Below, one piece after another: positions 1 to 64,000 of a DNA stretch of 64,000 nt. Source of the DNA: Picosynechococcus sp. PCC 7003 (GTDB lineage Bacteria > Cyanobacteriota > Cyanobacteriia > Cyanobacteriales > MRBY01); NCBI RefSeq assembly GCF_001693255.1, contig NZ_CP016474.1, positions 2,312,661 to 2,376,660 of the forward strand, read 5' to 3'. The notes below the pieces were generated by a model. It ran no database searches. It saw only the letters and a list, made by a program, of their open reading frames with translations, and was not told the origin of the DNA. The translations under genes were made by a program, and so were the position numbers. Within the stretch, counting starts at the first letter, position 1; every line of letters starts with the position of its first letter.

Positions 1-47
1 AAAGTTATGCTCCACCATCCTTAGCCTGCCAAATTTAACCACCATTG

Positions 48-1052
48 ATGTCCAGCCCTGTTCCGATTACCGAAGCCCCCGCGACGACCCAAACCCTGTC
101 GATTGTGGTACCCATCTACAACGAAGTAGAAAGTCTGCCGCACCTGATCCAGGCGATCGCTTCGGTAATGCAAGGGAATAATTATGCCTACGAAATTATT
201 TGTGTGGATGATGGCTCTAAGGACGGCTCTACGGCACTCTTGAAACAATTAGCGACCGAGCGGGAAGACCTGCGGGCGATTATTTTGCGGCGCAACTACG
301 GCCAAACCCCAGCCATGGCGGCAGGCTTTCAGCATGCCCAGGGGGAGATCATTATTTCCCTCGATGCAGATTTACAAAATGATCCGGCGGATATTCCGAA
401 CCTGATCCAGAAAATGAACGAAGGCTACGACCTCGTCAGCGGTTGGCGCAAGGAACGGCAAGATAACCAATGGACGCGGCTTCTTCCTTCAAAAATCGCT
501 AATGCTCTGATCCGTCGAGTGACGGGGGTCAATCTCCATGACTATGGTTGTTCCCTGAAGGCCTACCGCACAGAAATCCTCGCAGATCTAAATCTCTATG
601 GGGAACTGCACCGCTTTATTCCCGCCCTGGCGTTTATTGAAGGGGCAACCATCGCTGAAATCCCCGTGCGGCACCATGCCCGCCAGTTCGGCAGCAGTAA
701 ATATGGCCTAGACCGCACGTTTCGGGTCTTGCTTGATCTATTGACGGTGTGGTTTATGAAAAAATTCCTCACCCGCCCGATGCACGTCTTTGGTTATCTC
801 GGCATTATTTTTATCCTCGTCGGTTTTATGCTGGGGGGTTATTTATCGTTCCTGAAGATCTTTTGGGGTCAAGCGATTGGCGATCGCCCTTTGTTGCTCC
901 TGGTGGCGATCCTGCTGTTAGCCGGGGTGCAACTCTTTGGTTTTGGCCTCTTGGGGGAACTGCTGATCCGCACCTACCACGAATCCCAGGGACGGCCCAT
1001 CTACCGGGTTCGCTCCATTGTCGGGCAATCTAAACATTTTTCGGCCCAATAA
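48..1052 (+). CDS. Family 2 glycosyltransferase with C-terminal membrane anchor
   Basis: A 334-residue protein of the DPM1/GtrB type, which transfers a sugar from a nucleotide donor to a polyprenyl-phosphate carrier at the inner membrane. The GT-A nucleotide-binding start VVPIYNE is at residues 20-26, DDGS at 54-57, and the metal-binding DADLQ at 106-110. Two hydrophobic segments at about residues 245-310 form the usual membrane anchor. A TTG lies directly before the ATG at 48; I chose the ATG. The sugar and acceptor cannot be read from sequence. It stands alone, convergent with the ATPase gene on the other strand. Confidence 0.88.
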   Translation: MSSPVPITEAPATTQTLSIVVPIYNEVESLPHLIQAIASVMQGNNYAYEIICVDDGSKDGSTALLKQLATEREDLRAIILRRNYGQTPAMAAGFQHAQGEIIISLDADLQNDPADIPNLIQKMNEGYDLVSGWRKERQDNQWTRLLPSKIANALIRRVTGVNLHDYGCSLKAYRTEILADLNLYGELHRFIPALAFIEGATIAEIPVRHHARQFGSSKYGLDRTFRVLLDLLTVWFMKKFLTRPMHVFGYLGIIFILVGFMLGGYLSFLKIFWGQAIGDRPLLLLVAILLLAGVQLFGFGLLGELLIRTYHESQGRPIYRVRSIVGQSKHFSAQ

Positions 1053-1118
1053 AAAACTCCCCATTCTAGAGACGGAACAGAGAGTTGGGTAATTTTTCTT
1101 TAAAGAATTCTGGGCAGT

Positions 1119-2294
1119 CTAGGCCGCAAACTTAATCTTCAGGAAATCTTCCTCCATCTTCGCCCCGGAGGGTTTGAGAGCGGCGAGGGCTTGGGGAAGA
1201 ACGAGGTTCCGGCGGTGGTTGCCGATGCGGATATTCAGTTCATCACCTGTTTTATTCAGCTGGATTTGCTCCTTGGGAATACCGGGAAGATAAAGCTCTA
1301 GGCTATAGCCCCCATCCCCTTGGATCATCCGCACCGTATCTTCTTTGTAATAGACCTGGGTCGGATCTTCCTCACCGTAGAGAGTTTCTTTGAGTCGCTC
1401 CAGGGCCGCCAAACCGCATAATTCCTCCTGGTAGAGGGGCACTTCCTTCACGGGGAGGGGGTGGAAATTGTCGTGAATTTCTTGTTTATAGCCCTGCTGA
1501 TTTTCTTTCCAGTTGGCGAAGAACGGGTCATTCACACTGTCGGGGATGATCCGGTTAGCCACCACCATATCCGTCGAAACGTTATACAAACTCAGATAGG
1601 CATGGGCCCGCAGGGATTCTTTGATCACCATCCGCTCAGGGTTCGTCACAAGGCGCACAGAGGTAACAGTGTTATCGGTCAGCACCTTTTCGAGGGCTTC
1701 GATCTGCTCATAAAATTCGTAGGGCGCATCCATCACCTCTTTGTTGGGCAACGAAAAACCCGTGAGGGGTTTCCAGATGGGTTCGACGAGGGGACGCAAA
1801 GCCACGGACATTCCTTGGAGCGGCTTATAGAAACGACGCATATACCAGCCGCCCACTTCCGGCAGACTTAGTAAACGTAGGGCAGTGCCTGTGGGAGCCG
1901 AGTCAATAATCAGGACATCATAGGTGCCTTCGTCGTAGTGGCGTTTCATCCGCACCAGGCCAAAAATTTCATCCATGCCGGGCAGAATGGCGAGTTCCTC
2001 TGCCTGAACACCGTCAAGGCCGCGCGCTTGCAAGACTTCGGTAATGTAGCGTTTCACCGCGCCCCAGTTGCCTTCCAGCTCCCGCAGGGCGTCGAGTTCT
2101 GCGCCCCAGAGGTTTGGCTTCACTTCGATGGGGTCGTGGCCAAGCTCCACATCAAAACTATCGGCGAGGGAGTGGGCGGGATCGGTACTGAGCACTAGGG
2201 TACGATAGCCCAACTCGGCACAGCGGAGTCCCGTGGCTGCTGCGACAGAGGTTTTTCCGACGCCTCCTTTTCCCGTCATTAAAATTACGCGCAT
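1119..2294 (-). CDS. ArsA/Get3-family ATPase with C-terminal HSP20-like domain
   Basis: A 391-residue P-loop ATPase of the anion-transporting ArsA/Get3 (TRC40) family. The deviant Walker A motif GKGGVGKTS is at residues 8-16, followed by the switch STDPAHS near residue 36 and [10 protein letters not shown] in the middle. The last 75 or so residues look like the small HSP20-like ArsA domain common in cyanobacteria and plastids ([14 protein letters not shown]). No arsenite genes (arsB, arsR) are nearby, and there is one ATPase half rather than two. A protein-targeting or chaperone role is therefore as likely as arsenite efflux. An AAGGAC site lies about 11 bases before the ATG at 2294. Confidence 0.85.
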
Positions 2295-2522
2295 GGTTGC
2301 GTTTGTCCTTTGCTGAGAGGTTTTTACATTTCTTTACTGATTATCTCCCATTGTCTCCGGTTTTCGCTATGGATCGACTTTTGACGGGTAATCAAGGGTG
2401 TAACGAAGGGAGGGGACGAAAGGCGATAGTGAAGGGCGATCGCTCACCTAGTTCTGAACACATAACAAGTTCAGTCCGCATCGCCTACTGTCTTCTGAAA
2501 ACAAAGGGTCGTCTGAGTGCAA

Positions 2523-3503
2523 CTATTGTCGTGCGATTAATTCTTCTTGCTGTAAAAACTCAAAAAACTTGTCTAAAATTTTCCGATTACGATCCACTAT
2601 CTGTTTTTCTTCAAATTTGTCGTACTCAATGAGTTGAGTTATTTCAGAAATCTTGCTAGGCTCTTGGTTCTTGCCACGTCTTTTTTCTCCGCTATATATC
2701 TTTTTTTTATCCTCGAATCGATAATCAGATGCTCGGATATTAATGTTTCCTTCAAGTAGAATTTTGTTTCCAAGAGACTCGATGACTTCCACATTTTTTA
2801 GTCCGTCTTCTATTTCTTGTCTTTTTTTGGAATAAATATGTTCTAGGTGAAATATTTCATTTATATCAAGAAGTTTTTGCTCCGGAAATGTATAGGCATA
2901 CCATGTGATCATAGAGCGTATTATGTTGCGCTGATTTGTGAATTTATAATTATCAAAGAATGATCTAGCTTGACTTTTGTTGAATTTATATTTCGCAAAT
3001 GTGACTTCTAAACCATTTATGATATTGACCATTTCATCATATATAGGTGTGCGTAAAGAATTAACACCAGGATTTGTGATGGCATAGGCATAAATAAAGG
3101 CAGTGATTCTATCTAGAAAAAGACTAAACTTGGATTCTTCCAATGCGCCATCGGAGGATTGATTTTGCAGAAAATATACCGAAACTATATTTTGCCACAT
3201 CCCATTTGGCGCGTAAGTCAAAACGAATAACTTCTTGAGAATCAAATCAGAAAATCTTTGTTTATCTTGATTCGCAATGCTCTTCCAGAATAAAGCTAGA
3301 GACTTTAATTCAAAGATTGTCTCGGATTTTTTGAAATATTGGTATTTATTGCGCTCATAAAATTTTCGTAATGCTTCAGTGGTTGTGCTTTTGTTGCCTT
3401 CCTTAGCGCGCAGAAAATACATATAGCGTGCAAAAAGCTCATCCATTGGTGCACCCGCACTCAGATAAAAAACAGAGCTTGTTATTTCTTCAAGATTTTC
3501 CAC
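2523..3503 (-). CDS. GmrSD-type restriction protein, C-terminal part (DUF1524 HNH), frameshifted
   Basis: The distal half of a DUF262/DUF1524 (GmrSD-like, type IV modification-dependent) protein, 326 residues from a GTG at 3503. It is mostly helical and ends with an HNH-like element, FHLEHIYSKKR near residues 217-227, then ESLGNKILLEGNIN, as in DUF1524 nuclease domains. It overlaps the upstream half by 22 bases in another frame. Adding one A to the AAAA run near 3496 (TGGAAAATC) would join the two halves as ...AEWKNLEEITS.... The two open frames are best read as one gene broken by a single-base deletion, or one that needs a ribosomal frameshift. The DNA is AT-rich and has no HIP1 site, which suggests horizontal transfer. 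Confidence 0.7.
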   Translation of the reverse strand: MENLEEITSSVFYLSAGAPMDELFARYMYFLRAKEGNKSTTTEALRKFYERNKYQYFKKSETIFELKSLALFWKSIANQDKQRFSDLILKKLFVLTYAPNGMWQNIVSVYFLQNQSSDGALEESKFSLFLDRITAFIYAYAITNPGVNSLRTPIYDEMVNIINGLEVTFAKYKFNKSQARSFFDNYKFTNQRNIIRSMITWYAYTFPEQKLLDINEIFHLEHIYSKKRQEIEDGLKNVEVIESLGNKILLEGNINIRASDYRFEDKKKIYSGEKRRGKNQEPSKISEITQLIEYDKFEEKQIVDRNRKILDKFFEFLQQEELIARQ

Positions 3504-4261
3504 TCAGCAATAAAATCATCCTTTTTATCTATATCACCATAATACTTATAGAACTGAGCTTTGAATATATCAGCATCAGCGAGGGGCAGGCCACGATCAT
3601 TGAGTGTTGAAAATATTCTTAGTGCGGTGTCTTGCGATTCAGCTTCTATTGGCAGAAGAATGCAATTCCCTAAGATTCTTGCTGGAAAATACGGAAAATA
3701 ACTAGCAAATTCATGCAAAAAGATATCTATTTTCCCCTGATAAAATTGATAATTATTAACATACTGACTTTTGCTTCCAGGTTTTACTGAACCTGTTTTT
3801 AGCAAGTCAAGGAATTCATCTTTGTCACTATCTGTAGCAACTTCTGAATTGATTTTTAATTTTGATTTGTCGGCACTTCCAAATTCATCAGTCTTCCAGA
3901 TACATTTCTCAATCCGGTTACGTGTTTGTTGTGAATTAGTATCTTTCATATGAGCAAATTTATCGTAAAATGCACGCAAAATAAGCATTATTGTAGTAAG
4001 ACGCTGTTGACCATCTATAACTTCTGATTGTGCATTGCTATTCTTAAAGGTGACAATAGAACCAAGAAAATACTCGTCATTTTTGTCAAATTCTTCATAA
4101 TTATTGTTAGGGAAAGAAAATGCAAAAAGATCATCCCAGAGCGTTTGACACTGTTCTTCGTCCCAGGCATAGGGACGCTGATAATCTGGAATCAGAAAAT
4201 CTGCTTTTTTATCTGATAACAATTGAAATATAGTTTTCTGATCAACATTAAGCTTAGACAT
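3482..4261 (-). CDS. GmrSD-type restriction protein, N-terminal part (DUF262)
   Basis: The proximal half (259 residues) of a DUF262 protein. DUF262 is the ParB/Srx-like NTPase domain of GmrS, which in characterised members acts with a DUF1524 nuclease against DNA carrying modified bases. The family motifs are present: FLIPDYQRPYAWDEEQC near residues 22-38, FLGSIVTF near 65-72, and the diagnostic VIDGQQRLTTI near 81-91. It ends early at WKILKK, and the sense continues in the next frame (2523-3503). No methylase or other restriction gene is adjacent. Alone it would lack the HNH region, so activity depends on whether the frameshift is real or bypassed. Confidence 0.72.
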   Translation of the reverse strand: MSKLNVDQKTIFQLLSDKKADFLIPDYQRPYAWDEEQCQTLWDDLFAFSFPNNNYEEFDKNDEYFLGSIVTFKNSNAQSEVIDGQQRLTTIMLILRAFYDKFAHMKDTNSQQTRNRIEKCIWKTDEFGSADKSKLKINSEVATDSDKDEFLDLLKTGSVKPGSKSQYVNNYQFYQGKIDIFLHEFASYFPYFPARILGNCILLPIEAESQDTALRIFSTLNDRGLPLADADIFKAQFYKYYGDIDKKDDFIAEWKILKK

Positions 4262-4552
4262 AAAAGCTTCTACTCTCTAAATTAAAATTGGGAACGATAT
4301 TGTGGATTATTATCTAATTCCCTACTCTAGGTGAAATTCCAGAATCCTTTTAAGCTAAGATACAAAATTTGATAATTCGTACAAACAATCTAATATAGAA
4401 AAAATTATTCTTTCAATGACGCCGACTTTTTTTGACCTTCTCTTATCCAATGACGTACTCACGACATCGATTGAGTGATGTAGAAAATTATTTATATTCT
4501 ATATTGGACTTTTATTTACTCTGATTTAAAGGCTATTTCCGCGATCTATTAC
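4262..4552. other. AT-rich gene-free gap
   Basis: No convincing gene here. The stretch is markedly AT-rich, like the split restriction gene beside it, and lacks HIP1. Only reading frames of about 20-25 codons occur, with no ribosome site. It must hold the promoter of the minus-strand DUF262 gene, but I could not single out a -10/-35 pair. Confidence 0.5.
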
Positions 4553-4590
4553 ATAAAAAAAGTCCCCAACTTTTCCAAACAGTTGAGGAC
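4552..4590 (-). terminator. Rho-independent terminator of the aminotransferase gene
   Basis: On the minus strand, GTCCTCAAC (4590-4582) pairs with GTTGGGGAC (4570-4562) around an 11-base loop and is followed by a run of at least seven T. It lies just past the stop of the gene at 4613. Confidence 0.88.
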
Positions 4591-4612
4591 GCATTCTGAA
4601 AATATTATGGGT

Positions 4613-5818
4613 TTAATGATTTTCTGGGGCAGGCATATCGAAGTGGATGCCTGCTTTTTTCCAGAGGCCAATGGCATAACGAAGTCGATCAACTGGGGCG
4701 ATTAAACTCATCCGCACATAACCTTCCCCACCAGCCCCAAAAGCACTACCTGGGGTAACAACTACGCCCGTCGTTCGCAATACATAAAGCGCAAAATCTG
4801 TGGAATTCATACTTGGCGGACAGGGAACCCAGAGATACATTGTCGCTTTGGAAGGTTTAATATTCCAGCCAATTTCCCCGAGGGCTTCAATCAAGGCATC
4901 GCGCCGTTCCCGGTACCGTTCCTGCACCCCTTGGATATAACTGTCTGGTAATCCTAGTGCTGCTTCCGCCGCCTTCTGGATTGCCGAGAAAATGCCGTAG
5001 TCTAAGTTTGTCTTGAGGGTACGCAAACCTTGAATAATGTCCGCATTGCCCACCACAAACCCGACACGCCAGCCTGCCATGTTGTAGGTTTTTGAGAGGG
5101 TATGGAATTCGACACCGATTTCGTTCCCCCCAGGAATTTCCAGCAAACTGGTGGGCTTGTAACCGTCAAAAGAAAGCTCCGCATAACAAAGGTCATGGAC
5201 GAGCATCACCTGATACTTGTGCGCCCATGCCACCACTTCCTCAAAGAAAGACCGGGGTGCTGTGGCGGTGGTGGGGTTACTGGGATAGTTGAAATAGAGA
5301 ATTTTGGCCTTTTTCGCCACTTCTTCGGGAATACTGCTGAGATCAATTACCCAATCCTGTTCCGGCTTGAGGATGATTTCGTGGATCTTGGCGCCAGCAA
5401 TAAGTGGGCCACGAAAATGAGCCGGGTAAGCGGGACTCGGCACCAGTACCGTATCTCCCGGATTAACGTAGGCGAGGGCAAGGTGAGCAAGACCTTCTTT
5501 GGAACCCAGCAGGGGTAGGGCTTCACTATCAGGGTTGAGTTCAACGGCATAGCGGCGTTTGTACCAAGTGGCGATCGCCTTACGAAAGCTCGCAGTCCCC
5601 TCAAAGGGCGGATACCCGTGAAATTGGGCCGTCTCAAAGGCGGCGATCGCCGCATCAATGGCTTCTTGCGGGGCGAATCCGTCTGGATTCCCCATCCCCA
5701 AGTCAATTAAATCGATACCCTGTTCCCGTGCCCTTGCTTTCAGCTCATCTAACCGGGCAAACACATAGGGCGGTAAAGCACTGAGACGATCTGCTCTCGT
5801 AATCCAATCTACACTCAT
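4613..5818 (-). CDS. Class I PLP aminotransferase (AlaC/DapL-like)
   Basis: A 401-residue fold-type I aminotransferase. Its start (RLSALPPYVF), GMGNPDG at 41-47, NYPSNPT at 177-183 and the PLP-lysine region HTLSKTYNMAGWR (Lys243) closely follow E. coli AlaC as I recall it. Cyanobacterial relatives are often labelled LL-diaminopimelate or aspartate aminotransferase. It therefore transfers an amino group to a 2-oxo acid (pyruvate/glutamate or the LL-DAP route), but the sequence alone does not fix the substrate. The gene is complete, starts with ATG at 5818, and ends in a strong terminator. Confidence 0.85.
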   Translation of the reverse strand: MSVDWITRADRLSALPPYVFARLDELKARAREQGIDLIDLGMGNPDGFAPQEAIDAAIAAFETAQFHGYPPFEGTASFRKAIATWYKRRYAVELNPDSEALPLLGSKEGLAHLALAYVNPGDTVLVPSPAYPAHFRGPLIAGAKIHEIILKPEQDWVIDLSSIPEEVAKKAKILYFNYPSNPTTATAPRSFFEEVVAWAHKYQVMLVHDLCYAELSFDGYKPTSLLEIPGGNEIGVEFHTLSKTYNMAGWRVGFVVGNADIIQGLRTLKTNLDYGIFSAIQKAAEAALGLPDSYIQGVQERYRERRDALIEALGEIGWNIKPSKATMYLWVPCPPSMNSTDFALYVLRTTGVVVTPGSAFGAGGEGYVRMSLIAPVDRLRYAIGLWKKAGIHFDMPAPENH

Positions 5819-5953
5819 CGAAGCCGGAAAAAATAGATAAAGGTATAGCCTATCATCATCCCACCGATAGTCCCCAGGATGTATTTTTCCTTAAAGAATT
5901 TCCGCCGAATTCGCTTACCATGGGTCTGCTCACCCTTTTAAAGACCTATTCCC

Positions 5954-7684
5954 TTGAAACGCCGTCCCCGTTCTAGCTATTTTCAGTTATTGCCCTATCT
6001 CAAAGCCGAGCGGCTCACCATTGGCCAAGCTCTTATTTGCACCGTCGGCTTCACCATTTTTTGGCCGATTCTGGCGATCCTGGCGGGTGATATCGCTAAC
6101 GACATCGGTGCGGGCAATATCCAGGGAATTGTGAACTTAGCAGGCCAGGCCGCGATCATCTTTTTGATCCGGGGGGCGGTGCAATACGGCCAAGATACCC
6201 TGATGGCCAAGGCCGCCCTAAAAATTGCCATCCAACTCCGAACCCAGGTCTATGGCCACCTCCATCGTCTAAGTCTGCACTATTTTGAGGGAGCAAAAAC
6301 GGGGGATCTCTCCTACCGCCTCACGGAGGATGTAGACCGGGTGGGGGAAGTGATCAACAAAATTTTCCATCAGTTTGTGCCTAGCATTTTGCAGTTGATC
6401 GTAGTGCTGGGCTATATGTTTTATGTCAACTGGCAACTCACCTTGGCCGCATTGATTATTGGGCCATTGATGGCGATCTTGATTGGTTCCTTTGGCGAGA
6501 AACTCCTGGATTTTTCCCGTCGTAGCCAAACCCGTACTTCTAACCTTTCTTCTCTCTTGACTGAAGTTTTTAACGGCATCCGCTTAGTCCAAGCTTTTGC
6601 CGCTGAAGATTATGAGCTGCAACGGTTCACCGAAGAAGCCGAGCAAAACCGTCGTGCCAAGTTCCGCACCGCCCAGATTAAAGCCCTGCAATTTGTGGTG
6701 GTGGGTTTCCTGGAAGCGATGGCGGTAATTTTTCTGTTTTTCCTGGGGGGTTGGCAAATTGCCCAGGAGAATTTAACGGCGGCAGAGTTTGTGAGTTACG
6801 TGGCAGCGGTGGCATTGCTCATTGACCCGATCCAAATTACCACCAGCAATTTCAACGAATTTAAGGAGGGAGAAGCCTCCGTTGACCGGGTATTTGAACT
6901 GACAGCGGTTCAACCAACGATTGTAGAAGCAGCCGATGCCCAGGTGTTGCCTGCTGTGACGGGGAAAGTGGACTATCAAAATGTTTCCTTTGCCTACGAA
7001 GCGGCTAAACCTGTTTTGAAAAATATCAATCTCACGGTACAGCCGGGGGAAATGATCGCTCTGGTGGGATCGTCGGGGGCGGGCAAAACGACATTGGTCA
7101 ATTTATTGCCCCGTTTTTACAATCCAGTGGCCGGAAAAATTCTCATCGACGGCATCGATACCAGCACTGTCACCCTCAAAAGTCTGCGCCAACAGATCGG
7201 CATTGTCCCCCAGGAAACGGTGCTTTTTTCCGGAACAATCGCCCAAAATATTGCCTTTGGTCAAACGGAATTTAGCTTAGAACAGGTAGAGGCTGCCGCC
7301 AAAATTGCCAATGCTCACCAATTTATCTCGGAATTTTCCCAGGGCTATCACACCTATGTGGGAGAGCGGGGTGTCAATCTTTCGGGCGGTCAGCGGCAAC
7401 GGGTGGCGATCGCCCGGGCTGTTTTGCTCAATCCCCGCATTTTAATTTTGGATGAAGCCACCTCGGCCCTCGATGCTGAATCCGAAGCCTTGGTGCAGGA
7501 AGCCCTAGAACGGATTATGCAAGACCGCACCGTTTTTGTCATCGCTCACCGCCTCGCCACCGTCCGCAGTAGTGATCGCATTATTGTGTTAGACCAAGGG
7601 GAAATTGTTGAATCCGGCACCCACGATGAACTGCTCGCCCACCAAGGTCGCTATGCCCAATTCCATGCCCAACAATTTGCCTAA
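5954..7684 (+). CDS. ABC exporter, fused membrane and ATPase domains (MsbA/ABCB type)
   Basis: A 576-residue half-transporter. The N-terminal half has about six membrane helices, the first two at residues 25-85. The C-terminal half is a full nucleotide-binding domain: Walker A VGSSGAGKTT near 370, signature LSGGQRQRVA near 476, Walker B ILDEATSALD near 498, and switch histidine in VIAHRLAT near 530. It works as a homodimer or heterodimer exporting lipids, peptides or drugs; the cargo is unknown. The start is a TTG at 5954, because the nearby ATG at 5920 is out of frame. Its stop overlaps the convergent oxidoreductase gene by four bases. Confidence 0.88.
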   Translation: MKRRPRSSYFQLLPYLKAERLTIGQALICTVGFTIFWPILAILAGDIANDIGAGNIQGIVNLAGQAAIIFLIRGAVQYGQDTLMAKAALKIAIQLRTQVYGHLHRLSLHYFEGAKTGDLSYRLTEDVDRVGEVINKIFHQFVPSILQLIVVLGYMFYVNWQLTLAALIIGPLMAILIGSFGEKLLDFSRRSQTRTSNLSSLLTEVFNGIRLVQAFAAEDYELQRFTEEAEQNRRAKFRTAQIKALQFVVVGFLEAMAVIFLFFLGGWQIAQENLTAAEFVSYVAAVALLIDPIQITTSNFNEFKEGEASVDRVFELTAVQPTIVEAADAQVLPAVTGKVDYQNVSFAYEAAKPVLKNINLTVQPGEMIALVGSSGAGKTTLVNLLPRFYNPVAGKILIDGIDTSTVTLKSLRQQIGIVPQETVLFSGTIAQNIAFGQTEFSLEQVEAAAKIANAHQFISEFSQGYHTYVGERGVNLSGGQRQRVAIARAVLLNPRILILDEATSALDAESEALVQEALERIMQDRTVFVIAHRLATVRSSDRIIVLDQGEIVESGTHDELLAHQGRYAQFHAQQFA

Positions 7685-8682
7685 AGGGTGAGCGCAATTT
7701 TGCCGGTGGTGGAGCCTTGTTCAATTAGGACGTGGGCTTTTGCCGCTTCAGCGAGGGGAAACGTTTGCCCTAAGTGAAGATGGAGTTTTCCTTGTTCAAA
7801 CCATTGGGCACATTGCCGGAGAATATTGGCCTGGTGCATTTGTCCGGCCACATCTCCCGTGAGCATGGGGGTTAGCATCAGTTCCAAGCTAATCCGTAAA
7901 TTTTTCAAGCGTGCTTGTTTGAGAGTCCCAAGCTGAAAATCTGGTTCAAGGATTGTCACTAAATCCCCGTAGGTTTTCACCGCTGGTACCGTCTCCCAAA
8001 AGACTTGGCCGCCGATGGTATCAAAGGCCACATCGACTCCAGCTTCATCGGTTAACTTGTGCACTGTTTCAGTCACATCCACGTCGCGGTACAAAATCAC
8101 CTCATCGGCCCCATATTGCCGGGCTAAGCGCGCTTTGTCGGGGGTGCTGACTGTGGTGAAGACCGTTGCGCCCCACAGTTTTGCCAGTTGAATTGCTACG
8201 TGACCAACGCCACCCGCTCCGCCATGGATCAGCACCGTTTGGCCGGACTGTAACCGGGCGCGATCGCCTAATGCTTCCCAGGCCGTGATTAAAATTAGGG
8301 GCGCTGCTGCCGCCGCTGCAAAGGATAAATTTTCTGGTTTTTTCGCAATAAACCGCGCATCAACCACCGCATATTCGGCGTAATTTCCGGTGCCTGCTTT
8401 GCCAAGGCCACCATCACAGAAATACACAGCATCGCCCACGGCAAACTTTTTGACGTCACTGCCCACCGCTTCGATAATGCCCGCTCCATCACAACCAAGA
8501 ATTGCCGGGAGCGGATCATCATAAAACGTGCCTCGACTGCGGACTTTTGTATCAATGGGATTGACCCCGGCTGCCTGAAGTTTCACGAGGACTTGCTGGG
8601 GGGTTGTGATCTGCGGTTGTGGCGCCTCGATTAACTGGAGGACATCGGGGTTCCCCGCTGCGGTCATGGCGATCGCCTTCAT
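7681..8682 (-). CDS. Zinc-independent alcohol dehydrogenase / quinone oxidoreductase family
   Basis: A 333-residue medium-chain dehydrogenase/reductase of the NADPH:quinone oxidoreductase (QOR, zeta-crystallin) type. It has AAGVNPIDTKVR near residues 37-48, ILGCDGAGIIEAVG near 61-74, and the dinucleotide-binding GGAGGVGHVA near 154-163. The cysteines that hold the structural zinc in alcohol dehydrogenases are absent, so the enzyme probably reduces quinones or activated alkenals with NADPH. The ATG at 8682 follows a HIP1 site. It is convergent with the ABC exporter. Confidence 0.85.
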   Translation of the reverse strand: MKAIAMTAAGNPDVLQLIEAPQPQITTPQQVLVKLQAAGVNPIDTKVRSRGTFYDDPLPAILGCDGAGIIEAVGSDVKKFAVGDAVYFCDGGLGKAGTGNYAEYAVVDARFIAKKPENLSFAAAAAAPLILITAWEALGDRARLQSGQTVLIHGGAGGVGHVAIQLAKLWGATVFTTVSTPDKARLARQYGADEVILYRDVDVTETVHKLTDEAGVDVAFDTIGGQVFWETVPAVKTYGDLVTILEPDFQLGTLKQARLKNLRISLELMLTPMLTGDVAGQMHQANILRQCAQWFEQGKLHLHLGQTFPLAEAAKAHVLIEQGSTTGKIALTL

Positions 8683-8728
8683 TGCGGATTAAAAAAACTA
8701 AACTGCTCGTCTTTTAATTTAAATGAAT

Positions 8729-8905
8729 TTAAATCAGATCGTAACGGTGACAAACCATCGCAAACACCGCCGCCATTAGGGTAATCGCCACGGCGATCGC
8801 CGGATCTTGTCCCTGGCCCACTGCAAAGGAAGTCGCCACCCCAGCCCCTAAACCAGCCACAAGGCCAGCTTGGATATAGTCTTTTTTGGTATTGCCGTTA
8901 TACAT
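8729..8905 (-). CDS. Small membrane protein, 58 residues
   Basis: An unlisted short gene. From ATG (8905) to TAA (8729) it encodes MYNGNTKKDYIQAG..., then a glycine/alanine-rich hydrophobic stretch (LVAGLGAGVATSFAVG), a short polar GQDP turn, a second hydrophobic stretch (AIAVAITLMAAVFAMV) and a basic tail CHRYDLI. Two helices in a hairpin with a polar N-terminus are likely. A HIP1 site lies inside the frame. It could be co-transcribed upstream of the oxidoreductase gene (47-base gap). I do not recognise a family and assign no function. Confidence 0.65.
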   Translation of the reverse strand: MYNGNTKKDYIQAGLVAGLGAGVATSFAVGQGQDPAIAVAITLMAAVFAMVCHRYDLI

Positions 8906-9110
8906 AGGAATTAATCTTGAAATGGACGAATTAAAGCGTTTTAAAAGGATTTTCCAACGGGAATTTCGCCCTTCAAATTAACACCCGAACTTTACGGCCT
9001 TAGCGACCACGCAATTAAGGTTTAGATTTAGCGACATTTCTTAATAGGCGCGGCCATCCTTTAAAATATGTAGCGAAAGAAACCTTAAAATAATTGTTAA
9101 AATTCTCCCT

Positions 9111-9431
9111 ATGACCACCACCTATAAAGTAGAGATTAAACATCGCGGTAACACCTACACCATCGACGTTCCAGAAGATCAAACCATCCTCGATGTTGCC
9201 CATGCCAACAACATTGATCTCCCCACCTCCTGTGGTGCTGGGGTCTGTACCACCTGTGCCGCCCTGATTACCGAAGGCAGTGTCAGTCGAGAAGAGGGGA
9301 TCGGGCTTTCTCCGGAGTTACAAGATGAAGGCTATGCGCTACTCTGCGTTGCTTACCCTCGTTCTGACGTCAAGCTAGAATCAGATAAGGAAGAAATGGT
9401 CTACGATCGCCAATTTGGTAAGAGCGCCTAG
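9111..9431 (+). CDS. Plant-type [2Fe-2S] ferredoxin, 106 residues
   Basis: A soluble one-electron carrier. The cluster ligands are Cys41, Cys46, Cys49 and Cys79 in the pattern CGAGVCTTC ... LLC. It is somewhat longer than the main photosynthetic ferredoxin (about 97 residues) and lacks the usual SCRAGACSSC wording. It is therefore probably one of the minor ferredoxins (Synechocystis slr1828-like, from memory) rather than petF1. A monocistronic unit is likely, with a short terminator-like hairpin downstream. Confidence 0.9.
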   Translation: MTTTYKVEIKHRGNTYTIDVPEDQTILDVAHANNIDLPTSCGAGVCTTCAALITEGSVSREEGIGLSPELQDEGYALLCVAYPRSDVKLESDKEEMVYDRQFGKSA

Positions 9432-9459
9432 TCACTTTTCCCATCCAACCCATCAAGTC

Positions 9460-9483
9460 GGGGAGTAATTCCCCATTTTTTTT
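9460..9483 (+). terminator. Probable terminator after the ferredoxin gene
   Basis: GGGGA (9460-9464) and TCCCC (9470-9474) enclose a five-base loop and are followed by A and eight T. The stem is short, so confidence is moderate. Confidence 0.5.
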
Positions 9484-9496
9484 AGCTGAGATCCAT

Positions 9497-10033
9497 ATGG
9501 TTACTGTGAAACCGCTGCCTCACAAACGTTTCAAATATGTATTGTCCCGTTGGCGTCGTTGGATCCGGTATTGGTACCTCAAGGTATTGCGTCAAGAAGG
9601 CACACCAGAGGCGATCGCCAGGGGCTGGGCTTGTGGCGCATTTGCAGGAAGTTTTCCGCTTTTCGGTCTCCAGACGATCATCGGTCTACTCTTGGCCACG
9701 GTCTTCAATGGCAATAAATTGACGGCAGCGGCGGGCACCTGGGTGAGTAACCCTCTGACCTATGTGCCCATTTTTTACTTCAACTTTCAGGTGGGAGAAG
9801 TGCTGCTCCAACAGCCGATCACCTTCGATGAAGCTCAGTTAGAATCCTGGTCAGACTTGAGCCTGGCGGGAATGAATTTTATCAGTACCTTATTTATCGG
9901 CTCTTCGGTGGTTGGTGTGGGGTTGGCAGTGGCGGCTTATTTTCTTTCTCTCTGGCTGATGTACCGTTGGCGATCGCTGCGGGCCGCCCGACAGTTCCAG
10001 CGGCGTAAACCACCCCATGACCATCACCTGTAG
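9497..10033 (+). CDS. DUF2062 membrane protein
   Basis: A 178-residue protein with the DUF2062 pattern. A basic N-terminus (KRFKYVLSRWRRWIRYWYLKV) is followed by GTPEAIARGWACGAFAGSFP, then TWVSNPLTYVPIFY near residues 82-95 and two or three hydrophobic segments. The last of these, near 140-165, precedes a basic tail. The family is widespread in bacteria and sits in the inner membrane; its biochemical role is not established. The ATG at 9497 is the only reasonable start. Confidence 0.82.
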   Translation: MVTVKPLPHKRFKYVLSRWRRWIRYWYLKVLRQEGTPEAIARGWACGAFAGSFPLFGLQTIIGLLLATVFNGNKLTAAAGTWVSNPLTYVPIFYFNFQVGEVLLQQPITFDEAQLESWSDLSLAGMNFISTLFIGSSVVGVGLAVAAYFLSLWLMYRWRSLRAARQFQRRKPPHDHHL

Positions 10034-10129
10034 AAATTACGAATCACTCAATCAACACCTAAGGATTTTTTCTGGAGCCTCGTCTCCCAACAAGTAATCC
10101 TTCAAGCCAACTTCTTTTCTTCCCAAGCC

Positions 10130-11275
10130 ATGGCATTCCTGAACTTTGCAAAACCCGGTTATCCCCTCGTCCTTGCAGCCTTTAAGGACAACCCTGAACA
10201 GGGGCACCGCCAACTGATTAATACTCTCCATTGGTTGGAGCGATCGCCGGATTTACTCTGGAGTCGCCTGGCAAAGGAGCAGATGGTGGCGGAATTTTGC
10301 GTTGAAGATCCACGTTTACAGCAAACTCTCTGGGGCCTTGATTTTCCGAATCCGGTGGGACTGTCTGCGGGTTGTGATAAGGATGCGATGGCGGCAGGGA
10401 TGTGGTCGCGCTTTGGGTTCGGTTTTGCGGAGATGGGAGCCGTGACCCTCCATGCCCAACCGGGGAATCCCTTGCCCAGGCTATTTCGGTTACCAGCAGA
10501 TCAGGCGGCATTGAATCGTTTGGGAGCCAACAACCTTGGCGCAGCGGTAATGGCAAAAACCCTGGGAGAAAGTTGGCAAATTGAACCCCGGACGATTCCC
10601 ATCGGCATCAACCTCTGTAAGTCAAAAGTGACGCCCCTTGAGACCGCTGCCCAGGATTATCTGGGGAGTTTTGAGGCGTTGCAGGCGGTGGCCGATTACT
10701 TTGTGGTGAATGTGAGTTCTCCCAACACACCAGGCTTGCGATCGCTCCAGGCTGGGGAACAAATCCAGCCGATCCTCGAAGCGCTTCAGCAAGCAAATCA
10801 CAAACAACAGCCGATTTTTATCAAAATTTCCCCGGATCTCGACTGGGAGGCGATCGCCAACATTGTCAAAATTGCCCAGGACTATCAACTCGCCGGCATT
10901 ATTGCCACCAACACCACCACCAGACGGGACGGCCTGAAGACCCAAATCCTTGAAAAAACAGGCAACCCCGTCACCGAAGAAGCAGGGGGAATTAGTGGCG
11001 CGCCGGTGCGTCAACGTTCTACTGAAGTGATTCGCTTCATCTACGAACAAACCCAAGGCAGCTTACCGATTATTGGCGTCGGGGGGATTTTTACCGCTGA
11101 CCATGCTTGGGAAAAAATTACGGCTGGCGCGAGCTTATTGCAGCTTTACACCGGCTGGATCTACAAAGGCCCCTGGATTATCCCCAATATCCTGCGGGGT
11201 CTGTTGGAAAAATTAGAAACCCACAATCTCAATCACATTTCCGAGGCGATCGGGATGGCCAATCCGCACAACTAG
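10130..11275 (+). CDS. pyrD: Dihydroorotate dehydrogenase (quinone), class 2
   Basis: A 381-residue FMN enzyme that oxidises dihydroorotate to orotate in pyrimidine synthesis and passes electrons to membrane quinone. The N-terminal extension of class 2 enzymes (about residues 1-65) is present. FMN/substrate motifs are [12 protein letters not shown] (74-85), [18 protein letters not shown] (103-120), NRLGANN (129-135) and [10 protein letters not shown] from 194, whose serine is the class 2 catalytic base. The C-terminal phosphate-binding [20 protein letters not shown] is intact. No clear Shine-Dalgarno site precedes the ATG. Confidence 0.94.
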
Positions 11276-11338
11276 CAAATTACTGTTGACTGCCATCTGT
11301 CTGTGGCAAGATAGGAGTGATTTTTTCGGGCATGATTT

Positions 11339-12601
11339 ATGTTTCGTCGCTCCCAACGTCGTCATCCGTTCAGGACTTATTTTGCGGAACCTTTGGTGAA
11401 TGCTTTGGCCCCCTGGTGGGGAATCGACTGGTGGCTCATGACCGTCACCGTTGGCCTCACGGTATTGGCCGGTTTGGCGATCCGCAGTACTCAACTCAAC
11501 ATTGGTTCGACGGACTGGTGGCAACATTGGGTCACGGGTGGTGTGGGTCTAGGGGTTTGTTTGGCGATCGCCCGTTCCCGCTACCAAACGATGATTGTTG
11601 GCCATTGGTTAGTGTATGGTCTGAGTATTCTTTCTTTGATCGCTGTGTTGTTCATTGGTGTGAGTGCCAACGGTGCCCAGAGTTGGATCAATGTTGCGGG
11701 CTTTCACGTGCAACCCTCGGAGTTTGCCAAGGTGAGCCTGATTCTTTCTTTGGCGGCGACTCTCCATCAAGATACGGCCGAACGCCTGCCCATGTTACTG
11801 AAGGTGTTTGTGATCGCGGCGATTCCTGGCAGTCTGATTTTGCTCCAGGATCTCGGTACCTCCCTGGTTTTCGGGGCGATCACCCTGGGGATGCTCTACT
11901 GGGCCAATGCCAATTTTGGCTGGATTTTACTCATCATCTCGCCCATTGTGTCGGCGATTTTGTTTGGGGTTGCTTTTCCGATTTGGCTAATTTGGTTTGG
12001 CTTAATGGGGCTGACGGCTTGGTTAACTCTCCCTTGGCGCTGGATCGGCACTGTTGGGGCGATGGCGAGTAATGCGATCGCCGGGGTGGGGGCGGGTATT
12101 CTCTGGAATATGCTCCAACCCTACCAAAAAGACCGTCTCACCCTTTTTCTTCACCCGGAACAAGATGCCCTCGGCGGAGGTTATCATCTAATCCAATCCC
12201 GCATTGCTATCGGCTCTGGTCAACTGTGGGGCACGGGTCTTTACCATGGTTCCCAAACCCAGCTCAACTACGTCCCGGAACAACACACAGACTTTATCTT
12301 TTCAGTGATCGGCGAAGAACTCGGCTTTATCGGGGCGATCGCCGTGATGTTTTTATTCTGGCTGCTGTGTCTCCGCTTGATCCGCATCGCCTGTAAAACC
12401 GAAGACAATTTCGGCTCATTAATTGCCGTCGGGGTGTTGTCGATGGTTTTGTTCCAAGTTTTGATTAACGTCGGCATGACCATTGGTATTGCGCCGATCA
12501 CGGGGATTCCACTTCCCTGGCTGAGCTATGGCCGCTCCTCTCTCCTGACCAACTTCATTGCTATCGGCCTGGTACAATCCGTCGCCAACCGCACCCCCTA
12601 G
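11339..12601 (+). CDS. rodA: SEDS peptidoglycan polymerase RodA
   Basis: A 420-residue membrane protein of the RodA/FtsW/SpoVE (SEDS) family, the glycosyltransferase that polymerises lipid II during cell elongation. About ten membrane helices are visible. Diagnostic stretches are GAQSWINVAGFHVQPSEFAK near residues 111-130, the loop after PYQKDRLTLFLHPEQDALGGGYH near 262-284, and QHTDFIFSVIGEELGFIG near 316-333. FtsW proteins share these, but the wording GAQSWI plus the QPSEFAK form fits RodA. Its last four bases overlap the convergent gene. Confidence 0.88.
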   Translation: MFRRSQRRHPFRTYFAEPLVNALAPWWGIDWWLMTVTVGLTVLAGLAIRSTQLNIGSTDWWQHWVTGGVGLGVCLAIARSRYQTMIVGHWLVYGLSILSLIAVLFIGVSANGAQSWINVAGFHVQPSEFAKVSLILSLAATLHQDTAERLPMLLKVFVIAAIPGSLILLQDLGTSLVFGAITLGMLYWANANFGWILLIISPIVSAILFGVAFPIWLIWFGLMGLTAWLTLPWRWIGTVGAMASNAIAGVGAGILWNMLQPYQKDRLTLFLHPEQDALGGGYHLIQSRIAIGSGQLWGTGLYHGSQTQLNYVPEQHTDFIFSVIGEELGFIGAIAVMFLFWLLCLRLIRIACKTEDNFGSLIAVGVLSMVLFQVLINVGMTIGIAPITGIPLPWLSYGRSSLLTNFIAIGLVQSVANRTP

Positions 12602-13827
12602 AGATCCGCAAAGGCATCCAGTACCGCTTCGAGGGCGATCGCCGCGTGGGTGTAGTGGGTGCCCCCCTGGCAAAAGACGATATAGGGCTCTCGCAACGGC
12701 CCATCCGCCGACAATTCTGAGGTACTGCCATCAATAAATGTCCCTCCGGCCATGACCAAATCACTGGCATAACCGGGCATGGGGGCCGGCACCGGGTCGA
12801 GGTAAGAGCCGATGGGAGAATACTTTTGCCAAGCCCGACAAAAGGCTAGCAATTTCTCCGGCGAACCCAACCGAATCGCTTGAATCACATCCTGTCGTTT
12901 TTCCAAGGGTTGCGGCTGCACTTCATAGCCGAGATCAGCAAATACTGTAGCGACCAAATGGGTACATTTCACTGCTTCGGCCACCATCTGGGGTGCGAGA
13001 AAGAGTCCCTGGTACAAAAGCCGATTTTGATCATAGGTCGCTCCCCCATGGCTACCAATGCCCGGTGCCGTAAGCCGACAGGCCGCTTTTTCGACAAGGT
13101 CCGCTTTGCCAGCTAGATAACCCCCACCGGTGACAATGGTGCCCCCCGGATTTTTGATGAGCGATCCCGCCATGAGATCCGCACCCACCGCCGTCGGTTC
13201 CTGGGTTTCGATAAACTCCCCGTAGCAGTTGTCCACAAAACAGACAGTGTTAGGATTTTGAGCTTTCACAATTTCAACAATCCGTTGAATTTCTGCCGTA
13301 GACAGACTTTTGCGCCAGGAATAGCCACAGGAACGTTGGATCAACACCAGCCGCGTTTTCGGCTTCACTGCCGTGTTGAGAGCCTCCCAATCGATTTCTC
13401 CCGTGGGGGTGAGTTCTAACTGCCGATAACCAATGCCAAATTCCGCCAAGGAACCTTGACCTTCTTCCCGCAAACCAATTACTTCCTCAAGGGTGTCATA
13501 GGGGGTACCCGCCACGGCGAGCATTTCATCCCCTGGCCGCAATACACCGTACAAGGCAGTGGCGATCGCATGGGTTCCCGAAACTAACTGCACCCGCACC
13601 AGAGCCGCTTCTGCCCCCATCACCTCGGCGTAAACCTGATCGAGGGTATCCCGCCCCAGATCCCCGTGACCATAACCACTCACACTGCTGAAATGGTGGA
13701 CGCCCACCCGATATTTTTGAAAGGCCCCCAAGACTTTACGGAGATTGGTTTGGGTTTGTTGGTCAATGGCTTGGAAGGTAGGGGTCAAGGAGGCGATCGC
13801 CCGACGAACAATCTCAGCAGAATTCAT
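12598..13827 (-). CDS. Methionine gamma-lyase-type PLP enzyme (aluminium resistance family)
   Basis: A 409-residue fold-type I PLP enzyme of the cystathionine lyase relative known as the aluminium-resistance or methionine gamma-lyase family. It has FSSVSGYGHGDLGRDTLDQVYAEV near residues 45-68, SGTHAIATALYG near 84-95, CFVDNCYGEF near 189-198, and the lysine loop SLIKNPGGTIVTGGGYLAG near 216-234. Characterised members act on C-S bonds of sulphur amino acids, but the substrate here is not known. The reading frame opens further upstream, but MNSAEIVRRA at 13827 is the natural start. It is convergent with rodA. Confidence 0.85.
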   Translation of the reverse strand: MNSAEIVRRAIASLTPTFQAIDQQTQTNLRKVLGAFQKYRVGVHHFSSVSGYGHGDLGRDTLDQVYAEVMGAEAALVRVQLVSGTHAIATALYGVLRPGDEMLAVAGTPYDTLEEVIGLREEGQGSLAEFGIGYRQLELTPTGEIDWEALNTAVKPKTRLVLIQRSCGYSWRKSLSTAEIQRIVEIVKAQNPNTVCFVDNCYGEFIETQEPTAVGADLMAGSLIKNPGGTIVTGGGYLAGKADLVEKAACRLTAPGIGSHGGATYDQNRLLYQGLFLAPQMVAEAVKCTHLVATVFADLGYEVQPQPLEKRQDVIQAIRLGSPEKLLAFCRAWQKYSPIGSYLDPVPAPMPGYASDLVMAGGTFIDGSTSELSADGPLREPYIVFCQGGTHYTHAAIALEAVLDAFADL

Positions 13828-14079
13828 AGTAAAACGAACAAACAAAAAAGTAAGAGCGAGCCAATCATACCAAGCCCCCAAACTTCTAACCTAGGGAATG
13901 GACGCTCCGATCATTCCGCGCTAAAATTCAGCAAATCTTGATTAAATTCGTAAATAAATGTTAAATTTAAATCTGATTTAACGAAGAAAATACCCGGTTA
14001 CATCTACAAGTAAAGTTTAGAAAACACCCAAGCGCCATTTCAGCCCAAAGTTCCGAATTTTCAAGATTTTTGTGCTTCG

Positions 14080-14121
14080 CTTTGAAAGACTTCTCCCAAG
14101 ATAAGCACCGTCTTTCGAAAG
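14080..14121 (+). promoter_or_regulatory. Stem-loop in the desC leader
   Basis: CTTTGAAAGAC (14080-14090) pairs with GTCTTTCGAAAG (14110-14121), giving 11 pairs with one bulged G and a 19-base loop. It lies 115 bases before the desC start inside a 409-base gene-free region (13828-14236) whose left part is AT-rich. There is no T-run, so it is not a terminator for anything on the plus strand. It may shape the desC mRNA leader. Confidence 0.5.
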
Positions 14122-14236
14122 TGTTCTTAGCTTCCCTTTGCTGAACCGTGCTTGTGTTTATCATGTAGGACAGTGGAAAAAATACGGAGTCTCCGCATAC
14201 CATGTCCCACAGTACAATTTCCAGAAAGGATATTTC

Positions 14237-15070
14237 ATGACTGTTGCCACTTCCCAAAAACTCCCCCTAGATTGGACAACGATTATTTACTTTAGCTTGA
14301 TCCATCTAGTCGCCCTCCTTGCCTTTTTACCCGGTAACTTTAGTTGGCAAGCCGTGGGCGTCTTTTTATTGTTCCACTGGATTACCGGTGGCATTGGAAT
14401 TACCCTAGGATTCCATCGCCTCGTGTCCCACCGTAGCTTTGAAGTACCAAAGTGGCTTGAGTATTTCTTGATTTTCTGTGGCACCCTTGCTTGTCAGGGG
14501 GGGCCGATTGATTGGATTGGACTGCACCGCATTCACCACAAACACTCTGACCATACCCCTGATCCCCATGACTCCAACAAAGGCTTCTGGTGGAGTCACA
14601 TCGGTTGGATGCTGTTTGAGATTCCCGCCCGTAGTGACATTGATCGCTACATCAAAGATATCAAAGACGATCCTTTCTACAATTTTTGCCAAAAATATAT
14701 GGTTTTAATCCAGGTGGCCCTGGGTTTGGCCCTCTACGCCTGGGGAGATGCCTGGGTGGGCAACGGCTGGTCTTTCGTGATTTGGGGAATTTTTCTCCGT
14801 CTCGCTGTAGTTTTCCACTGCACTTGGTTTGTGAATAGCGCCACCCATAAATTTGGTTATAAGAGCCATGAATCCAACGACCACTCGAAAAACTGCTGGT
14901 GGGTTGCCCTCGTAACCTACGGAGAAGGCTGGCACAATAATCACCATGCTTATCAATATTCCGCGCGCCATGGTCTTAACTGGTGGGAAATTGATATGAC
15001 TTGGATGACGATTCGTTTTCTGCAAGCCCTGGGTTTGGCTAAAAATATCCGCCTCGCTCCGGCAAAGTAA
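14237..15070 (+). CDS. desC: Delta-9 acyl-lipid desaturase
   Basis: A 277-residue membrane di-iron desaturase that puts the first double bond (delta-9) into stearoyl chains of membrane lipids, using ferredoxin. Its three histidine boxes are HRLVSH (60-65), HRIHH (97-101) and HNNHH (233-237), with hydrophobic pairs of helices between them. The open frame reaches back to 14138, but MTVATSQ at 14237 has an AGAAAGGA ribosome site and the usual length. Desaturase genes are commonly cold-induced in cyanobacteria. A stem-loop lies in the leader and a terminator follows. Confidence 0.93.
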   Translation: MTVATSQKLPLDWTTIIYFSLIHLVALLAFLPGNFSWQAVGVFLLFHWITGGIGITLGFHRLVSHRSFEVPKWLEYFLIFCGTLACQGGPIDWIGLHRIHHKHSDHTPDPHDSNKGFWWSHIGWMLFEIPARSDIDRYIKDIKDDPFYNFCQKYMVLIQVALGLALYAWGDAWVGNGWSFVIWGIFLRLAVVFHCTWFVNSATHKFGYKSHESNDHSKNCWWVALVTYGEGWHNNHHAYQYSARHGLNWWEIDMTWMTIRFLQALGLAKNIRLAPAK

Positions 15071-15111
15071 CAAAAAAAATAGCTCACATCCTGGAAAGTT
15101 AAGTAGTCGTG

Positions 15112-15146
15112 GATGTCCTTATGAAATGAGGGCATCTTTTTATTTT
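15112..15146 (+). terminator. Terminator of desC
   Basis: GATGTCCTT (15112-15120) pairs with GAGGGCATC (15128-15136), with two G-U pairs and a seven-base loop, followed by TTTTTATTTTT. Confidence 0.8.
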
Positions 15147-15416
15147 TGGTGAGACCCTCCGGCGATACATGACTCATTGCCTGCTGGATATTGAAGAATA
15201 CATTCCTCGCCAAGGCATCACCTTAGCGCGGTGAATAACGGTGTTATTTAGAGACAAGATCAAGGCAATTTCAAGGGTCTCAGGGGAGTGAGGACAGCAA
15301 AAACATTTGGCAAAACCAGTATTTATCCCCTAGAATAGGGTATTAAGAAAGGTAAACTTTTCTCACATTTGTCTAGATTCACTATCATTTTTTGCACAGA
15401 ACCTAGACGAAAGTAA

Positions 15417-15438
15417 GGTGTTTCATCAAAAAAACACC
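15417..15438 (+). promoter_or_regulatory. Stem-loop in the psbD leader
   Basis: GGTGTTT (15417-15423) and AAACACC (15432-15438) form a perfect seven-pair stem with an eight-base loop, 51 bases before the psbD start. The rest of the 15147-15489 gap holds the psbD promoter region, including the near-palindrome CCCTAgaaTAGGG around 15329-15341. I could not fix a -10 box. Confidence 0.5.
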
Positions 15439-15489
15439 CGAAATTATATGTAATTTTTTGTTGCTTACTATTTTGGAGACTTCGTCCTT

Positions 15490-16548
15490 ATGACTATTGC
15501 AGTCGGACGCGCGCCCCAGGAACGAGGCTGGTTTGATGTCCTCGATGACTGGTTAAAGCGAGATCGATTTGTCTTCGTCGGTTGGTCCGGTATCCTCCTG
15601 TTCCCCTGCGCCTTTATGGCTCTCGGTGGCTGGTTGACTGGTACCACCTTCGTTACTTCTTGGTACACCCACGGATTAGCATCCTCTTATCTCGAAGGGT
15701 GTAACTTCCTGACTGTTGCTGTATCCAGCCCCGCTGACAGCCTCGGTCACTCCCTCCTTTTCCTCTGGGGCCCCGAAGCCAACTGGAACTTTGCCCGTTG
15801 GTGCCAACTCGGTGGACTCTGGAGCTTTGTTGCCCTCCACGGTGCTTTCGGTCTGATCGGCTTCATGCTGCGTCAGTTTGAAATTGCCCGTCTGGTGGGG
15901 ATTCGTCCCTACAATGCGATCGCCTTCTCTGGCCCCATCGCGGTATTCGTCAGTGTATTCCTGATGTACCCCTTGGGTCAGTCTAGCTGGTTCTTTGCGC
16001 CGAGCTTTGGTGTCGCTGGTATCTTCCGTTTCATTCTGTTCCTACAAGGTTTCCACAACTGGACCCTGAACCCCTTCCACATGATGGGTGTTGCCGGGAT
16101 TCTCGGTGGTGCCCTGCTCTGTGCGATCCACGGTGCAACGGTAGAGAACACCCTGTTTGAAGACAGTGACCAAGCAAATACCTTCCGGGCATTTGAGCCG
16201 ACCCAGGCAGAAGAAACCTATTCCATGGTGACCGCAAACCGTTTCTGGTCGCAGATTTTCGGGATTGCGTTTTCCAATAAGCGTTGGTTGCACTTCTTCA
16301 TGCTGTTTGTACCTGTAACCGGGCTGTGGATGAGTTCTGTGGGTATTGTGGGTTTGGCACTAAACCTACGAGCCTATGACTTCGTATCCCAGGAGATCCG
16401 CGCAGCGGAAGACCCTGAATTTGAAACGTTCTACACGAAGAACATCCTATTGAATGAAGGGATGCGGGCCTGGATGGCACCGCAAGACCAAATTCACGAA
16501 CAATTTGTATTCCCTGAAGAAGTTCTACCCCGTGGTAACGCGCTCTAA
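15490..16548 (+). CDS. psbD: Photosystem II reaction-centre protein D2
   Basis: A 352-residue D2 protein, which with D1 binds the P680 chlorophylls, pheophytin, plastoquinone QA and the non-haem iron in the thylakoid membrane. It is complete from [16 protein letters not shown] to the C-terminus PRGNAL. It has five membrane helices, the QA/iron histidine region [14 protein letters not shown] near residues 197-210, and the iron-ligand stretch [11 protein letters not shown] near 260. psbC does not follow, and a terminator does. This is therefore the monocistronic second copy (psbD2, usually light-induced), not the psbDC operon copy. Confidence 0.97.
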
Positions 16549-16583
16549 GAACACTTTTCAAAGATTCAATTGTTTAGCCATTA

Positions 16584-16606
16584 CCCTCCAAGTTGGAGGG
16601 TTTTTT
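16584..16606 (+). terminator. Terminator of psbD
   Basis: CCCTCCAA (16584-16591) and TTGGAGGG (starting 16593) form a tight stem-loop followed by six T. It confirms that psbD is transcribed alone. Confidence 0.9.
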
Positions 16607-16629
16607 CTTGGAATTTTTACTTGGTAATT

Positions 16630-18084
16630 TTAAAGGGCGGGCTGCCATTTGCCATGGAAGCTGGGGGGAATCATTTCAGGAAATTCCAGAATACAAAGGG
16701 GATCTGCCTCTAGGCGATCGCCGTCATAGATTCTGAGTTCACTCCGGTTAGCCGAGGCATTAAAGACAACGGTTAACAGCCAAACTTGATCGGGGTTCTG
16801 GGGATTTTGAACAGGAATTGGCTCGGAGGGGTAATGGTCTGCCCCCATGTCTGCCATGGCGAAAGTTTCTGTGCCGTGGTCAAAGGCGGCGATCGCATTG
16901 ATAATCTCGTGGCCGATGTCCGTTTCCTGGCAGTGGACGCCCATAAAGGTTTTGGGCCAAGGCTGCCCAGTTTGCAATTCAAGGGTAATGGGGAATTCAC
17001 AGGAGCGATCGCAAATTTCGTAGGCTTCGATGACTTTGGCTGTTTTAGGTTCTAAGCGATAACGCCAGAGGGTACCCTTCGTATAGGTTTGGATTTTTCC
17101 CTGGGGAATTTCCACAAACTGTTGATTGCTGGCAAAATCGGAAAAACGCACCATCTCCAGGACAATTTCCCCGTGGTCGTTCACGTAACCATTGGTAAAG
17201 TGCCACTGGAACCAAGGATCGTGGCGGGAAATGCTGATCGGCTTCAGGGTATGGCGGTCGATGATCACAATTATCGTGCCCAATTCTGGCTGCCATTGGA
17301 GGGCGTCACTGACGGTTTTGAGGCCCAATAACGTCGGCACCAGTTGCAAGCGCACAGGCGGAATACAAAAGACGAGATAGTCCCCGGCCAAGACAAAATC
17401 ATGCACCATTGGCAACCCCTTTAAGCCTGGGACAGAAAAATGGGTCTGCTGCAAAATTTCACCCTGGGGGTGACAACAGTAAAGCTGAAATGTCGCCTTA
17501 GGGCCGAAGGTCACGCCAAAATTATAAATTTCTCCTGTTGCTGGATGAATTTTGTGGTGAGCCGAAAAAGTATCGCTGGGGTGAGCAAAGCCAAGGTCGA
17601 TCTCTCCCAACGTTTCGAGGGTCTGGGCATTGAGACCGTAAGGTTTTCCCCCTTCCCACAGGGCTAAAAGGCGATCGCCTAGGGGCAATACAGAAGTATT
17701 CGCCGAATTTTTCGCCGGTTTCCCCCACCGCTGCCAAATTTGTCCCGGAGCGAGGGTGCCATAGTTGGGATAGAGTAAGGTTTCTGCTGCCGCTTCCTGC
17801 TGAAAGTAGGGGGTTTCTACATAGCGATATTGGGCTTGCACGCCTGTTTCTGTAAAGTACACCCCCAAAATGCCGCCATCGCCGTCAAACCAATGGCCCA
17901 TGGCTTGTCCTCCCCGTGTCAAACGTCCAGGGCCATTGCGGAACAAGCTCCCCCGTAATCCTGCTGGAATTGCCCCCTCTAGAACGGGCAGAGGCGTTAA
18001 ATCAAACGGTTGGGCGGGGTTCGAAAAAAGTCGTGACCAAGCCGGCTGGGTCGATAGTTGTGGAGAATTTGGCGCAGCAACCAT
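16630..18084 (-). CDS. Carotenoid cleavage oxygenase (apocarotenoid 15,15'-oxygenase type)
   Basis: A 484-residue seven-bladed propeller iron enzyme of the RPE65/CCD family, which cleaves a carotenoid or apocarotenal double bond with O2. The four iron histidines can be seen in order: AHHKIHP, MVHDFVL, WHFTNGY and, near the end, SFHGKW. The start of the fold, LPVLEGAIPAGLRGSLFRNGPG, is also typical. Its length matches the cyanobacterial retinal-forming oxygenase (Synechocystis Diox1/ACO). The frame extends six codons upstream to a TTG, but MVAAPNS at 18084 follows a GAGGG site. Confidence 0.88.
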   Translation of the reverse strand: MVAAPNSPQLSTQPAWSRLFSNPAQPFDLTPLPVLEGAIPAGLRGSLFRNGPGRLTRGGQAMGHWFDGDGGILGVYFTETGVQAQYRYVETPYFQQEAAAETLLYPNYGTLAPGQIWQRWGKPAKNSANTSVLPLGDRLLALWEGGKPYGLNAQTLETLGEIDLGFAHPSDTFSAHHKIHPATGEIYNFGVTFGPKATFQLYCCHPQGEILQQTHFSVPGLKGLPMVHDFVLAGDYLVFCIPPVRLQLVPTLLGLKTVSDALQWQPELGTIIVIIDRHTLKPISISRHDPWFQWHFTNGYVNDHGEIVLEMVRFSDFASNQQFVEIPQGKIQTYTKGTLWRYRLEPKTAKVIEAYEICDRSCEFPITLELQTGQPWPKTFMGVHCQETDIGHEIINAIAAFDHGTETFAMADMGADHYPSEPIPVQNPQNPDQVWLLTVVFNASANRSELRIYDGDRLEADPLCILEFPEMIPPSFHGKWQPAL

Positions 18085-18211
18085 AGTCAGTTTTACCCTC
18101 AAGCAATGTTAACTATTGTAAATTGCCTTCTCCCCTTTCTTGGGGTTGCATCCTGGGGTTTGTGCATAAAATGAGAGGGATTTTAATCTTTTTTTGAAAA
18201 ATTTCTGAACC

Positions 18212-19516
18212 ATGCAAACATCGAAATTTAATTTAGCGATCGCCCTTTCCCTCGCGGCGATCGCAACCTTCACCGGAGCCTGCCAAGACACCACTGCCCC
18301 CACCGATGGCAACGGCGAAACCAGTACCAATACCGGCGCTGAGGGCCTGAAATTGGGCTCCCTGACCCCCACCACTGGCGACCTTTCCTCCATTGGTCAA
18401 AATATGCCCATCGCCGTGGAACTTGCCGTGGAGACAATTAACGCTTGCGGGGGCGTCAATGAGCAACCTGTGACGCTCATCCAAGAAGATTCCCAAACAG
18501 ACCCCACCGCCGGGGGCGCGGCGATGACGAAACTGGCAGAAGTCGATAGAGTCGCCGGGGTTGTGGGGGCCTTTGCCAGCAGCGTTTCTAGTGCTGCTGT
18601 TGATGTTGCAGTTCGGAACCAAGTGATGCTCGTTTCCCCCGGCAGTACCAGTCCTGTTTTCACAGAACGAGCTGCTAATGGTGATTTCGATGGCTATTGG
18701 GCGAGAACTGCGCCCCCTGACAGTTACCAAGCCCCTGCATTGGCTGTGTTGGCGCAAAAACAAGGGTTTGAACGGGTCTCCACCGTGGTAATTAACAACG
18801 ACTATGGCGTGGGCTTTGAGCAAGAATTCATCAAAGCCTTTGAAAATCTCGGGGGTACCATTGTCAACAAAGATAATCCGGTGCGTTATGACCCGAAAGC
18901 GGCCACCCTCGATAGTGAAGCGGCGGCGGCTTTTGCTGGGGAACCCGATGCTGTCCTTGGGGTGCTCTATGCAGAGACTGGTAGTTTATTGCTCAAAGCG
19001 GCCTATGAACAGGGCCTAAGCGAAGGGATCACTATTCTCTTGACCGATGGCGTCTACAGCGAAGACTTTACGCAACAGGTGGGCACGACCGCCGCTGGTC
19101 AGTCAATTATTGCGGGGGCTTTGGGGACGGTGCCCGGTGCGGATGGCCCGGCATTAGAAGCCTTTACCGCCCTCTGGAAAGAAAAAACAGGCAAGGATGT
19201 CACCGCCTATGTTCCCCACTCCTGGGATGCGGCGATCGCCATGATGTTGGCTGCTGAAGCAGCAGATGTAAATACCGGTGAAGGCATCAAAAATAAACTC
19301 CGGGAAGTCACCAGTGGCGATGGTCAGGAAGTGAGTGATCCCTGTGAGGCGATCGCCCTAGTCCGTGAAGGCCAAGCGATTAACTACCAAGGTGCCAGCG
19401 GGAACGTTGACTTCGATGAAAATGGCGATGTGGCTGGAAACTATGATGTTTGGACGGTCAATGACGATGCCAGTCTCTCGGTGATTGATACCGTTAATCC
19501 CTTAGAAGCCCTCTAA
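18212..19516 (+). CDS. Branched-chain/neutral amino-acid ABC transporter substrate-binding lipoprotein
   Basis: A 434-residue periplasmic binding protein of the LivJ/LivK (type I, Peripla_BP_6) family. It opens with a lipoprotein signal peptide ending in the lipobox FTGAC near residues 20-24, then an acid/threonine-rich linker and a two-lobed binding domain. The domain starts at LKLGSLTPTTGDLSSIG and includes the ligand loop FASSVSSAAVDVA. It would deliver amino acids or similar solutes to an ABC permease, but no permease or ATPase gene is adjacent, so it works with components encoded elsewhere. Confidence 0.87.
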   Translation: MQTSKFNLAIALSLAAIATFTGACQDTTAPTDGNGETSTNTGAEGLKLGSLTPTTGDLSSIGQNMPIAVELAVETINACGGVNEQPVTLIQEDSQTDPTAGGAAMTKLAEVDRVAGVVGAFASSVSSAAVDVAVRNQVMLVSPGSTSPVFTERAANGDFDGYWARTAPPDSYQAPALAVLAQKQGFERVSTVVINNDYGVGFEQEFIKAFENLGGTIVNKDNPVRYDPKAATLDSEAAAAFAGEPDAVLGVLYAETGSLLLKAAYEQGLSEGITILLTDGVYSEDFTQQVGTTAAGQSIIAGALGTVPGADGPALEAFTALWKEKTGKDVTAYVPHSWDAAIAMMLAAEAADVNTGEGIKNKLREVTSGDGQEVSDPCEAIALVREGQAINYQGASGNVDFDENGDVAGNYDVWTVNDDASLSVIDTVNPLEAL

Positions 19517-19533
19517 ATTACTGCCATTACCAT

Positions 19534-19558
19534 AAAAAAAGGGGGAAGCTATTCCCCC
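19534..19558 (-). terminator. Terminator of the pentapeptide-repeat gene
   Basis: On the minus strand GGGGGAA and TTCCCCC (19558-19541) enclose a four-base loop and are followed by seven T. The same hairpin also ends the plus-strand lipoprotein gene region but has no T-run in that direction. Confidence 0.8.
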
Positions 19559-19596
19559 AAATTCGTCCCAATGAAAATCAAAAGACACAGTCCATC

Positions 19597-20094
19597 CTAA
19601 CAGCCTAAAGAGTCAGCAGTGGCAATCCCCGTCACTGGATTCACCCCTGTAGCCACGGCACAGAGCTTCTTCTGTTGGGGCCCGTCTAACACGGCAAAAC
19701 TAAAATCTGCGCCGTCAATCTTCGCATTCTCAAAGGTAGATCGCAAAAGGATCGCCTCCACAAAAATCGCATCGGTTAAATCCGCCTCCGTAAACTTGGA
19801 AAGATAGGCGATGCCATTGCTAAAATCGGCCCCGTGGAGATTTGTCGCTTCCAGGAGTGTACTATTGAAAACCGCCCCCCGGAGATCGCTGCCACTTAGA
19901 TCTGCGTTGGTGAGGTTTACCTGGGAAAATTCAACCCCCTGGAGGTTTTGTCCTGCAAAATTGCCGCCAGCGAGATCTTCACTATCGATCGCCGACCGGG
20001 ATGTTGCCGCAGGACTGGCCCCATAGGCCGGCGTCCCCAAACAAAGCCCGAAAATAAAGAAACCTAAAACAACAATGCGCGCTAAAACCTTCAT
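19597..20094 (-). CDS. Secreted pentapeptide-repeat protein
   Basis: From MKVLARIVV at 20094, 165 residues. A Sec signal peptide (hydrophobic VLGFFIFGLCLG, cleavage probably after AYGA) leads to a right-handed beta-helix of pentapeptide repeats: LAGGNFAGQNLQG, LTNADLSGSDLRG, LEATNLHGADFSN and so on. The tail LCAVATGVNPVTG...SLGC has two cysteines. Similar small proteins are found in the thylakoid lumen or periplasm of cyanobacteria; their role is unknown. The frame opens seven codons earlier at 20115, but the signal peptide and GAGGG favour 20094. Confidence 0.82.
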   Translation of the reverse strand: MKVLARIVVLGFFIFGLCLGTPAYGASPAATSRSAIDSEDLAGGNFAGQNLQGVEFSQVNLTNADLSGSDLRGAVFNSTLLEATNLHGADFSNGIAYLSKFTEADLTDAIFVEAILLRSTFENAKIDGADFSFAVLDGPQQKKLCAVATGVNPVTGIATADSLGC

Positions 20095-20216
20095 AACCCT
20101 CAACTCGCCTGACATTTAACAAAATTTTTCCAAAGGATATTCTAAAAGATTCTCGGAAAGGGAGGGAATCCGATAAAGTTTTTGGAAAACCTCTCTAGCA
20201 CGTTTGCCTCGAATCT

Positions 20217-21251
20217 ATGACAACTCCAAATTGGTCTGCCCTACTCCAACAACTTATCAACGGCGAATCCCTCAGCCAAACCCAAGCCTCTCAACTCATG
20301 GAAGGTTGGCTACAAGAAGCCATTTCTCCAGCCCTATCCGGAGCCATGCTTGCGGCCCTACAAACAAAGGGGGTTTCGGCTGATGAACTTACGGGGATGG
20401 CCCAAGTCCTCAAAGGCCAATCTCGGCAACAGCAACGGTTAAACCACGGGCAACCAGTAATTGATACCTGCGGCACCGGAGGCGATGGTTCCTCTACTTT
20501 TAATATTTCGACGGCGGTGGCTTTTGTTACAGCAGCCGCAGGGGTGAAAGTAGCGAAACATGGCAATCGCTCAGCTTCAAGTAAAGTCGGTTCAGCGGAC
20601 GTCTTAGAAGCCCTAGGGGTTAATCTGGGAGCACCCACCGAAAAAGTCCATGCGGCCCTCGATGAAGTAGAAATTACGTTCCTGTTTGCTCCGGGCTGGC
20701 ATCCAGCGATGAAAAGTGTAGCGCCGATCCGCCGAGAACTGAAGATTCGCACGGTGTTTAATCTGTTAGGGCCGTTGGTCAATCCCCTCCAGCCCACGGG
20801 CCAGATTATTGGTGTTTATGATTCGCAATTTATTGAACGGATGGCCCAAGCACTCAATCAACTGGAAACACCGAAGGCGATGGTGCTCCATGGTCGGGAA
20901 GGCTTGGATGAAGCGGGTCTTGGGGACAAAACGGATTTGGCCCTTGTCAATGGCGGCGAAGTCACCACCACCGTTTTAGATCCAATCACTCTGGGTTTAA
21001 CTCCTGCTTCTCTGCAAGAGTTGAAGGGCGGCGAGGTGCCCGTTAACCAAGAAATTTTAACGAATCTCCTCCAGGGGAAAGGAACCCAGGCCCAACGGGA
21101 TGCGGTGGCTTTGAATGCGGGTTTAGCGCTCCAGGTGGCGGAAGTCGTGCCTTGGGGGGATCATCTAGCGGGTGTCCAAAAAGCCCAGGCGGTGATGGCT
21201 AGCGGTGCAGCTTGGGACAAACTCCAGGCCCTAGTGGAGTTCTTGAAATAA
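20217..21251 (+). CDS. trpD: Anthranilate phosphoribosyltransferase
   Basis: A 344-residue enzyme that joins anthranilate to PRPP, the second step of tryptophan synthesis. The helical N-terminal part contains [19 protein letters not shown]. It is followed by the PRPP loop [14 protein letters not shown] (83-96), the [15 protein letters not shown] segment near 117-131, the metal-binding region, and [11 protein letters not shown] near 224-234. It is complete and stands apart from other trp genes, as is normal in cyanobacteria. Confidence 0.95.
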
Positions 21252-21324
21252 ATCCAAAGGCGATCGCCTCTTTGAGAAATCTAGCGCCAATGGTTGTCAC
21301 CGCCAGGGCTAGACTTTTATCGGC

Positions 21325-21969
21325 ATGATCGGCAAACAATATACCAAAGATGAATTCCCTTTTTTTATGACTGCCCAAGCCGATGTTTTGACCCGCACTG
21401 TCCTTCTCGATTCGCGACAGCGACCCACCCCAGAGGCCCTAACGGCACAGTTGCTTGGGTTGGAAAAAATAGCCAAGCGGGAGAAGCTGACCTATCCTTT
21501 TGCTTCTCTCTTGGGCACTTGGCAGCTCACCTTTATTACGGGCACCAAAAAAGCCCAAAAACAAGCGGGAAAAGTGCTGGGTCAGGGCCGTTATTTGCCT
21601 ACTTGGGTTACGGTGGCGATCGCCTATGACGCCCTGACGGATCAAAATCCAACAACGCACTGGCAGCAGGGCAATGTTACCAATCAAGTTCACTTCGGGC
21701 CGCTGCACTTATCTTTAACTGGCCCGCTAAAATTTCAGGCCCAAAAGCGGTTACTGGCTTTTGACTTTACTCAATTAACTGCAAGCTTGGTCAGCCTGAA
21801 GCTCTACCAAGGACAGATCCGGGGCGGTGAAACAGCTAGGCAAGATTTCTACGAAGCAAGCATTGGGAAACAGGCTTTTTTCAGTTACTTTTACGTCTCT
21901 CCCGATGTGATTGCGGCGCGCGGTCGGGGTGGCGGCTTGGCCCTCTGGGTGAAAGTGGAAACGGGTTAG
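21325..21969 (+). CDS. Conserved hypothetical, possible fibrillin/lipocalin-like protein
   Basis: A 214-residue protein without a signal peptide. The pattern LLGTWQLTFITGTKKAQ near residues 63-79 and a run of alternating beta strands ending FFSYFYVSPDVIAARGRGGGLALWVKV resemble the PAP/fibrillin-like, lipocalin-shaped proteins shared by cyanobacteria and plastids. I give that as a tentative fold assignment only. MTAQADVL at 21367 is an alternative start; neither has a clear ribosome site. It may be co-transcribed with trpD (73-base gap containing a HIP1 site). Confidence 0.65.
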   Translation: MIGKQYTKDEFPFFMTAQADVLTRTVLLDSRQRPTPEALTAQLLGLEKIAKREKLTYPFASLLGTWQLTFITGTKKAQKQAGKVLGQGRYLPTWVTVAIAYDALTDQNPTTHWQQGNVTNQVHFGPLHLSLTGPLKFQAQKRLLAFDFTQLTASLVSLKLYQGQIRGGETARQDFYEASIGKQAFFSYFYVSPDVIAARGRGGGLALWVKVETG

Positions 21970-21978
21970 ACATTTAAC

Positions 21979-23241
21979 TTAACGGCCCAACTTATTCGGA
22001 ATTCCCTCGCAGCCTCCAGGAATCGTGGCCCGACTTTTTTCGCCGCACCAAGCACAGCAATAGTAACGCAGCTCTTCACTCATGCGCTTTACCCCTGTAA
22101 AGTCAACGTTTTCCACCACGGCTCCGGTATATTCGCCAGTGCGATAGTTGGGTAATTTTGCTTTAATGCGGGGACTAGCCGTTTCCAAGGGGCCATAAAA
22201 AAGAATTGTGCCTTTCATGTCCGCAAGCCGCAGATTCGCATCAACCAAAATGGCGCGAGAAAGATTTGCCCGGACTAAGTCGCAGTTTTGTAAATTTGCC
22301 CGGACTAAATTAGCTTCACTGAGGTCTGTCCAACGCAGATCCATATTGGCAAGATCTGCCCCTGCCAGCATTACCCCCAAATCGATCACGCGGATGCCCC
22401 ATTCTCGGTCTTCGGCGTAGCTCCCCGTACCATCGAGGATTGCGCGTCCCAAACGACTATCCCGCTTCAGAGGAGTCAAAAATCGGGATTGGGAAAGAAA
22501 TCGCAGGATTTTTGCTTTACCGCCAGCATCGACACTGCTCAAAATAGCGGCAGTTCTCCCTTCGGCGATCGCCCTTTCTTGGGGCCAGTCTTCTAAAAGT
22601 CCTTCTTCGTTCAGGGCGAGGTCAGAAATCCCTTGGAAATAGGTATCAATGGTTTGCTGCTGAGTAATGCGATTTTGCTGGATAGTCAAGTCGCGGGAGA
22701 TGACATACTGCTCCCAGGCGACATAAACGGCCAGCACGGCGATCATAATTTGCCCCAGGGCCCCTACCCAGTCTGCCCAAGAGCCAAATTCATCCCAGAC
22801 AATCTGGTTGAGCCAATGGCCCATCAACCGATAGAAACCAAGAAATCTCAATAAACTGGCGATCGCCACCACAAAGGCCACCACACCAATGAGGGTACGC
22901 CGTTCTTCGGGGGTCAAAAAAGTCCCGAGCCAATTCTTCAGGGAAGGCAAAATAATCCGCAACGAAAGCAAGAGAGTGACGAGGGTGCCGGATAAGCCAA
23001 GCCAAAGCCAATGACTCAACAGACCCAATGCCATCACGGCGATCGCCGTTGAAATAAGCCAAGGACTACCAGGATCAATCTTACGCAGATAAAAATGTCG
23101 TTCCGCCAAATCCGAACGGGGGGGGGGAATGCGCACAGATTGAGATCCCGTCTGTTCTGAGACCGTCGTTAATCCAGATTCGGGAGGCTTCCCATCAAGC
23201 TCAGTTCCCTCAGACGATGGATTTGGTTTCGCTTGGCTCAT
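21979..23241 (-). CDS. Pentapeptide-repeat membrane protein with cysteine-rich tail
   Basis: A 420-residue protein. A polar N-terminus of about 55 residues leads to four hydrophobic segments (about residues 60-105 and 115-175). A helical linker (YVISRDLTIQQNRITQQQ) follows, resembling the region before pentapeptide repeats in other cyanobacterial membrane proteins. Then comes a short repeat block near 300-345 (LAGADLANMDLRW, LSEANLVRANLQN, LVRANLSRAILVD). The end, YYCCAWCGEKSRATIPGGC, contains four cysteines that could bind metal or form disulphides. Function unknown. It is convergent with the preceding gene. Confidence 0.75.
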   Translation of the reverse strand: MSQAKPNPSSEGTELDGKPPESGLTTVSEQTGSQSVRIPPPRSDLAERHFYLRKIDPGSPWLISTAIAVMALGLLSHWLWLGLSGTLVTLLLSLRIILPSLKNWLGTFLTPEERRTLIGVVAFVVAIASLLRFLGFYRLMGHWLNQIVWDEFGSWADWVGALGQIMIAVLAVYVAWEQYVISRDLTIQQNRITQQQTIDTYFQGISDLALNEEGLLEDWPQERAIAEGRTAAILSSVDAGGKAKILRFLSQSRFLTPLKRDSRLGRAILDGTGSYAEDREWGIRVIDLGVMLAGADLANMDLRWTDLSEANLVRANLQNCDLVRANLSRAILVDANLRLADMKGTILFYGPLETASPRIKAKLPNYRTGEYTGAVVENVDFTGVKRMSEELRYYCCAWCGEKSRATIPGGCEGIPNKLGR

Positions 23242-23302
23242 AAACCCTTGAAAACAGAATTTTTAAGCAATTGTAGCGGATTCATCTCCTCACAATCCCC
23301 AG

Positions 23303-23335
23303 AAAAATTCCCCCTTTCGTGACAGAAAGAGGGAA
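23303..23335 (-). terminator. Terminator of hemL
   Basis: On the minus strand, an 11-base stem TTCCCTCTTTC/GAAAGGGGGAA (23335-23308, one G-U pair) with a six-base loop is followed by TTTTT. It lies just past the hemL stop. Confidence 0.85.
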
Positions 23336-23370
23336 CACTGTAGCTCAAAAACAGAATCGAAAATTGAACC

Positions 23371-24669
23371 TTAGATATTGTTCAAGACTACCTTAGCCGC
23401 AGCCAAGGTTTTTTCAATATCTTCATCGGTGTGGGCAAGGGACGTAAAACCAGCCTCAAACTGAGAAGGGGCGAGATAAATCCCTTGTTCTAACATTCCA
23501 CGGTGATAGCGGCTGAATTTGTGTAAGTCCGATTTCTTCGCATCTTCGTAATTACGGACAGGTTCTCCCGTAAAAAACATGCCGAACATACCACTGATGT
23601 TGCCACCCGTGACTTCATGGCCCGCTTCCCGCGCAATACTTAACAAGCCATCGATTAACTTTTTCGTGATGGTTTCCAATTGTCCATACATGCCAGGGCG
23701 CTGCAGCAACTCAAGGGTTTTAATGCCCGCTGTCATCGCCAAGGGATTCCCTGAGAGGGTGCCTGCTTGGTACATAGGCCCCGCTGGAGCAACCATGGAC
23801 ATAATGTCTTTGCGGCCACCATAGGCTCCCACAGGTAGCCCACCGCCAATCACTTTACCTAGGGTTGTAAGATCCGGCGTCACCCCGAATTTTTCTTGGG
23901 CACCACCGTAGGAAATCCGGAAACCCGTCATCACCTCATCAAAAACCAGTAAGGCATCATGTTCCTTTGTAATTTCCCGTAATCCTTCGAGGAAACCAGC
24001 ATCGGGAACCACAAACCCAGAGTTCCCCACCACTGGCTCTAGGATGACCCCAGCAATTTCACCAGGGTTTTCGGCGAATAATTTTTTGACAGCCTCAAGG
24101 TCATTGTAGGGAGCCGTCAAGGTAGCGGCAGTGGTGGTTTTGGGCACACCAGGAGAATCGGGTAAACCCAGAGTTGCCACCCCAGATCCGGCTTGTACCA
24201 AGAACATATCAGCATGGCCATGGTAGCAACCTTCAAACTTGATGACTTTTTCCCGCCCGGTGAAAGCCCGCATCAAACGCAGCACTGACATGCAAGCTTC
24301 TGTACCGGAATTTACAAAGCGCACCATTTCAATGCTGGGGACTGCATTGATCACCATTTCAGCCAAGATATTTTCTTTGAGGCAAGGGGCGCCAAAGCTG
24401 GTTCCTTTTTCGAGGGTTTCCCGGAGCGCTGCATTAACTTCATCATTGGCGTGGCCACAGATGGCAGGCCCCCAAGTACCCACATAGTCAATGTACTCGT
24501 TGCCGTCGACATCCCAAACGCGGGAGCCTTTGACGCGATCAAAAACAATGGGCTGTCCGCCAACAGATTTAAAGGCCCGCACCGGGGAGCTAACACCACC
24601 AGGCATCAGCTTTTGGGCGGCACTAAAAATCTCTTCGGATTTGGTTGTGTTTAAGGCTGTAGTCACCAA
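23371..24669 (-). CDS. hemL: Glutamate-1-semialdehyde 2,1-aminomutase
   Basis: A 432-residue PLP enzyme that converts glutamate-1-semialdehyde to 5-aminolevulinate, the committed precursor of haem, chlorophyll and bilins. It has the family start [18 protein letters not shown] (21-38), the [10 protein letters not shown] region near 118, FDEVMTGFR near 243-251 and the PLP lysine Lys272 in [16 protein letters not shown]. Translation begins at TTG (24669) or, equally well, at the GTG three bases later; both follow an AAGGAGA site. It feeds the tetrapyrrole pool used by the bilin proteins encoded downstream. Confidence 0.95.
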
Positions 24670-24894
24670 ACGTTTTCTCCTTGTCGCAAATTTTCTTAAA
24701 GCTTAATTTTGTTAAAATAAGAGGCTCTGATGGCTTCGTGGAAAGCATCCCAATGCAGGGAGCCATTATAACGGATTATCATTTTACGCAGTAACGGTCT
24801 CCAAAATGTTTTCCGATGGAATTCTTTAGTCTACGGTTGGCTGGGATTCCCTAGTTTAGTTTATTGTTCCTAACTCTTGGAGTTTTGCGCTTTT

Positions 24895-25137
24895 ATGTCC
24901 GCGATCGCCGTTCGTTTTATGCCCAATGATGTTACCGTCGCTGCCAGAGCAGGAGAGCCGATGATCGAAGTGGCACGGCGGGCTGGGGTGGCGATCCCCA
25001 CAGGCTGTTTGATGGGCTCATGTCATGCCTGTGAAGTGGAATTAGACGATGGTACAAATCTCTGCGCTTGCATTAGTGGTATCCCTGGCGATCGCCCTGA
25101 AATTACCATTCACCTCTTCAGCGATCCCGTTTGGTAA
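24895..25137 (+). CDS. Small [2Fe-2S] ferredoxin
   Basis: An 80-residue ferredoxin-fold protein from ATG 24895 (TTGGAG upstream). Cluster cysteines are C38, C43 and C46 in GCLMGSCHAC, plus C57 or C59 in NLCAC. It is shorter than photosynthetic ferredoxins and has a compact C-terminus (HLFSDPVW), so it is a specialised carrier of unknown partner. It is divergent from hemL across about 225 bases that must hold both promoters. Confidence 0.83.
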   Translation: MSAIAVRFMPNDVTVAARAGEPMIEVARRAGVAIPTGCLMGSCHACEVELDDGTNLCACISGIPGDRPEITIHLFSDPVW

Positions 25138-25225
25138 ATCGCAGTAGCACTAGGACGTACTTTAAAAAAAGCTTACATCGCAAGGGTTAGAGCTATTCTG
25201 ATCCCCCCTTTCGCCTGCTTGAAGC

Positions 25226-25239
25226 GTATCATTTTATAC
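25226..25239 (+). promoter_or_regulatory. NtcA-binding site of the ammonium transporter gene
   Basis: An exact GTA-N8-TAC box: GTA at 25226-25228, spacer TCATTTTA, TAC at 25237-25239. A -10-like TAAAAA begins at 25262, 22 bases after the box, which is the spacing of class II NtcA-activated promoters. It would put transcription near 25274 and give amt a leader of about 270 bases. NtcA activation of amt genes in nitrogen-starved cyanobacteria is well established; occupancy here is inferred. Confidence 0.75.
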
Positions 25240-25542
25240 AGAATGTTAGTGGTAAACATTTTAAAAACCAGGGTGCCTTAGAATAACCGCAATCAGTCCT
25301 TAAACTTGCGTTGGGATTTGATTTTTTAAAAACATCTTTGCTCTGAATAAATGTCAGCAAGTCCTCAATGGTGAAAACCCCAAATCCCATCACCATGAAA
25401 ACTTTAAGGCCCTTAGGTGCCAGACCGAGCTTGGTGCAGCTTCAGACCATAGATGATTTTTCGGCAACTTTCGTTGATGGCTTTTCAAAAGGTTACTTCT
25501 GCTACCATTAGCGAATTTTGCCTGTGTTATTCCATTGAGTGA

Positions 25543-27084
25543 ATGCCTAAACAACATCTCAAACTAATGCCTAAGTCAACTTTTCAACAACGTGGATGGG
25601 CACGGGAAAACCTGCAGTCTCCCCACACAACAGATAACAGTGTGGTGCTTCGTTTTGCCCGTCAGCTCTCCCGCCATTTCTCTCCTGCCTGGCTTGCTTG
25701 TATTCCCTTAGCGGCGATTATCACCGTCGTTTGGAGTACTGCTGCAATGGCGCAATCCGATGCCGTTGATGCAGCCGGTCAAGTACAAATCATTCTTGAC
25801 ACTATTTTTCTTCTGATTGCTTCTGTCCTCGTTATCTTCATGAACGCAGGCTTCGGAATGCTTGAAGCCGGCTTTTGCCGTCAGAAAAACGCGGTCAATA
25901 TCCTCTCCAAAAACTTGATCGTTTTTGCTGTAGCTACTATTGCTTATTGGGCTATTGGCTATGCCTTTATGTACGGTGAAGGGAATGCCTTCATTGGTAC
26001 GCAAGGGTTCTTCTTTAACGGCAGTAGCGTTCCCTACGCTGGTGAAGAGTGGTACACCATGGATGGTGACACGCAAATTCTGAACTTTGTTCCAGAAAGC
26101 GTATCCTTCCTTTTCCAAGTTGCTTTTGCTGCAACCGCCGCAACCATCGTCTCCGGGGCAGTTGCTGAGAGGATTAAGTTCGATGCATTCTTAATCTTCA
26201 GTTTCCTCCTCGTTGCTGTGTCCTACCCCATCACTGGTCACTGGCAGTGGGACGGTACTTGGCTCGCTGAGTTCGGCTTCCATGATTTTGCTGGATCAAC
26301 CATTGTTCACTCCGTAGGTGGTTGGGCGGCCCTTGTCGGTGCTGCCATTGTTGGGCCTCGCCTAGGTAAATACCGCGATGGTCAAGTCCATGCAATTCCT
26401 GGCCACAACATGAGTATTGCGACCTTGGGTTGCTTGATTCTCTGGATTGGCTGGTTTGGGTTTAACCCCGGTTCTCAGTTAGCTGCTGATGCTGCGGTTC
26501 CTTACATTGCGATTACAACCAACCTCGCTGCTGCTGCTGGGGGGATCACAGCAACTGCAACCTCTTGGATTAAGGATGGCAAGCCGGATCTATCCATGAT
26601 CATTAACGGTATTTTGGCCGGTCTTGTTGGGATCACGGCTGGGTGTGACGGCGTCAGCTTCCTTTCTGCTGTAATCATCGGGGCGATCGCCGGTGTAATC
26701 GTTGTCTTTTCCGTTGCCTTCTTTGATGCCATCAAAATTGATGACCCCGTTGGCGCGACCTCTGTTCACCTCGTCTGCGGTATCTGGGGAACTCTCGCCG
26801 TTGGTCTGTTTAAGATGGATGGGGGCTTATTCACTGGTGGTGGTATTCAACAGTTAATTGCCCAAATCGTCGGAATTCTCTCCATCGGTGGCTTTACCGT
26901 CGCCTTTAGCTTCATTGTTTGGTATGCCCTATCGGCAGTCCTCGGTGGTATTCGGGTTGAAAAAGACGAAGAACTCCGGGGTCTCGACATTGGTGAGCAC
27001 GGCATGGAAGCCTACAGCGGTTTCGTTAAAGAGTCCGATGTGATCTTCCGAGGAACTGCCACTGGTTCCGAAACTGAAGGATAA
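25543..27084 (+). CDS. amt: Ammonium transporter (Amt family)
   Basis: A 513-residue Amt/Mep/Rh channel. A basic N-terminal extension of about 45 residues leads to a hydrophobic segment ending AAMAQSD, a likely cleaved signal peptide. About eleven membrane helices follow. Family marks include [36 protein letters not shown], the pore-histidine stretch [13 protein letters not shown], and the second conserved histidine near [13 protein letters not shown]. It takes up scarce ammonium. MPKSTFQQ at 25567 is an alternative start. The NtcA box upstream indicates nitrogen control. Confidence 0.95.
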
Positions 27085-27128
27085 ATCCTCCCAGGAAATC
27101 CTTAAAGTAATCTAAAAAAATCTTCCAC

Positions 27129-27156
27129 AACCTTCCTTATTCAAGGGAGGTTTTTT
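27129..27156 (+). terminator. Terminator of amt
   Basis: AACCTTCCTT (27129-27138) pairs with AAGGGAGGTT (27143-27152) around a four-base loop, followed by a T-run. It insulates amt from the cpc promoter region. Confidence 0.85.
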
Positions 27157-27530
27157 GTGTAAGTTCACATTTTGTTACGTTCCCCGATCAATATCTGATC
27201 GACAAGAAAAGTATGCCCTAGGTCAGGAACGTCCTTGAGTATATCGACTCATTAATCCGGTCTTTCAGTTTGGTTTTCCGAGTTGATTTTTTGTGAAATT
27301 TTAAAAATCCAGAGATCTAACCTTAGGGGGAGTCCACTTAGAAACCGCTTTGCTCAACCTTGCAAATGCCCTGCTATTCTTCTATCTAGCCCAAGGATTC
27401 CCTGAGAAAATCAGCGGCGATCGCCTGCAAATGTGAACTTTTGTGACAGATCTTTTTACAAGATGTAATGTTTAAAGGCCGACAGACGTTGTATAACATT
27501 TACCTAAGATTAAGAGTCATCCGCAGCACT

Positions 27531-27556
27531 CCTTAGAAACCCTACAGGTTCTAAGG
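27531..27556 (+). promoter_or_regulatory. cpcB leader stem-loop 1
   Basis: CCTTAGAAACC (27531-27541) pairs with GGTTCTAAGG (27547-27556), ten pairs with one bulged A and a five-base CTACA loop. Confidence 0.6.
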
Positions 27557-27693
27557 AACTAGCATGATTTTCATCTGGTAACTTTAAGAATCTGAAAAAT
27601 TCAATGAATGTAAAGTTTCTTAAATACCAAGGTGAAAAACAAGCAAAAATAGCTGACACTCTTAATTGGCTTTGGGGATTAAGTTTCCAACTC

Positions 27694-27732
27694 GAAAACA
27701 CAACCTTTGACAGACTCTAAGGTTTTGTTTTC
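27694..27732 (+). promoter_or_regulatory. cpcB leader stem-loop 2
   Basis: GAAAACACAACCTT (27694-27707) pairs with AAGGTTTTGTTTTC (27719-27732): 13 of 14 positions pair, with one C-T mismatch and an 11-base loop. It is the strongest hairpin in the leader, about 96 bases before cpcB. Its descending arm is T-rich, so it could act as an attenuator or as an mRNA-stabilising fold. Confidence 0.65.
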
Positions 27733-27753
27733 AGCAAGAGAGCCCCTCAGCAC

Positions 27754-27778
27754 TTGCTTCACTCTTGTTAGTAAGCAA
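27754..27778 (+). promoter_or_regulatory. cpcB leader stem-loop 3
   Basis: TTGCTTCACT (27754-27763) pairs with AGTAAGCAA (27770-27778), nine pairs with one bulged C and a six-base loop. It ends 50 bases before the cpcB ATG. Confidence 0.5.
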
Positions 27779-27828
27779 ACCGCACAAAATAAATCCCACT
27801 CATCAAAATATAAGTAGGAGATAAAAAC

Positions 27829-28347
27829 ATGTTTGATATTTTTACCCGGGTTGTTTCTCAGGCTGATGCCCGAGGTGAGTTCATTTCTAGCGACAAGCTC
27901 GAAGCTCTCAAAAAAGTTGTTGCCGAAGGTACCAAGCGTTCTGATGCCGTAAGCCGCATGACCAACAATGCGTCTTCCATCGTTACCAACGCTGCTCGTC
28001 AACTCTTCGCTGACCAGCCCCAACTCATCGCTCCCGGTGGAAATGCTTACACCAACCGTCGCATGGCTGCTTGTCTTCGCGACATGGAAATCATCCTCCG
28101 TTATGTAACCTACGCAACCTTCACTGGTGATGCGTCCGTACTCAACGACCGCTGCCTCAACGGCCTCCGTGAAACCTATGTTGCTCTTGGTGTTCCCGGT
28201 GCTTCCGTTGCTGCTGGTGTACGTGCAATGGGTAAAGCCGCTGTAGCGATTGTTATGGATCCCGCTGGTGTAACTGCTGGTGACTGCAGCTCTCTCCAAC
28301 AGGAAATCGAACTTTACTTCGAAACTGCTGCCAAAGCTGTTGAATAA
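27829..28347 (+). CDS. cpcB: C-phycocyanin beta subunit
   Basis: A 172-residue phycobiliprotein of the phycobilisome rods. Both bilin attachment cysteines are present: Cys82 in MAACLRDME and Cys153 in AGDCSSLQ. Asn72 in GGNAYTN, the asparagine methylated in beta subunits, is also kept. It pairs with CpcA into trimers and hexamers that absorb orange light. First gene of the cpc operon, with a strong AGGAG ribosome site. Confidence 0.98.
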
Positions 28348-28452
28348 TCTTTTTTAATTCAACTCTGACATTTTCCGTTTTAAGTCTTACCCATATCGTA
28401 AGGCGCCCTTTTAAAGAAAATTATTGATAATCCATAGGGAGATAATCTGACA

Positions 28453-28941
28453 ATGAAAACCCCTCTTACCGAAGCAGTAGCACTCGCTGATTCTCAAGGC
28501 CGTTTCCTCAGCAACACTGAGCTCCAGTACCTCTATGGTCGTCTTCGTCAAGGTGCTTTCGCCCTTGAAGCGGCTCAAACGTTGACTGCAAAAGCTGACA
28601 CTCTCGTTAATGGTGCTGCTCAAGCGGTTTACAGCAAGTTCCCCTACACCACCAGCACTCCTGGCAACAACTTCGCTGCTGACCAGCGCGGTAAAGACAA
28701 GTGTGCTCGTGACATCGGTTACTACCTCCGCATGGTTACCTACTGCCTAGTTGCTGGTGGTACTGGCCCCATGGATGAGTACCTCATCGCTGGTGTTGAC
28801 GAAATCAACCGTACTTTCGATCTTTCTCCCAGCTGGTATGTTGAAGCTCTCAAGCACATCAAAGCAAACCACGGTTTGACTGGCGATGCTGCTACTGAAA
28901 CTAACAACTACATCGACTACGCAATTAACGCTCTCAGCTAA
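28453..28941 (+). CDS. cpcA: C-phycocyanin alpha subunit
   Basis: A 162-residue globin-fold subunit with one phycocyanobilin site, Cys84 in KDKCARDIG. It forms the alpha-beta protomer with CpcB. It lies 105 bases after cpcB with its own AGGGAGA ribosome site. A long hairpin follows that probably lowers transcription into the linker genes, which are needed in far smaller amounts. Confidence 0.98.
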
Positions 28942-28956
28942 TTTTGCTTAGTCTAG

Positions 28957-29014
28957 GCCCGGATGGGTAAGTGGTTTTCAGCTTAAGTGTTGGGTTCTAC
29001 TTACTTTTCCGGGT
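28957..29014 (+). promoter_or_regulatory. Intercistronic hairpin after cpcA
   Basis: GCCCGGA (28957-28963) pairs with TCCGGGT (29008-29014), and inner GTAAGT (28967-28972) pairs with ACTTAC (28999-29004), with a small internal loop and a 26-base terminal loop. No T-run follows, so it is more likely a partial terminator, RNase barrier or processing site than a full stop. Confidence 0.65.
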
Positions 29015-29059
29015 CTTGCTCTATCTAAAAACATTGGTTTAACAAGGAGTATTAGGCAC

Positions 29060-29932
29060 ATGCCAGTTACTGTCGCTGCCTCTCGCTTGGGAACCGCTGC
29101 GTTTGATCAATCACCGGTCGAACTGCGCGCTAACTATTCTCGAGATGATGCACAAACCGTCATCCGCGCCGTTTATCGCCAGGTTTTGGGCAATGATTAC
29201 ATCATGTCCTCTGAGCGTTTAACAGCTGCGGAGTCTTTGTTCACGAATGGGTTTATTTCTGTGCGGGATTTTGTCCGTGCCGTGGCCCAGTCTGAGCTAT
29301 ATAAAGAAAAGTTTTTATACAACAATTTCCAAACCCGTGTGATTGAACTGAACTTCAAGCACTTATTGGGTCGGGCTCCCTATGATGAGTCTGAAGTGGT
29401 TGAACACCTCGATCGCTACCAGAATGAGGGATTTGAAGCGGATATCAATTCTTACATTGATAGCGCTGAATACACGGAAAACTTCGGGGACAATATTGTG
29501 CCCTACATCCGTAGCTATGTTGTTCAAACTGGACACCGTACCGTTGGTTTTACCCGGATGTTTAGTCTACAACGGGGTTATGCCAACAGCGATCGCGCTC
29601 AAATCGCGGGAAGTGCATCTCGTTTAGCCCAAGAGCTCGCGCGTAACACAACCTCTGCGGTGGTTGGTCCTTCTGGTGTTAATGAAGGTTGGGCCTTCCG
29701 GTCTGCGGCTGATGATTATCATCCTGGTCAATCCCTTGGTGGTTCCACTGGTTTGAGCGCGGATGATCAAGTTGTCCGGGTTGAAGTTGCGGCGTTGTCT
29801 ACGCCTCGCTATCCTCGGATTCGTCGTAGCAGTCGCGTTTTCTTCGTACCGGTATCTCGTCTGTCTCAGAAGCTGCAAGAAATTCAGCGGATGGGTGGTA
29901 GAGTCGCCAGTATTTCACCTGCCGGCCAGTAA
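29060..29932 (+). CDS. cpcC: Phycobilisome rod linker protein (33 kDa type)
   Basis: A 290-residue rod linker. The N-terminal PBS linker domain (about residues 15-150) includes [28 protein letters not shown] and [14 protein letters not shown]. The C-terminal CpcD-like domain (about 235-288) includes [17 protein letters not shown] and VFFVPVSRL...GGRVASI. It joins phycocyanin hexamers within the rod and tunes energy flow toward the core. The ribosome site AAGGAG lies before the ATG at 29060. Confidence 0.96.
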
Positions 29933-30000
29933 AGCTTAGAGGTCTCGTTTGCGCGTGATCTCTGATTGTTACCGGAGTGGGTAATTGATGAAAATCAGGG

Positions 30001-30038
30001 ACAAAATTTGAGAGGGGGTCTAAGCTTCTCGATTTTGT
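30001..30038 (+). promoter_or_regulatory. Intercistronic hairpin between cpcC and cpcD
   Basis: ACAAAATTTGAGA (30001-30013) pairs with TCTCGATTTTGT (30027-30038): 12 pairs with one bulged T and one G-U, and a 13-base loop. No T-run directly follows. It may reduce or process the transcript before cpcD. Confidence 0.65.
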
Positions 30039-30109
30039 GCCTGGTTTTGGCGACTTTACCTTAAGCGTTTATTGTACATAAATCTTTTACGGAGTTCCAA
30101 GAAAGAACC

Positions 30110-30358
30110 ATGTTGAGTCAATTTGCGAACGGAACGGAAGCGGCTTCGCGTGTTTTTACCTATGAAGTACAGGGGCTGCGCCAAACAGAAGAAACGGACA
30201 ATCAAGAATACGCATTTCGTCGCAGTGGCAGTGTTTTTATCAATGTGCCCTATGCTCGCATGAATGATGAGATGCAACGGATTTTACGTCTGGGGGGCAA
30301 AATCGTTTCGATTAAACCCTATGATGGCGGCACAGCTGCGGCAGCTGAAGCAGAATAA
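30110..30358 (+). CDS. cpcD: Phycobilisome small rod-capping linker
   Basis: An 82-residue CpcD-domain protein (VFTYEVQGLRQTEETDNQ ... VPYARMNDEMQRI ... GGKIVSIKPY) that caps the core-distal end of phycocyanin rods and so limits rod length. It is the free-standing version of the domain at the end of CpcC. Confidence 0.96.
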   Translation: MLSQFANGTEAASRVFTYEVQGLRQTEETDNQEYAFRRSGSVFINVPYARMNDEMQRILRLGGKIVSIKPYDGGTAAAAEAE

Positions 30359-30470
30359 ACTTAGATATTTGAAAGTTTTTGATATTTAACTTATGTTTTT
30401 CAGCGGGGTAATGGGGAGTGTTTATGGCTCTCGGTTACTCCGGTTTGTTTTTTCGGGGAAGATTTTAACA

Positions 30471-31277
30471 ATGGCAGATTGGCAGATGGCAGAGGCCTGG
30501 ACCCTGGAGGAGGCGATCGCCAATATCCAACAAACAGCAGATCCGGGCAAACGCTATTATGCGGCTTGGTGGTTTGGCAAGTTCCGGGTGCAAGATGAGC
30601 GGGCCGTGCATGCTCTCCTGGAGGCTTTAAAGGACGAAACCGATCGCTCACCAGATGGGGGTTATCCTTTACGTCGGAACGCCGCAAAAGCGTTGGGTAA
30701 ATTAGGCAATCTGGCTGCAGTGACGCCGTTGATCGAGAGTTTAGCCAGTCCAGATTATTATGTGCGGGAGTCGGCGGCCCAATCGTTGGAGATGTTGGGG
30801 GATCGACAGGCAATTCCAGCTTTGCAAAAACTACTCGCCGGTGGCGTTGCGGCGGCGGTTAAGGCTGAGGGCAAACCCCATTTAGTGCAGCCCTATGAAG
30901 CAGTGATTGAGGCGTTAGGGACGATTGGTGCCGTGGAGGCGATCGCCGATATTAAGCCATTTTTAGACCATGACTTCGACAAGATACGCTATGCGGCGTT
31001 ACGGGCTTTGTATCAACTGACCCAGGAAGCCCATTATGCTGAACAGTTAATGGAAGCCCTGAATGGCCCTCAATTACAATTGCGACGCTCGGCCCTCCTC
31101 GATCTAGGTGCCATCGGCTATGTTCCAGCCGGTCAGGCGATCGCCAAAGCCTATGCCGAAAATAGCCTCAAGTTAATTTCCCTCAAGGGCATTCTCGAAT
31201 CCCATTTACAACGTACTGCCATGACCCTCGATGCGGACGGTTTACAATTGCTCGACTTAATGGATAGTCTGCTCTAG
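30471..31277 (+). CDS. cpcE: Phycocyanobilin lyase, alpha subunit (CpcE)
   Basis: A 268-residue HEAT-like repeat protein that, with CpcF, attaches phycocyanobilin to Cys84 of CpcA. Repeats are visible as LRRNAAKALGKLGNLAAVTPLIESL, then YVRESAAQSLEMLGD and so on. The start YYAAWWFGKFRV near residues 25-36 is typical. The frame opens 26 codons earlier, but MADWQMAEAW at 30471, with GGGGAAG nine bases upstream, gives the family's usual length. Confidence 0.95.
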   Translation: MADWQMAEAWTLEEAIANIQQTADPGKRYYAAWWFGKFRVQDERAVHALLEALKDETDRSPDGGYPLRRNAAKALGKLGNLAAVTPLIESLASPDYYVRESAAQSLEMLGDRQAIPALQKLLAGGVAAAVKAEGKPHLVQPYEAVIEALGTIGAVEAIADIKPFLDHDFDKIRYAALRALYQLTQEAHYAEQLMEALNGPQLQLRRSALLDLGAIGYVPAGQAIAKAYAENSLKLISLKGILESHLQRTAMTLDADGLQLLDLMDSLL

Positions 31278-31337
31278 GAACCTTTTTTAACCAAATCCCT
31301 ATCCCTAAGTTTTTTGCGATCGCTAATTTCTGAACCC

Positions 31338-31955
31338 ATGACCGTCGAAGTTTTAATTCGTGCCGTTAACAACCCCACCTCCGCCCAAGACCTGGTCAAA
31401 AATGTGGCGCAGCTTGCGGCAACAAAAGATGAGCAAGCCATTCCTACTTTGGTAGAGGTGCTGAAGTTTAATAACCCAGGAGCGGCCGTTGCAGCGGTCA
31501 ATGGTTTGATCAATATTGGTGAGGCCGTTGTGCCCTACCTCCTCGAAAATGTCGATGGCTATAACTATGGGGCGCGGGCGTGGATGCTGCGGGTCTTTGC
31601 CGGCATTGGTGATCCCCGCGCTTTAGATTTGCTGATCGAAGCCGCTAATAAAGACTTTGCTTTTAGTGTGCGTCGTTCTGCGGCTAAGGGGTTGGGAAAT
31701 ATTCAGTGGCAAAAAGTGCCCGATTCTGAGCGAGAAATACAGCAGCAAAAAGTTTGCGATTGTCTATTTTTGGCCCTTGAGGATGGTGAATGGGTGGTGC
31801 GCTATGGGGCGATCGCCGGACTAGAAGGTTTAGCTTGCAGCATTAATGATACGCAGAAAATGCTGATTAAAGAGAAATTACAAGTGTTTATGAACTCAGA
31901 GCCAGAAGCAGGAGTTCGAGCTAGGATTGAAAAAGCGATCAATACTTTGACTTGA
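31338..31955 (+). CDS. cpcF: Phycocyanobilin lyase, beta subunit (CpcF)
   Basis: A 205-residue HEAT-repeat partner of CpcE in the alpha-phycocyanin bilin lyase. Repeats are [50 protein letters not shown] and [15 protein letters not shown] chose [10 protein letters not shown] at 31338 over the frame's earlier opening at 31314. It is the last gene of the cpc operon, and AT-rich DNA begins right after its stop. Confidence 0.94.
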
Positions 31956-32236
31956 AAAATCTCTGTGGCAATATGTCAAAACTTAGTCAATTTTAAAATA
32001 TATCAAATTTATTGGTTTAGTATTGAATAACTCGCCTCATTGTCAAGTGACAACTTTTTTTTAAACTTGCTCGAATAAGTGAAATATAAATTTAGAAATA
32101 TTAAAAGTAACGAAAATCAGCTCAAACAAAAATATATCAAGCAACTCATATCATTTCATTATTTCTGGCCAAATCGCTAAAAGTAAAACAAGAGCTACAG
32201 ATAATTATTGTTTTTTGAATGCATATAATTTAGATT
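31956..32236. other. AT-rich spacer between cpcF and mcrB
   Basis: No gene or clear terminator for the cpc operon is seen. Base composition shifts sharply to AT at the cpcF stop, marking the left edge of the mcrBC insert. It probably holds the mcrB promoter; TATAAT-like hexamers are plentiful but none can be preferred. Confidence 0.5.
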
Positions 32237-33820
32237 ATGAATTGGCGAGAATATCTTATAAGTTGGAAGCAAAAAAACAGTCTAAAGAGACCTGAAGGTA
32301 TAGAAAAAACAAGGCAAGATTTTATTGAACAATTTCCTAGGCAAAAACTGGCCCAATTAACATTAGAGGAATATGCTCTTAATCATCCTGATTTTTCTAA
32401 AAATAGTTTTTGCTATTGGTTGAAATTCAAAATAAAAAATATTGATGATACTAAAAATAGAAATTCTGCATATGGCATTTATTGGGACACAAGCGCTAAT
32501 CAATGGAAGTGGCATAGAAAAATCAAAGCCCAAACACAAAAAGACGCATTTTACATTGTAAAGACTGGAATTTTATCTTTGATCAATGCAGTCGAAGAAG
32601 ATCGACTAGAAGAATTAGATGCTATTGCATTTGAGCATTTTGGAACAGGATTTAATCGAATCCCACTCAAAATACTATACATTTATTTTCCCAATTTATT
32701 TTTTCCCCAAGAGACATATGCATTAGATTTATTTTTAGATAAACAATTAATGAAATCTTTTTCCTCATTTTGTGATCCTCAAGAAATATTTGAGAATTTC
32801 AATTTGAAAATTTATTTTGAAGATTTACGTCATGCCCTTTTTTACTCCATGACAATGAATCATAAGTTGTGTCTTTCTTTTAAAGATCTTCCAGAATTTC
32901 GAGAAATGGACACATATAATATCGGCATCTTTCTCGACGATTGTAAGCGCCACTTAGATACAGACAAAGAAGACATGGTTAATAATACTTGTTCGAGAGA
33001 TAATTTTATAACAAATACCAACTCTAATGTTTTTTTATTGAATTTACTCTGTAGATCAATTAATCGCAAAAAAAATATTGTTCTTCATGGAGCACCAGGA
33101 ACTGGGAAAACTTTCATTGCTACTAAATTTGCCCAATATTTAGTTACTAAAAGCGATGGCTTTGTTGAAATACTTCAATTTCATCCTGCCTATACCTATG
33201 AGGATTTTATACAGGGATTACGCCCTAAAGTTGATGAAAGTGGTAATTTAGTTTATAAAATTGTCGCAGGTCGCTTCCTTGAATTTTGTAAAAAAGCCAG
33301 ACAACGAACAGGTAAATGTATATTAATTATTGACGAAATTAATCGTAGCAACTTGTCCGCAGTTTTCGGCGAATTAATGTACCTGCTAGAATATCGTAAT
33401 CAAGCAATTAGACTATCAGGTAGTAATGAACTTTTTAGCATTCCAGAGAACGTTTATATTATTGGCACGATGAATACGGCGGATCGATCCATTGCTCTTG
33501 TAGATCATGCCCTACGTCGCCGTTTCGCTTTTATTGAATTGTTTCCTGACTATAATGTCTTACGTAAATGGCATGAGCAAAACGAAACAGAGTTCAATGT
33601 CGAGCCTTTAATTAACGTCATTGAAAAAGTAAATATAGCTATCGGCGATCACCACTATCATTTAGGGATTTCTTTCTTCTTAGATCAAAACTTAAATGAA
33701 AACCTTCCAGACATTTGGGAACTCGAAATTTATCCTTACCTCGAAAAATATTTTTACGACAACCCCGAACAATGTGCGGAATTTCAATGGAAGAAAGTTC
33801 AAGCCGAAATCATGGGTTAA
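32237..33820 (+). CDS. mcrB: McrB-type AAA+ GTPase of a modification-dependent restriction system
   Basis: A 527-residue protein. The C-terminal half is an McrB AAA+ motor with Walker A GAPGTGKT near residues 285-292, Walker B LIIDEINRSN near 363, and the McrB hallmark GTMNTADRS near 409-417, followed by RRRFAF. In characterised McrBC this motor hydrolyses GTP and drives DNA translocation. The N-terminal 230 residues (FCYWLKFKIKNID, LKILYIYFPNLFFPQE) are a domain I have seen in McrB relatives but cannot name; it presumably chooses the DNA target. AT-rich, without HIP1, and followed 2 bases later by mcrC. Confidence 0.88.
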   Translation: MNWREYLISWKQKNSLKRPEGIEKTRQDFIEQFPRQKLAQLTLEEYALNHPDFSKNSFCYWLKFKIKNIDDTKNRNSAYGIYWDTSANQWKWHRKIKAQTQKDAFYIVKTGILSLINAVEEDRLEELDAIAFEHFGTGFNRIPLKILYIYFPNLFFPQETYALDLFLDKQLMKSFSSFCDPQEIFENFNLKIYFEDLRHALFYSMTMNHKLCLSFKDLPEFREMDTYNIGIFLDDCKRHLDTDKEDMVNNTCSRDNFITNTNSNVFLLNLLCRSINRKKNIVLHGAPGTGKTFIATKFAQYLVTKSDGFVEILQFHPAYTYEDFIQGLRPKVDESGNLVYKIVAGRFLEFCKKARQRTGKCILIIDEINRSNLSAVFGELMYLLEYRNQAIRLSGSNELFSIPENVYIIGTMNTADRSIALVDHALRRRFAFIELFPDYNVLRKWHEQNETEFNVEPLINVIEKVNIAIGDHHYHLGISFFLDQNLNENLPDIWELEIYPYLEKYFYDNPEQCAEFQWKKVQAEIMG

Positions 33821-33822
33821 AT

Positions 33823-35091
33823 ATGACAGAAATCACCCTGACTGAATATAAAACCCAAGATTTTCAGCCCGAAGAAATTCCTACAAGTATCGGCAAAACT
33901 ATTCATCAAAACTATAGTCAATATCTTGAAATAAAGGAACCATCTTTCCTCAGTAATAAACCTTGGCAATTAACACCGAAAGGTTATATCGGCACAATTC
34001 CCGTTACACCAGACTTTACGATTCGCATTCTGCCCAAAACAGAAATAAAATATGTTTGGCAAATGTTAGATTATGTCGAAAATCTCAACAGTTTAACAAT
34101 ATTTGAGCAACTCACCCATTGCGACCGTCTCGAAGATATTTGTGACTATTTAGCCCAAAAATTAGCCCAAAAAGTTCTTAGTCGTGCTAAACAAGGACTT
34201 TATCGCAGCTATCTATCCGAAAATGACCGTCTTATTGCGTCCCGTGGAAAAATTCAATGGCATCAAGCTGCTCGAAGTCCGTGGGAAATTCGCCTACCCT
34301 GTCGTTACAATACCCACACTTCTGACATTCCTGAAAATCAAATTTTGCTCTGGACATTACACCAACTCGGACGCACGCAAAACCTTTTAAAAGCAAAAAC
34401 CAAAACCCAACTCCGCCAAGCACACCATGCTTTACAAGGAACTATTTCTTTAACCCCATTTACCGCTCAAGATTGTCAGAATTTCACCTATCATCGTCTT
34501 AACCAAGACTACAAAATCATTCACCAGCTTTGTAATTTTTTTCTTGAAAACCTTACCCCAAGTCATCAAACTGGCACAAGAAAAACTCTACCTTTTCTGA
34601 TTAATACTGCTGTTTTATACGAAAAATTTGTGCATGCTTGGCTCAAGAAAAACTTAGAAAATAAATATTTCATCAAAGCTCAAGAAAAATATCAATTTAC
34701 TGACAAAATTAATTATCAGATCGATCTTGTGCTGTATGAACGGGAAACTAAACAGGCGATCGCCGTCCTTGATACTAAATATAAAACCCCAGAAAAACCT
34801 AGTCATGCAGATTTAAATCAGATCATCCACTACGCTTTACTGAAACAAACCAAACGCGCCATCCTTATCTATCCCGAAGCTTTACCCTATGCCGTTGATC
34901 AACTCAGTGAAAATATCCGCGTACAAACCATTCCGTTTGTCTTAAATGATGTGAGTGCTACAGCAGGACAACAATTTTTGACTTGTTTATTTTCCCAAGA
35001 AAAAATCCCCCTAAATAAGGAGGATTTGGAGAAATGTCATCCTTCAGGAGAAACTACTTCACAAATTGGGGCATCATCTCTGCCGCCGTGA
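33823..35091 (+). CDS. mcrC: McrC-type nuclease subunit
   Basis: A 422-residue McrC-family protein. A beta-rich N-terminus ([20 protein letters not shown]) and helical middle ([35 protein letters not shown]) lead to the PD-(D/E)XK nuclease core: [11 protein letters not shown], then [10 protein letters not shown] near residue 315. It cuts DNA when driven by McrB. The frame opens at 33715 inside mcrB, but [10 protein letters not shown] at 33823 is the start. The last 12-13 codons overlap the antisense end of bioU. One HIP1 site lies in the gene, none in mcrB. Confidence 0.88.
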
Positions 35092-36040
35092 AAATGCCTG
35101 TTAAACCTTGCTTTTGCAGCCAAACGCCTGTTTTGAGATACCCAAAGGCAGGGCCACAAACATTGGCAGCCATGCTGGTTTCATCCCCAAGGGTAAAAGT
35201 ATGGGTGGCAATCTTGCCTTCAAAGGTACGGCCCGTTAATTGCACATTGGTGCTGAGGGGTTTTTTCGGATTGCGCGTATCGACTACCCCGCCGACACTG
35301 ACCTGATCACGGGAACAAATTCCAGCCAATTCCAGCATAAGATCATCGGCATGTTCCATATTTTCGAGGGAAATAATGCCATTAGTTTCATCTAACAGAG
35401 CTTCCACTTCTGCATCGCTCATGGCTCGCGCTTTTTCTACATCATAGCCAGGCATATGGGCAATATCTTCCCGGATGGTCGCCCGATAAGCTTCCCAATT
35501 GGCAATGCCTACCCCAAAGGTAATTTTAACGCTGTGCACTTCTGCATAGCTTTGGGCCGCCACTGCCGCGGCTGCCGTCAACAAACCAGGCGTCGCGCCA
35601 CAACCCGTCATGTAGGTAATACCTGCATTTTTCACGTCGTCCTTAAGGGAGAGGATTTGTTCCATGGCACTGGTGCGCTTTAGGGCATCCACTAAAACCC
35701 CTTGCCAACCAGAAGCAATAAATTGCCGGGTTACATCGGCCATAAAAGTATTGGGCAAGTTCGGCAGAGCGAGGAAAAAACCATCCACTTGGGCATTGGC
35801 GATCAGATCGGCAATGCTGTTTTGACTCAAAATGCCATATTCTGGCACATGACCCACGGAACCCTGCTGGTTATAGGTGCTGATGCAGGCTTGGGTATCG
35901 AGACCCTCAGGATTATAGATATAGCCTTTATGGTCGGCAGCGGCCACGAGGCGCATTTCTGATTTTGGAGCCAGTAATCGAGCTGCAGCTTGACCGAGAC
36001 CGCCAAAGCCCAGGACACCCACGCGAATAATATTACTCAT
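35054..36040 (-). CDS. bioU: Probable BioU, suicide enzyme of biotin synthesis
   Basis: A 328-residue Rossmann oxidoreductase starting [17 protein letters not shown] (dinucleotide binding, residues 8-24). The segment [10 protein letters not shown] holds Lys121. As I recall, cyanobacterial BioU (Synechocystis slr0355) uses a lysine near position 124 to donate its own amino group when making 7,8-diaminononanoate, replacing BioA, and is a one-turnover enzyme. The [19 protein letters not shown] stretch that follows also fits. These proteins are often labelled saccharopine dehydrogenase-like, which is the alternative. No other bio genes are near. Confidence 0.65.
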
Positions 36041-36114
36041 AGTGATTTTCGATAAACGTCAAAATTTTGTCTGTATAGTCCAGCATAGACTGTCTATTAT
36101 CGGCAGAAATGGCC

Positions 36115-36603
36115 TTAAATCCCACGAATTTTCTTGAAGACTTCTTCCACTGCTGGGGGCAGTTGGCGCATAATTTTGCCTTTTTCTCGGTCAACACTAA
36201 CCAGGGTCACTTGACCTGTAAAGTAAAGTTCCTGTCCGTCTGGGGATTCAATGCGATAGTCCCACTCCATGCGGACGCCTTTCATTTCTTGCATGCGGGT
36301 TTTAATGATCGCGCTCATCCCCATTTTGAGAAAGCTATGGTAACGGGTTGATAGGGCGATCACGGGTAATTCACACCCCAATTGAACCAAGTCGGCGTAA
36401 TCGAGGCCAATGGATTGGAGGCAGGCGATCCGGGCTTCCTCTAGCCACTTAATGTAAGTGCCGTGCCAAACGACGCCAGCATAGTCGGTGTGATGGGGAT
36501 AAACCGTAATTGGATAGTCAAACCAGGGTTCACTGGTAGCATGTAAAGCTGGGGAACGGGCGATCGCCGTTGTGGGGAGTTCTTCTTGTTTAGGGGCAAC
36601 CAT
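36115..36603 (-). CDS. Hotdog acyl-CoA thioesterase (YbgC/4HBT type)
   Basis: A 162-residue hotdog-fold thioesterase. The active-site stretch VYPHHTDYAGVVWHGTYIKWLEEAR (from about residue 34) carries the catalytic aspartate Asp40 and the fold's usual helix. About 25 residues at the N-terminus are extra and low in complexity. It probably hydrolyses an acyl- or aryl-CoA; it does not match the cyanobacterial DHNA-CoA thioesterase sequence I remember. It is followed on the same strand by the bioU gene after a 74-base gap. Confidence 0.82.
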   Translation of the reverse strand: MVAPKQEELPTTAIARSPALHATSEPWFDYPITVYPHHTDYAGVVWHGTYIKWLEEARIACLQSIGLDYADLVQLGCELPVIALSTRYHSFLKMGMSAIIKTRMQEMKGVRMEWDYRIESPDGQELYFTGQVTLVSVDREKGKIMRQLPPAVEEVFKKIRGI

Positions 36604-36645
36604 AAAATATCAATCCTTCTTCCTAAGCACACAGCATCAAAAATT

Positions 36646-37206
36646 TCAAAGGGTCTGACCCCGTTGGAGACGTTTCATATGGTTAAACAATCGCCAGGAA
36701 TAGTCACGGGAAAGGCCGGCGGTCATTGCGCCCCGCATCACAATATAAAAATACCAATCGTCTGGCGGGACTTCCTGGGGCGTTTTATTCACAACGACAT
36801 AGGTGCGCACCGACTGGAACCGCTGGCCTTGGCATTCAACGGTAACCTGGGTTTGGCGATAACCGTTGGTGGGGACTTCCTCCCGCAGATCGAGCTTTTC
36901 ACTGACTCGCCAGGGCAAATGGTAAAGGACGCCTTCTACATGACTGCCTTCGTGGGGCACCACATCCAAAACACCGCAGCTCTTGCGTTTGGGCGAAAGA
37001 CGATTAAACGCCAACCGATAATCCTGCAGAATACCCCGGCCAACAACAAATTGGTGGGCATCTTCCTCGATGGTACGAGCTAAATCCACAGGACACATAC
37101 AAGACCCATAGGCGAAATAATAAAAAGCCCTGTCTGTGTGGGTGATGGTGCGGGGCTGGGAAGCTGTGTGGGTTTGGAAAGGGGGCGCAGAAGGGTCAAA
37201 GGACAT
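36646..37206 (-). CDS. Gamma-glutamylcyclotransferase-like protein
   Basis: A 186-residue protein with the GGCT/AIG2 fold signature YFAYGSCMCPVDLAR near residues 30-44 (normally YFAYGSNM). DYRLAFN follows near 62-68, and HVEGVLYHLP near 88-97, which should include the region of the acidic catalytic residue. Proteins of this fold cyclise gamma-glutamyl amines to 5-oxoproline; the substrate here is not known. The SNM-to-SCM change is mild. It lies between the thioesterase and HIT genes on the same strand. Confidence 0.72.
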   Translation of the reverse strand: MSFDPSAPPFQTHTASQPRTITHTDRAFYYFAYGSCMCPVDLARTIEEDAHQFVVGRGILQDYRLAFNRLSPKRKSCGVLDVVPHEGSHVEGVLYHLPWRVSEKLDLREEVPTNGYRQTQVTVECQGQRFQSVRTYVVVNKTPQEVPPDDWYFYIVMRGAMTAGLSRDYSWRLFNHMKRLQRGQTL

Positions 37207-37255
37207 GGGCCGCTACCTCAAGGGAATAAAAGCCTGGGGTTTACGCTACAGGGGT

Positions 37256-38183
<928 letters not shown>

Positions 38184-38381
38184 ATGACGCCGATCACCTA
38201 CTCAAAATTTATTCACTTTCTGCAAGAAGAACTGGCTATTCCTGGGGAATCCATTTCTGTGATGGAACGCCATCGGAGTAATACATCTGCCCATCATCCC
38301 CTACCCATGGTGCTGTGGCAGTATGGCCTGGTGACCCTGGAGCAGTTAGACCGCATTTATGAATGGCTTGAGACAGCCTAA
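38184..38381 (+). CDS. DUF2949 protein
   Basis: A 65-residue protein matching the cyanobacterial DUF2949 pattern: FIHFLQEELAIPGESI near residues 9-24 and LPMVLWQYGLVTLEQLDRIYEWLE near 40-63. It is small, soluble and probably helical, of unknown function. The ATG at 38184 has GGAG about 14 bases upstream. Confidence 0.8.
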   Translation: MTPITYSKFIHFLQEELAIPGESISVMERHRSNTSAHHPLPMVLWQYGLVTLEQLDRIYEWLETA

Positions 38382-38578
38382 AAGAACTTAAAGCTCGATT
38401 ATTGGCTCGACACAATCGCAACGGATGGTGCTTGGTACAGGTTCTCGGAATAATGGGGCCTGCTTTTTAGTAGCGCGGATTCTGGAGGGACCGCTGTTTC
38501 AATTTTGTAACGGCCCAGGGCAGCGGCGGTTAACTGTGGTTAAGCTAGGGGCAAATTGGGTTGAGAATTTCAGAGCCT

Positions 38579-39556
38579 ATGCTTACTGCGCAATCGACAT
38601 CGTCGCCACCCGTTGACCAAATGGCGATCGCCACCTTTAATTTGACAAAACAGTTTGACCGACAGGTGGCTGTGAGTGATGTGGAACTCCAGGTACAGCC
38701 GGGGGAAGTGTATGGCTTGATCGGCCCTAATGGTGCCGGGAAAACCACATTAATTCGCATGTTGGCTACGGCGGAGGAACCCACCCTCGGCGAAATTTAT
38801 ATCCATGGCGATCGCCTCCTGCGGGACGACAGTAACCCCCACCTCAAGCAGCGCCTTGGCTATCTACCCGATGATTTTCCCCTCTATGATGACCTCAATG
38901 TTTGGGATTATTTAGACTACTTTGCGCGTCTTTATAACCTCCATCAGCCCCGTCGCCGACGTCGTTTGAGTGAAGTCCTAGAGCTGGTGCAACTCACCCA
39001 CAAACGGAATGACAAAATCGCCACCCTTTCCCGGGGGATGAAACAACGCCTCAGCCTTGCCCGTACCATTATTCACGAACCCCTGTTATTACTCCTGGAT
39101 GAGCCGGTTTCCGGTTTAGACCCCATTGCGCGGATGCAGTTTCGCGAAATTATTAAGGTGCTCCAGGAAGCTGGCATGACGATCCTTATCTCTTCCCATG
39201 TCCTCAGTGATTTGGCAGAACTCTGTTCTTCTGTGGGCATTATGGAATTGGGCTATCTCGTCGAAAGTACCTCCCTAGAGGATTTGTACCAGCGGCTCTC
39301 CCGGCAATACCTAGTGGTCAGCACCTTGGATAACTTGGACGGACTGGTGGCAGAACTGAAACAGCAGCCCCTCGTTCGCGCTTGGGAAACCTGCGCCCCC
39401 AATCGTTTGCAAGTAGAATTTGCGGGAACCCCCGCAGAGAGCACGGCTCTGTTAAAGGATCTGATTGCGGCGGGCATTGCAGTGTCTGAGTTTTATGGCA
39501 AAACAGAGGATCTAGAAAGCATTTTCCTGAAACTGGGTCACCAGCAAACAACCTAG
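38579..39556 (+). CDS. ABC transporter ATPase for an ABC-2 type exporter
   Basis: A 325-residue ATPase of the CcmA/drug-exporter class. It has Walker A LIGPNGAGKTTLIRML near residues 47-62, the signature LSRGMKQRLSLAR near 148-160, Walker B LLLLDEPVSGLDP near 168-180 and the histidine in LISSHVLSDL. A C-terminal extension of about 100 residues is usual for this class. The frame opens at a TTG (38561); ATG 38579 is preferred. Two large, similar permease genes follow on the same strand, so all three probably form one transporter. Confidence 0.87.
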   Translation: MLTAQSTSSPPVDQMAIATFNLTKQFDRQVAVSDVELQVQPGEVYGLIGPNGAGKTTLIRMLATAEEPTLGEIYIHGDRLLRDDSNPHLKQRLGYLPDDFPLYDDLNVWDYLDYFARLYNLHQPRRRRRLSEVLELVQLTHKRNDKIATLSRGMKQRLSLARTIIHEPLLLLLDEPVSGLDPIARMQFREIIKVLQEAGMTILISSHVLSDLAELCSSVGIMELGYLVESTSLEDLYQRLSRQYLVVSTLDNLDGLVAELKQQPLVRAWETCAPNRLQVEFAGTPAESTALLKDLIAAGIAVSEFYGKTEDLESIFLKLGHQQTT

Positions 39557-39628
39557 CAGTGGTTGCTTGAATTTATATTTGCCCACATTTTTTAATTGTT
39601 GTTTATTGATCCCCATCCCCAAAACATC

Positions 39629-41323
39629 ATGGTTTTTCATCAATGGCTAGACCGCATCGGTGACTGGAATCCACAACTTTTTCGAGAGTTGAAAGGCCGA
39701 CTGTCTAAAAAAGCTCTCAGCTTGGTGGCGATCGCCGCTTTTCTCGCCCAAGGAACGTTTTACCTCAGCCTGAGAATGACCCTCCCCAGTGCTGGGATTA
39801 CCACCACCAACGATTATTGTATTGGTCAGGCACCGGCGGACTTTGATCCCAATAGCCATTTGATCCACAACCAAAACTTCTGTGTGATTGATGCGGCGGG
39901 AAATTTGAACCTAAACTGGCCCCTGTGGTGGACGAACCTGTTTATGACCCTCAGTGTGGTGGGATTTTTTGTCGCCTTGTTGGGGGGCGTTTACCTGTTG
40001 ATTCAAGATTTAGGCAAAGAGCAAAAGGCGGGCACTTTGAACTTTGTCAAACTCAGCCCTCAATCAGCCCAGGCGATCGCCATTGGCAAGATTTTAGGTG
40101 TGCCGAGTTTAATTTATGTCGGCTTGGCGTTGGTTTTCCCCTTACACTTTTGGGCTGGGCTCAGGGGAGGCATTCCTTTACCGTTGATTTTTCTCTTCTA
40201 CGGGGTGATCACGGCCAGTTACGGCTTTTTCTATAGTGGTGCGGCGCTGTATAGTCTGGTGAATCCGACCCAACCGGCCCTGAAAGCTTGGTTAGCAACG
40301 GGGGGACTTTTTTACTTAATGATGGGGAGCACGACGTTTCTCCTCCAGGAAAATAGCCATGTCGGCAATCTCATGGACGGTATTAATCTATTTAATCCGT
40401 TGCATATGTTGGTGTACTTGGGTCAAGCCAGTGCCGCTTCGGAGCAATTGCCCACCTTTAACTATGACAGCCTCGCCGATGTTTCTTTTTTTCGGGTTTA
40501 TCTTTGGCAGCATGGGGCGATCGCCGGTTTGATTTATCTGCTGCTTTACGGGGTGGGGATCTACTGGTTTCTCCAAGCGTTTCGCCGGAAATTTCATTAT
40601 CTCAATGGCACCCTCCTCAGCAAGAAACAAAGCTATGGCCTAACGGCATTGCTCACTATTTTCGGTCTTGGTTTCACAGTGCAACTTCCCCTGGGGGCGA
40701 TCGCCGACCACAACGACTGGCTGTTTAATTTTCTGCTGCTTTCCCTGGCCGGTAGTTGCTACTTATTCGCTCTGATGGCCGTGCTTTCGCCGTCATTCCA
40801 GTCCCTCCAAGATTGGAGCCGCTACCAAAAAGGGCAATGGCAGGATTGGCTGTTTGGGGAACGCAGCCCCGCCATTGGCGCAGTGATGGTCAATGTGGGC
40901 ATTGTCACCGGGACGATCGCCTTGGCTGTGGTTGTCGTTGTGGCCTCCCCCTACAAAATCTCCTTTGCGCTTGGGGTAGTGATGCAGGGTTTAATGGTTC
41001 TCCTGCTCTGTGTTGCGGCCCAGCGGATACTCCTGAAAAAAGGCAGGCGGCAAGGCGTCGGTGCAACGATTTTCGTCACCAGTGGCGTGATCTTGCCCTT
41101 CATTTTCCTCGGCATTAATGGCGTTAACCCAGAATTGCAGTCGGCCCCTTGGTTCTGGACAATTCTCCCGATGGTCGCCACGGAAAACGCCAGTTTAGCG
41201 AGCATTTTGCTCACTATTTTGGGCCAAATGGGGGCGATCGCCGTGCTGCATCGGGTTGTGGGTCGCCGGATTCAGCAGCTTGGCGCCTCAGAGCTAAAGC
41301 AGACCCTGACCCCAGCCAGTTAA
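39629..41323 (+). CDS. ABC-2 type permease, first of two paralogues
   Basis: A 564-residue membrane protein with about a dozen hydrophobic segments. It opens with GDWNPQLFRELKGRLSKKA and has the loop DLGKEQKAGTLNFVKLSPQSAQAIAIGK, where ABC-2 permeases carry their conserved coupling motif (E..GTL.....P). The next gene shares both stretches. It is longer than ordinary ABC-2 permeases (250-400 residues). Cargo unknown. The start MVFHQ at 39629 is chosen by alignment to the paralogue; the frame opens at 39596. Confidence 0.8.
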   Translation: MVFHQWLDRIGDWNPQLFRELKGRLSKKALSLVAIAAFLAQGTFYLSLRMTLPSAGITTTNDYCIGQAPADFDPNSHLIHNQNFCVIDAAGNLNLNWPLWWTNLFMTLSVVGFFVALLGGVYLLIQDLGKEQKAGTLNFVKLSPQSAQAIAIGKILGVPSLIYVGLALVFPLHFWAGLRGGIPLPLIFLFYGVITASYGFFYSGAALYSLVNPTQPALKAWLATGGLFYLMMGSTTFLLQENSHVGNLMDGINLFNPLHMLVYLGQASAASEQLPTFNYDSLADVSFFRVYLWQHGAIAGLIYLLLYGVGIYWFLQAFRRKFHYLNGTLLSKKQSYGLTALLTIFGLGFTVQLPLGAIADHNDWLFNFLLLSLAGSCYLFALMAVLSPSFQSLQDWSRYQKGQWQDWLFGERSPAIGAVMVNVGIVTGTIALAVVVVVASPYKISFALGVVMQGLMVLLLCVAAQRILLKKGRRQGVGATIFVTSGVILPFIFLGINGVNPELQSAPWFWTILPMVATENASLASILLTILGQMGAIAVLHRVVGRRIQQLGASELKQTLTPAS

Positions 41324-41399
41324 CCCCTGAAGTCCCCTAAATCTCGTCAGTCGGCAATGGCTCCCCATCTTTATAGATCCGTAATCCCAGGTATCAACC

Positions 41400-43076
41400 A
41401 TGGATAAAATCCTTAACGCCCTCGGTGATTGGAATCCCCAACTCTTTCGGGAATTAAAAGGCCGCTTCAGCCGCAAAAATGTGGCGATCGCCTTTAGTGT
41501 TGCTTGCTTTAGCCAATTCCTGTTGTACCTCTTTTACCTGGGGGAATTGCCCAATACTTTGGTTAATGAGCCCTACAACCGTTACTGCACTGGCCCCCAA
41601 GATGACTATTGGCGGTCTACCTATCAATGTTTAAGGGATGGCAACGACTGGCTGCTCAACTGGCAACTGTGGCATTTTGATGTGTTTGTGGCTCTGACCC
41701 TGGTGGGCTTGGGAATTCTCTTAGTGGTTGGTACCCATTTAATTGGGGCCGATATCGCGAAGGAAGAACAACGGGGAACCCTGGGCTTTGTGCGTCTCAG
41801 CCCCCAACCCGTCTCAAAAATTTTGCTGGGGAAGCTGTTGGGAGTGCCCAGCCTCATTTACATTGGCCTAGCTTTTGTCCTGCCCTGGCACCTGTGGTTG
41901 GGTTTTCAAGGTGGTATTTCTCTAGGTTGGCTAATGCTGCTTTATGGGGTGGCGATCGCCTCTAGTTTAACCATCTTTATGGGGGCGGTTCTATGGAGTT
42001 TGGTGGGCAGTGAACTGTTGGGGGGCTTTCACACCTGGCTCTATAGTGGTGGCCTCGGTCTCTATCTTTTTGGAATGTCTGTGGCTTGTTTTGAGGATAA
42101 TTTTCCCAGCGATACTCCCTTTGATTGGGTGCGGGTATTCTATCCGGGCAATATTTTCTATTATCTCGTCGATCAGAATTCCCTCGCCCCGGAAACCATT
42201 GGTTATTTTTTGCCCCACAACTGGTTTCTGACCCAATGGTATGGCTCTTCCCTTTGGGTGATCGGGCTGGGCAGCCTTGGGTTTATGGCGATCCATTATG
42301 TCCTCCTAGAAGCCTTGGCTTGGCAAGGTATTCGGCGGCGTTTTTATGATCCCCAGGCCACGATTATCACGAAAACCATGGGTTGTGGCGTTGCCATTAG
42401 CAGCACGATTTTCATGACGGGGTTTGTTTGGGCTGGCGATCGCCCCGAACGTCTTTTTGCCAATTTTCAAACCCTACAAGGCTTCTATTGGGTGGTGATG
42501 TTGGGGTTAATTCTGTTGTTAACGCCGACCCGGCAGCGGGTACAAGATTGGGCGAGATTTCGGCACCAGGATGTTGCTCGCCGACGGTTTAAATGGGCCT
42601 TTTTCAAGGATGATCGCTCTCCGGCCCTAGGGGCGATCGCCTTGATGTTGCTCCTTACCACGGGCTATCAAATGGCCATTGTTCTCTTGTCCCCGATGCC
42701 CAGTCAAAAACTGCTGGTGATCACGGCTTTAGGACTCCAGGGAAGTTGCCTTTTCCTCCTCGGAATTTTGACCCAATGGATTTTTCTCCGTCGTCAAAAA
42801 CGCGCCATTTGGTTTGGTGTTGCCATCATCGGGCCTAGTATTGTTCCTTTTATCCTGTTTATGGTCTTCCATGGTCGCTTTACCTTGCCCATTACCCTCG
42901 GCCTCTTTTCGGCGTTTCCCCTCGGTGCCGTTGCCATGGCGGTGCCCAGTATGGTGATCTGGAGTGCGATCGCCCAGTGGGGGGTGATTCTCGGCTGTCT
43001 TTGGGGACTGCAACAACAGATCCAACGCCTCGGACAATCCGACCTGAAAACTTTTCAGCCGACCCCTACCGAATGA
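41400..43076 (+). CDS. ABC-2 type permease, second paralogue
   Basis: A 558-residue membrane protein clearly related to its neighbour: GDWNPQLFRELKGRFSRKN at the start, DIAKEEQRGTLGFVRLSPQPVSKILLGKLLGVPSLIYIGLA in the coupling region, and a matching QRVQDWARF segment in the middle. The pair looks like a tandem duplication that now forms a heterodimeric pore with the ATPase at 38579. Cargo unknown. Confidence 0.8.
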   Translation: MDKILNALGDWNPQLFRELKGRFSRKNVAIAFSVACFSQFLLYLFYLGELPNTLVNEPYNRYCTGPQDDYWRSTYQCLRDGNDWLLNWQLWHFDVFVALTLVGLGILLVVGTHLIGADIAKEEQRGTLGFVRLSPQPVSKILLGKLLGVPSLIYIGLAFVLPWHLWLGFQGGISLGWLMLLYGVAIASSLTIFMGAVLWSLVGSELLGGFHTWLYSGGLGLYLFGMSVACFEDNFPSDTPFDWVRVFYPGNIFYYLVDQNSLAPETIGYFLPHNWFLTQWYGSSLWVIGLGSLGFMAIHYVLLEALAWQGIRRRFYDPQATIITKTMGCGVAISSTIFMTGFVWAGDRPERLFANFQTLQGFYWVVMLGLILLLTPTRQRVQDWARFRHQDVARRRFKWAFFKDDRSPALGAIALMLLLTTGYQMAIVLLSPMPSQKLLVITALGLQGSCLFLLGILTQWIFLRRQKRAIWFGVAIIGPSIVPFILFMVFHGRFTLPITLGLFSAFPLGAVAMAVPSMVIWSAIAQWGVILGCLWGLQQQIQRLGQSDLKTFQPTPTE

Positions 43077-43107
43077 TCTAAAACATGTTATTCTTGTATT
43101 CCTGTAT

Positions 43108-43180
43108 GGGCACGTGGCTCAGTGGATAGAGCATCAGATTCCGGTTCTGAGGGTCGGGGGTTCGAATCCCTCCGTGCTCG
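43108..43180 (+). tRNA. tRNA-Arg (anticodon CCG)
   Basis: A full cloverleaf of 73 bases. The acceptor arms GGGCACG and CGTGCTC pair with one G-U; the D-arm is GCTC/GAGC. The anticodon stem TCAGA/TCTGA encloses TTCCGGT, whose central CCG reads CGG codons. The T-arm is GGGGG-TTCGAAT-CCCTC type. The discriminator is G and CCA is not encoded. A terminator follows. Confidence 0.95.
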
Positions 43181-43202
43181 TGAAAAAAAAGAAAAAATCC
43201 CA

Positions 43203-43239
43203 ACGACTTGTCTTCCGTAAGGTACAGGTCGTTTTTTTT
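43203..43239 (+). terminator. Terminator after tRNA-Arg
   Basis: ACGACTTGT (43203-43211) pairs with ACAGGTCGT (43224-43232), with one G-U pair and a 12-base loop, followed by eight T. Confidence 0.85.
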
Positions 43240-43313
43240 AGGCCTCCCAGGTCTGGGGGAAATTGATATACTGAGGGTCAATCCGCTACTGTGCACCTTT
43301 TTTTTCAATTTGT

Positions 43314-43643
43314 ATGGCTGAACCAATTCCGCCGATCACCTTACCACCGATTACCGATCCGGCCATTGAAGGACAATGGTTAGAAAAATCTCTGCAGCAT
43401 TGGCTTGATACGGAGTTTTTACCGGAACCAGCCAACGAAAAAATTGCCAATCGCGCCCGGGAAATTTATGTGCGTCAACGCCTCGAAGGGGAAAATGACC
43501 TTGGTTCCCTCGTGATTGCCATCGTCACAGAAATGCGATCATTTAACTTTAAAGAATCGTTTTACGGCGAATTTGCGGTGGCCAATGCCGTGAGTGATTT
43601 GATCCTCGATAGCCTAGGCATTGACCGCTGCTGTGGTAACTAA
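43314..43643 (+). CDS. Conserved cyanobacterial hypothetical, 109 residues
   Basis: A small soluble protein with a proline-rich start (EPIPPITLPPITDPAIEG) and a helical body: WLEKSLQHWLDTEFLPEP, ANRAREIYVRQRLEGENDLGSLVIAIVTEM, and FYGEFAVANAVSDLILDSLGIDRCC. It looks like a conserved family, but I cannot name it and propose no function. Its stop is 13 bases from the end of pcyA on the other strand. Confidence 0.72.
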   Translation: MAEPIPPITLPPITDPAIEGQWLEKSLQHWLDTEFLPEPANEKIANRAREIYVRQRLEGENDLGSLVIAIVTEMRSFNFKESFYGEFAVANAVSDLILDSLGIDRCCGN

Positions 43644-43656
43644 AGCTTCAGCGAAT

Positions 43657-44388
43657 CTAAGCTGGGATATCAAACAGCACTTGGCTCATGTAGCGCTCGG
43701 CCCAGTCGGGATTAAAGGCTTTTTCTAAAACACGGCGCGTTTTGTCATTACGCTGCTGTTCTTGGCAATAGTGCCGTTGTCCTGCCAGATAAATAGCCTG
43801 CTCAGCGGGAGAAAGCTTTTCTAAACCCAGGGCCAACTGACAATGAATTGTTAAAAATTCTCGCACCCGTTCCAAAAACTGCTGTTCTTCGCTGGGATTG
43901 GTGGGGCGAATAAAGAGGCAAAATTCCGAAAAAATTGCGCCCCATTCTGGGAGATCACGGGGCTGGGAAAAGTTGAGATTTCCTTGGTTCTGGCGTAGGC
44001 GTGTTTGGTAAGCCGCAGACAAGGTTTTATCGGCACTGGTCGGGGATAAATCGGCGATCGCCGCACTCACGCCGCGAGGATTACCGACTAAATCACAGCC
44101 AAACATCGGTAGGGCATACTCAGCACGGGGAAACATCACACAATGGAGAATATCGAGGTTTTCGCCCACTTTAGCCATTTCCAGGTGCATTTTGCGGAAG
44201 TGCTGGCTCTGGTAGCAGGTATTTTCGATGGTGAGCCGTTCCCCCTCTAATTTGCCTTCGATATAACCCAGGCCCTCCGGCAGGGTAAAGGGTTCTAGAT
44301 CTAAGTGTTGATGCCAGGTTTCGAGGATGACACCAGCGAGCTGTTCGATGAGGGGATAAAATTTTGGCTTGGTTGCAGGGGCAGTCAT
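43657..44388 (-). CDS. pcyA: Phycocyanobilin:ferredoxin oxidoreductase
   Basis: A 243-residue ferredoxin-dependent bilin reductase that turns biliverdin IX-alpha into phycocyanobilin by four-electron reduction. The substrate pocket strand [20 protein letters not shown] (near residues 79-98) holds the conserved histidine, and CDLVG follows with the catalytic aspartate. [20 protein letters not shown] near 155 is also a family mark. It makes the pigment used by CpcB/CpcA 13 kb upstream. Confidence 0.95.
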
Positions 44389-44553
44389 GGGCGAAAAAGA
44401 AATCTTTAAAAAGGGGTTTAAAACAATTTTCTAGGTCCCTTAGGTAACGCGAGTGGATGACCCAGACCCAGAATTTAGAACCAAAGATATACTGGAACCG
44501 CCGCAAATGCGGCACAATTGTCCCATAAATTAATGTTTGTGAGGGGTACGCCC

Positions 44554-44730
44554 ATGTTCGGCTTAGGTTGGCCTGAAGTGTTGATTATTTTAGGGGTGGT
44601 GGTATTGATTTTTGGCCCCAAGAAAATCCCGGAAGTGGGCAGTGCCTTGGGGAAAACCCTGCGGGGCTTTAAAGAGGAAATGGAGACTCCGGAGACGGAA
44701 GATGATTATCTTGACTCCGATCAACGTTAG
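44554..44730 (+). CDS. tatA: Twin-arginine translocase subunit TatA/E
   Basis: A 58-residue TatA-type protein: MFGLGWPEVLIILGVVVLIFG is the short membrane helix, PKKIPEVGSALGKTLRGFKEEM the amphipathic helix, and the tail is acidic. TatA forms the pore for folded proteins across the thylakoid and plasma membranes. The frame opens at 44518, but MFGLGWPE at 44554 is the family start. Confidence 0.92.
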   Translation: MFGLGWPEVLIILGVVVLIFGPKKIPEVGSALGKTLRGFKEEMETPETEDDYLDSDQR

Positions 44731-44769
44731 ATTCGGTTACTTGGGGTTGGCGAAATTTTTTAGTTCACC

Positions 44770-45747
44770 ATGATTGAAGTTGAGCAGCTTGGCAAAACCT
44801 ACGGCCAGACAGAGGCGATCGCCGATCTCAGTTTTCGGGTAGAAACAGGGGAAATTGTCGGTTTCTTGGGGCCAAACGGTGCGGGGAAAACCACGACCCT
44901 CCGCATCCTCAGTGCCTATCTGCCCGCGACGACGGGAACGGCGAAAATTGCTGGCTATGATGTTCACACAGAATCCATGGCGGTGCGGCGGCACCTGGGA
45001 TATCTCCCGGAAAATCCGCCCCTCTATCCCAATATGACCGTGGCTGGCTACCTCAATTTTGTGGCACAACTCAAGGGGGTCAGCGCTGGCGATCTCCCCC
45101 ACAAAATCCGAGCCGCCCTCACCCAGTGCCAGTTACAACCCAAAGCCAAACATTACATTCGTAACCTGTCTAAGGGCTATCGGCAACGGGTCGGCATTGC
45201 CCAGGCGATCGTCCATGATCCCCCGGTGATTATTCTCGATGAGCCCACCGTTGGTTTAGATCCTGCCCAGATGATCGAAGTGCGCCACCTGATTAAATCT
45301 TTAGGCGGCGATCGCACTATTTTGCTATCAACCCATCTCCTCTCAGAAGTTAGCCTCACCTGTGACCGGGTAGTGATGATTAACCAAGGCCACCTCGTCG
45401 CCACCGATACCCCCCAGAACCTCCAAAACCATTTCCTGAATTACCACGGCTATGAACTAGAGACCGACGGCGAACTGGCGCAAATCCAACGCCTCCTTGA
45501 TCCCTTAGCGGGCGTCATACACATTGAATCTTTAGCACCAACAAATCCCCGCCGTCCCCGCTTTCGACTCACCACTGAAGATAATCCCGAATGGGGCAAA
45601 GAAATTGCAAAAATCCTTGTCAACGCGGGGGTGGGCCTCTATGAAATGCAGCGACTACGCCCCAGCCTTGAGGATGTTTTTTTAGAATTATTGAATGCCG
45701 AGGCGAACGATCCCCTGTCTGAACAACTCCATGCTAATGCTGAATAA
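44770..45747 (+). CDS. ABC transporter ATPase (GldA-like)
   Basis: A 325-residue ATPase with Walker A LGPNGAGKTTTLRIL near residues 35-49, the signature LSKGYRQRVGIAQ near 133-145, Walker B VIILDEPTVGLDP near 153-165, and LLSTHLLSEV. The C-terminal 100 residues match the GldA/ABC-2 exporter class. It overlaps the permease gene by 17 bases, and a GldG-like gene follows, so the three form an operon for one transporter. Confidence 0.88.
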   Translation: MIEVEQLGKTYGQTEAIADLSFRVETGEIVGFLGPNGAGKTTTLRILSAYLPATTGTAKIAGYDVHTESMAVRRHLGYLPENPPLYPNMTVAGYLNFVAQLKGVSAGDLPHKIRAALTQCQLQPKAKHYIRNLSKGYRQRVGIAQAIVHDPPVIILDEPTVGLDPAQMIEVRHLIKSLGGDRTILLSTHLLSEVSLTCDRVVMINQGHLVATDTPQNLQNHFLNYHGYELETDGELAQIQRLLDPLAGVIHIESLAPTNPRRPRFRLTTEDNPEWGKEIAKILVNAGVGLYEMQRLRPSLEDVFLELLNAEANDPLSEQLHANAE

Positions 45748-46528
45748 TATTGTGGCGATTTTTCGTCGGGAATTACAGAGCTACTTCACGGCACCCCTCG
45801 CCTACATTTTTGCGACGTTGTTGTGGTTTTTGGGAGGATTTTTTTTCTTGACACTCCTAATTGGCCCCCAGGGGATTGTCACCTTTGTCTCTACCCAAGA
45901 ACAGATGGGCGTTGCCTTACCCCCCATTGATGTAGCGACGGAATTTCTCCAGGCTTTTTGGGGAATTTTGGGTATTTTAGTGTTGTTTCTTTTGCCATTA
46001 CTCTCCATGGGCCTCTATGCCGAAGAACGTAAACAGGGCACCCTAGAACTTTTAGCGACTTCCCCCGTGACGAACTGGGCGGTGGCAGTGGGCAAATTGT
46101 TGGGAGTCGTAACGTTTTTTTCGGTGTTATTCCTGCCTATGGTGCTGTGGGAACTGATTGTCTTAGCCAATGCGGCCCCGACCTTTCCCCTCAGTCTCTT
46201 TCTCTTAGCGCATCTGGGCTTATTGCTACTGGTAGCCGCTATTTTGTCTTTGGGGATGTTTGTGTCGTCTTTAACGGATAGTTCTCTGATTGCGGCGGTC
46301 TTGACCTTTACCCTGGTTCTAATGTTGTGGCTGGTAGATATACTGGGCGATCGCCTGTCGGGGCCATTGGGAGATGGTCTCAAACACCTCTCTTTACTGA
46401 AACATTACAACAATTTCCTCGAGGGCATTTTCGATAGCAGTAGTCTTGTCTTGCTCCTCAGCTATAGCGTTTTGGGGGTTGTCCTCACGGCCCAATCCAT
46501 TGAAGCTTTGCGCTGGGCACGGCGTTAA
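45731..46528 (+). CDS. ABC-2 permease (GldF-like)
   Basis: A 265-residue permease with six hydrophobic segments. IFRRELQSYFTAPLAYIFATLLWFLGGFFF opens the protein, and the coupling loop is SMGLYAEERKQGTLELLATSPVTNW. Both are typical of the GldF/NosY-like permeases that accompany a GldG-type protein. The start MLMLNN at 45731 overlaps the ATPase gene; a second ATG is at 45737. Confidence 0.87.
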   Translation: MLMLNNIVAIFRRELQSYFTAPLAYIFATLLWFLGGFFFLTLLIGPQGIVTFVSTQEQMGVALPPIDVATEFLQAFWGILGILVLFLLPLLSMGLYAEERKQGTLELLATSPVTNWAVAVGKLLGVVTFFSVLFLPMVLWELIVLANAAPTFPLSLFLLAHLGLLLLVAAILSLGMFVSSLTDSSLIAAVLTFTLVLMLWLVDILGDRLSGPLGDGLKHLSLLKHYNNFLEGIFDSSSLVLLLSYSVLGVVLTAQSIEALRWARR

Positions 46529-46557
46529 TGGTTTCTTGATATTTTCAACAGAGCATC

Positions 46558-48099
46558 ATGTTTCCACAGCAACGGTTTTCACGATATTTCATCTGGTTGG
46601 GACTGGCCCTGGTGGTCGCGGGCGCTGTCGTCCTGGGGGCTACTGGAGAAGGCTTCGCCTATGGCTTGATTTTTATTGGTTTATTGCTATTAGGATGGGG
46701 GATCAGAAATTTTTCGGGTCTGGGAATGGGGCTGCAACAGTTCTGGAGTAGGCGATCTACCCGGATGGGCACAAATGGGATTGTGGGGGCGATCGCCATT
46801 TTGCTGATTTTTTGTCTGACGAATTTTTTAGCTGTCCAGCTCCCCCTCCGCATTGACCTCACAGAAAACCAAATCCACACCCTCTCTAGCCAAACCCAAG
46901 GGGTACTGCAAAATTTATCTCAACCTCTAACCCTTTGGCTTTTCCAGGAAACAGACGATGCGAATTTAAAGCCTTTTTTAGACAATTATCAACGGCTCAA
47001 TCCCAATAATTTTCGCTACGTTTTTGTTGATCCAGACCGTAATCTTGAGGCAGTACAGCGATTTCAGGTCAAGAGTCGCGGCGAAGTTCACCTTGAGTAT
47101 GGCGATAAAACCCAACTGCTGAAAGTCCTAGCCCAGGGGGAACCCCTCACAGAAAGTCAACTGACCAATGGCATTCTGCAAATCCAAGGCGATCGCCAAC
47201 CCCATTTATATATCCTCCAAGGCCACGGTGAACCGCCCCTTGACCAAATCCCAGGAGGGCTGGGGCAAATGACCCAACTGTTGACCACCCAAGGTTATGT
47301 AGTCTCGCCTCTGAATCTCACCCAAACCCCCGCAGTCCCCCCAGACGCCGATCTGATTGCCGTGATTGGCCCCCAAACGCCATTTCTCCCAGGGGAAGTC
47401 ACCCTCTTGGAAACCGCCCTCGCCAATAACCATGGTCTCCTTCTTCTCCTTGATCCCCAAACGGATCCCCAGCTAGATTCGCTCCTGGGTCAGTGGGGCC
47501 TCAGCCTCGACCAACGGCTGATCCTCGACCAAGTGAACCGGGCTGATTTCCTCGGTTTAGGGCAAACGACCCTCGTCCTCGATCAATATGGCGACCACCC
47601 CATCACCACTGCTCTCGCTGGCCAGAACTCCATTTATCAAGCGGTGCGCCCCATCTCCATCGACACAAAAGAGGCGATCGCCGCCACCGCAATTCTCAGT
47701 ACCGATGATCAAACCTGGGCCGAAAGCCAGCCCGAAATTGCCAATCCCACCTTTGACCCCCCAGGCGATCGCCCCGGCCCCCTTAGCTTTGGCTGGGCCC
47801 TGGAAAAAATAAATCCCCAAGTTACAATGGAGGCAACTCGCCTTGTGGCAATTGGGAACATGACCTTCGTGACCAATGGTTGGCTAGAACAATATCTAAA
47901 TAGTGACCTCTTACTCAATACCGTAAATTGGCTTGCCCAGACGAAAGACGCTCCCCTGGCAATCCAACCGAGAACGCCCCAAGAGCGACGCCTAAATCTC
48001 CGCCGTTGGCAAATTGCAACCCTCGCCTGGTTAGCGCCAATCCTCTTTCCCCTAGGGGGGTTAGGCGGTGCAATCTTTTGTCTTTGGCGACGTCGTTAG
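46558..48099 (+). CDS. GldG-like ABC auxiliary protein
   Basis: A 513-residue protein of the GldG/ABC_transp_aux family. Three hydrophobic segments near the N-terminus (about residues 10-32, 35-50 and 76-95) lead to the characteristic RIDLTENQIHTLSSQTQGVLQNL. A large extracytoplasmic alpha/beta domain follows (ILQGHGEPPLDQ, DADLIAVIGPQTPFLPGE, GLLLLLDPQTDPQLD), with one C-terminal membrane helix and an RRR end. In Bacteroidetes GldAFG is linked to gliding and secretion; in cyanobacteria its cargo is unknown. Confidence 0.85.
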   Translation: MFPQQRFSRYFIWLGLALVVAGAVVLGATGEGFAYGLIFIGLLLLGWGIRNFSGLGMGLQQFWSRRSTRMGTNGIVGAIAILLIFCLTNFLAVQLPLRIDLTENQIHTLSSQTQGVLQNLSQPLTLWLFQETDDANLKPFLDNYQRLNPNNFRYVFVDPDRNLEAVQRFQVKSRGEVHLEYGDKTQLLKVLAQGEPLTESQLTNGILQIQGDRQPHLYILQGHGEPPLDQIPGGLGQMTQLLTTQGYVVSPLNLTQTPAVPPDADLIAVIGPQTPFLPGEVTLLETALANNHGLLLLLDPQTDPQLDSLLGQWGLSLDQRLILDQVNRADFLGLGQTTLVLDQYGDHPITTALAGQNSIYQAVRPISIDTKEAIAATAILSTDDQTWAESQPEIANPTFDPPGDRPGPLSFGWALEKINPQVTMEATRLVAIGNMTFVTNGWLEQYLNSDLLLNTVNWLAQTKDAPLAIQPRTPQERRLNLRRWQIATLAWLAPILFPLGGLGGAIFCLWRRR

Positions 48100-48256
48100 A
48101 AAAATATGTGAGATGACTGATAAATTTCAGTAAACTTTGAGAAAACTACATTAAAACATTATTAATTTTTGGGAATGATAGTCTAAATTGCAGAAAGTGA
48201 TATTATCGATTTGCATTCCCCCGTACAGACACCCACAATAGAGGAAAGAATTCATC

Positions 48257-49834
48257 ATGGCGAACGCACCTGTATCCCCAGTGGTGCTCGTAATCTTAGA
48301 TGGCTGGGGCTACCGTCAAGAAGCTAACGCAAATGCCATTGCGGCTGCCAATACACCAAATGTCGATGCCTTTTTCGCTACATATCCTTCGACATTAATC
48401 CACACCTCTGGAAAAAGGGTGGGGCTGCCAGACGGCCAAATGGGGAATTCTGAAGTCGGTCACTTAAATCTTGGGGCAGGACGTGTCGTCCCCCAGGAAC
48501 TGGTGCGTATTTCCGATGCCATTGAAGACGGCTCCTTTCTCCGTAACGACGTCCTCGTTAAAGTTTGTCGAGAAACGCGCCAAGCTGGGAAAAAATTACA
48601 CCTCATTGGTCTTTGTTCAGACGGTGGTGTCCACTCCCATATCAACCACCTCCTGGGTTTATTAGATCTAGCCAAGGTTAACGGCATCGCTGATGTTCAT
48701 ATCCACGCCATTACCGATGGGCGCGACACCAATACCACCGAAGGCATTAACTATCTCCAACAGATCCAAGCCCACATCGATAAATTTGGGGTCGGCTCGA
48801 TCTCGACGATCAGTGGTCGCTACTTCGCCATGGATCGCGATCGCCGCTGGGACCGCGTCAAGCAAGCCTACGACGTAATGACCCAAAACGAGAACTTCGA
48901 CCAACGTTCTTTTGCAGAAATTCTCCAAGACCACTACGACAACGGCGTGACCGACGAATTCATCCCGCCTGTGCGCCTCAAGGAAGGAGCCATTGAACCA
49001 GGCGATGGCGTAATTTTCTACAATTTCCGACCCGACCGCGCCCGACAACTTTCCTATGCCCTAGTAGACAAAAACTTCCAAGGGTTTGAACGGGAATTAA
49101 TTCCGGATCTTAATTTCGTCACTTTTACCCAATACGATGCCAATCTTCCTGTGCACGTCGCCTTTGCGCCCCAAAATCTGACGAAAATCCTTGGGGAAGT
49201 GATCGCGGACAATGGCCTGAAGCAATTCCGCACCGCAGAAACCGAAAAATATCCCCATGTTACTTATTTTTTCAATGGTGGTTTAGAGGTTGCCTTCGAA
49301 GGAGAAGACCGAGAACTGATTTCTAGCCCCCAGGTTGCCACCTACGACCAAAAGCCAGAAATGTCTGCCGAGGCAGTGACGGATGCGGCTTGCCGAGCCA
49401 TTGAAAAAGGTATTTATAGCCTGGTGGTGATTAATTACGCGAACGCCGACATGGTCGGCCACACTGGAAAACTTGAAGCGGCGGTAAAGGCCATTGAAAC
49501 CGTTGATAATTGTTTAGGTCGTTTAGTGGCAACTATCGGCAAAATGGGCGGCACCACATTAATTACCGCTGACCACGGCAATGCTGAATATATGGCCGAT
49601 GAAAAAGGCAAATCTTGGACAGCACACACAACCAACCCTGTGCCCTTTATCTTGATTGAAGGGGAACGCCGTAAGGTGGTGGGCCATGGTGGTGATGTGG
49701 TGTTACGGGAAAATGGCTGCTTAGCAGATGTCGCACCGACGATCCTCGATATTCTCGGCATTGACAAACCGCAAGAAATGACTGGCCAATCTCTCATTGC
49801 CCCGGCCCCCTATGCCGTGACCCGACGTCGATAA
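48257..49834 (+). CDS. gpmI: Phosphoglycerate mutase, cofactor-independent
   Basis: A 525-residue two-metal (Mn) alkaline-phosphatase-fold enzyme that interconverts 3- and 2-phosphoglycerate. VVLVILDGWGYR near residues 9-20 carries the first metal aspartate. The catalytic serine is in MGNSEVGHLNLGAGR near 64-78. Later ligands are in RPDRARQ, NYANADMVGHTG and TADHGNAEYM. A strong AGAGGAAAG ribosome site precedes the ATG. Confidence 0.96.
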   Translation: MANAPVSPVVLVILDGWGYRQEANANAIAAANTPNVDAFFATYPSTLIHTSGKRVGLPDGQMGNSEVGHLNLGAGRVVPQELVRISDAIEDGSFLRNDVLVKVCRETRQAGKKLHLIGLCSDGGVHSHINHLLGLLDLAKVNGIADVHIHAITDGRDTNTTEGINYLQQIQAHIDKFGVGSISTISGRYFAMDRDRRWDRVKQAYDVMTQNENFDQRSFAEILQDHYDNGVTDEFIPPVRLKEGAIEPGDGVIFYNFRPDRARQLSYALVDKNFQGFERELIPDLNFVTFTQYDANLPVHVAFAPQNLTKILGEVIADNGLKQFRTAETEKYPHVTYFFNGGLEVAFEGEDRELISSPQVATYDQKPEMSAEAVTDAACRAIEKGIYSLVVINYANADMVGHTGKLEAAVKAIETVDNCLGRLVATIGKMGGTTLITADHGNAEYMADEKGKSWTAHTTNPVPFILIEGERRKVVGHGGDVVLRENGCLADVAPTILDILGIDKPQEMTGQSLIAPAPYAVTRRR

Positions 49835-49893
49835 ATCGGTTATCCTAAAGTTTCCCCGCTGAAATCAAACATTTATTCGTTCGTCATTGATCT

Positions 49894-50136
49894 ATGTTGG
49901 AATCTATTTTGCAAATTGTGTGGATGGTCTCCGCCGTTGGCCTTATTCTGCTGGTCTTACTCCATAGCCCCAAGGGAGACGGTTTAGGGGGAATTGGCGG
50001 TCAGGCACAGATGTTTACCAGTACAAAAAGTGCCGAAACGGCTCTTAACCGTGCTACTTGGATTTTGTGTATTACCTTTATGAGCTTAACGGTCATCCTG
50101 AGTGCGGGTTGGTTAACACCAGTCGTTGGTCAATAG
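49894..50136 (+). CDS. secG: Preprotein translocase subunit SecG
   Basis: An 80-residue SecG with two membrane helices (about residues 3-24 and 54-73) joined by the conserved loop LLHSPKGDGLGGIGGQAQMFTSTKSAE. It assists SecYEG. Its end lies about 7 bases before the preferred start of the downstream metalloprotease gene. Confidence 0.94.
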   Translation: MLESILQIVWMVSAVGLILLVLLHSPKGDGLGGIGGQAQMFTSTKSAETALNRATWILCITFMSLTVILSAGWLTPVVGQ

Positions 50137-50143
50137 GATTCTT

Positions 50144-50980
50144 TTGGCTGGGTTAGACGGTATTTTTCGGACTTGGCGGCGTCATCCTTGGGGGTGGCGT
50201 TTTTGGTTTGGTCTCCTTGGGGGTTTAGCGATCGCCTTGGGTCTCCAGTGGGGCAGCTATGGTTTAGGCCCAGAATTGCTCACGCGTTTACCCCAATCCC
50301 AGACCCATCCTCTGCCAGAAACGCTCCAAGGGACGTCAGACCCGATAACTGCGGCAGAAGATTACTTCGGGGCGGTTACCCCCTCTCCCCTGGGCCATTT
50401 GATCTGGTCGGAGTTTCCGGTGAACGTTTACGTGGCCCCCCTTGATCCCGCTGCCAGTCCTGCGGCCCAACAACGTCAGCAACAATGGCAATGGGCCACC
50501 ATCGCGGCGATCGCCCAGTGGCAAACTTATCTACCGTTGTTAATTCTCGAGACAGCAGATACCGCCGATATCGTGATTCAGCGCCAAGCTCCCCCAGCCC
50601 AAAGGGAGATCGACCCAGAAACAGGCAAAATTCGCTATTCTTTGGGCCGCAATGCCGAAACTCGCTACGAATTCTACATCGACGACCGAAACATTCTCCG
50701 CCACCGCATGACCATTCTGCTGAATGATCACCAAGGGGCGATCGCCACCCAAAATACCGCTTGCCATGAATTGGGTCACGCCCTTGGTATTTGGGGTCAT
50801 AGCCCCAATGCTGAAGATGCGCTTTTCCCAAGACAAATGGGCACCCAAGCAAGGATCTCCGCTGCTGATATCAATACCCTCCGCAAAATCTACCAACAAC
50901 CAACCCGTTTAGGCTGGCCAATGCCTCCTTTAGCCACTAAAAAACTCGCTGATCCCCAGAGCCTTAAAGAAGGTCAATAA
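50144..50980 (+). CDS. Membrane-anchored matrixin-like zinc metalloprotease
   Basis: A 278-residue protein with one N-terminal membrane anchor (FWFGLLGGLAIALGLQWG), an ectodomain, and a full metzincin zinc site HELGHALGIWGH (HExxHxxGxxH) about 60 residues from the end. The region after it (EDALFPRQM) lacks the usual M-x-P Met-turn wording. It is a likely periplasmic or lumenal protease of the M10 group, substrate unknown. I prefer the TTG at 50144, because AGGA sits five bases before it; the frame opens at a TTG 18 bases earlier, overlapping secG. Confidence 0.75.
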   Translation: MAGLDGIFRTWRRHPWGWRFWFGLLGGLAIALGLQWGSYGLGPELLTRLPQSQTHPLPETLQGTSDPITAAEDYFGAVTPSPLGHLIWSEFPVNVYVAPLDPAASPAAQQRQQQWQWATIAAIAQWQTYLPLLILETADTADIVIQRQAPPAQREIDPETGKIRYSLGRNAETRYEFYIDDRNILRHRMTILLNDHQGAIATQNTACHELGHALGIWGHSPNAEDALFPRQMGTQARISAADINTLRKIYQQPTRLGWPMPPLATKKLADPQSLKEGQ

Positions 50981-51079
50981 TTTTCTTTTGTGAAGTATTA
51001 TGAAGCCTTTTTCTGACTTTACAGTGGGCAGATGCCTATCCTATAGTTAAAGGCTAGAGTGAATTTTGAGGCAATCTAC

Positions 51080-52123
51080 ATGGCAAAAAAGAAACGTAAG
51101 ACCACTGGCAAAAATGCTGTTACCCTATCCCTTACGTCCCAAGCCATCGATCGCCTTGCAGAAATGGCTCAAAAATCCGGCTTTTCCCGGTCTGCCTTCA
51201 TCGAAAACCTGATGGCGGGCACTGTTGCAATCACGGCACCGGAAGCAGAAAAGAAACTCTTGGTGTCTGTCGAAAAAGAGGCCGAAGACACGGCAAAAGT
51301 ACAAGTAGACTTAGCTGAAACCGCTGCTGCCGAGACCGCACCAACGACCCCTAGCCCCGATACAGAATTAGCAGCAAAAATTGCTTCCCAAGCGAAGATC
51401 ATTGCCGATCTAGAAGCCAAATTAGCAGAGGCTTCTCCTTCCCTTAAACGGCCAGTGACTCGTCCCAATACCGCCGAAAAATCGACTTCGACAACGACTA
51501 ATCAATCCCAGCAAGTTGCGACCCTTGAAAAGCAAATTGCCGATCAAAAAAATCAGATTCAAGCCTTAACGAAACAATTAAACGAATCAGAAAAAAACCT
51601 CGATTCAACCAACGAAAAAAACAAGACATTACAACAAGAACTTGACCAAGGAACGGCCAAGTTTGAAAAAATTCAAGGGGAGAACAAAACCCTTGTCCAA
51701 ACCCTTGAATCTCAGAAAGCAGAGATCGCTCAACTGCAGCAAAAGGGATTAGCCGCAGAAAAAACTCAAGCCGAACAGACCCAACTTCAGAAACGTCTCG
51801 CAGCCCTGCAACAAGAAACAGAAAAACTTCAACAGCAACTCCAGGCAGCCACAACTGCTGAGGCAACATTGCAAAGCCAAATTACCCAGCAGCGCCAGAC
51901 GATTGCTCAACTCGAACAGGCGCTACAGTCTAGTCGAGCACAAATAGCAGCCCAAACCGACCAAGGCCAGACCCTCGCCACTTTGAAACAAGCCCATGCG
52001 GATTTGCAGCAACAATACAAATTGCAAGGTGATCGCCTCCGAGCTTTAGAAGCCCAAACTCACCAAGCGACAGGGGTTGCCAGCATCGGTGAATTTTATC
52101 TGAATCGTTGGCGTAAATACTAA
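51080..52123 (+). CDS. Ribbon-helix-helix / long coiled-coil protein
   Basis: A 347-residue protein. After a basic start (MAKKKRKTTGKN), residues 13-46 (AVTLSLTSQAIDRLAEMAQK, then GFSRSAFIENLMAG) fit a ribbon-helix-helix DNA-binding fold like those of CopG-type repressors. An acidic linker follows, then about 190 residues of glutamine-rich heptad coiled coil (KQIADQKNQIQALTKQ, LQQELDQ, LQKRLAALQQ). It ends FYLNRWRKY. It could bridge DNA to a partner or to itself. ATG 51080 has GAGG nine bases upstream. A terminator follows. Confidence 0.72.
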   Translation: MAKKKRKTTGKNAVTLSLTSQAIDRLAEMAQKSGFSRSAFIENLMAGTVAITAPEAEKKLLVSVEKEAEDTAKVQVDLAETAAAETAPTTPSPDTELAAKIASQAKIIADLEAKLAEASPSLKRPVTRPNTAEKSTSTTTNQSQQVATLEKQIADQKNQIQALTKQLNESEKNLDSTNEKNKTLQQELDQGTAKFEKIQGENKTLVQTLESQKAEIAQLQQKGLAAEKTQAEQTQLQKRLAALQQETEKLQQQLQAATTAEATLQSQITQQRQTIAQLEQALQSSRAQIAAQTDQGQTLATLKQAHADLQQQYKLQGDRLRALEAQTHQATGVASIGEFYLNRWRKY

Positions 52124-52163
52124 AAGGCGAATTTTTTACCCTTAGATAGTCTCAAAATTTCAG

Positions 52164-52200
52164 TTCCCAGTGGATTCAACACTCTGCTGGGAATCTTTTT
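52164..52200 (+). terminator. Terminator after the coiled-coil gene
   Basis: TTCCCAG (52164-52170) and CTGGGAA (52187-52193) close a 16-base loop that pairs further in part, then TCTTTTT. Confidence 0.8.
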
Positions 52201-52292
52201 GGGTGTTTGGGGGGCTGATAATTGTTTCAAACTGAATGGCGCAAAACCACTCAATTTTAATCCTGGGAAACAACTTTGATTTTCCAAGTCAA

Positions 52293-52364
52293 AGCGGATG
52301 ATCGGACTCGAACCGACGACATTCAGCTTGGGAAGCTGACGTTCTACCACTGAACTACACCCGC
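52293..52364 (-). tRNA. tRNA-Gly (anticodon CCC)
   Basis: A 72-base cloverleaf on the minus strand. Acceptor GCGGGTG pairs with CATCCGC. The anticodon stem TCAGC/GCTGA encloses TTCCCAA, with CCC reading GGG codons. The T-loop TTCGAGT is normal and the discriminator is T. CCA is not encoded. The upstream protein gene's frame runs into its 5' end. Confidence 0.94.
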
Positions 52365-53444
52365 ATAATTCGATTTAACAGTATATCCTGAAGTTTTTCC
52401 CGGTAGCAAGCTTTTGACCATGGCGGCGCGAATCGTTTGGGTTTGACCAAAGACGCTGTACATCATTGCTTCGCGATAGAAACGTTGGGCCGGACTGGTG
52501 AGTAGATTCCCGGCTCCCCCTGACCAATGAAGAGCAATTTGGGCAAAAGTTTGGGCCGTTTGGATTGCGCTGAGACGCAACGCCAGTTTGGTTTGGAAAC
52601 TTTCTTTTTGGGGTTCCTTAATGGCGCAAAACAACTGCTCATGGAGTGCCTGCCAGTGGTCTTCTAGGGCTGTTACATCGTCAAAGTCAGTCGTCGCTAA
52701 CCAATTAAGCACACCCCGGGCGCAGCCGAGCGCAAAAAAGCCATGGTGCAAAATCTGCTGGCGATCGCCTTTGTGGATCGTGCCAGGGGGCTGGATCACC
52801 AGAACATCGGCAGCGGGAACCAACCAATTTTGGAGTTTGACCGTCACTGTCTGACTCACCCCCATGGCAGCAAGGGGGAGGGGTTGACTACAAAAAATTT
52901 CTCCCTGCCCTGAATGCTGTGATGTTTCGAGGGGAATCAAACCATACAATTCTGAACCGTCGGGTAAAGTGGCCCCGGCGATCGCCCGTTGAAAAAAACC
53001 ATAGCCCGTCACCCAAGGGATAGTACCCGTTAAGCAATAACTCTCGCCCTGGGGGATTGCCCGTACCGCAGGTTCGCCCCGCCGCCGGAGATGGGAAAAG
53101 CCCACACCGATCCGCACATTTCCCCTGGCCATTTGGGGTAATAACCGCTGTTGCTCAGAGTTGCCAAACCGGGCAATGCGACTGGCCGCACTCTGGTGTT
53201 AGGTTTGGAGGAAAGCCAAGGCCCCCGAAGCCGCCGCCATGGCCACCGTGGCTTGGTAATATTCAACGGCGCTCAACCCAGAACCCCCTAATTTTTCGGG
53301 TACCCGGAGTGCCAAGAGATGGCGATCGCCTAGACCATCAAGGGCCTGACTGAGAGCAAGGGGATCTTGATCCAGCTTTTCCGCCTGGGGCGCAATCGAT
53401 AAACGGAGATATTCTGCTAAATTTTCCCAGGCAAACTGACCCAT
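52344..53444 (-). pseudogene. Acyl-CoA dehydrogenase-like gene interrupted by an in-frame stop
   Basis: One continuous frame of about 366 codons resembling acyl-CoA dehydrogenases. The N-terminal helices contain LRVPEKLGGSGLSAVEYYQA, the middle has SYCLTGTIPWVTGYGFF and IQPPGTIHKGD, and the C-terminal helices include ALHWSGGAGNLL. A single TAA at 53199-53201 falls inside ...AFLQT-stop-HQSAASRIARFGN, where relatives read a glutamine, so a C-to-T change of CAA explains it. Downstream translation could restart at ATG 53132 (262 residues). The 3' end enters tRNA-Gly and uses a TAG within the tRNA as its stop, so the original C-terminus may also be lost. Confidence 0.75.
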
Positions 53445-53628
53445 TGATGAAAAATGATTTAACCCTATTTTTTTACAGAATCCCTGACCATCAACACCCT
53501 AAATTTTTCGGTTTCACTAATTCCCAAAGGAAACTAGAAGATGGCGGTACAATAACTAAAAATCTTAACCTAATCCCCTTAACTTCCCTGTCAACCCACT
53601 AACCCAATCATCTATTTCCCAGGTTTCT

Positions 53629-54585
53629 ATGGCACTCATCATTAGTACCGTCAATATGAAAGGGGGCGTTGGTAAAACCACCCTCACCGTCAACCTCGCC
53701 GCCTGCCTTGCCCGCCATCACAAAAAACGCGTACTTGTTGTTGACCTCGACTCCCAGATTAGTGCCACCCTCAGTTTGATGCCCCCCCAGGATTTTGCCC
53801 GCATCCGCAAAGGCCGCCGTACCATTAGCCACCTCATCGAAACGGCCATCAAGCCGACCCTCAAGCAAAGCCTAGATATCAACGACATCATTTGTCCTTA
53901 CATTGCCAATGTCCAGGGCCTAGATTTGCTTCCTGGTGACATCGAGCTTTACGACGAATATCTCGTCTCGGACATGCTTCACCAAAAAGCCCACAAAGAT
54001 CCGAACCTAGACTTTCAAGCCATCTGGAACAATTTTGAGCTGGTCTTAATTCGTAAGATTCTGGCGCCGGTGATGGATAAATACGACTTCATCATTATGG
54101 ACTGTGCCCCCGGCTATAACTTGGTCACCCGGAGTGGTTTGGCCGCCAGCGATTTTTATATTTTGCCGGCCCGTCCCGAACCTTTATCTGTGGTGGGCAT
54201 CCAACTCCTGCAACGGCGGATCCGTGCCCTACGGGATAGCCACCAAGACACTGATCCTAGAAATATTGATCCGATTAAGTTAGATCTATTGGGCATCGTC
54301 TTCATTCTTTCTGGTGGGAGCTTGCTGAATCGCTACTATAACCAAGTGATGAAACGGGTCAGCGATGACTTTACCAGTACGCAAATTTTTAAGTACAAAA
54401 TTCCGATGGATGTGAATGTTGCCAAGGCCCTTGATACATTTCAGCCGGTCGTGGTTTCGATGCCGAACACGGCGGGGGCCAAAGCATTTATGAAACTAAC
54501 AGAAGAATTTATCGCCAAACTCAAGGAAGCGGGGGGCCTCGCAGAACAGCGCCCTTCTCGAATCAACCTCGCGGATATCGAGTAA
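53629..54585 (+). CDS. ParA/Soj-family ATPase
   Basis: A 318-residue ParA-type ATPase with deviant Walker A KGGVGKTT near residues 11-18 (including the signature lysine), VVDLDSQISATLSLM near 37-51, and IIMDCAPGYNL near 155. The core is larger than a minimal ParA, with an insertion (RTISHLIETAIKPTLKQ, DINDIICPYIANV). Such ATPases position DNA, carboxysomes or other cargo using the nucleoid. No parB gene follows; a 55-residue gene does. Single-copy chromosomal relatives occur in many cyanobacteria. Confidence 0.83.
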   Translation: MALIISTVNMKGGVGKTTLTVNLAACLARHHKKRVLVVDLDSQISATLSLMPPQDFARIRKGRRTISHLIETAIKPTLKQSLDINDIICPYIANVQGLDLLPGDIELYDEYLVSDMLHQKAHKDPNLDFQAIWNNFELVLIRKILAPVMDKYDFIIMDCAPGYNLVTRSGLAASDFYILPARPEPLSVVGIQLLQRRIRALRDSHQDTDPRNIDPIKLDLLGIVFILSGGSLLNRYYNQVMKRVSDDFTSTQIFKYKIPMDVNVAKALDTFQPVVVSMPNTAGAKAFMKLTEEFIAKLKEAGGLAEQRPSRINLADIE

Positions 54586-54659
54586 ATCTGGGCAAGCTCC
54601 CATTTTTTGGGGTATGGTCTTTAGCGGATGGTATTTATTCCTACAAATCTTGAATTGCT

Positions 54660-54827
54660 ATGACAGATCTGGCTGTACTCAAAACAAAAATTGACGCGAT
54701 CAAAGGTAAACGGACGGTATTACTCAAGCTGCTCGAAAACCCCAATATTGGCACTCTGCGACTCGATGTTAACCAAGCCCTCGAAGAATTAGACGAATTG
54801 ATTGCGGAGTTAGATGAAACGCTGTAG
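54660..54827 (+). CDS. Small acidic helical protein, 55 residues
   Basis: An unlisted short gene from ATG 54660 to TAG 54827, 75 bases after the ParA gene and 26 bases before the permease gene. It reads MTDLAVLKTKIDAIKGKRTV, then LLKLLENPNIGTL, RLDVNQALEELDELIAE, LDETL. Two helices, the second strongly acidic and leucine-patterned, suggest a dimerising or adaptor protein. Position hints at a ParA partner; nothing in the sequence proves it. No family recognised. Confidence 0.68.
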   Translation: MTDLAVLKTKIDAIKGKRTVLLKLLENPNIGTLRLDVNQALEELDELIAELDETL

Positions 54828-54853
54828 GGCATAATCTCTAGGCACCTTTACGG

Positions 54854-55627
54854 ATGAAATATTGGTACGAAACGATCGCCGTTAGCCAGAGAATTTTACT
54901 GGAGTTGTGGCGGCGGCGACGGAGCTTAATTTTTTGGATTTTATTTCCCGTTTCTCTCCTGTTCCTCAATGGGTTTATTTTGGCGGAACGGGCAGGTTTG
55001 AGCTTGGCTGAAGCGATGGAATTTGCGGCGCCTTCGACGTTGGTGGGGGCAGCTCTCTTTTTTAGCTGCTTGGGGGGCAGTATTGCGACGGTGGTTTCGG
55101 AACGGGAACAGCACACCCTCAAGCGTTTATTTATTTCCCCTTTGAGTGGGACGGCTTATTTTCTGGGGATTTTCCTCGCCCATTGTTTGATTGGGATTGG
55201 TCAGGCTTTGCTTGTTTTTGCGATCGCCATTTTTGTGGGCGCGACCTTCACGGGGTCGGTGGTGGTGGGCATTGGGATTATTTTCCTGAGCATCATCGCC
55301 TATGTAGGAGTCGGCTTTATTCTGGGAACTCAATTGGCGAAACGCACAGAGGATGTCAATGCGTTGGTGGCGACCTTCGGCGTACCGTTGTTGATCCTTG
55401 GGGGCGCTTTTTTACCGACCTCCCTCTTCCCGGAAGCTCTGCTAAATGCGGCCCAATATAATCCGATTTTTCACATGAATGAAGCCTTAGTGGGTCTTTG
55501 GGCTGAGGGGGAAACCATTGGGGCGATCGCCAATCATTTATGGTTTTTGGGAATTTTTGCCCTGGCGATGATCGCAGGGGGATGGCTATCCTATCGGCGG
55601 ATGATCCAAGTAGAACGGCAACTGTAG
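54854..55627 (+). CDS. ABC-2 type permease
   Basis: A 257-residue permease with six hydrophobic segments. The coupling loop ATVVSEREQHTLKRLFISPLSGTAYFLG (near residues 76-103) and the late stretch FGVPLLILGGAFLPTSLFPEAL are typical of the drug/polyketide exporter class of ABC-2 permeases. No ATPase gene is adjacent, so its ATPase must be elsewhere. Cargo unknown. Confidence 0.85.
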   Translation: MKYWYETIAVSQRILLELWRRRRSLIFWILFPVSLLFLNGFILAERAGLSLAEAMEFAAPSTLVGAALFFSCLGGSIATVVSEREQHTLKRLFISPLSGTAYFLGIFLAHCLIGIGQALLVFAIAIFVGATFTGSVVVGIGIIFLSIIAYVGVGFILGTQLAKRTEDVNALVATFGVPLLILGGAFLPTSLFPEALLNAAQYNPIFHMNEALVGLWAEGETIGAIANHLWFLGIFALAMIAGGWLSYRRMIQVERQL

Positions 55628-55630
55628 ACT

Positions 55631-56404
55631 TTAGCGAGTTTTTTCAGTGACCGTTTGAACCCATTGGGACAAATTCACGACAGGGATCCCCTGTTTTGTG
55701 GCGGTAGATCGCTCAGGGGCAGTGTTATAGCCCCAGTCTGCAAGAAACAGTTGCAGGGTGTTTAATTCCGGTTGCTGTTGAACTTTTTCCAGGGTTTTGA
55801 GGCGATCTTCAATGAATAGAAAAGTTTCTACCTCCGGTGTAAGCAATTGCTTTAAGGTGATAGTTTTGGGTTGTTTTTGCTCTTTGCCAAAAATTTGGGC
55901 CGCCGGGAAATCGACATTCTGATGCTGGAGTAATTGTCGCGTAAAACGGGCTTCTTTCGTCGTGATGATATAGGGCGTTACGTCATCCTGATCCAGTAAA
56001 TTTTGCAGTAATTTCACCATTCCCGGATAAAATTGGTGTCGTCCCCGCCATTGGTCTAACTGGGTTTGCAGTTGGCGATCGCGCACTCGATCAAGGGCTT
56101 CTATTAACTGGGCAGAATTCAGATTTTCCTGCTGGAGAATCTGCTGAACAACAATTTGCCAAGCTGCCCAGAGTCGCGCTTTAGGAATGTGTTGTTGTAA
56201 AGCTCGTAGGAGGATGATCATCTCCCAACCCGTTTCGATTAAAGGCCGTAATTCGTTGAAGTCCGCCTGTAATTCTGTCAACAAATCTTCCGGCGTACTG
56301 GGCCAAATCGTTTGATACGCAAGGCAAGCGGAATGGAAATATTCCGGCAGCCCGTCACAGATCACCCCGTCAAAGTCAAAGGCAATAATTGTTTTTGGTG
56401 CCAT
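55631..56404 (-). CDS. HAD-superfamily hydrolase
   Basis: A 257-residue haloacid-dehalogenase-fold phosphatase. Motif I is IAFDFDGVICDGL near residues 7-19 with both aspartates. Motif II is in YIITTKEARF near 145-154. The later acidic motif is LFIEDRLKTLEKV near 196-208. It has a helical cap typical of subclass I. Substrate unknown; its pattern resembles phosphoglycolate phosphatase relatives only in general. Its start overlaps the stop of the DUF1825 gene by one base (TAATG), so the two are one transcript. Confidence 0.85.
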   Translation of the reverse strand: MAPKTIIAFDFDGVICDGLPEYFHSACLAYQTIWPSTPEDLLTELQADFNELRPLIETGWEMIILLRALQQHIPKARLWAAWQIVVQQILQQENLNSAQLIEALDRVRDRQLQTQLDQWRGRHQFYPGMVKLLQNLLDQDDVTPYIITTKEARFTRQLLQHQNVDFPAAQIFGKEQKQPKTITLKQLLTPEVETFLFIEDRLKTLEKVQQQPELNTLQLFLADWGYNTAPERSTATKQGIPVVNLSQWVQTVTEKTR

Positions 56405-56724
56405 TAGTCAGGGATTTGGGCCTTCATGCGTTCGAGGGTCAGATTCATCTGGTCAAACATTTGTTGGGGAGTCATGCCAAACTGACCAAGCTGGGTTTTC
56501 ATCTGCTCAACAGCCATTTGGGCCATAAAGTCATCGGAGAGTTCAAAGCGTTTCATGAAAATTTTGTAGCGATCCATAACGCTTTCCATCTGGTCGATGT
56601 ACATTTTCTTGCCTTCCCGGTCGAACTTACCAAAGTCACTGCCGAGTTGGACTAAGTTTTGGTAGTCTTCAAATAAAGTTTTGGCTTCCTGCTGGACAAT
56701 TTCTGAGTCAAAAAATCCCATCAT
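56404..56724 (-). CDS. DUF1825 protein
   Basis: A 106-residue all-helical protein of the cyanobacterial DUF1825 family: FFDSEIVQQEAKTLFEDYQNL, then GKFDREGKKMYIDQMESVMDRYKIFMKRFELSDDF and a methionine-rich end. Conserved across cyanobacteria, role unknown. Two adjacent ATGs (56724, 56721) are possible starts. It is translationally coupled to the HAD gene. Confidence 0.88.
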   Translation of the reverse strand: MMGFFDSEIVQQEAKTLFEDYQNLVQLGSDFGKFDREGKKMYIDQMESVMDRYKIFMKRFELSDDFMAQMAVEQMKTQLGQFGMTPQQMFDQMNLTLERMKAQIPD

Positions 56725-56843
56725 TACTCCTATGCACTGCTACGGCTTGGATAAGTTGCTCTACCATAGGGGGTGAGTGTCTTCCTTAAATTTTAGTGGA
56801 GGCATTTCCCGTCGCAAAGTATGGTTTTCCACATCTAAATGCC

Positions 56844-57236
56844 ATGAAACAGGCGATCGCCAAATTTTTGACCCAGCCCAAAGACCGCAAAGTTGCTGTC
56901 GGTCTCGCCCTCCTTGGTTCGGTAACGCCCCTCTCAGGCGTCCACAAATTTTATGTGGGGCAACCGGTTTGGGGGGTTGTGTATATTCTCCTCTGGTCAA
57001 CGCCGATCCCCCAAATTGCCTGTGCCATCGAAGCCGTCTGGTACCTACTGCAAGATTTTGACTCGTTCCAAGCCCGGTTTGGTTTAACAAAAGCCCCGGC
57101 TGCTGACCAGGCGATCGCCGCTGTCCAACAAACTGCTGCCATTGCCGAAGCGCTCCGGGAACTGGAAAAACTCCGGATAGAAGGACTGATCACGGAATAT
57201 GAATTTGAGCAAAAACGCCGCCAGCTTTTGAACTAA
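56844..57236 (+). CDS. TM2-domain membrane protein
   Basis: About 130 residues. A TM2 domain (KDRKVAVGLALLGSVTPLSGVHKFYVGQPVWG, then a second helix IPQIACAIEAVWYLL) is followed by a helical cytoplasmic tail. The tail ends in a SHOCT-like stretch, LRELEKLRIEGLITEYEFEQKRRQLL. The frame opens at GTG 56796; MKQAIAKF at 56844 is preferred but lacks a clear ribosome site. TM2 proteins span the membrane twice; the function here is unknown. Confidence 0.78.
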   Translation: MKQAIAKFLTQPKDRKVAVGLALLGSVTPLSGVHKFYVGQPVWGVVYILLWSTPIPQIACAIEAVWYLLQDFDSFQARFGLTKAPAADQAIAAVQQTAAIAEALRELEKLRIEGLITEYEFEQKRRQLLN

Positions 57237-57257
57237 ATTTGAACGCAAATTCTGCCT

Positions 57258-58361
57258 TTATTGAGTTATCTCACCCTGGGCGATCGCCTGCTGTTTGATT
57301 AAACGTTGCACCGCCATCAGCGCACGGTTGAGTTCCACATTTTGGCGCTGAGGATTTTCCAGATAAGCCCGTTGCTCCTGCTCGATCATCAGCACATCTT
57401 GCTCTACCAAGCCATCCAATAACCCTTTGGCCGCATTGAAACAGAGATCCTTTACCCAGCGGCGGAACGGCACCGGCAGTTTGTGGAGTCGCCAAAAGGC
57501 ATTAAGGGAAGTGAAATGCAACAAGTAAGCGCGGGTGCGGGTGCTGTGGGTCGGACAAAACAAGCACATAATTTTAAAATCATTCCCCAAGGTCGCGCTC
57601 CAGTTGGGGTAAACATAGCTGACATCCAACGGTTCCGGGTGGAGCTTGCGCAGGGCCGGAAAAAACAATTGGGAGATCGACCAAATCTTATCAATTTTAT
57701 AATAGCTCTGGGCTTCGTAGTGGGCATCTACCCGCTGCTCGGTCACCTGAATATCCTCTAACTTTGCCGAAGCCCACGCTTGATAATTGTCATGGAGGTG
57801 ACCGTGGTACATATCCATCAAGTTTTCAATGAGATAAGAAAAATGCCCCTCACAGTCAATGGTCGTGACGCTGACAATGTAGTTTAGATGATCCCATTCT
57901 GGGATCGGCAGGGGTTGAATCGTCCCATCAGTTAAACGTTCAGGATTCCCTGGAAAAACCCAAATAAAACCATCCTGTTCCCGCACGGGTAGGGTACGAA
58001 TCTTACAGGCGGGCCGCTTCTGATTTTCTGCGAGATAGGGCACATGGGCGCAGGTACCAGACGTGTCAAACTGCCAACCATGGTAAGCACATTCAAGGTT
58101 ATCCCCAACCACTTGACCGGCACTGAGCTTCACCTGGCGGTGGGGACAGCGGTCTTCGAGGGCTTGGACTTGACCTGTGTGATCCCGGTAGAGCACAAAA
58201 TCTTCATTCCAGAGGGTAAACCCCAGGGGCTGGTCCGTTAATTCAGCACTGCGAGCCGTCACATACCAATGGTTTTTGTTGATGCCACAGGCGCGCACAT
58301 CAAGCTTTTGGGGGATAGCAGGACTCGAACTAGCGACGGCTTGGGGGTGGCGATTGTGCAT
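57258..58361 (-). CDS. Rieske non-haem iron oxygenase (pheophorbide a / chlorophyllide oxygenase-like)
   Basis: A 367-residue oxygenase. The Rieske [2Fe-2S] site is CPHRQ near residues 72-76 and CAYHGW near 91-96. The mononuclear iron site is in NLMDMYHGHLHD near 178-189. The overall plan matches the plant PaO/CAO/TIC55 group and its cyanobacterial relatives. The substrate could be a tetrapyrrole or another ring compound; sequence alone cannot decide. It is divergent from the DUF2811 gene across the repeat-bearing region. Confidence 0.85.
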   Translation of the reverse strand: MHNRHPQAVASSSPAIPQKLDVRACGINKNHWYVTARSAELTDQPLGFTLWNEDFVLYRDHTGQVQALEDRCPHRQVKLSAGQVVGDNLECAYHGWQFDTSGTCAHVPYLAENQKRPACKIRTLPVREQDGFIWVFPGNPERLTDGTIQPLPIPEWDHLNYIVSVTTIDCEGHFSYLIENLMDMYHGHLHDNYQAWASAKLEDIQVTEQRVDAHYEAQSYYKIDKIWSISQLFFPALRKLHPEPLDVSYVYPNWSATLGNDFKIMCLFCPTHSTRTRAYLLHFTSLNAFWRLHKLPVPFRRWVKDLCFNAAKGLLDGLVEQDVLMIEQEQRAYLENPQRQNVELNRALMAVQRLIKQQAIAQGEITQ

Positions 58362-58427
58362 GGGGAGGCGGCGTACCGGAAGATATTTTGATTCTAAAAT
58401 TTAAACAAAAATCCTGACAAAATTCAT

Positions 58428-58540
58428 CTTTCCTCACAAATTTGCAATTCTTATTTTTCCCGCAAAAATTCCCCCAATGATTCCCCATGGTTTCCCCAAT
58501 CTGTTTCATTTTTTCCACAACTTTCCCCAGGTTTTCCACA
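58428..58540 (+). repeat. Phased array of DnaA-box-like direct repeats
   Basis: About eight short direct repeats on one strand, spaced by roughly 10-13 bases or a multiple. Two are exact TTTTCCACA (58511-58519 and 58532-58540), the DnaA-box form reported for cyanobacteria. Between and before them lie near-matches: CTTTCCCCA (58521), GTTTCCCCA (58490), GATTCCCCA (58479), AATTCCCCCA (58467), TTTTTCCCGCA (58454) and TTTCCTCACA (58429). The 70 bases to the left (58381-58450) are very AT-rich, like a DNA-unwinding element. The whole 58362-58870 gap is free of genes. Confidence 0.6.
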
Positions 58541-58870
58541 GCTCAAAACGATTTTCTTGGGGCTTAGCATTGGTTTGGGGAATTCTCCTTTTGAACTCAA
58601 GATCCACACTACAAAGGCGGAAAAATATGAAGAACCGTAAACAAAATCCCCCTGAAACCCCTGATTTTTCGTGGACAGCCAAAAGGCGATCGCCTTGCCG
58701 TAACATTTTGCAATATTGACAAACCCACCCATCCATAGACAACAATAGGGCGACGACAGACGAAACCGAACAAAACGCCAAGACCATTTTTCAGCAGTTC
58801 TGAAATCCGTTCCTTCGTCCCTCGCTAGTTTGATTTTTTAGTCCCGCAGATTCCGACAGAGCTAAAGTTA

Positions 58871-59104
58871 ATGATGAATCCCACCGTGAGCATTTTGGCC
58901 GAAATTCCCGAAGCCCTACACCAATCCCTAACCGACTACCTAGAAACCCATCCCAATTGGGATCAAGACCGGGTGTTTGCGGCGGCGTTGTCCCAATTTC
59001 TGCTCCAAACCGGAGAAGGGCAGACCCCACGAGAGGCCGAAAATTACCGTACCTGCGCCAGAGTATACTTAGAAACGCTCTTTGAGCAGTCAAAGTCCTA
59101 CTAA
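58871..59104 (+). CDS. DUF2811 protein
   Basis: A 77-residue protein matching the cyanobacterial DUF2811 pattern: VSILAEIPEALHQSLTDYLETHP, then NWDQDRVFAAALSQFLLQ, and a helical end. Its shape (strand then helices) recalls ribbon-helix-helix proteins, though this is inference. ATG 58871 and 58874 are both possible. It lies 15 bases before pth. Confidence 0.83.
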   Translation: MMNPTVSILAEIPEALHQSLTDYLETHPNWDQDRVFAAALSQFLLQTGEGQTPREAENYRTCARVYLETLFEQSKSY

Positions 59105-59119
59105 GTATTTTGTGAGGTT

Positions 59120-59740
59120 ATGGGTCAAGACAAACCGCTCGTCATTCCCCAGTTGATTGTGGGGCTGGGGAATCCAGAACCGAAGTACGATCACACGCGC
59201 CATAACATTGGTTTTGAATTTGTTGATCGCCTCGCCGCAGATTGGGGTGCGACCCTCCAGGACAATCGGAAATTTCAAGGGGTTTGGGCGGAGGTGCGCC
59301 GCAATGGCCAAAAACTCGGTTTGCTCAAACCCACCACCTATATGAACCGTTCTGGGCAGTCGTTACGAGCCGTGATTGATTGGTACAAAATTCCACCGGA
59401 ATCGGTACTGGTGGTTTACGACGATATGGATCTCCCCCTAGGGCGACTGCGGTTACGCCTGCAAGGATCCGCAGGGGGGCACAATGGGATTAAATCCATC
59501 ATTTCCCATCTGGGGACCCAAAGTTTTCCTCGATTACGCATTGGCATCGGCAAAACCCAACTCCAAGGCGATCGACCCACCATCGCCCATGTGCTTGGGA
59601 AATTTGCGCCAGCAGAGAAGCCCGTTTTAAATGATGTGCTAGGGCTGGCGGAGGAAGCGTTAGCCTTGAGTCTCCGGGAAGGGGTGGAGAAGGCTATGAG
59701 CATCTATAATGCCCGCAGTGTTGAATCGGGTCAGTCATAG
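59120..59740 (+). CDS. pth: Peptidyl-tRNA hydrolase
   Basis: A 206-residue Pth enzyme that frees tRNA from stalled peptidyl-tRNA. It has IVGLGNPEPKYDHTRHNIGFEFVD near residues 13-36 (catalytic histidine in RHNIGF), LLKPTTYMNRSGQ near 74-86, VVYDDMDLPLGRLRL near 97-111 and GSAGGHNGIKSI near 115-126. Its 3' end overlaps the next gene by 32 bases. Confidence 0.96.
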   Translation: MGQDKPLVIPQLIVGLGNPEPKYDHTRHNIGFEFVDRLAADWGATLQDNRKFQGVWAEVRRNGQKLGLLKPTTYMNRSGQSLRAVIDWYKIPPESVLVVYDDMDLPLGRLRLRLQGSAGGHNGIKSIISHLGTQSFPRLRIGIGKTQLQGDRPTIAHVLGKFAPAEKPVLNDVLGLAEEALALSLREGVEKAMSIYNARSVESGQS

Positions 59741-60704
59741 GCATCTGGCAGGAATTTTGAAAGAAAAGTTATCGCGGATCAAGCCCTATTTGCGTTGGTT
59801 TATTGTTGGCCTGACGCTCTTTTTTTTGTTGGTAACCCTCCGGAACCATTGGCAAGAGGTGGCTCAAATTCGCCTGGAACGACGGGGGTGGCTCTTGGTG
59901 GGGGCGAGTGTCTTGGTGACAACGGCATCCCATGTGTGGTCGGCCTTGGTGTGGGGCCGGATTCTGGCGATGTTTCGGGTGCCCATTGGTTATGGGGAGG
60001 CGATCGCCTTATATCTTCGCACCAACATGGCGAAGTATCTGCCGGGAAATATTTGGCATTTCTACGGGCGAATGACCCGGATTGTGGCGGTGGGGAGTCC
60101 CTGGGGGGTGGCCAGCTTAGCGGTGCTCCTGGAACCCCTTCTATTGGCAGCGGCAGCGGCGATCGCCTTGGTCTTGGGGTTGGGGGGCAGCCTCGTGCAG
60201 ATGGAGCAATTGCCGCTACTAAAATTATTGGTGCCCTTGGGCTTGATCGGTGTTCTGGGTGGAATCCATCCTTATTTTTTCAATCCCGTAATCCAAAAGG
60301 TTTCCCGGGGAAAAACCCAGGATCATGACCCAGTACGCTTGAAAATTTACCCCTGGCAACCTCTCCTGGGAGAATTGATTTTCATCGGCCTGCGGGGGAC
60401 AGGATTTCTTTTAACGTGGTGGGCGATCGCCCCCCTGAGTAGTGCTCAGATTCCCCAACTGCTGGGGGTGTTTAGTGGGGCCTGGTTGGCTGGATTTATT
60501 ATTCCTGGGGCACCGGGGGGATTAGGGGTATTTGAGGTGGTGGCCTTGGCCCTTTTAGAAACCGTCGGGAACACAAATGTCGGCGTTGGCAGTCTTTTAA
60601 CCATCGTGGCCTTGATGCGGGGGGTTAGTATCCTGGCAGAAATTTTGCCCCTGGGGATTTGGGGTTGGCGATCGCCTGTCCAAAAGCTCCCCCCAAACCT
60701 TTGA
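59709..60704 (+). CDS. Flippase-like LPG synthase-type membrane protein (UPF0104)
   Basis: A 331-residue integral membrane protein with about eight helices and the UPF0104 / lysylphosphatidylglycerol-synthase transmembrane pattern. The mark MAKYLPGNIWHFYGRM near residues 106-121 and the late GFIIPGAPGGLGVFEVVALALLE near 264-286 are typical. It lacks the soluble synthase domain, so it is more likely a flippase-type or glycolipid-linked protein. The start overlaps pth; a later in-frame start is possible. Confidence 0.8.
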   Translation: MPAVLNRVSHRHLAGILKEKLSRIKPYLRWFIVGLTLFFLLVTLRNHWQEVAQIRLERRGWLLVGASVLVTTASHVWSALVWGRILAMFRVPIGYGEAIALYLRTNMAKYLPGNIWHFYGRMTRIVAVGSPWGVASLAVLLEPLLLAAAAAIALVLGLGGSLVQMEQLPLLKLLVPLGLIGVLGGIHPYFFNPVIQKVSRGKTQDHDPVRLKIYPWQPLLGELIFIGLRGTGFLLTWWAIAPLSSAQIPQLLGVFSGAWLAGFIIPGAPGGLGVFEVVALALLETVGNTNVGVGSLLTIVALMRGVSILAEILPLGIWGWRSPVQKLPPNL

Positions 60705-60753
60705 TATAGTGAGACCTCAAAGTCAACAAAATTCGGCAAACTATTATTCTTCT

Positions 60754-61008
60754 ATGACCATGGAACCCTTACCCCTGCCCTCCCACATCCACTACGAAAC
60801 GATCCTGCAAATTTTGGAGCGCAAAGCCCAACGGGTCGCCACCAAAGATCCCATGACCCGGACTCAAATCCAGCAATTGATCCTCACCCTGCGCAAGGCT
60901 TTTTCTCAACAAAAGCAACTAGAGCGTAGTTGTGACCAGCTCCGTATCCCCTACGAATACCATTGGTCTCTCAACAATCAAACGCCAGACCACACCCCGG
61001 AAGCATAG
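60754..61008 (+). CDS. DUF5340 protein
   Basis: An 84-residue, helical, soluble protein (MEPLPLPSHIHYETILQILERKA, then TRTQIQQLILTLRKAFSQQKQLE). It fits the cyanobacterial DUF5340 family as I remember it; function unknown. The frame opens at 60709, but MTMEPLPLPSH at 60754 is the usual beginning. Confidence 0.75.
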   Translation: MTMEPLPLPSHIHYETILQILERKAQRVATKDPMTRTQIQQLILTLRKAFSQQKQLERSCDQLRIPYEYHWSLNNQTPDHTPEA

Positions 61009-61169
61009 AACTTTAACGCTCCTAGTTTGTGCAAACATAAAAACCCTGTCCACAGCACATTTTTTTTGTAAGATAGGCTGGCATTTTCCCGTGGATTCTC
61101 TGGGCCTGGGGGACTCCCCTTTATAATGGATTTTGGACAGAACATTCATAGCATAAACAGTTTTTTGAT

Positions 61170-61183
61170 TTCGGTAGACCGAA
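61170..61183. promoter_or_regulatory. Short palindrome upstream of the helicase gene
   Basis: TTCGGT-AG-ACCGAA, six-base perfect arms 45 bases before the helicase start. It could be an operator or chance; no regulator is known to me for this sequence. Confidence 0.3.
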
Positions 61184-61227
61184 TTCGTTAGGCCACAATA
61201 CCGAATCAGGAGCAAAGGTGGGTTAGG

Positions 61228-64000
61228 TTGCAAGTAGATTTAAATCAAGTTTTTCCGTTTCAGTTAGATCAGTTTCAAAAACAGGCGATCGCCGCCCTTG
61301 ATGCCGACAGATCCGTGGTGGTCTGTGCGCCGACTGGCTCCGGTAAAACCGTCATTGGTGAGTATGCGATCCACCGTGCCCTCGCCATGGGTCAACGGGT
61401 TTTTTATACCACTCCCCTCAAAGCCCTTTCCAACCAAAAGTTCCGGGATTTTGGCGAAACCTTCGGCGAAAAACAAGTGGGTTTGATCACAGGCGATATC
61501 ATCATCAATGCCCAGGCGACCATCGTCGTGATGACCACGGAAATTTTCCGGAATATGCTCTACGAAACCCCCATTGGTCAGGTGGGTACGTCCCTCGAAA
61601 ATGTCTTAACAGTGGTGCTCGATGAATGCCACTACATTAGCGATCGCGGTCGCGGCACTGTCTGGGAAGAATCCATTATTTACTGCCCCTCCGAGATTCA
61701 AATTGTTGGCCTATCGGCGACCATTGGCAACCCAGAGATTTTTACCGCCTGGATTAATAGAACTCGTCAAGCGGCCCACGAAGACCACCCCAACAGCAAA
61801 GAACACCGCTGCGAATTAGTTGATTCTGACCACCGCCCCGTGCCCCTGGAGTTTCTCTATAGCAACAAAAAAGGCTTGTACCCGCTCCTCGATCAGGCAG
61901 GAGAAAAGATGAATACGCGCTTGCGATCGCGCACCAATGCCCCCCAAGGCAAGCGCAAGAAACGCCAGCGGGAAGACTGCCCCAGCTTATTCGCCATTGT
62001 GCGGCAACTCCGGCAAAAGGATCTGCTACCAGCGATTTACATCATTTTCAGTCGACGGGGCTGCGATCGCTCGGTCACCCAACTCAATGACATCACCCTC
62101 GTTTCCCCAGAAGAAGCCAAATTATTAGAAGCCACCCTGCTCCACTTTTTCTTGGATAACCAAGGGAAGCTCCAGGAAAAGCTCCTTAATCAATATGATG
62201 GCACCCCAGAATTTAAAGCCCTGGTGCTGGACTTCATCGCCAAAAATCCCTTTTCTACCGAAAAACTGGTGGACTATCTCCAGGCCAATCTCCCCCTGCG
62301 GGAGCAACTCTGGCAATACCTTGCCCAGCAGTCAAAATTTGCCCGTCCCGAACAAGTAGAACCGCTACTGCGGGGCATCGCGGCTCACCACGCGGGGATT
62401 CTGCCGGCCTGGAAGGAACTCGTCGAAAAGCTGTTTGAAATGGGCCTCGTGAAATTGGTTTTTGCGACGGCGACTTTGGCCGCAGGGATCAATATGCCCG
62501 CCCGCACCACGGTAATTTCTGCCCTCTCGAAACGAACCGATGAAGGCCATCGGATGCTCACCCCCTCGGAATTTTTGCAGATGGCGGGTCGAGCGGGTCG
62601 GCGGGGCATGGATAAAGTGGGTTATGTGGTCACTGTGGAAACCCCCTTTGAAGGGGCCAAGGAAGCGTCTCGGCTTGCTCTTTCTAGTGCAGAACCCCTG
62701 CGCAGTTGGTTTACGCCGTCCTATGGCATGGTCTTGAACCTGTTGCAAAAACATAGCCTGGAAGAATCTAAGGAACTCTTATCCCGGAGTTTTGCGGAAT
62801 ACCAGGTGCAACAACAACTCAGTCCGGAACAGGAGGCGATCGCCGAACTGACTACGGAAATTGCCCATCTTGATATTGACCTCGCAGCCTTTGACGAACG
62901 GAACTTTGAACGCTACAGCAAACTCAAAGAACGGCTCAAAGAAGAAGAACGGCTATTAGGCATCCTCCGGGAACAGGCGGAACTAGAAAACCGCAAACTG
63001 TTGGCCCCGTTATTAGACCAGCTCCCCCTCGGCTCAATCTTGCACCTTAAAGGGAAAAATTTGCGGGTCAAAGAAGCTGTTCCCGCTGTCCTCGTCGAGC
63101 AAACTGAGGAACAACAGTTTTTGTGTTTGGGCACCGATAAACGCTGGTACTTAATCAAAGAAACGGATGTGGTCGCCCTCAATGAAGGTCTTTTTCCAGC
63201 CGATCAACTGGCGCAAATTCCGCTACCCATTGATCAAAATCTCACCCTTGGGAAAAATGGCAAAGTGGATCAAGAGGCGTTTCCCCTCGTGGCGGCGATC
63301 GCCGATTACCTGTTACCCCTCACCGAAGCCCCCGAAGTAGAAGCCCAAAAACAACGCCTCGTCGCTGTCCAGGCCAAATTTGCCGCTTCTCCCCTGAGCC
63401 AACAGGACAAACCCGGCAAACTGCTCAAGCGTCACCAGCGACGCAAAGACCTCCGCAAAGAATTAAACCGTCGCCAAACCCTCTACCGTCAGCATGCCAA
63501 CAAACGTTCCTATTATTGGCAAGATTTTCTAAACCTCATTGAAGTCTTACAGGAATTTCGTGCTCTTGATGGTTATACGCCAACGGTCTTAGGTCGTACT
63601 GCGGCAACGATTCGTGGGGAAAACGAACTATGGTTGGCGCTGTGTCTGCTGTCAGGCCAATTAGACCACCTTGCTCCAGAACATTTGGCCGCCGCTATCT
63701 GTGCAATCATCAGCGAACCCCCCCGGGGCGATAGTTGGACGGACTATCCTCAACCCAATGCTGTTTTAGAAGTGCTCGGTATCCGTAAAAAAGACCAGGG
63801 CCATAATCCCGTTAGTCTGTGGGAACTGCGCCGCCAACTGTACCAAGTGCAAAAGCATTGTGGTGTGACCATGCCTGTTTGGCTTGAAAGTAAATTTATT
63901 GGCCTCGTGGAACAATGGGCCTTGGGCGTCGAGTGGACAGAACTTTGTGAAAATACCAGCCTCGATGAAGGGGACATTGTGCGGATGTTACGGCGCACGG
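61228..64000 (+). CDS. Ski2/Mtr4-like DEAD-box RNA helicase, 3' end beyond the window
   Basis: An open frame of 924 codons from a TTG at 61228 to the window edge without a stop. Motifs in order: Walker A APTGSGKT (residues 35-42), TPLKALSNQK, the DECH box near 132-135, LSATIGN near 170, and IIFSRRGCD. An insertion follows, then FATATLAAGINMPAR and QMAGRAGRRGMDKVG. This is the layout of superfamily II Ski2-like helicases. The C-terminal part, SLDEGDIVRMLRR at the edge, is the start of a DSHCT domain. It probably unwinds RNA in decay or ribosome assembly. No in-frame ATG or GTG lies further upstream. Confidence 0.88.
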   Translation, partial: MQVDLNQVFPFQLDQFQKQAIAALDADRSVVVCAPTGSGKTVIGEYAIHRALAMGQRVFYTTPLKALSNQKFRDFGETFGEKQVGLITGDIIINAQATIVVMTTEIFRNMLYETPIGQVGTSLENVLTVVLDECHYISDRGRGTVWEESIIYCPSEIQIVGLSATIGNPEIFTAWINRTRQAAHEDHPNSKEHRCELVDSDHRPVPLEFLYSNKKGLYPLLDQAGEKMNTRLRSRTNAPQGKRKKRQREDCPSLFAIVRQLRQKDLLPAIYIIFSRRGCDRSVTQLNDITLVSPEEAKLLEATLLHFFLDNQGKLQEKLLNQYDGTPEFKALVLDFIAKNPFSTEKLVDYLQANLPLREQLWQYLAQQSKFARPEQVEPLLRGIAAHHAGILPAWKELVEKLFEMGLVKLVFATATLAAGINMPARTTVISALSKRTDEGHRMLTPSEFLQMAGRAGRRGMDKVGYVVTVETPFEGAKEASRLALSSAEPLRSWFTPSYGMVLNLLQKHSLEESKELLSRSFAEYQVQQQLSPEQEAIAELTTEIAHLDIDLAAFDERNFERYSKLKERLKEEERLLGILREQAELENRKLLAPLLDQLPLGSILHLKGKNLRVKEAVPAVLVEQTEEQQFLCLGTDKRWYLIKETDVVALNEGLFPADQLAQIPLPIDQNLTLGKNGKVDQEAFPLVAAIADYLLPLTEAPEVEAQKQRLVAVQAKFAASPLSQQDKPGKLLKRHQRRKDLRKELNRRQTLYRQHANKRSYYWQDFLNLIEVLQEFRALDGYTPTVLGRTAATIRGENELWLALCLLSGQLDHLAPEHLAAAICAIISEPPRGDSWTDYPQPNAVLEVLGIRKKDQGHNPVSLWELRRQLYQVQKHCGVTMPVWLESKFIGLVEQWALGVEWTELCENTSLDEGDIVRMLRRT

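Follow-up and report, generated by a model that had tools for sequence, protein, structure and literature searches.

A conserved, one-directional DnaA-box array upstream of DUF2811 in cyanobacteria as a probable site of DnaA control

A one-directional, helically phased array of DnaA boxes lies between a divergent Rieske-type gene and the gene of a DUF2811 protein at position 2371171 of a 3.06 Mb chromosome (C1), of which the window analysed here, a stretch of 64,000 nucleotides, covers C1:2312661-2376660. This box array is real and goes beyond chance. Taking all comparisons jointly, it is probable that the array is bound by DnaA, which thereby controls the promoter of DUF2811, and that DUF2811 in turn serves the DnaA system. 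Comparison between genomes established the architecture of the array, its conservation, its linkage to DUF2811 and a fixed spacing. It further showed that most genomes without dnaA have lost DUF2811 and that the boxes have decayed in the four dnaA-less genomes where DUF2811 remains. We infer from sequence that DnaA would be the binder, that the effect would be transcriptional and exerted on a promoter, and that DUF2811 would have a role in the DnaA system.

Architecture of the box array

The sequence-only reading of this DNA had described a phased array with an exact box pair 21 bases apart, CTTTCCCCA between them and weak boxes on the same strand, and this description was borne out (Table 1). 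Both exact copies of TTTTCCACA are on the plus strand with their starts 21 bases apart. The additional near-matches listed in that reading needed some revision: those starting at 58490 and 58479 stand on the plus strand, the ones placed at 58467 and 58429 begin at 58468 and 58428 (the latter being CTTTCCTCA, on the same strand), and the one at 58454 is merely a T-run ending in TTTCCCGCA. From 58468 onward, the steps between boxes are 11, 11, 21, 10 and 11 bases and, thus, near whole helical turns. An AT-rich stretch of 70 bases had also been noted at the left, and 58381-58450 indeed contains 75.7% AT, a value equalled or exceeded in 0.9% of the 70-base stretches of the window. A profile built from 50 thinned sequences out of 95 with modal spacing outlines the array as TTT..AATTCTTATTTTT, TTTTCCCCA, ATTCCCCA, TTTCCACA, a one-turn gap, TTTTCCACA, the weak middle word and TTTTCCACAGG, and the region near the promoter as TGTAACATTTCGCA.CATTGACA. 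The AT-rich element TTTGCAATTCTTATTTTT is possibly a site of DnaA-assisted melting or the putative binding site of another factor.

Table 1 Features of the locus (window positions)
Feature	Position	Strand	Remarks
Rieske-type oxygenase gene, divergent	57258..58361	-	neighbour in near relatives only; outside the module
AT-rich element TTTGCAATTCTTATTTTT	58441..58458	+	at the array's 5' edge; conserved in the profile of 50 sequences
Weak DnaA box ATTCCCCCA	58468..58476	+	profile consensus tTTtCCCCA
Weak DnaA box GATTCCCCA	58479..58487	+	window letters and profile
Weak DnaA box GTTTCCCCA	58490..58498	+	profile consensus TTTCCaCA
Strong DnaA box TTTTCCACA	58511..58519	+	exact word
Middle weak DnaA box CTTTCCCCA	58521..58529	+	between both strong boxes
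Strong DnaA box TTTTCCACA, final box	58532..58540	+	exact word
Conserved promoter-like block	58699..58754	+	TTGACA 58716-58721 (175 bp after the array), AACAAT 58741-58746
DUF2811 gene	58871..59104	+	77 aa; PF10929, E=3e-28; proposed target of the array and proposed DnaA partner
Peptidyl-tRNA hydrolase gene, downstream neighbour	59120..59740	+	outside the module

The unusual feature is the clustering of the boxes and not their number in the window, where 37 boxes with 0-1 mismatch compare with 29.3 expected and 9 of 100 shuffles reach 37, i.e. boxes are not clearly enriched. Were the 44 exact boxes of C1 scattered, one would expect about 0.009 pairs of exact boxes on the same strand and no more than 30 bp apart. 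The array segment holds six box-like words per 120 bp, and no other segment reaches three in a density sample of 464 kb of the chromosome (20 stretches of 20 kb plus the window; both strands, 120-bp segments, 20-bp steps). Clusters as dense as this elsewhere in the genome had been named as evidence that would refute the origin or titration reading; none with at least three box-like words occurs in this sample, and a single other group of exact boxes, three at C1:1635199-1635248 and thus denser in exact words than the array, was found on C1 outside of it. This triplet (L264, L180) comprises TTTTCCACA words 20-21 bp apart, 3' of a YggT-type gene (named by eye), and a triple-box group downstream of a YggT-type gene is also present in another genome (G002, L181). 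A search of the locus against Rfam returned merely two chance-level matches.

Comparison with a replication origin

An AT-rich element followed by one-directional weak boxes and strong boxes is an origin-like layout, and the sequence-only reading had put forward a chromosomal replication origin at which DnaA would open the AT-rich element and load the helicase. This proposal did not stand up, and we regard it as extremely unlikely. On C1, dnaA is found at 331 and dnaN at 1330244. The array, at a distance of 0.69 Mb from dnaA, adjoins neither gene, unlike most predicted cyanobacterial origins. The GC skew, an analysis suggested in the same reading, shows no local sign change: it is negative in the sampled pieces on either side of 2.371 Mb, which is a weak test given the irregular profile of this genome. 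PCC 7002 is taken here to belong to the same genus as the genome studied. Its origin lies near dnaA, with a marker-frequency peak near dnaA at position 1 and a similar profile upon dnaA deletion (PMC7198777, accessible part). Likewise, oriC of S. elongatus is located between dnaN and ccbZp and contains 11 boxes (PMC3480399, accessible part).

Other genomes argue in the same direction. Within 20 kb around DUF2811 of G335, one exact box occurs and dnaN is absent. At dnaN, G098 carries 12 exact boxes distributed over both strands (L166), and its DUF2811-linked pair resides on a different contig. In G278, a group of eight exact boxes, again on both strands, is located at 864 kb and coincides with a sampled sign change of the AT skew, and the DUF2811 array is found at 2252 kb; as a caveat, the latter position is near the opposite AT-skew shift. 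Most likely, the array is not a replication origin. At G000:C1:1329515, a single exact box is situated about 730 bp before the dnaN match, and no many-box cluster occurs there within 3.5 kb.

Linkage of the array to DUF2811

When 60 relatives were searched at the DNA level, the noncoding array and the DUF2811 gene were matched separately in many families of the order. The repeats, whose retention in close relatives had been proposed as a check, are not lost in such relatives. At all 79 usable named loci, an exact TTTTCCACA is found upstream on the DUF2811 strand (at least two in 65 of them); these named loci are the best 80 of 452 relatives from a protein-led scan, with L114 excluded for insufficient upstream DNA, and the set is thus biased towards the closest relatives. 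At least one exact box is present in 59, and at least two in 48, of the 63 dnaA-bearing genomes of a wider set, the four without any being G012, G040, G126 and G129. Second DUF2811 copies (G207b, G220b) are left out of this wider set, whose 67 regions altogether contain 129 exact forward words compared to four on the other strand and three of the reversed word. Among 20 additional regions, which stem from 18 genomes of the class and include nine small genomes of family f41, 18 show an exact box. Conversely, when the search starts from the pair TTTTCCACA-N12-TTTTCCACA, 53 of 291 genomes of the phylum contain it (reversed control 0/291), and DUF2811 is present at 24 of the 30 returned loci of this 21-bp exact pair.

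The genes upstream of DUF2811 are far less constant. After merging six named loci that duplicate G genomes, 135 distinct loci remain, at which the upstream neighbours, in either orientation, fall into 62 clusters. Because these neighbours vary, the array is to be regarded as a conserved noncoding element of DUF2811 and not of the Rieske-type gene. The sequence-only reading had allowed for a DnaA-regulated promoter of either flanking gene; of this, the part concerning DUF2811 is probably right as judged from sequence, and the part concerning the Rieske-type gene falls away. Control of the latter could be read from a minus-strand promoter-like match from 58420 to 58391, of which 0.8 are expected by chance in the stretch, but the Rieske cluster provides the upstream neighbour at just 6 of the 135 loci and the array stays with DUF2811, which makes this explanation scarcely credible. 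In relatives including G006, G013 and G025, the DUF2811 match and the peptidyl-tRNA hydrolase match lie on separate contigs.

DUF2811 also occurs on plasmids (11 records), of which four copies on large Nostoc and Acaryochloris plasmids were examined (L311-L314). Both Nostoc copies keep a box and the 174 bp spacing described below; of the Acaryochloris copies, L313 has a box at 118 bp and L311 has none. A search for phage copies of DUF2811 found none. Some individual loci are worth recording. At L118 (Baaleninema simplex PCC 7105), a TnpB-like gene (by eye) is positioned between the array and DUF2811, with the boxes displaced to -1641. Four f41 genomes (L293, L297, L298, L300) display an inverted exact box 44 bp beyond the forward box, and f41 genomes in the class sample contain two to five DUF2811 matches each.

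Fixed spacing to a promoter-like block

Downstream of the array, a conserved TTGACA/AACAAT block precedes DUF2811 and likely represents its promoter, as we infer from sequence; its spacer of 19 is long, and the block was not called by a consensus promoter scan. The distance from the last box to TTGACA was measured in a range of 100-240 bp, taking the TTGACA nearest to 174. Starting from 139 distinct loci, none of them recorded as lacking dnaA (among named loci, dnaA status was examined for L152 only), two without box word and 11 without TTGACA in range were removed, leaving 126 loci with both elements. In 108 of these, the distance amounts to 172-177 bp, and the TTGACA in those 108 loci is followed by the gene start at 78-398 (sd 61). 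If the first TTGACA is taken instead, 106 of the 126 loci are within 172-177 bp; anchoring the measurement on the best box pair places 99 of 145 within 172-176 (one gene distance of 551, in G017, being a misplaced block). The 18 loci outside 172-177 bp include shorter distances of 163-164 (four loci), 152 (one) and 143 (four), which are near one, two and three helical turns less, as well as distances fitting no whole turn (119, 124, 179, 187 at three loci, and 239).

Two features expected of a DnaA-regulated, sda-like promoter are seen here: the box group is upstream of the gene and kept in relatives, and the array position is constrained relative to the putative promoter. Other elements lying between the array and TTGACA might also account for the constancy of this spacing. 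HLR1 is a 16-base word recognised by the light regulator RpaB (consensus from the accessible part of PMC11633204). In 75 of 96 distinct loci, the best HLR1 match lies on the opposite strand, 90 bp before TTGACA, and a match with 0-1 mismatch occurs in 46/96 compared to 0/96 shuffles, related loci not being independent in either count. The window's own best match has three mismatches and is found at another position.

Joint absence of dnaA and DUF2811

Among 312 distinct genomes, 292 have both dnaA and DUF2811, 14 have neither, two have dnaA only and four DUF2811 only (Fisher p=5e-19, kinship ignored). G324, being the same genome as G299, was counted once. G035 was scored dnaA-less on account of its sole weak match (8e-11, in a 265-aa frame), other dnaA-bearing genomes of the chosen set giving 1.3e-65 or better; scoring it as dnaA-bearing changes the table to 292 both, three dnaA only, four DUF2811 only and 13 neither (p=4e-17). 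The tool-drawn class sample of 289 genomes yields 274 both, 10 neither, two dnaA only and three DUF2811 only (p=2e-14, kinship ignored), and in the chosen set of 80 genomes (79 distinct), all 11 without DUF2811 are also without a full dnaA, with the weak match of G035 set aside. The genomes with neither gene fall under eight labels (f7, f14, f17, f24, f31, f2/g62, f33/g47 and f33/g48), independent losses being judged by family and genus label, and other members of genera g47 and g62 have both genes.

In the two dnaA-only genomes (G333 and G403, drafts of 380 and 460 contigs), a more sensitive profile search did not find DUF2811 either. A small conserved neighbour used as control (gene 56404-56724) is present in 29 of 29 genomes, including all 18 dnaA-less ones. 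Outside the class, none of 24 genomes of the phylum gave a DUF2811 match. Weak matches in frames of 73-76 aa (E 0.04-0.09), found in three dnaA-less f14 genomes and as a second one in G017, were not scored as DUF2811. Since the gene is kept widely and mostly lost where dnaA is lost, DUF2811 may be a working partner of DnaA.

Two further observations were made in passing. Short frames of 265-285 aa with weak DnaA-like matches were seen in G035 and G049, three of them in the latter. The dnaA-less genome G045 contains three exact boxes in a tandem repeat (C2:18150-18200, L170) at a locus without DUF2811 match.

Box decay in genomes without dnaA

The four genomes having DUF2811 without dnaA are G017, G183, G218 and G299. 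G017 has no box, compared to three exact boxes each in G044 of its genus and G195 of its family. In G183, the DUF2811 gene is broken, forward boxes are absent and one exact box is present on the reverse strand. G218 and G299 have one exact box each, G179 of their genus two plus two weak ones. TTGACA is retained in G017, G218 and G299, and the DUF2811 frame is open in all three. Such decay would be the expected trace of relaxed selection on candidate DnaA sites, as suggested by just these four genomes.

The binding protein might, of course, be something other than DnaA that recognizes TTTCCMCA words: the array is known from sequence comparison, its weak words are of the CCCCA type, and in dnaA-less G017, where boxes are absent, the 5' AT-rich TTTGCAATTCTTATTTTT element persists and is still legible by eye. 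Against this, the boxes decay without dnaA as TTGACA stays in three of the four genomes, and TTTTCCACA is the cyanobacterial DnaA box (PMC4674748, accessible part), so that another binder appears very unlikely. Still improbable, if less so, is the titration role also raised in the sequence-only reading, with the array acting mainly as a datA- or DARS-like site for DnaA titration or nucleotide exchange and DUF2811 being adjacent for another reason. Strong and weak boxes in helical phase would fit a DnaA oligomer, and the boxes decay without dnaA. A titration site would not predict, however, that the array is linked to a single gene, on one strand and with a constant distance to TTGACA, as holds also on two plasmids, nor that DUF2811 is lost jointly with dnaA.

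The DUF2811 protein

The sole convincing Pfam family of the protein is DUF2811 itself. By eye only, it looks like strand-helix-helix; membership in the ribbon-helix-helix proteins was considered, and confirmed neither by Pfam nor by the sequences of solved structures nor by fold search. No sequence match to solved structures was obtained below E 0.39, and no fold match at E<=0.001 using a poor structure model, which at pLDDT 56 is unusable. NCBIfam gave no match to DUF2811, and PHROGs a chance-level one for one of two proteins. In the literature searched, outside of which most subscription papers fell, DUF2811 is not named and no comparable array is reported by title or abstract start.

Proposed mechanism

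In the preferred reading, i.e. control of DUF2811 by DnaA, DnaA would nucleate at the pair of strong boxes, which are spaced by 21 bp, and extend from there over the weak boxes of the same helical face in the direction of the AT-rich element. The resulting complex could then influence the promoter-like block, situated some 174 bp further downstream, via DNA looping or intermediate factors, with either activation or repression of DUF2811 being allowed. DUF2811 itself might function in the DnaA system, for instance as a feedback regulator or as an output. When DnaA of PCC 7002 is produced in S. elongatus, it binds to the oriC of that species in ChIP-qPCR, and the growth of PCC 7002 lacking dnaA resembles that of the wild type (PMC7198777, accessible part). 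Due to this normal growth, any control of DUF2811 would not be essential there.

More tentatively, and with somewhat less than even confidence, DUF2811 could be envisaged as an unrecognised, dedicated regulator of DnaA, the level of which DnaA would set via the array, in a replication-control loop dissolved where DnaA was given up. A light or redox input to this loop through the HLR1-like site of many relatives is possible.

Significance and comparison with known systems

Set beside Ohbayashi et al., the locus offers a directly testable answer, namely the proposal that DnaA controls DUF2811. At the same time, the unstudied but widespread DUF2811 is singled out as a protein that likely belongs to the DnaA system, given that it and dnaA are missing together under eight labels of genus or family. 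The locus also serves as a warning that groups of DnaA boxes in cyanobacteria need not be origins.

The datA and DARS sites of E. coli are, like the DUF2811 array, conserved groups of DnaA boxes outside the origin. To our knowledge, they have no fixed link to one promoter, in which they differ from the array described here. The cyanobacterial oriC at dnaN shares the box word TTTTCCACA with the array and, in the case of Cyanothece 51142, comprises three boxes with an AT-rich stretch (PMC4674748, accessible part). In contrast to such origins, the DUF2811 array is one-directional, tied to DUF2811 and away from dnaN and dnaA, and in G098 and G278 it exists in addition to a many-box cluster.

The closest analogue is the sda promoter region of B. 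subtilis. The sda product is a small regulatory protein that inhibits Spo0A activation in sporulation, and we know of no relation between Sda and DUF2811. In both cases, a DnaA-box group lies upstream of the gene, sda being directly controlled by DnaA (PMC4447404, accessible part). Unlike at sda, the regulation of DUF2811 is deduced from sequence, and its array is one-directional, is positioned about 174 bp before TTGACA and is kept across many families.
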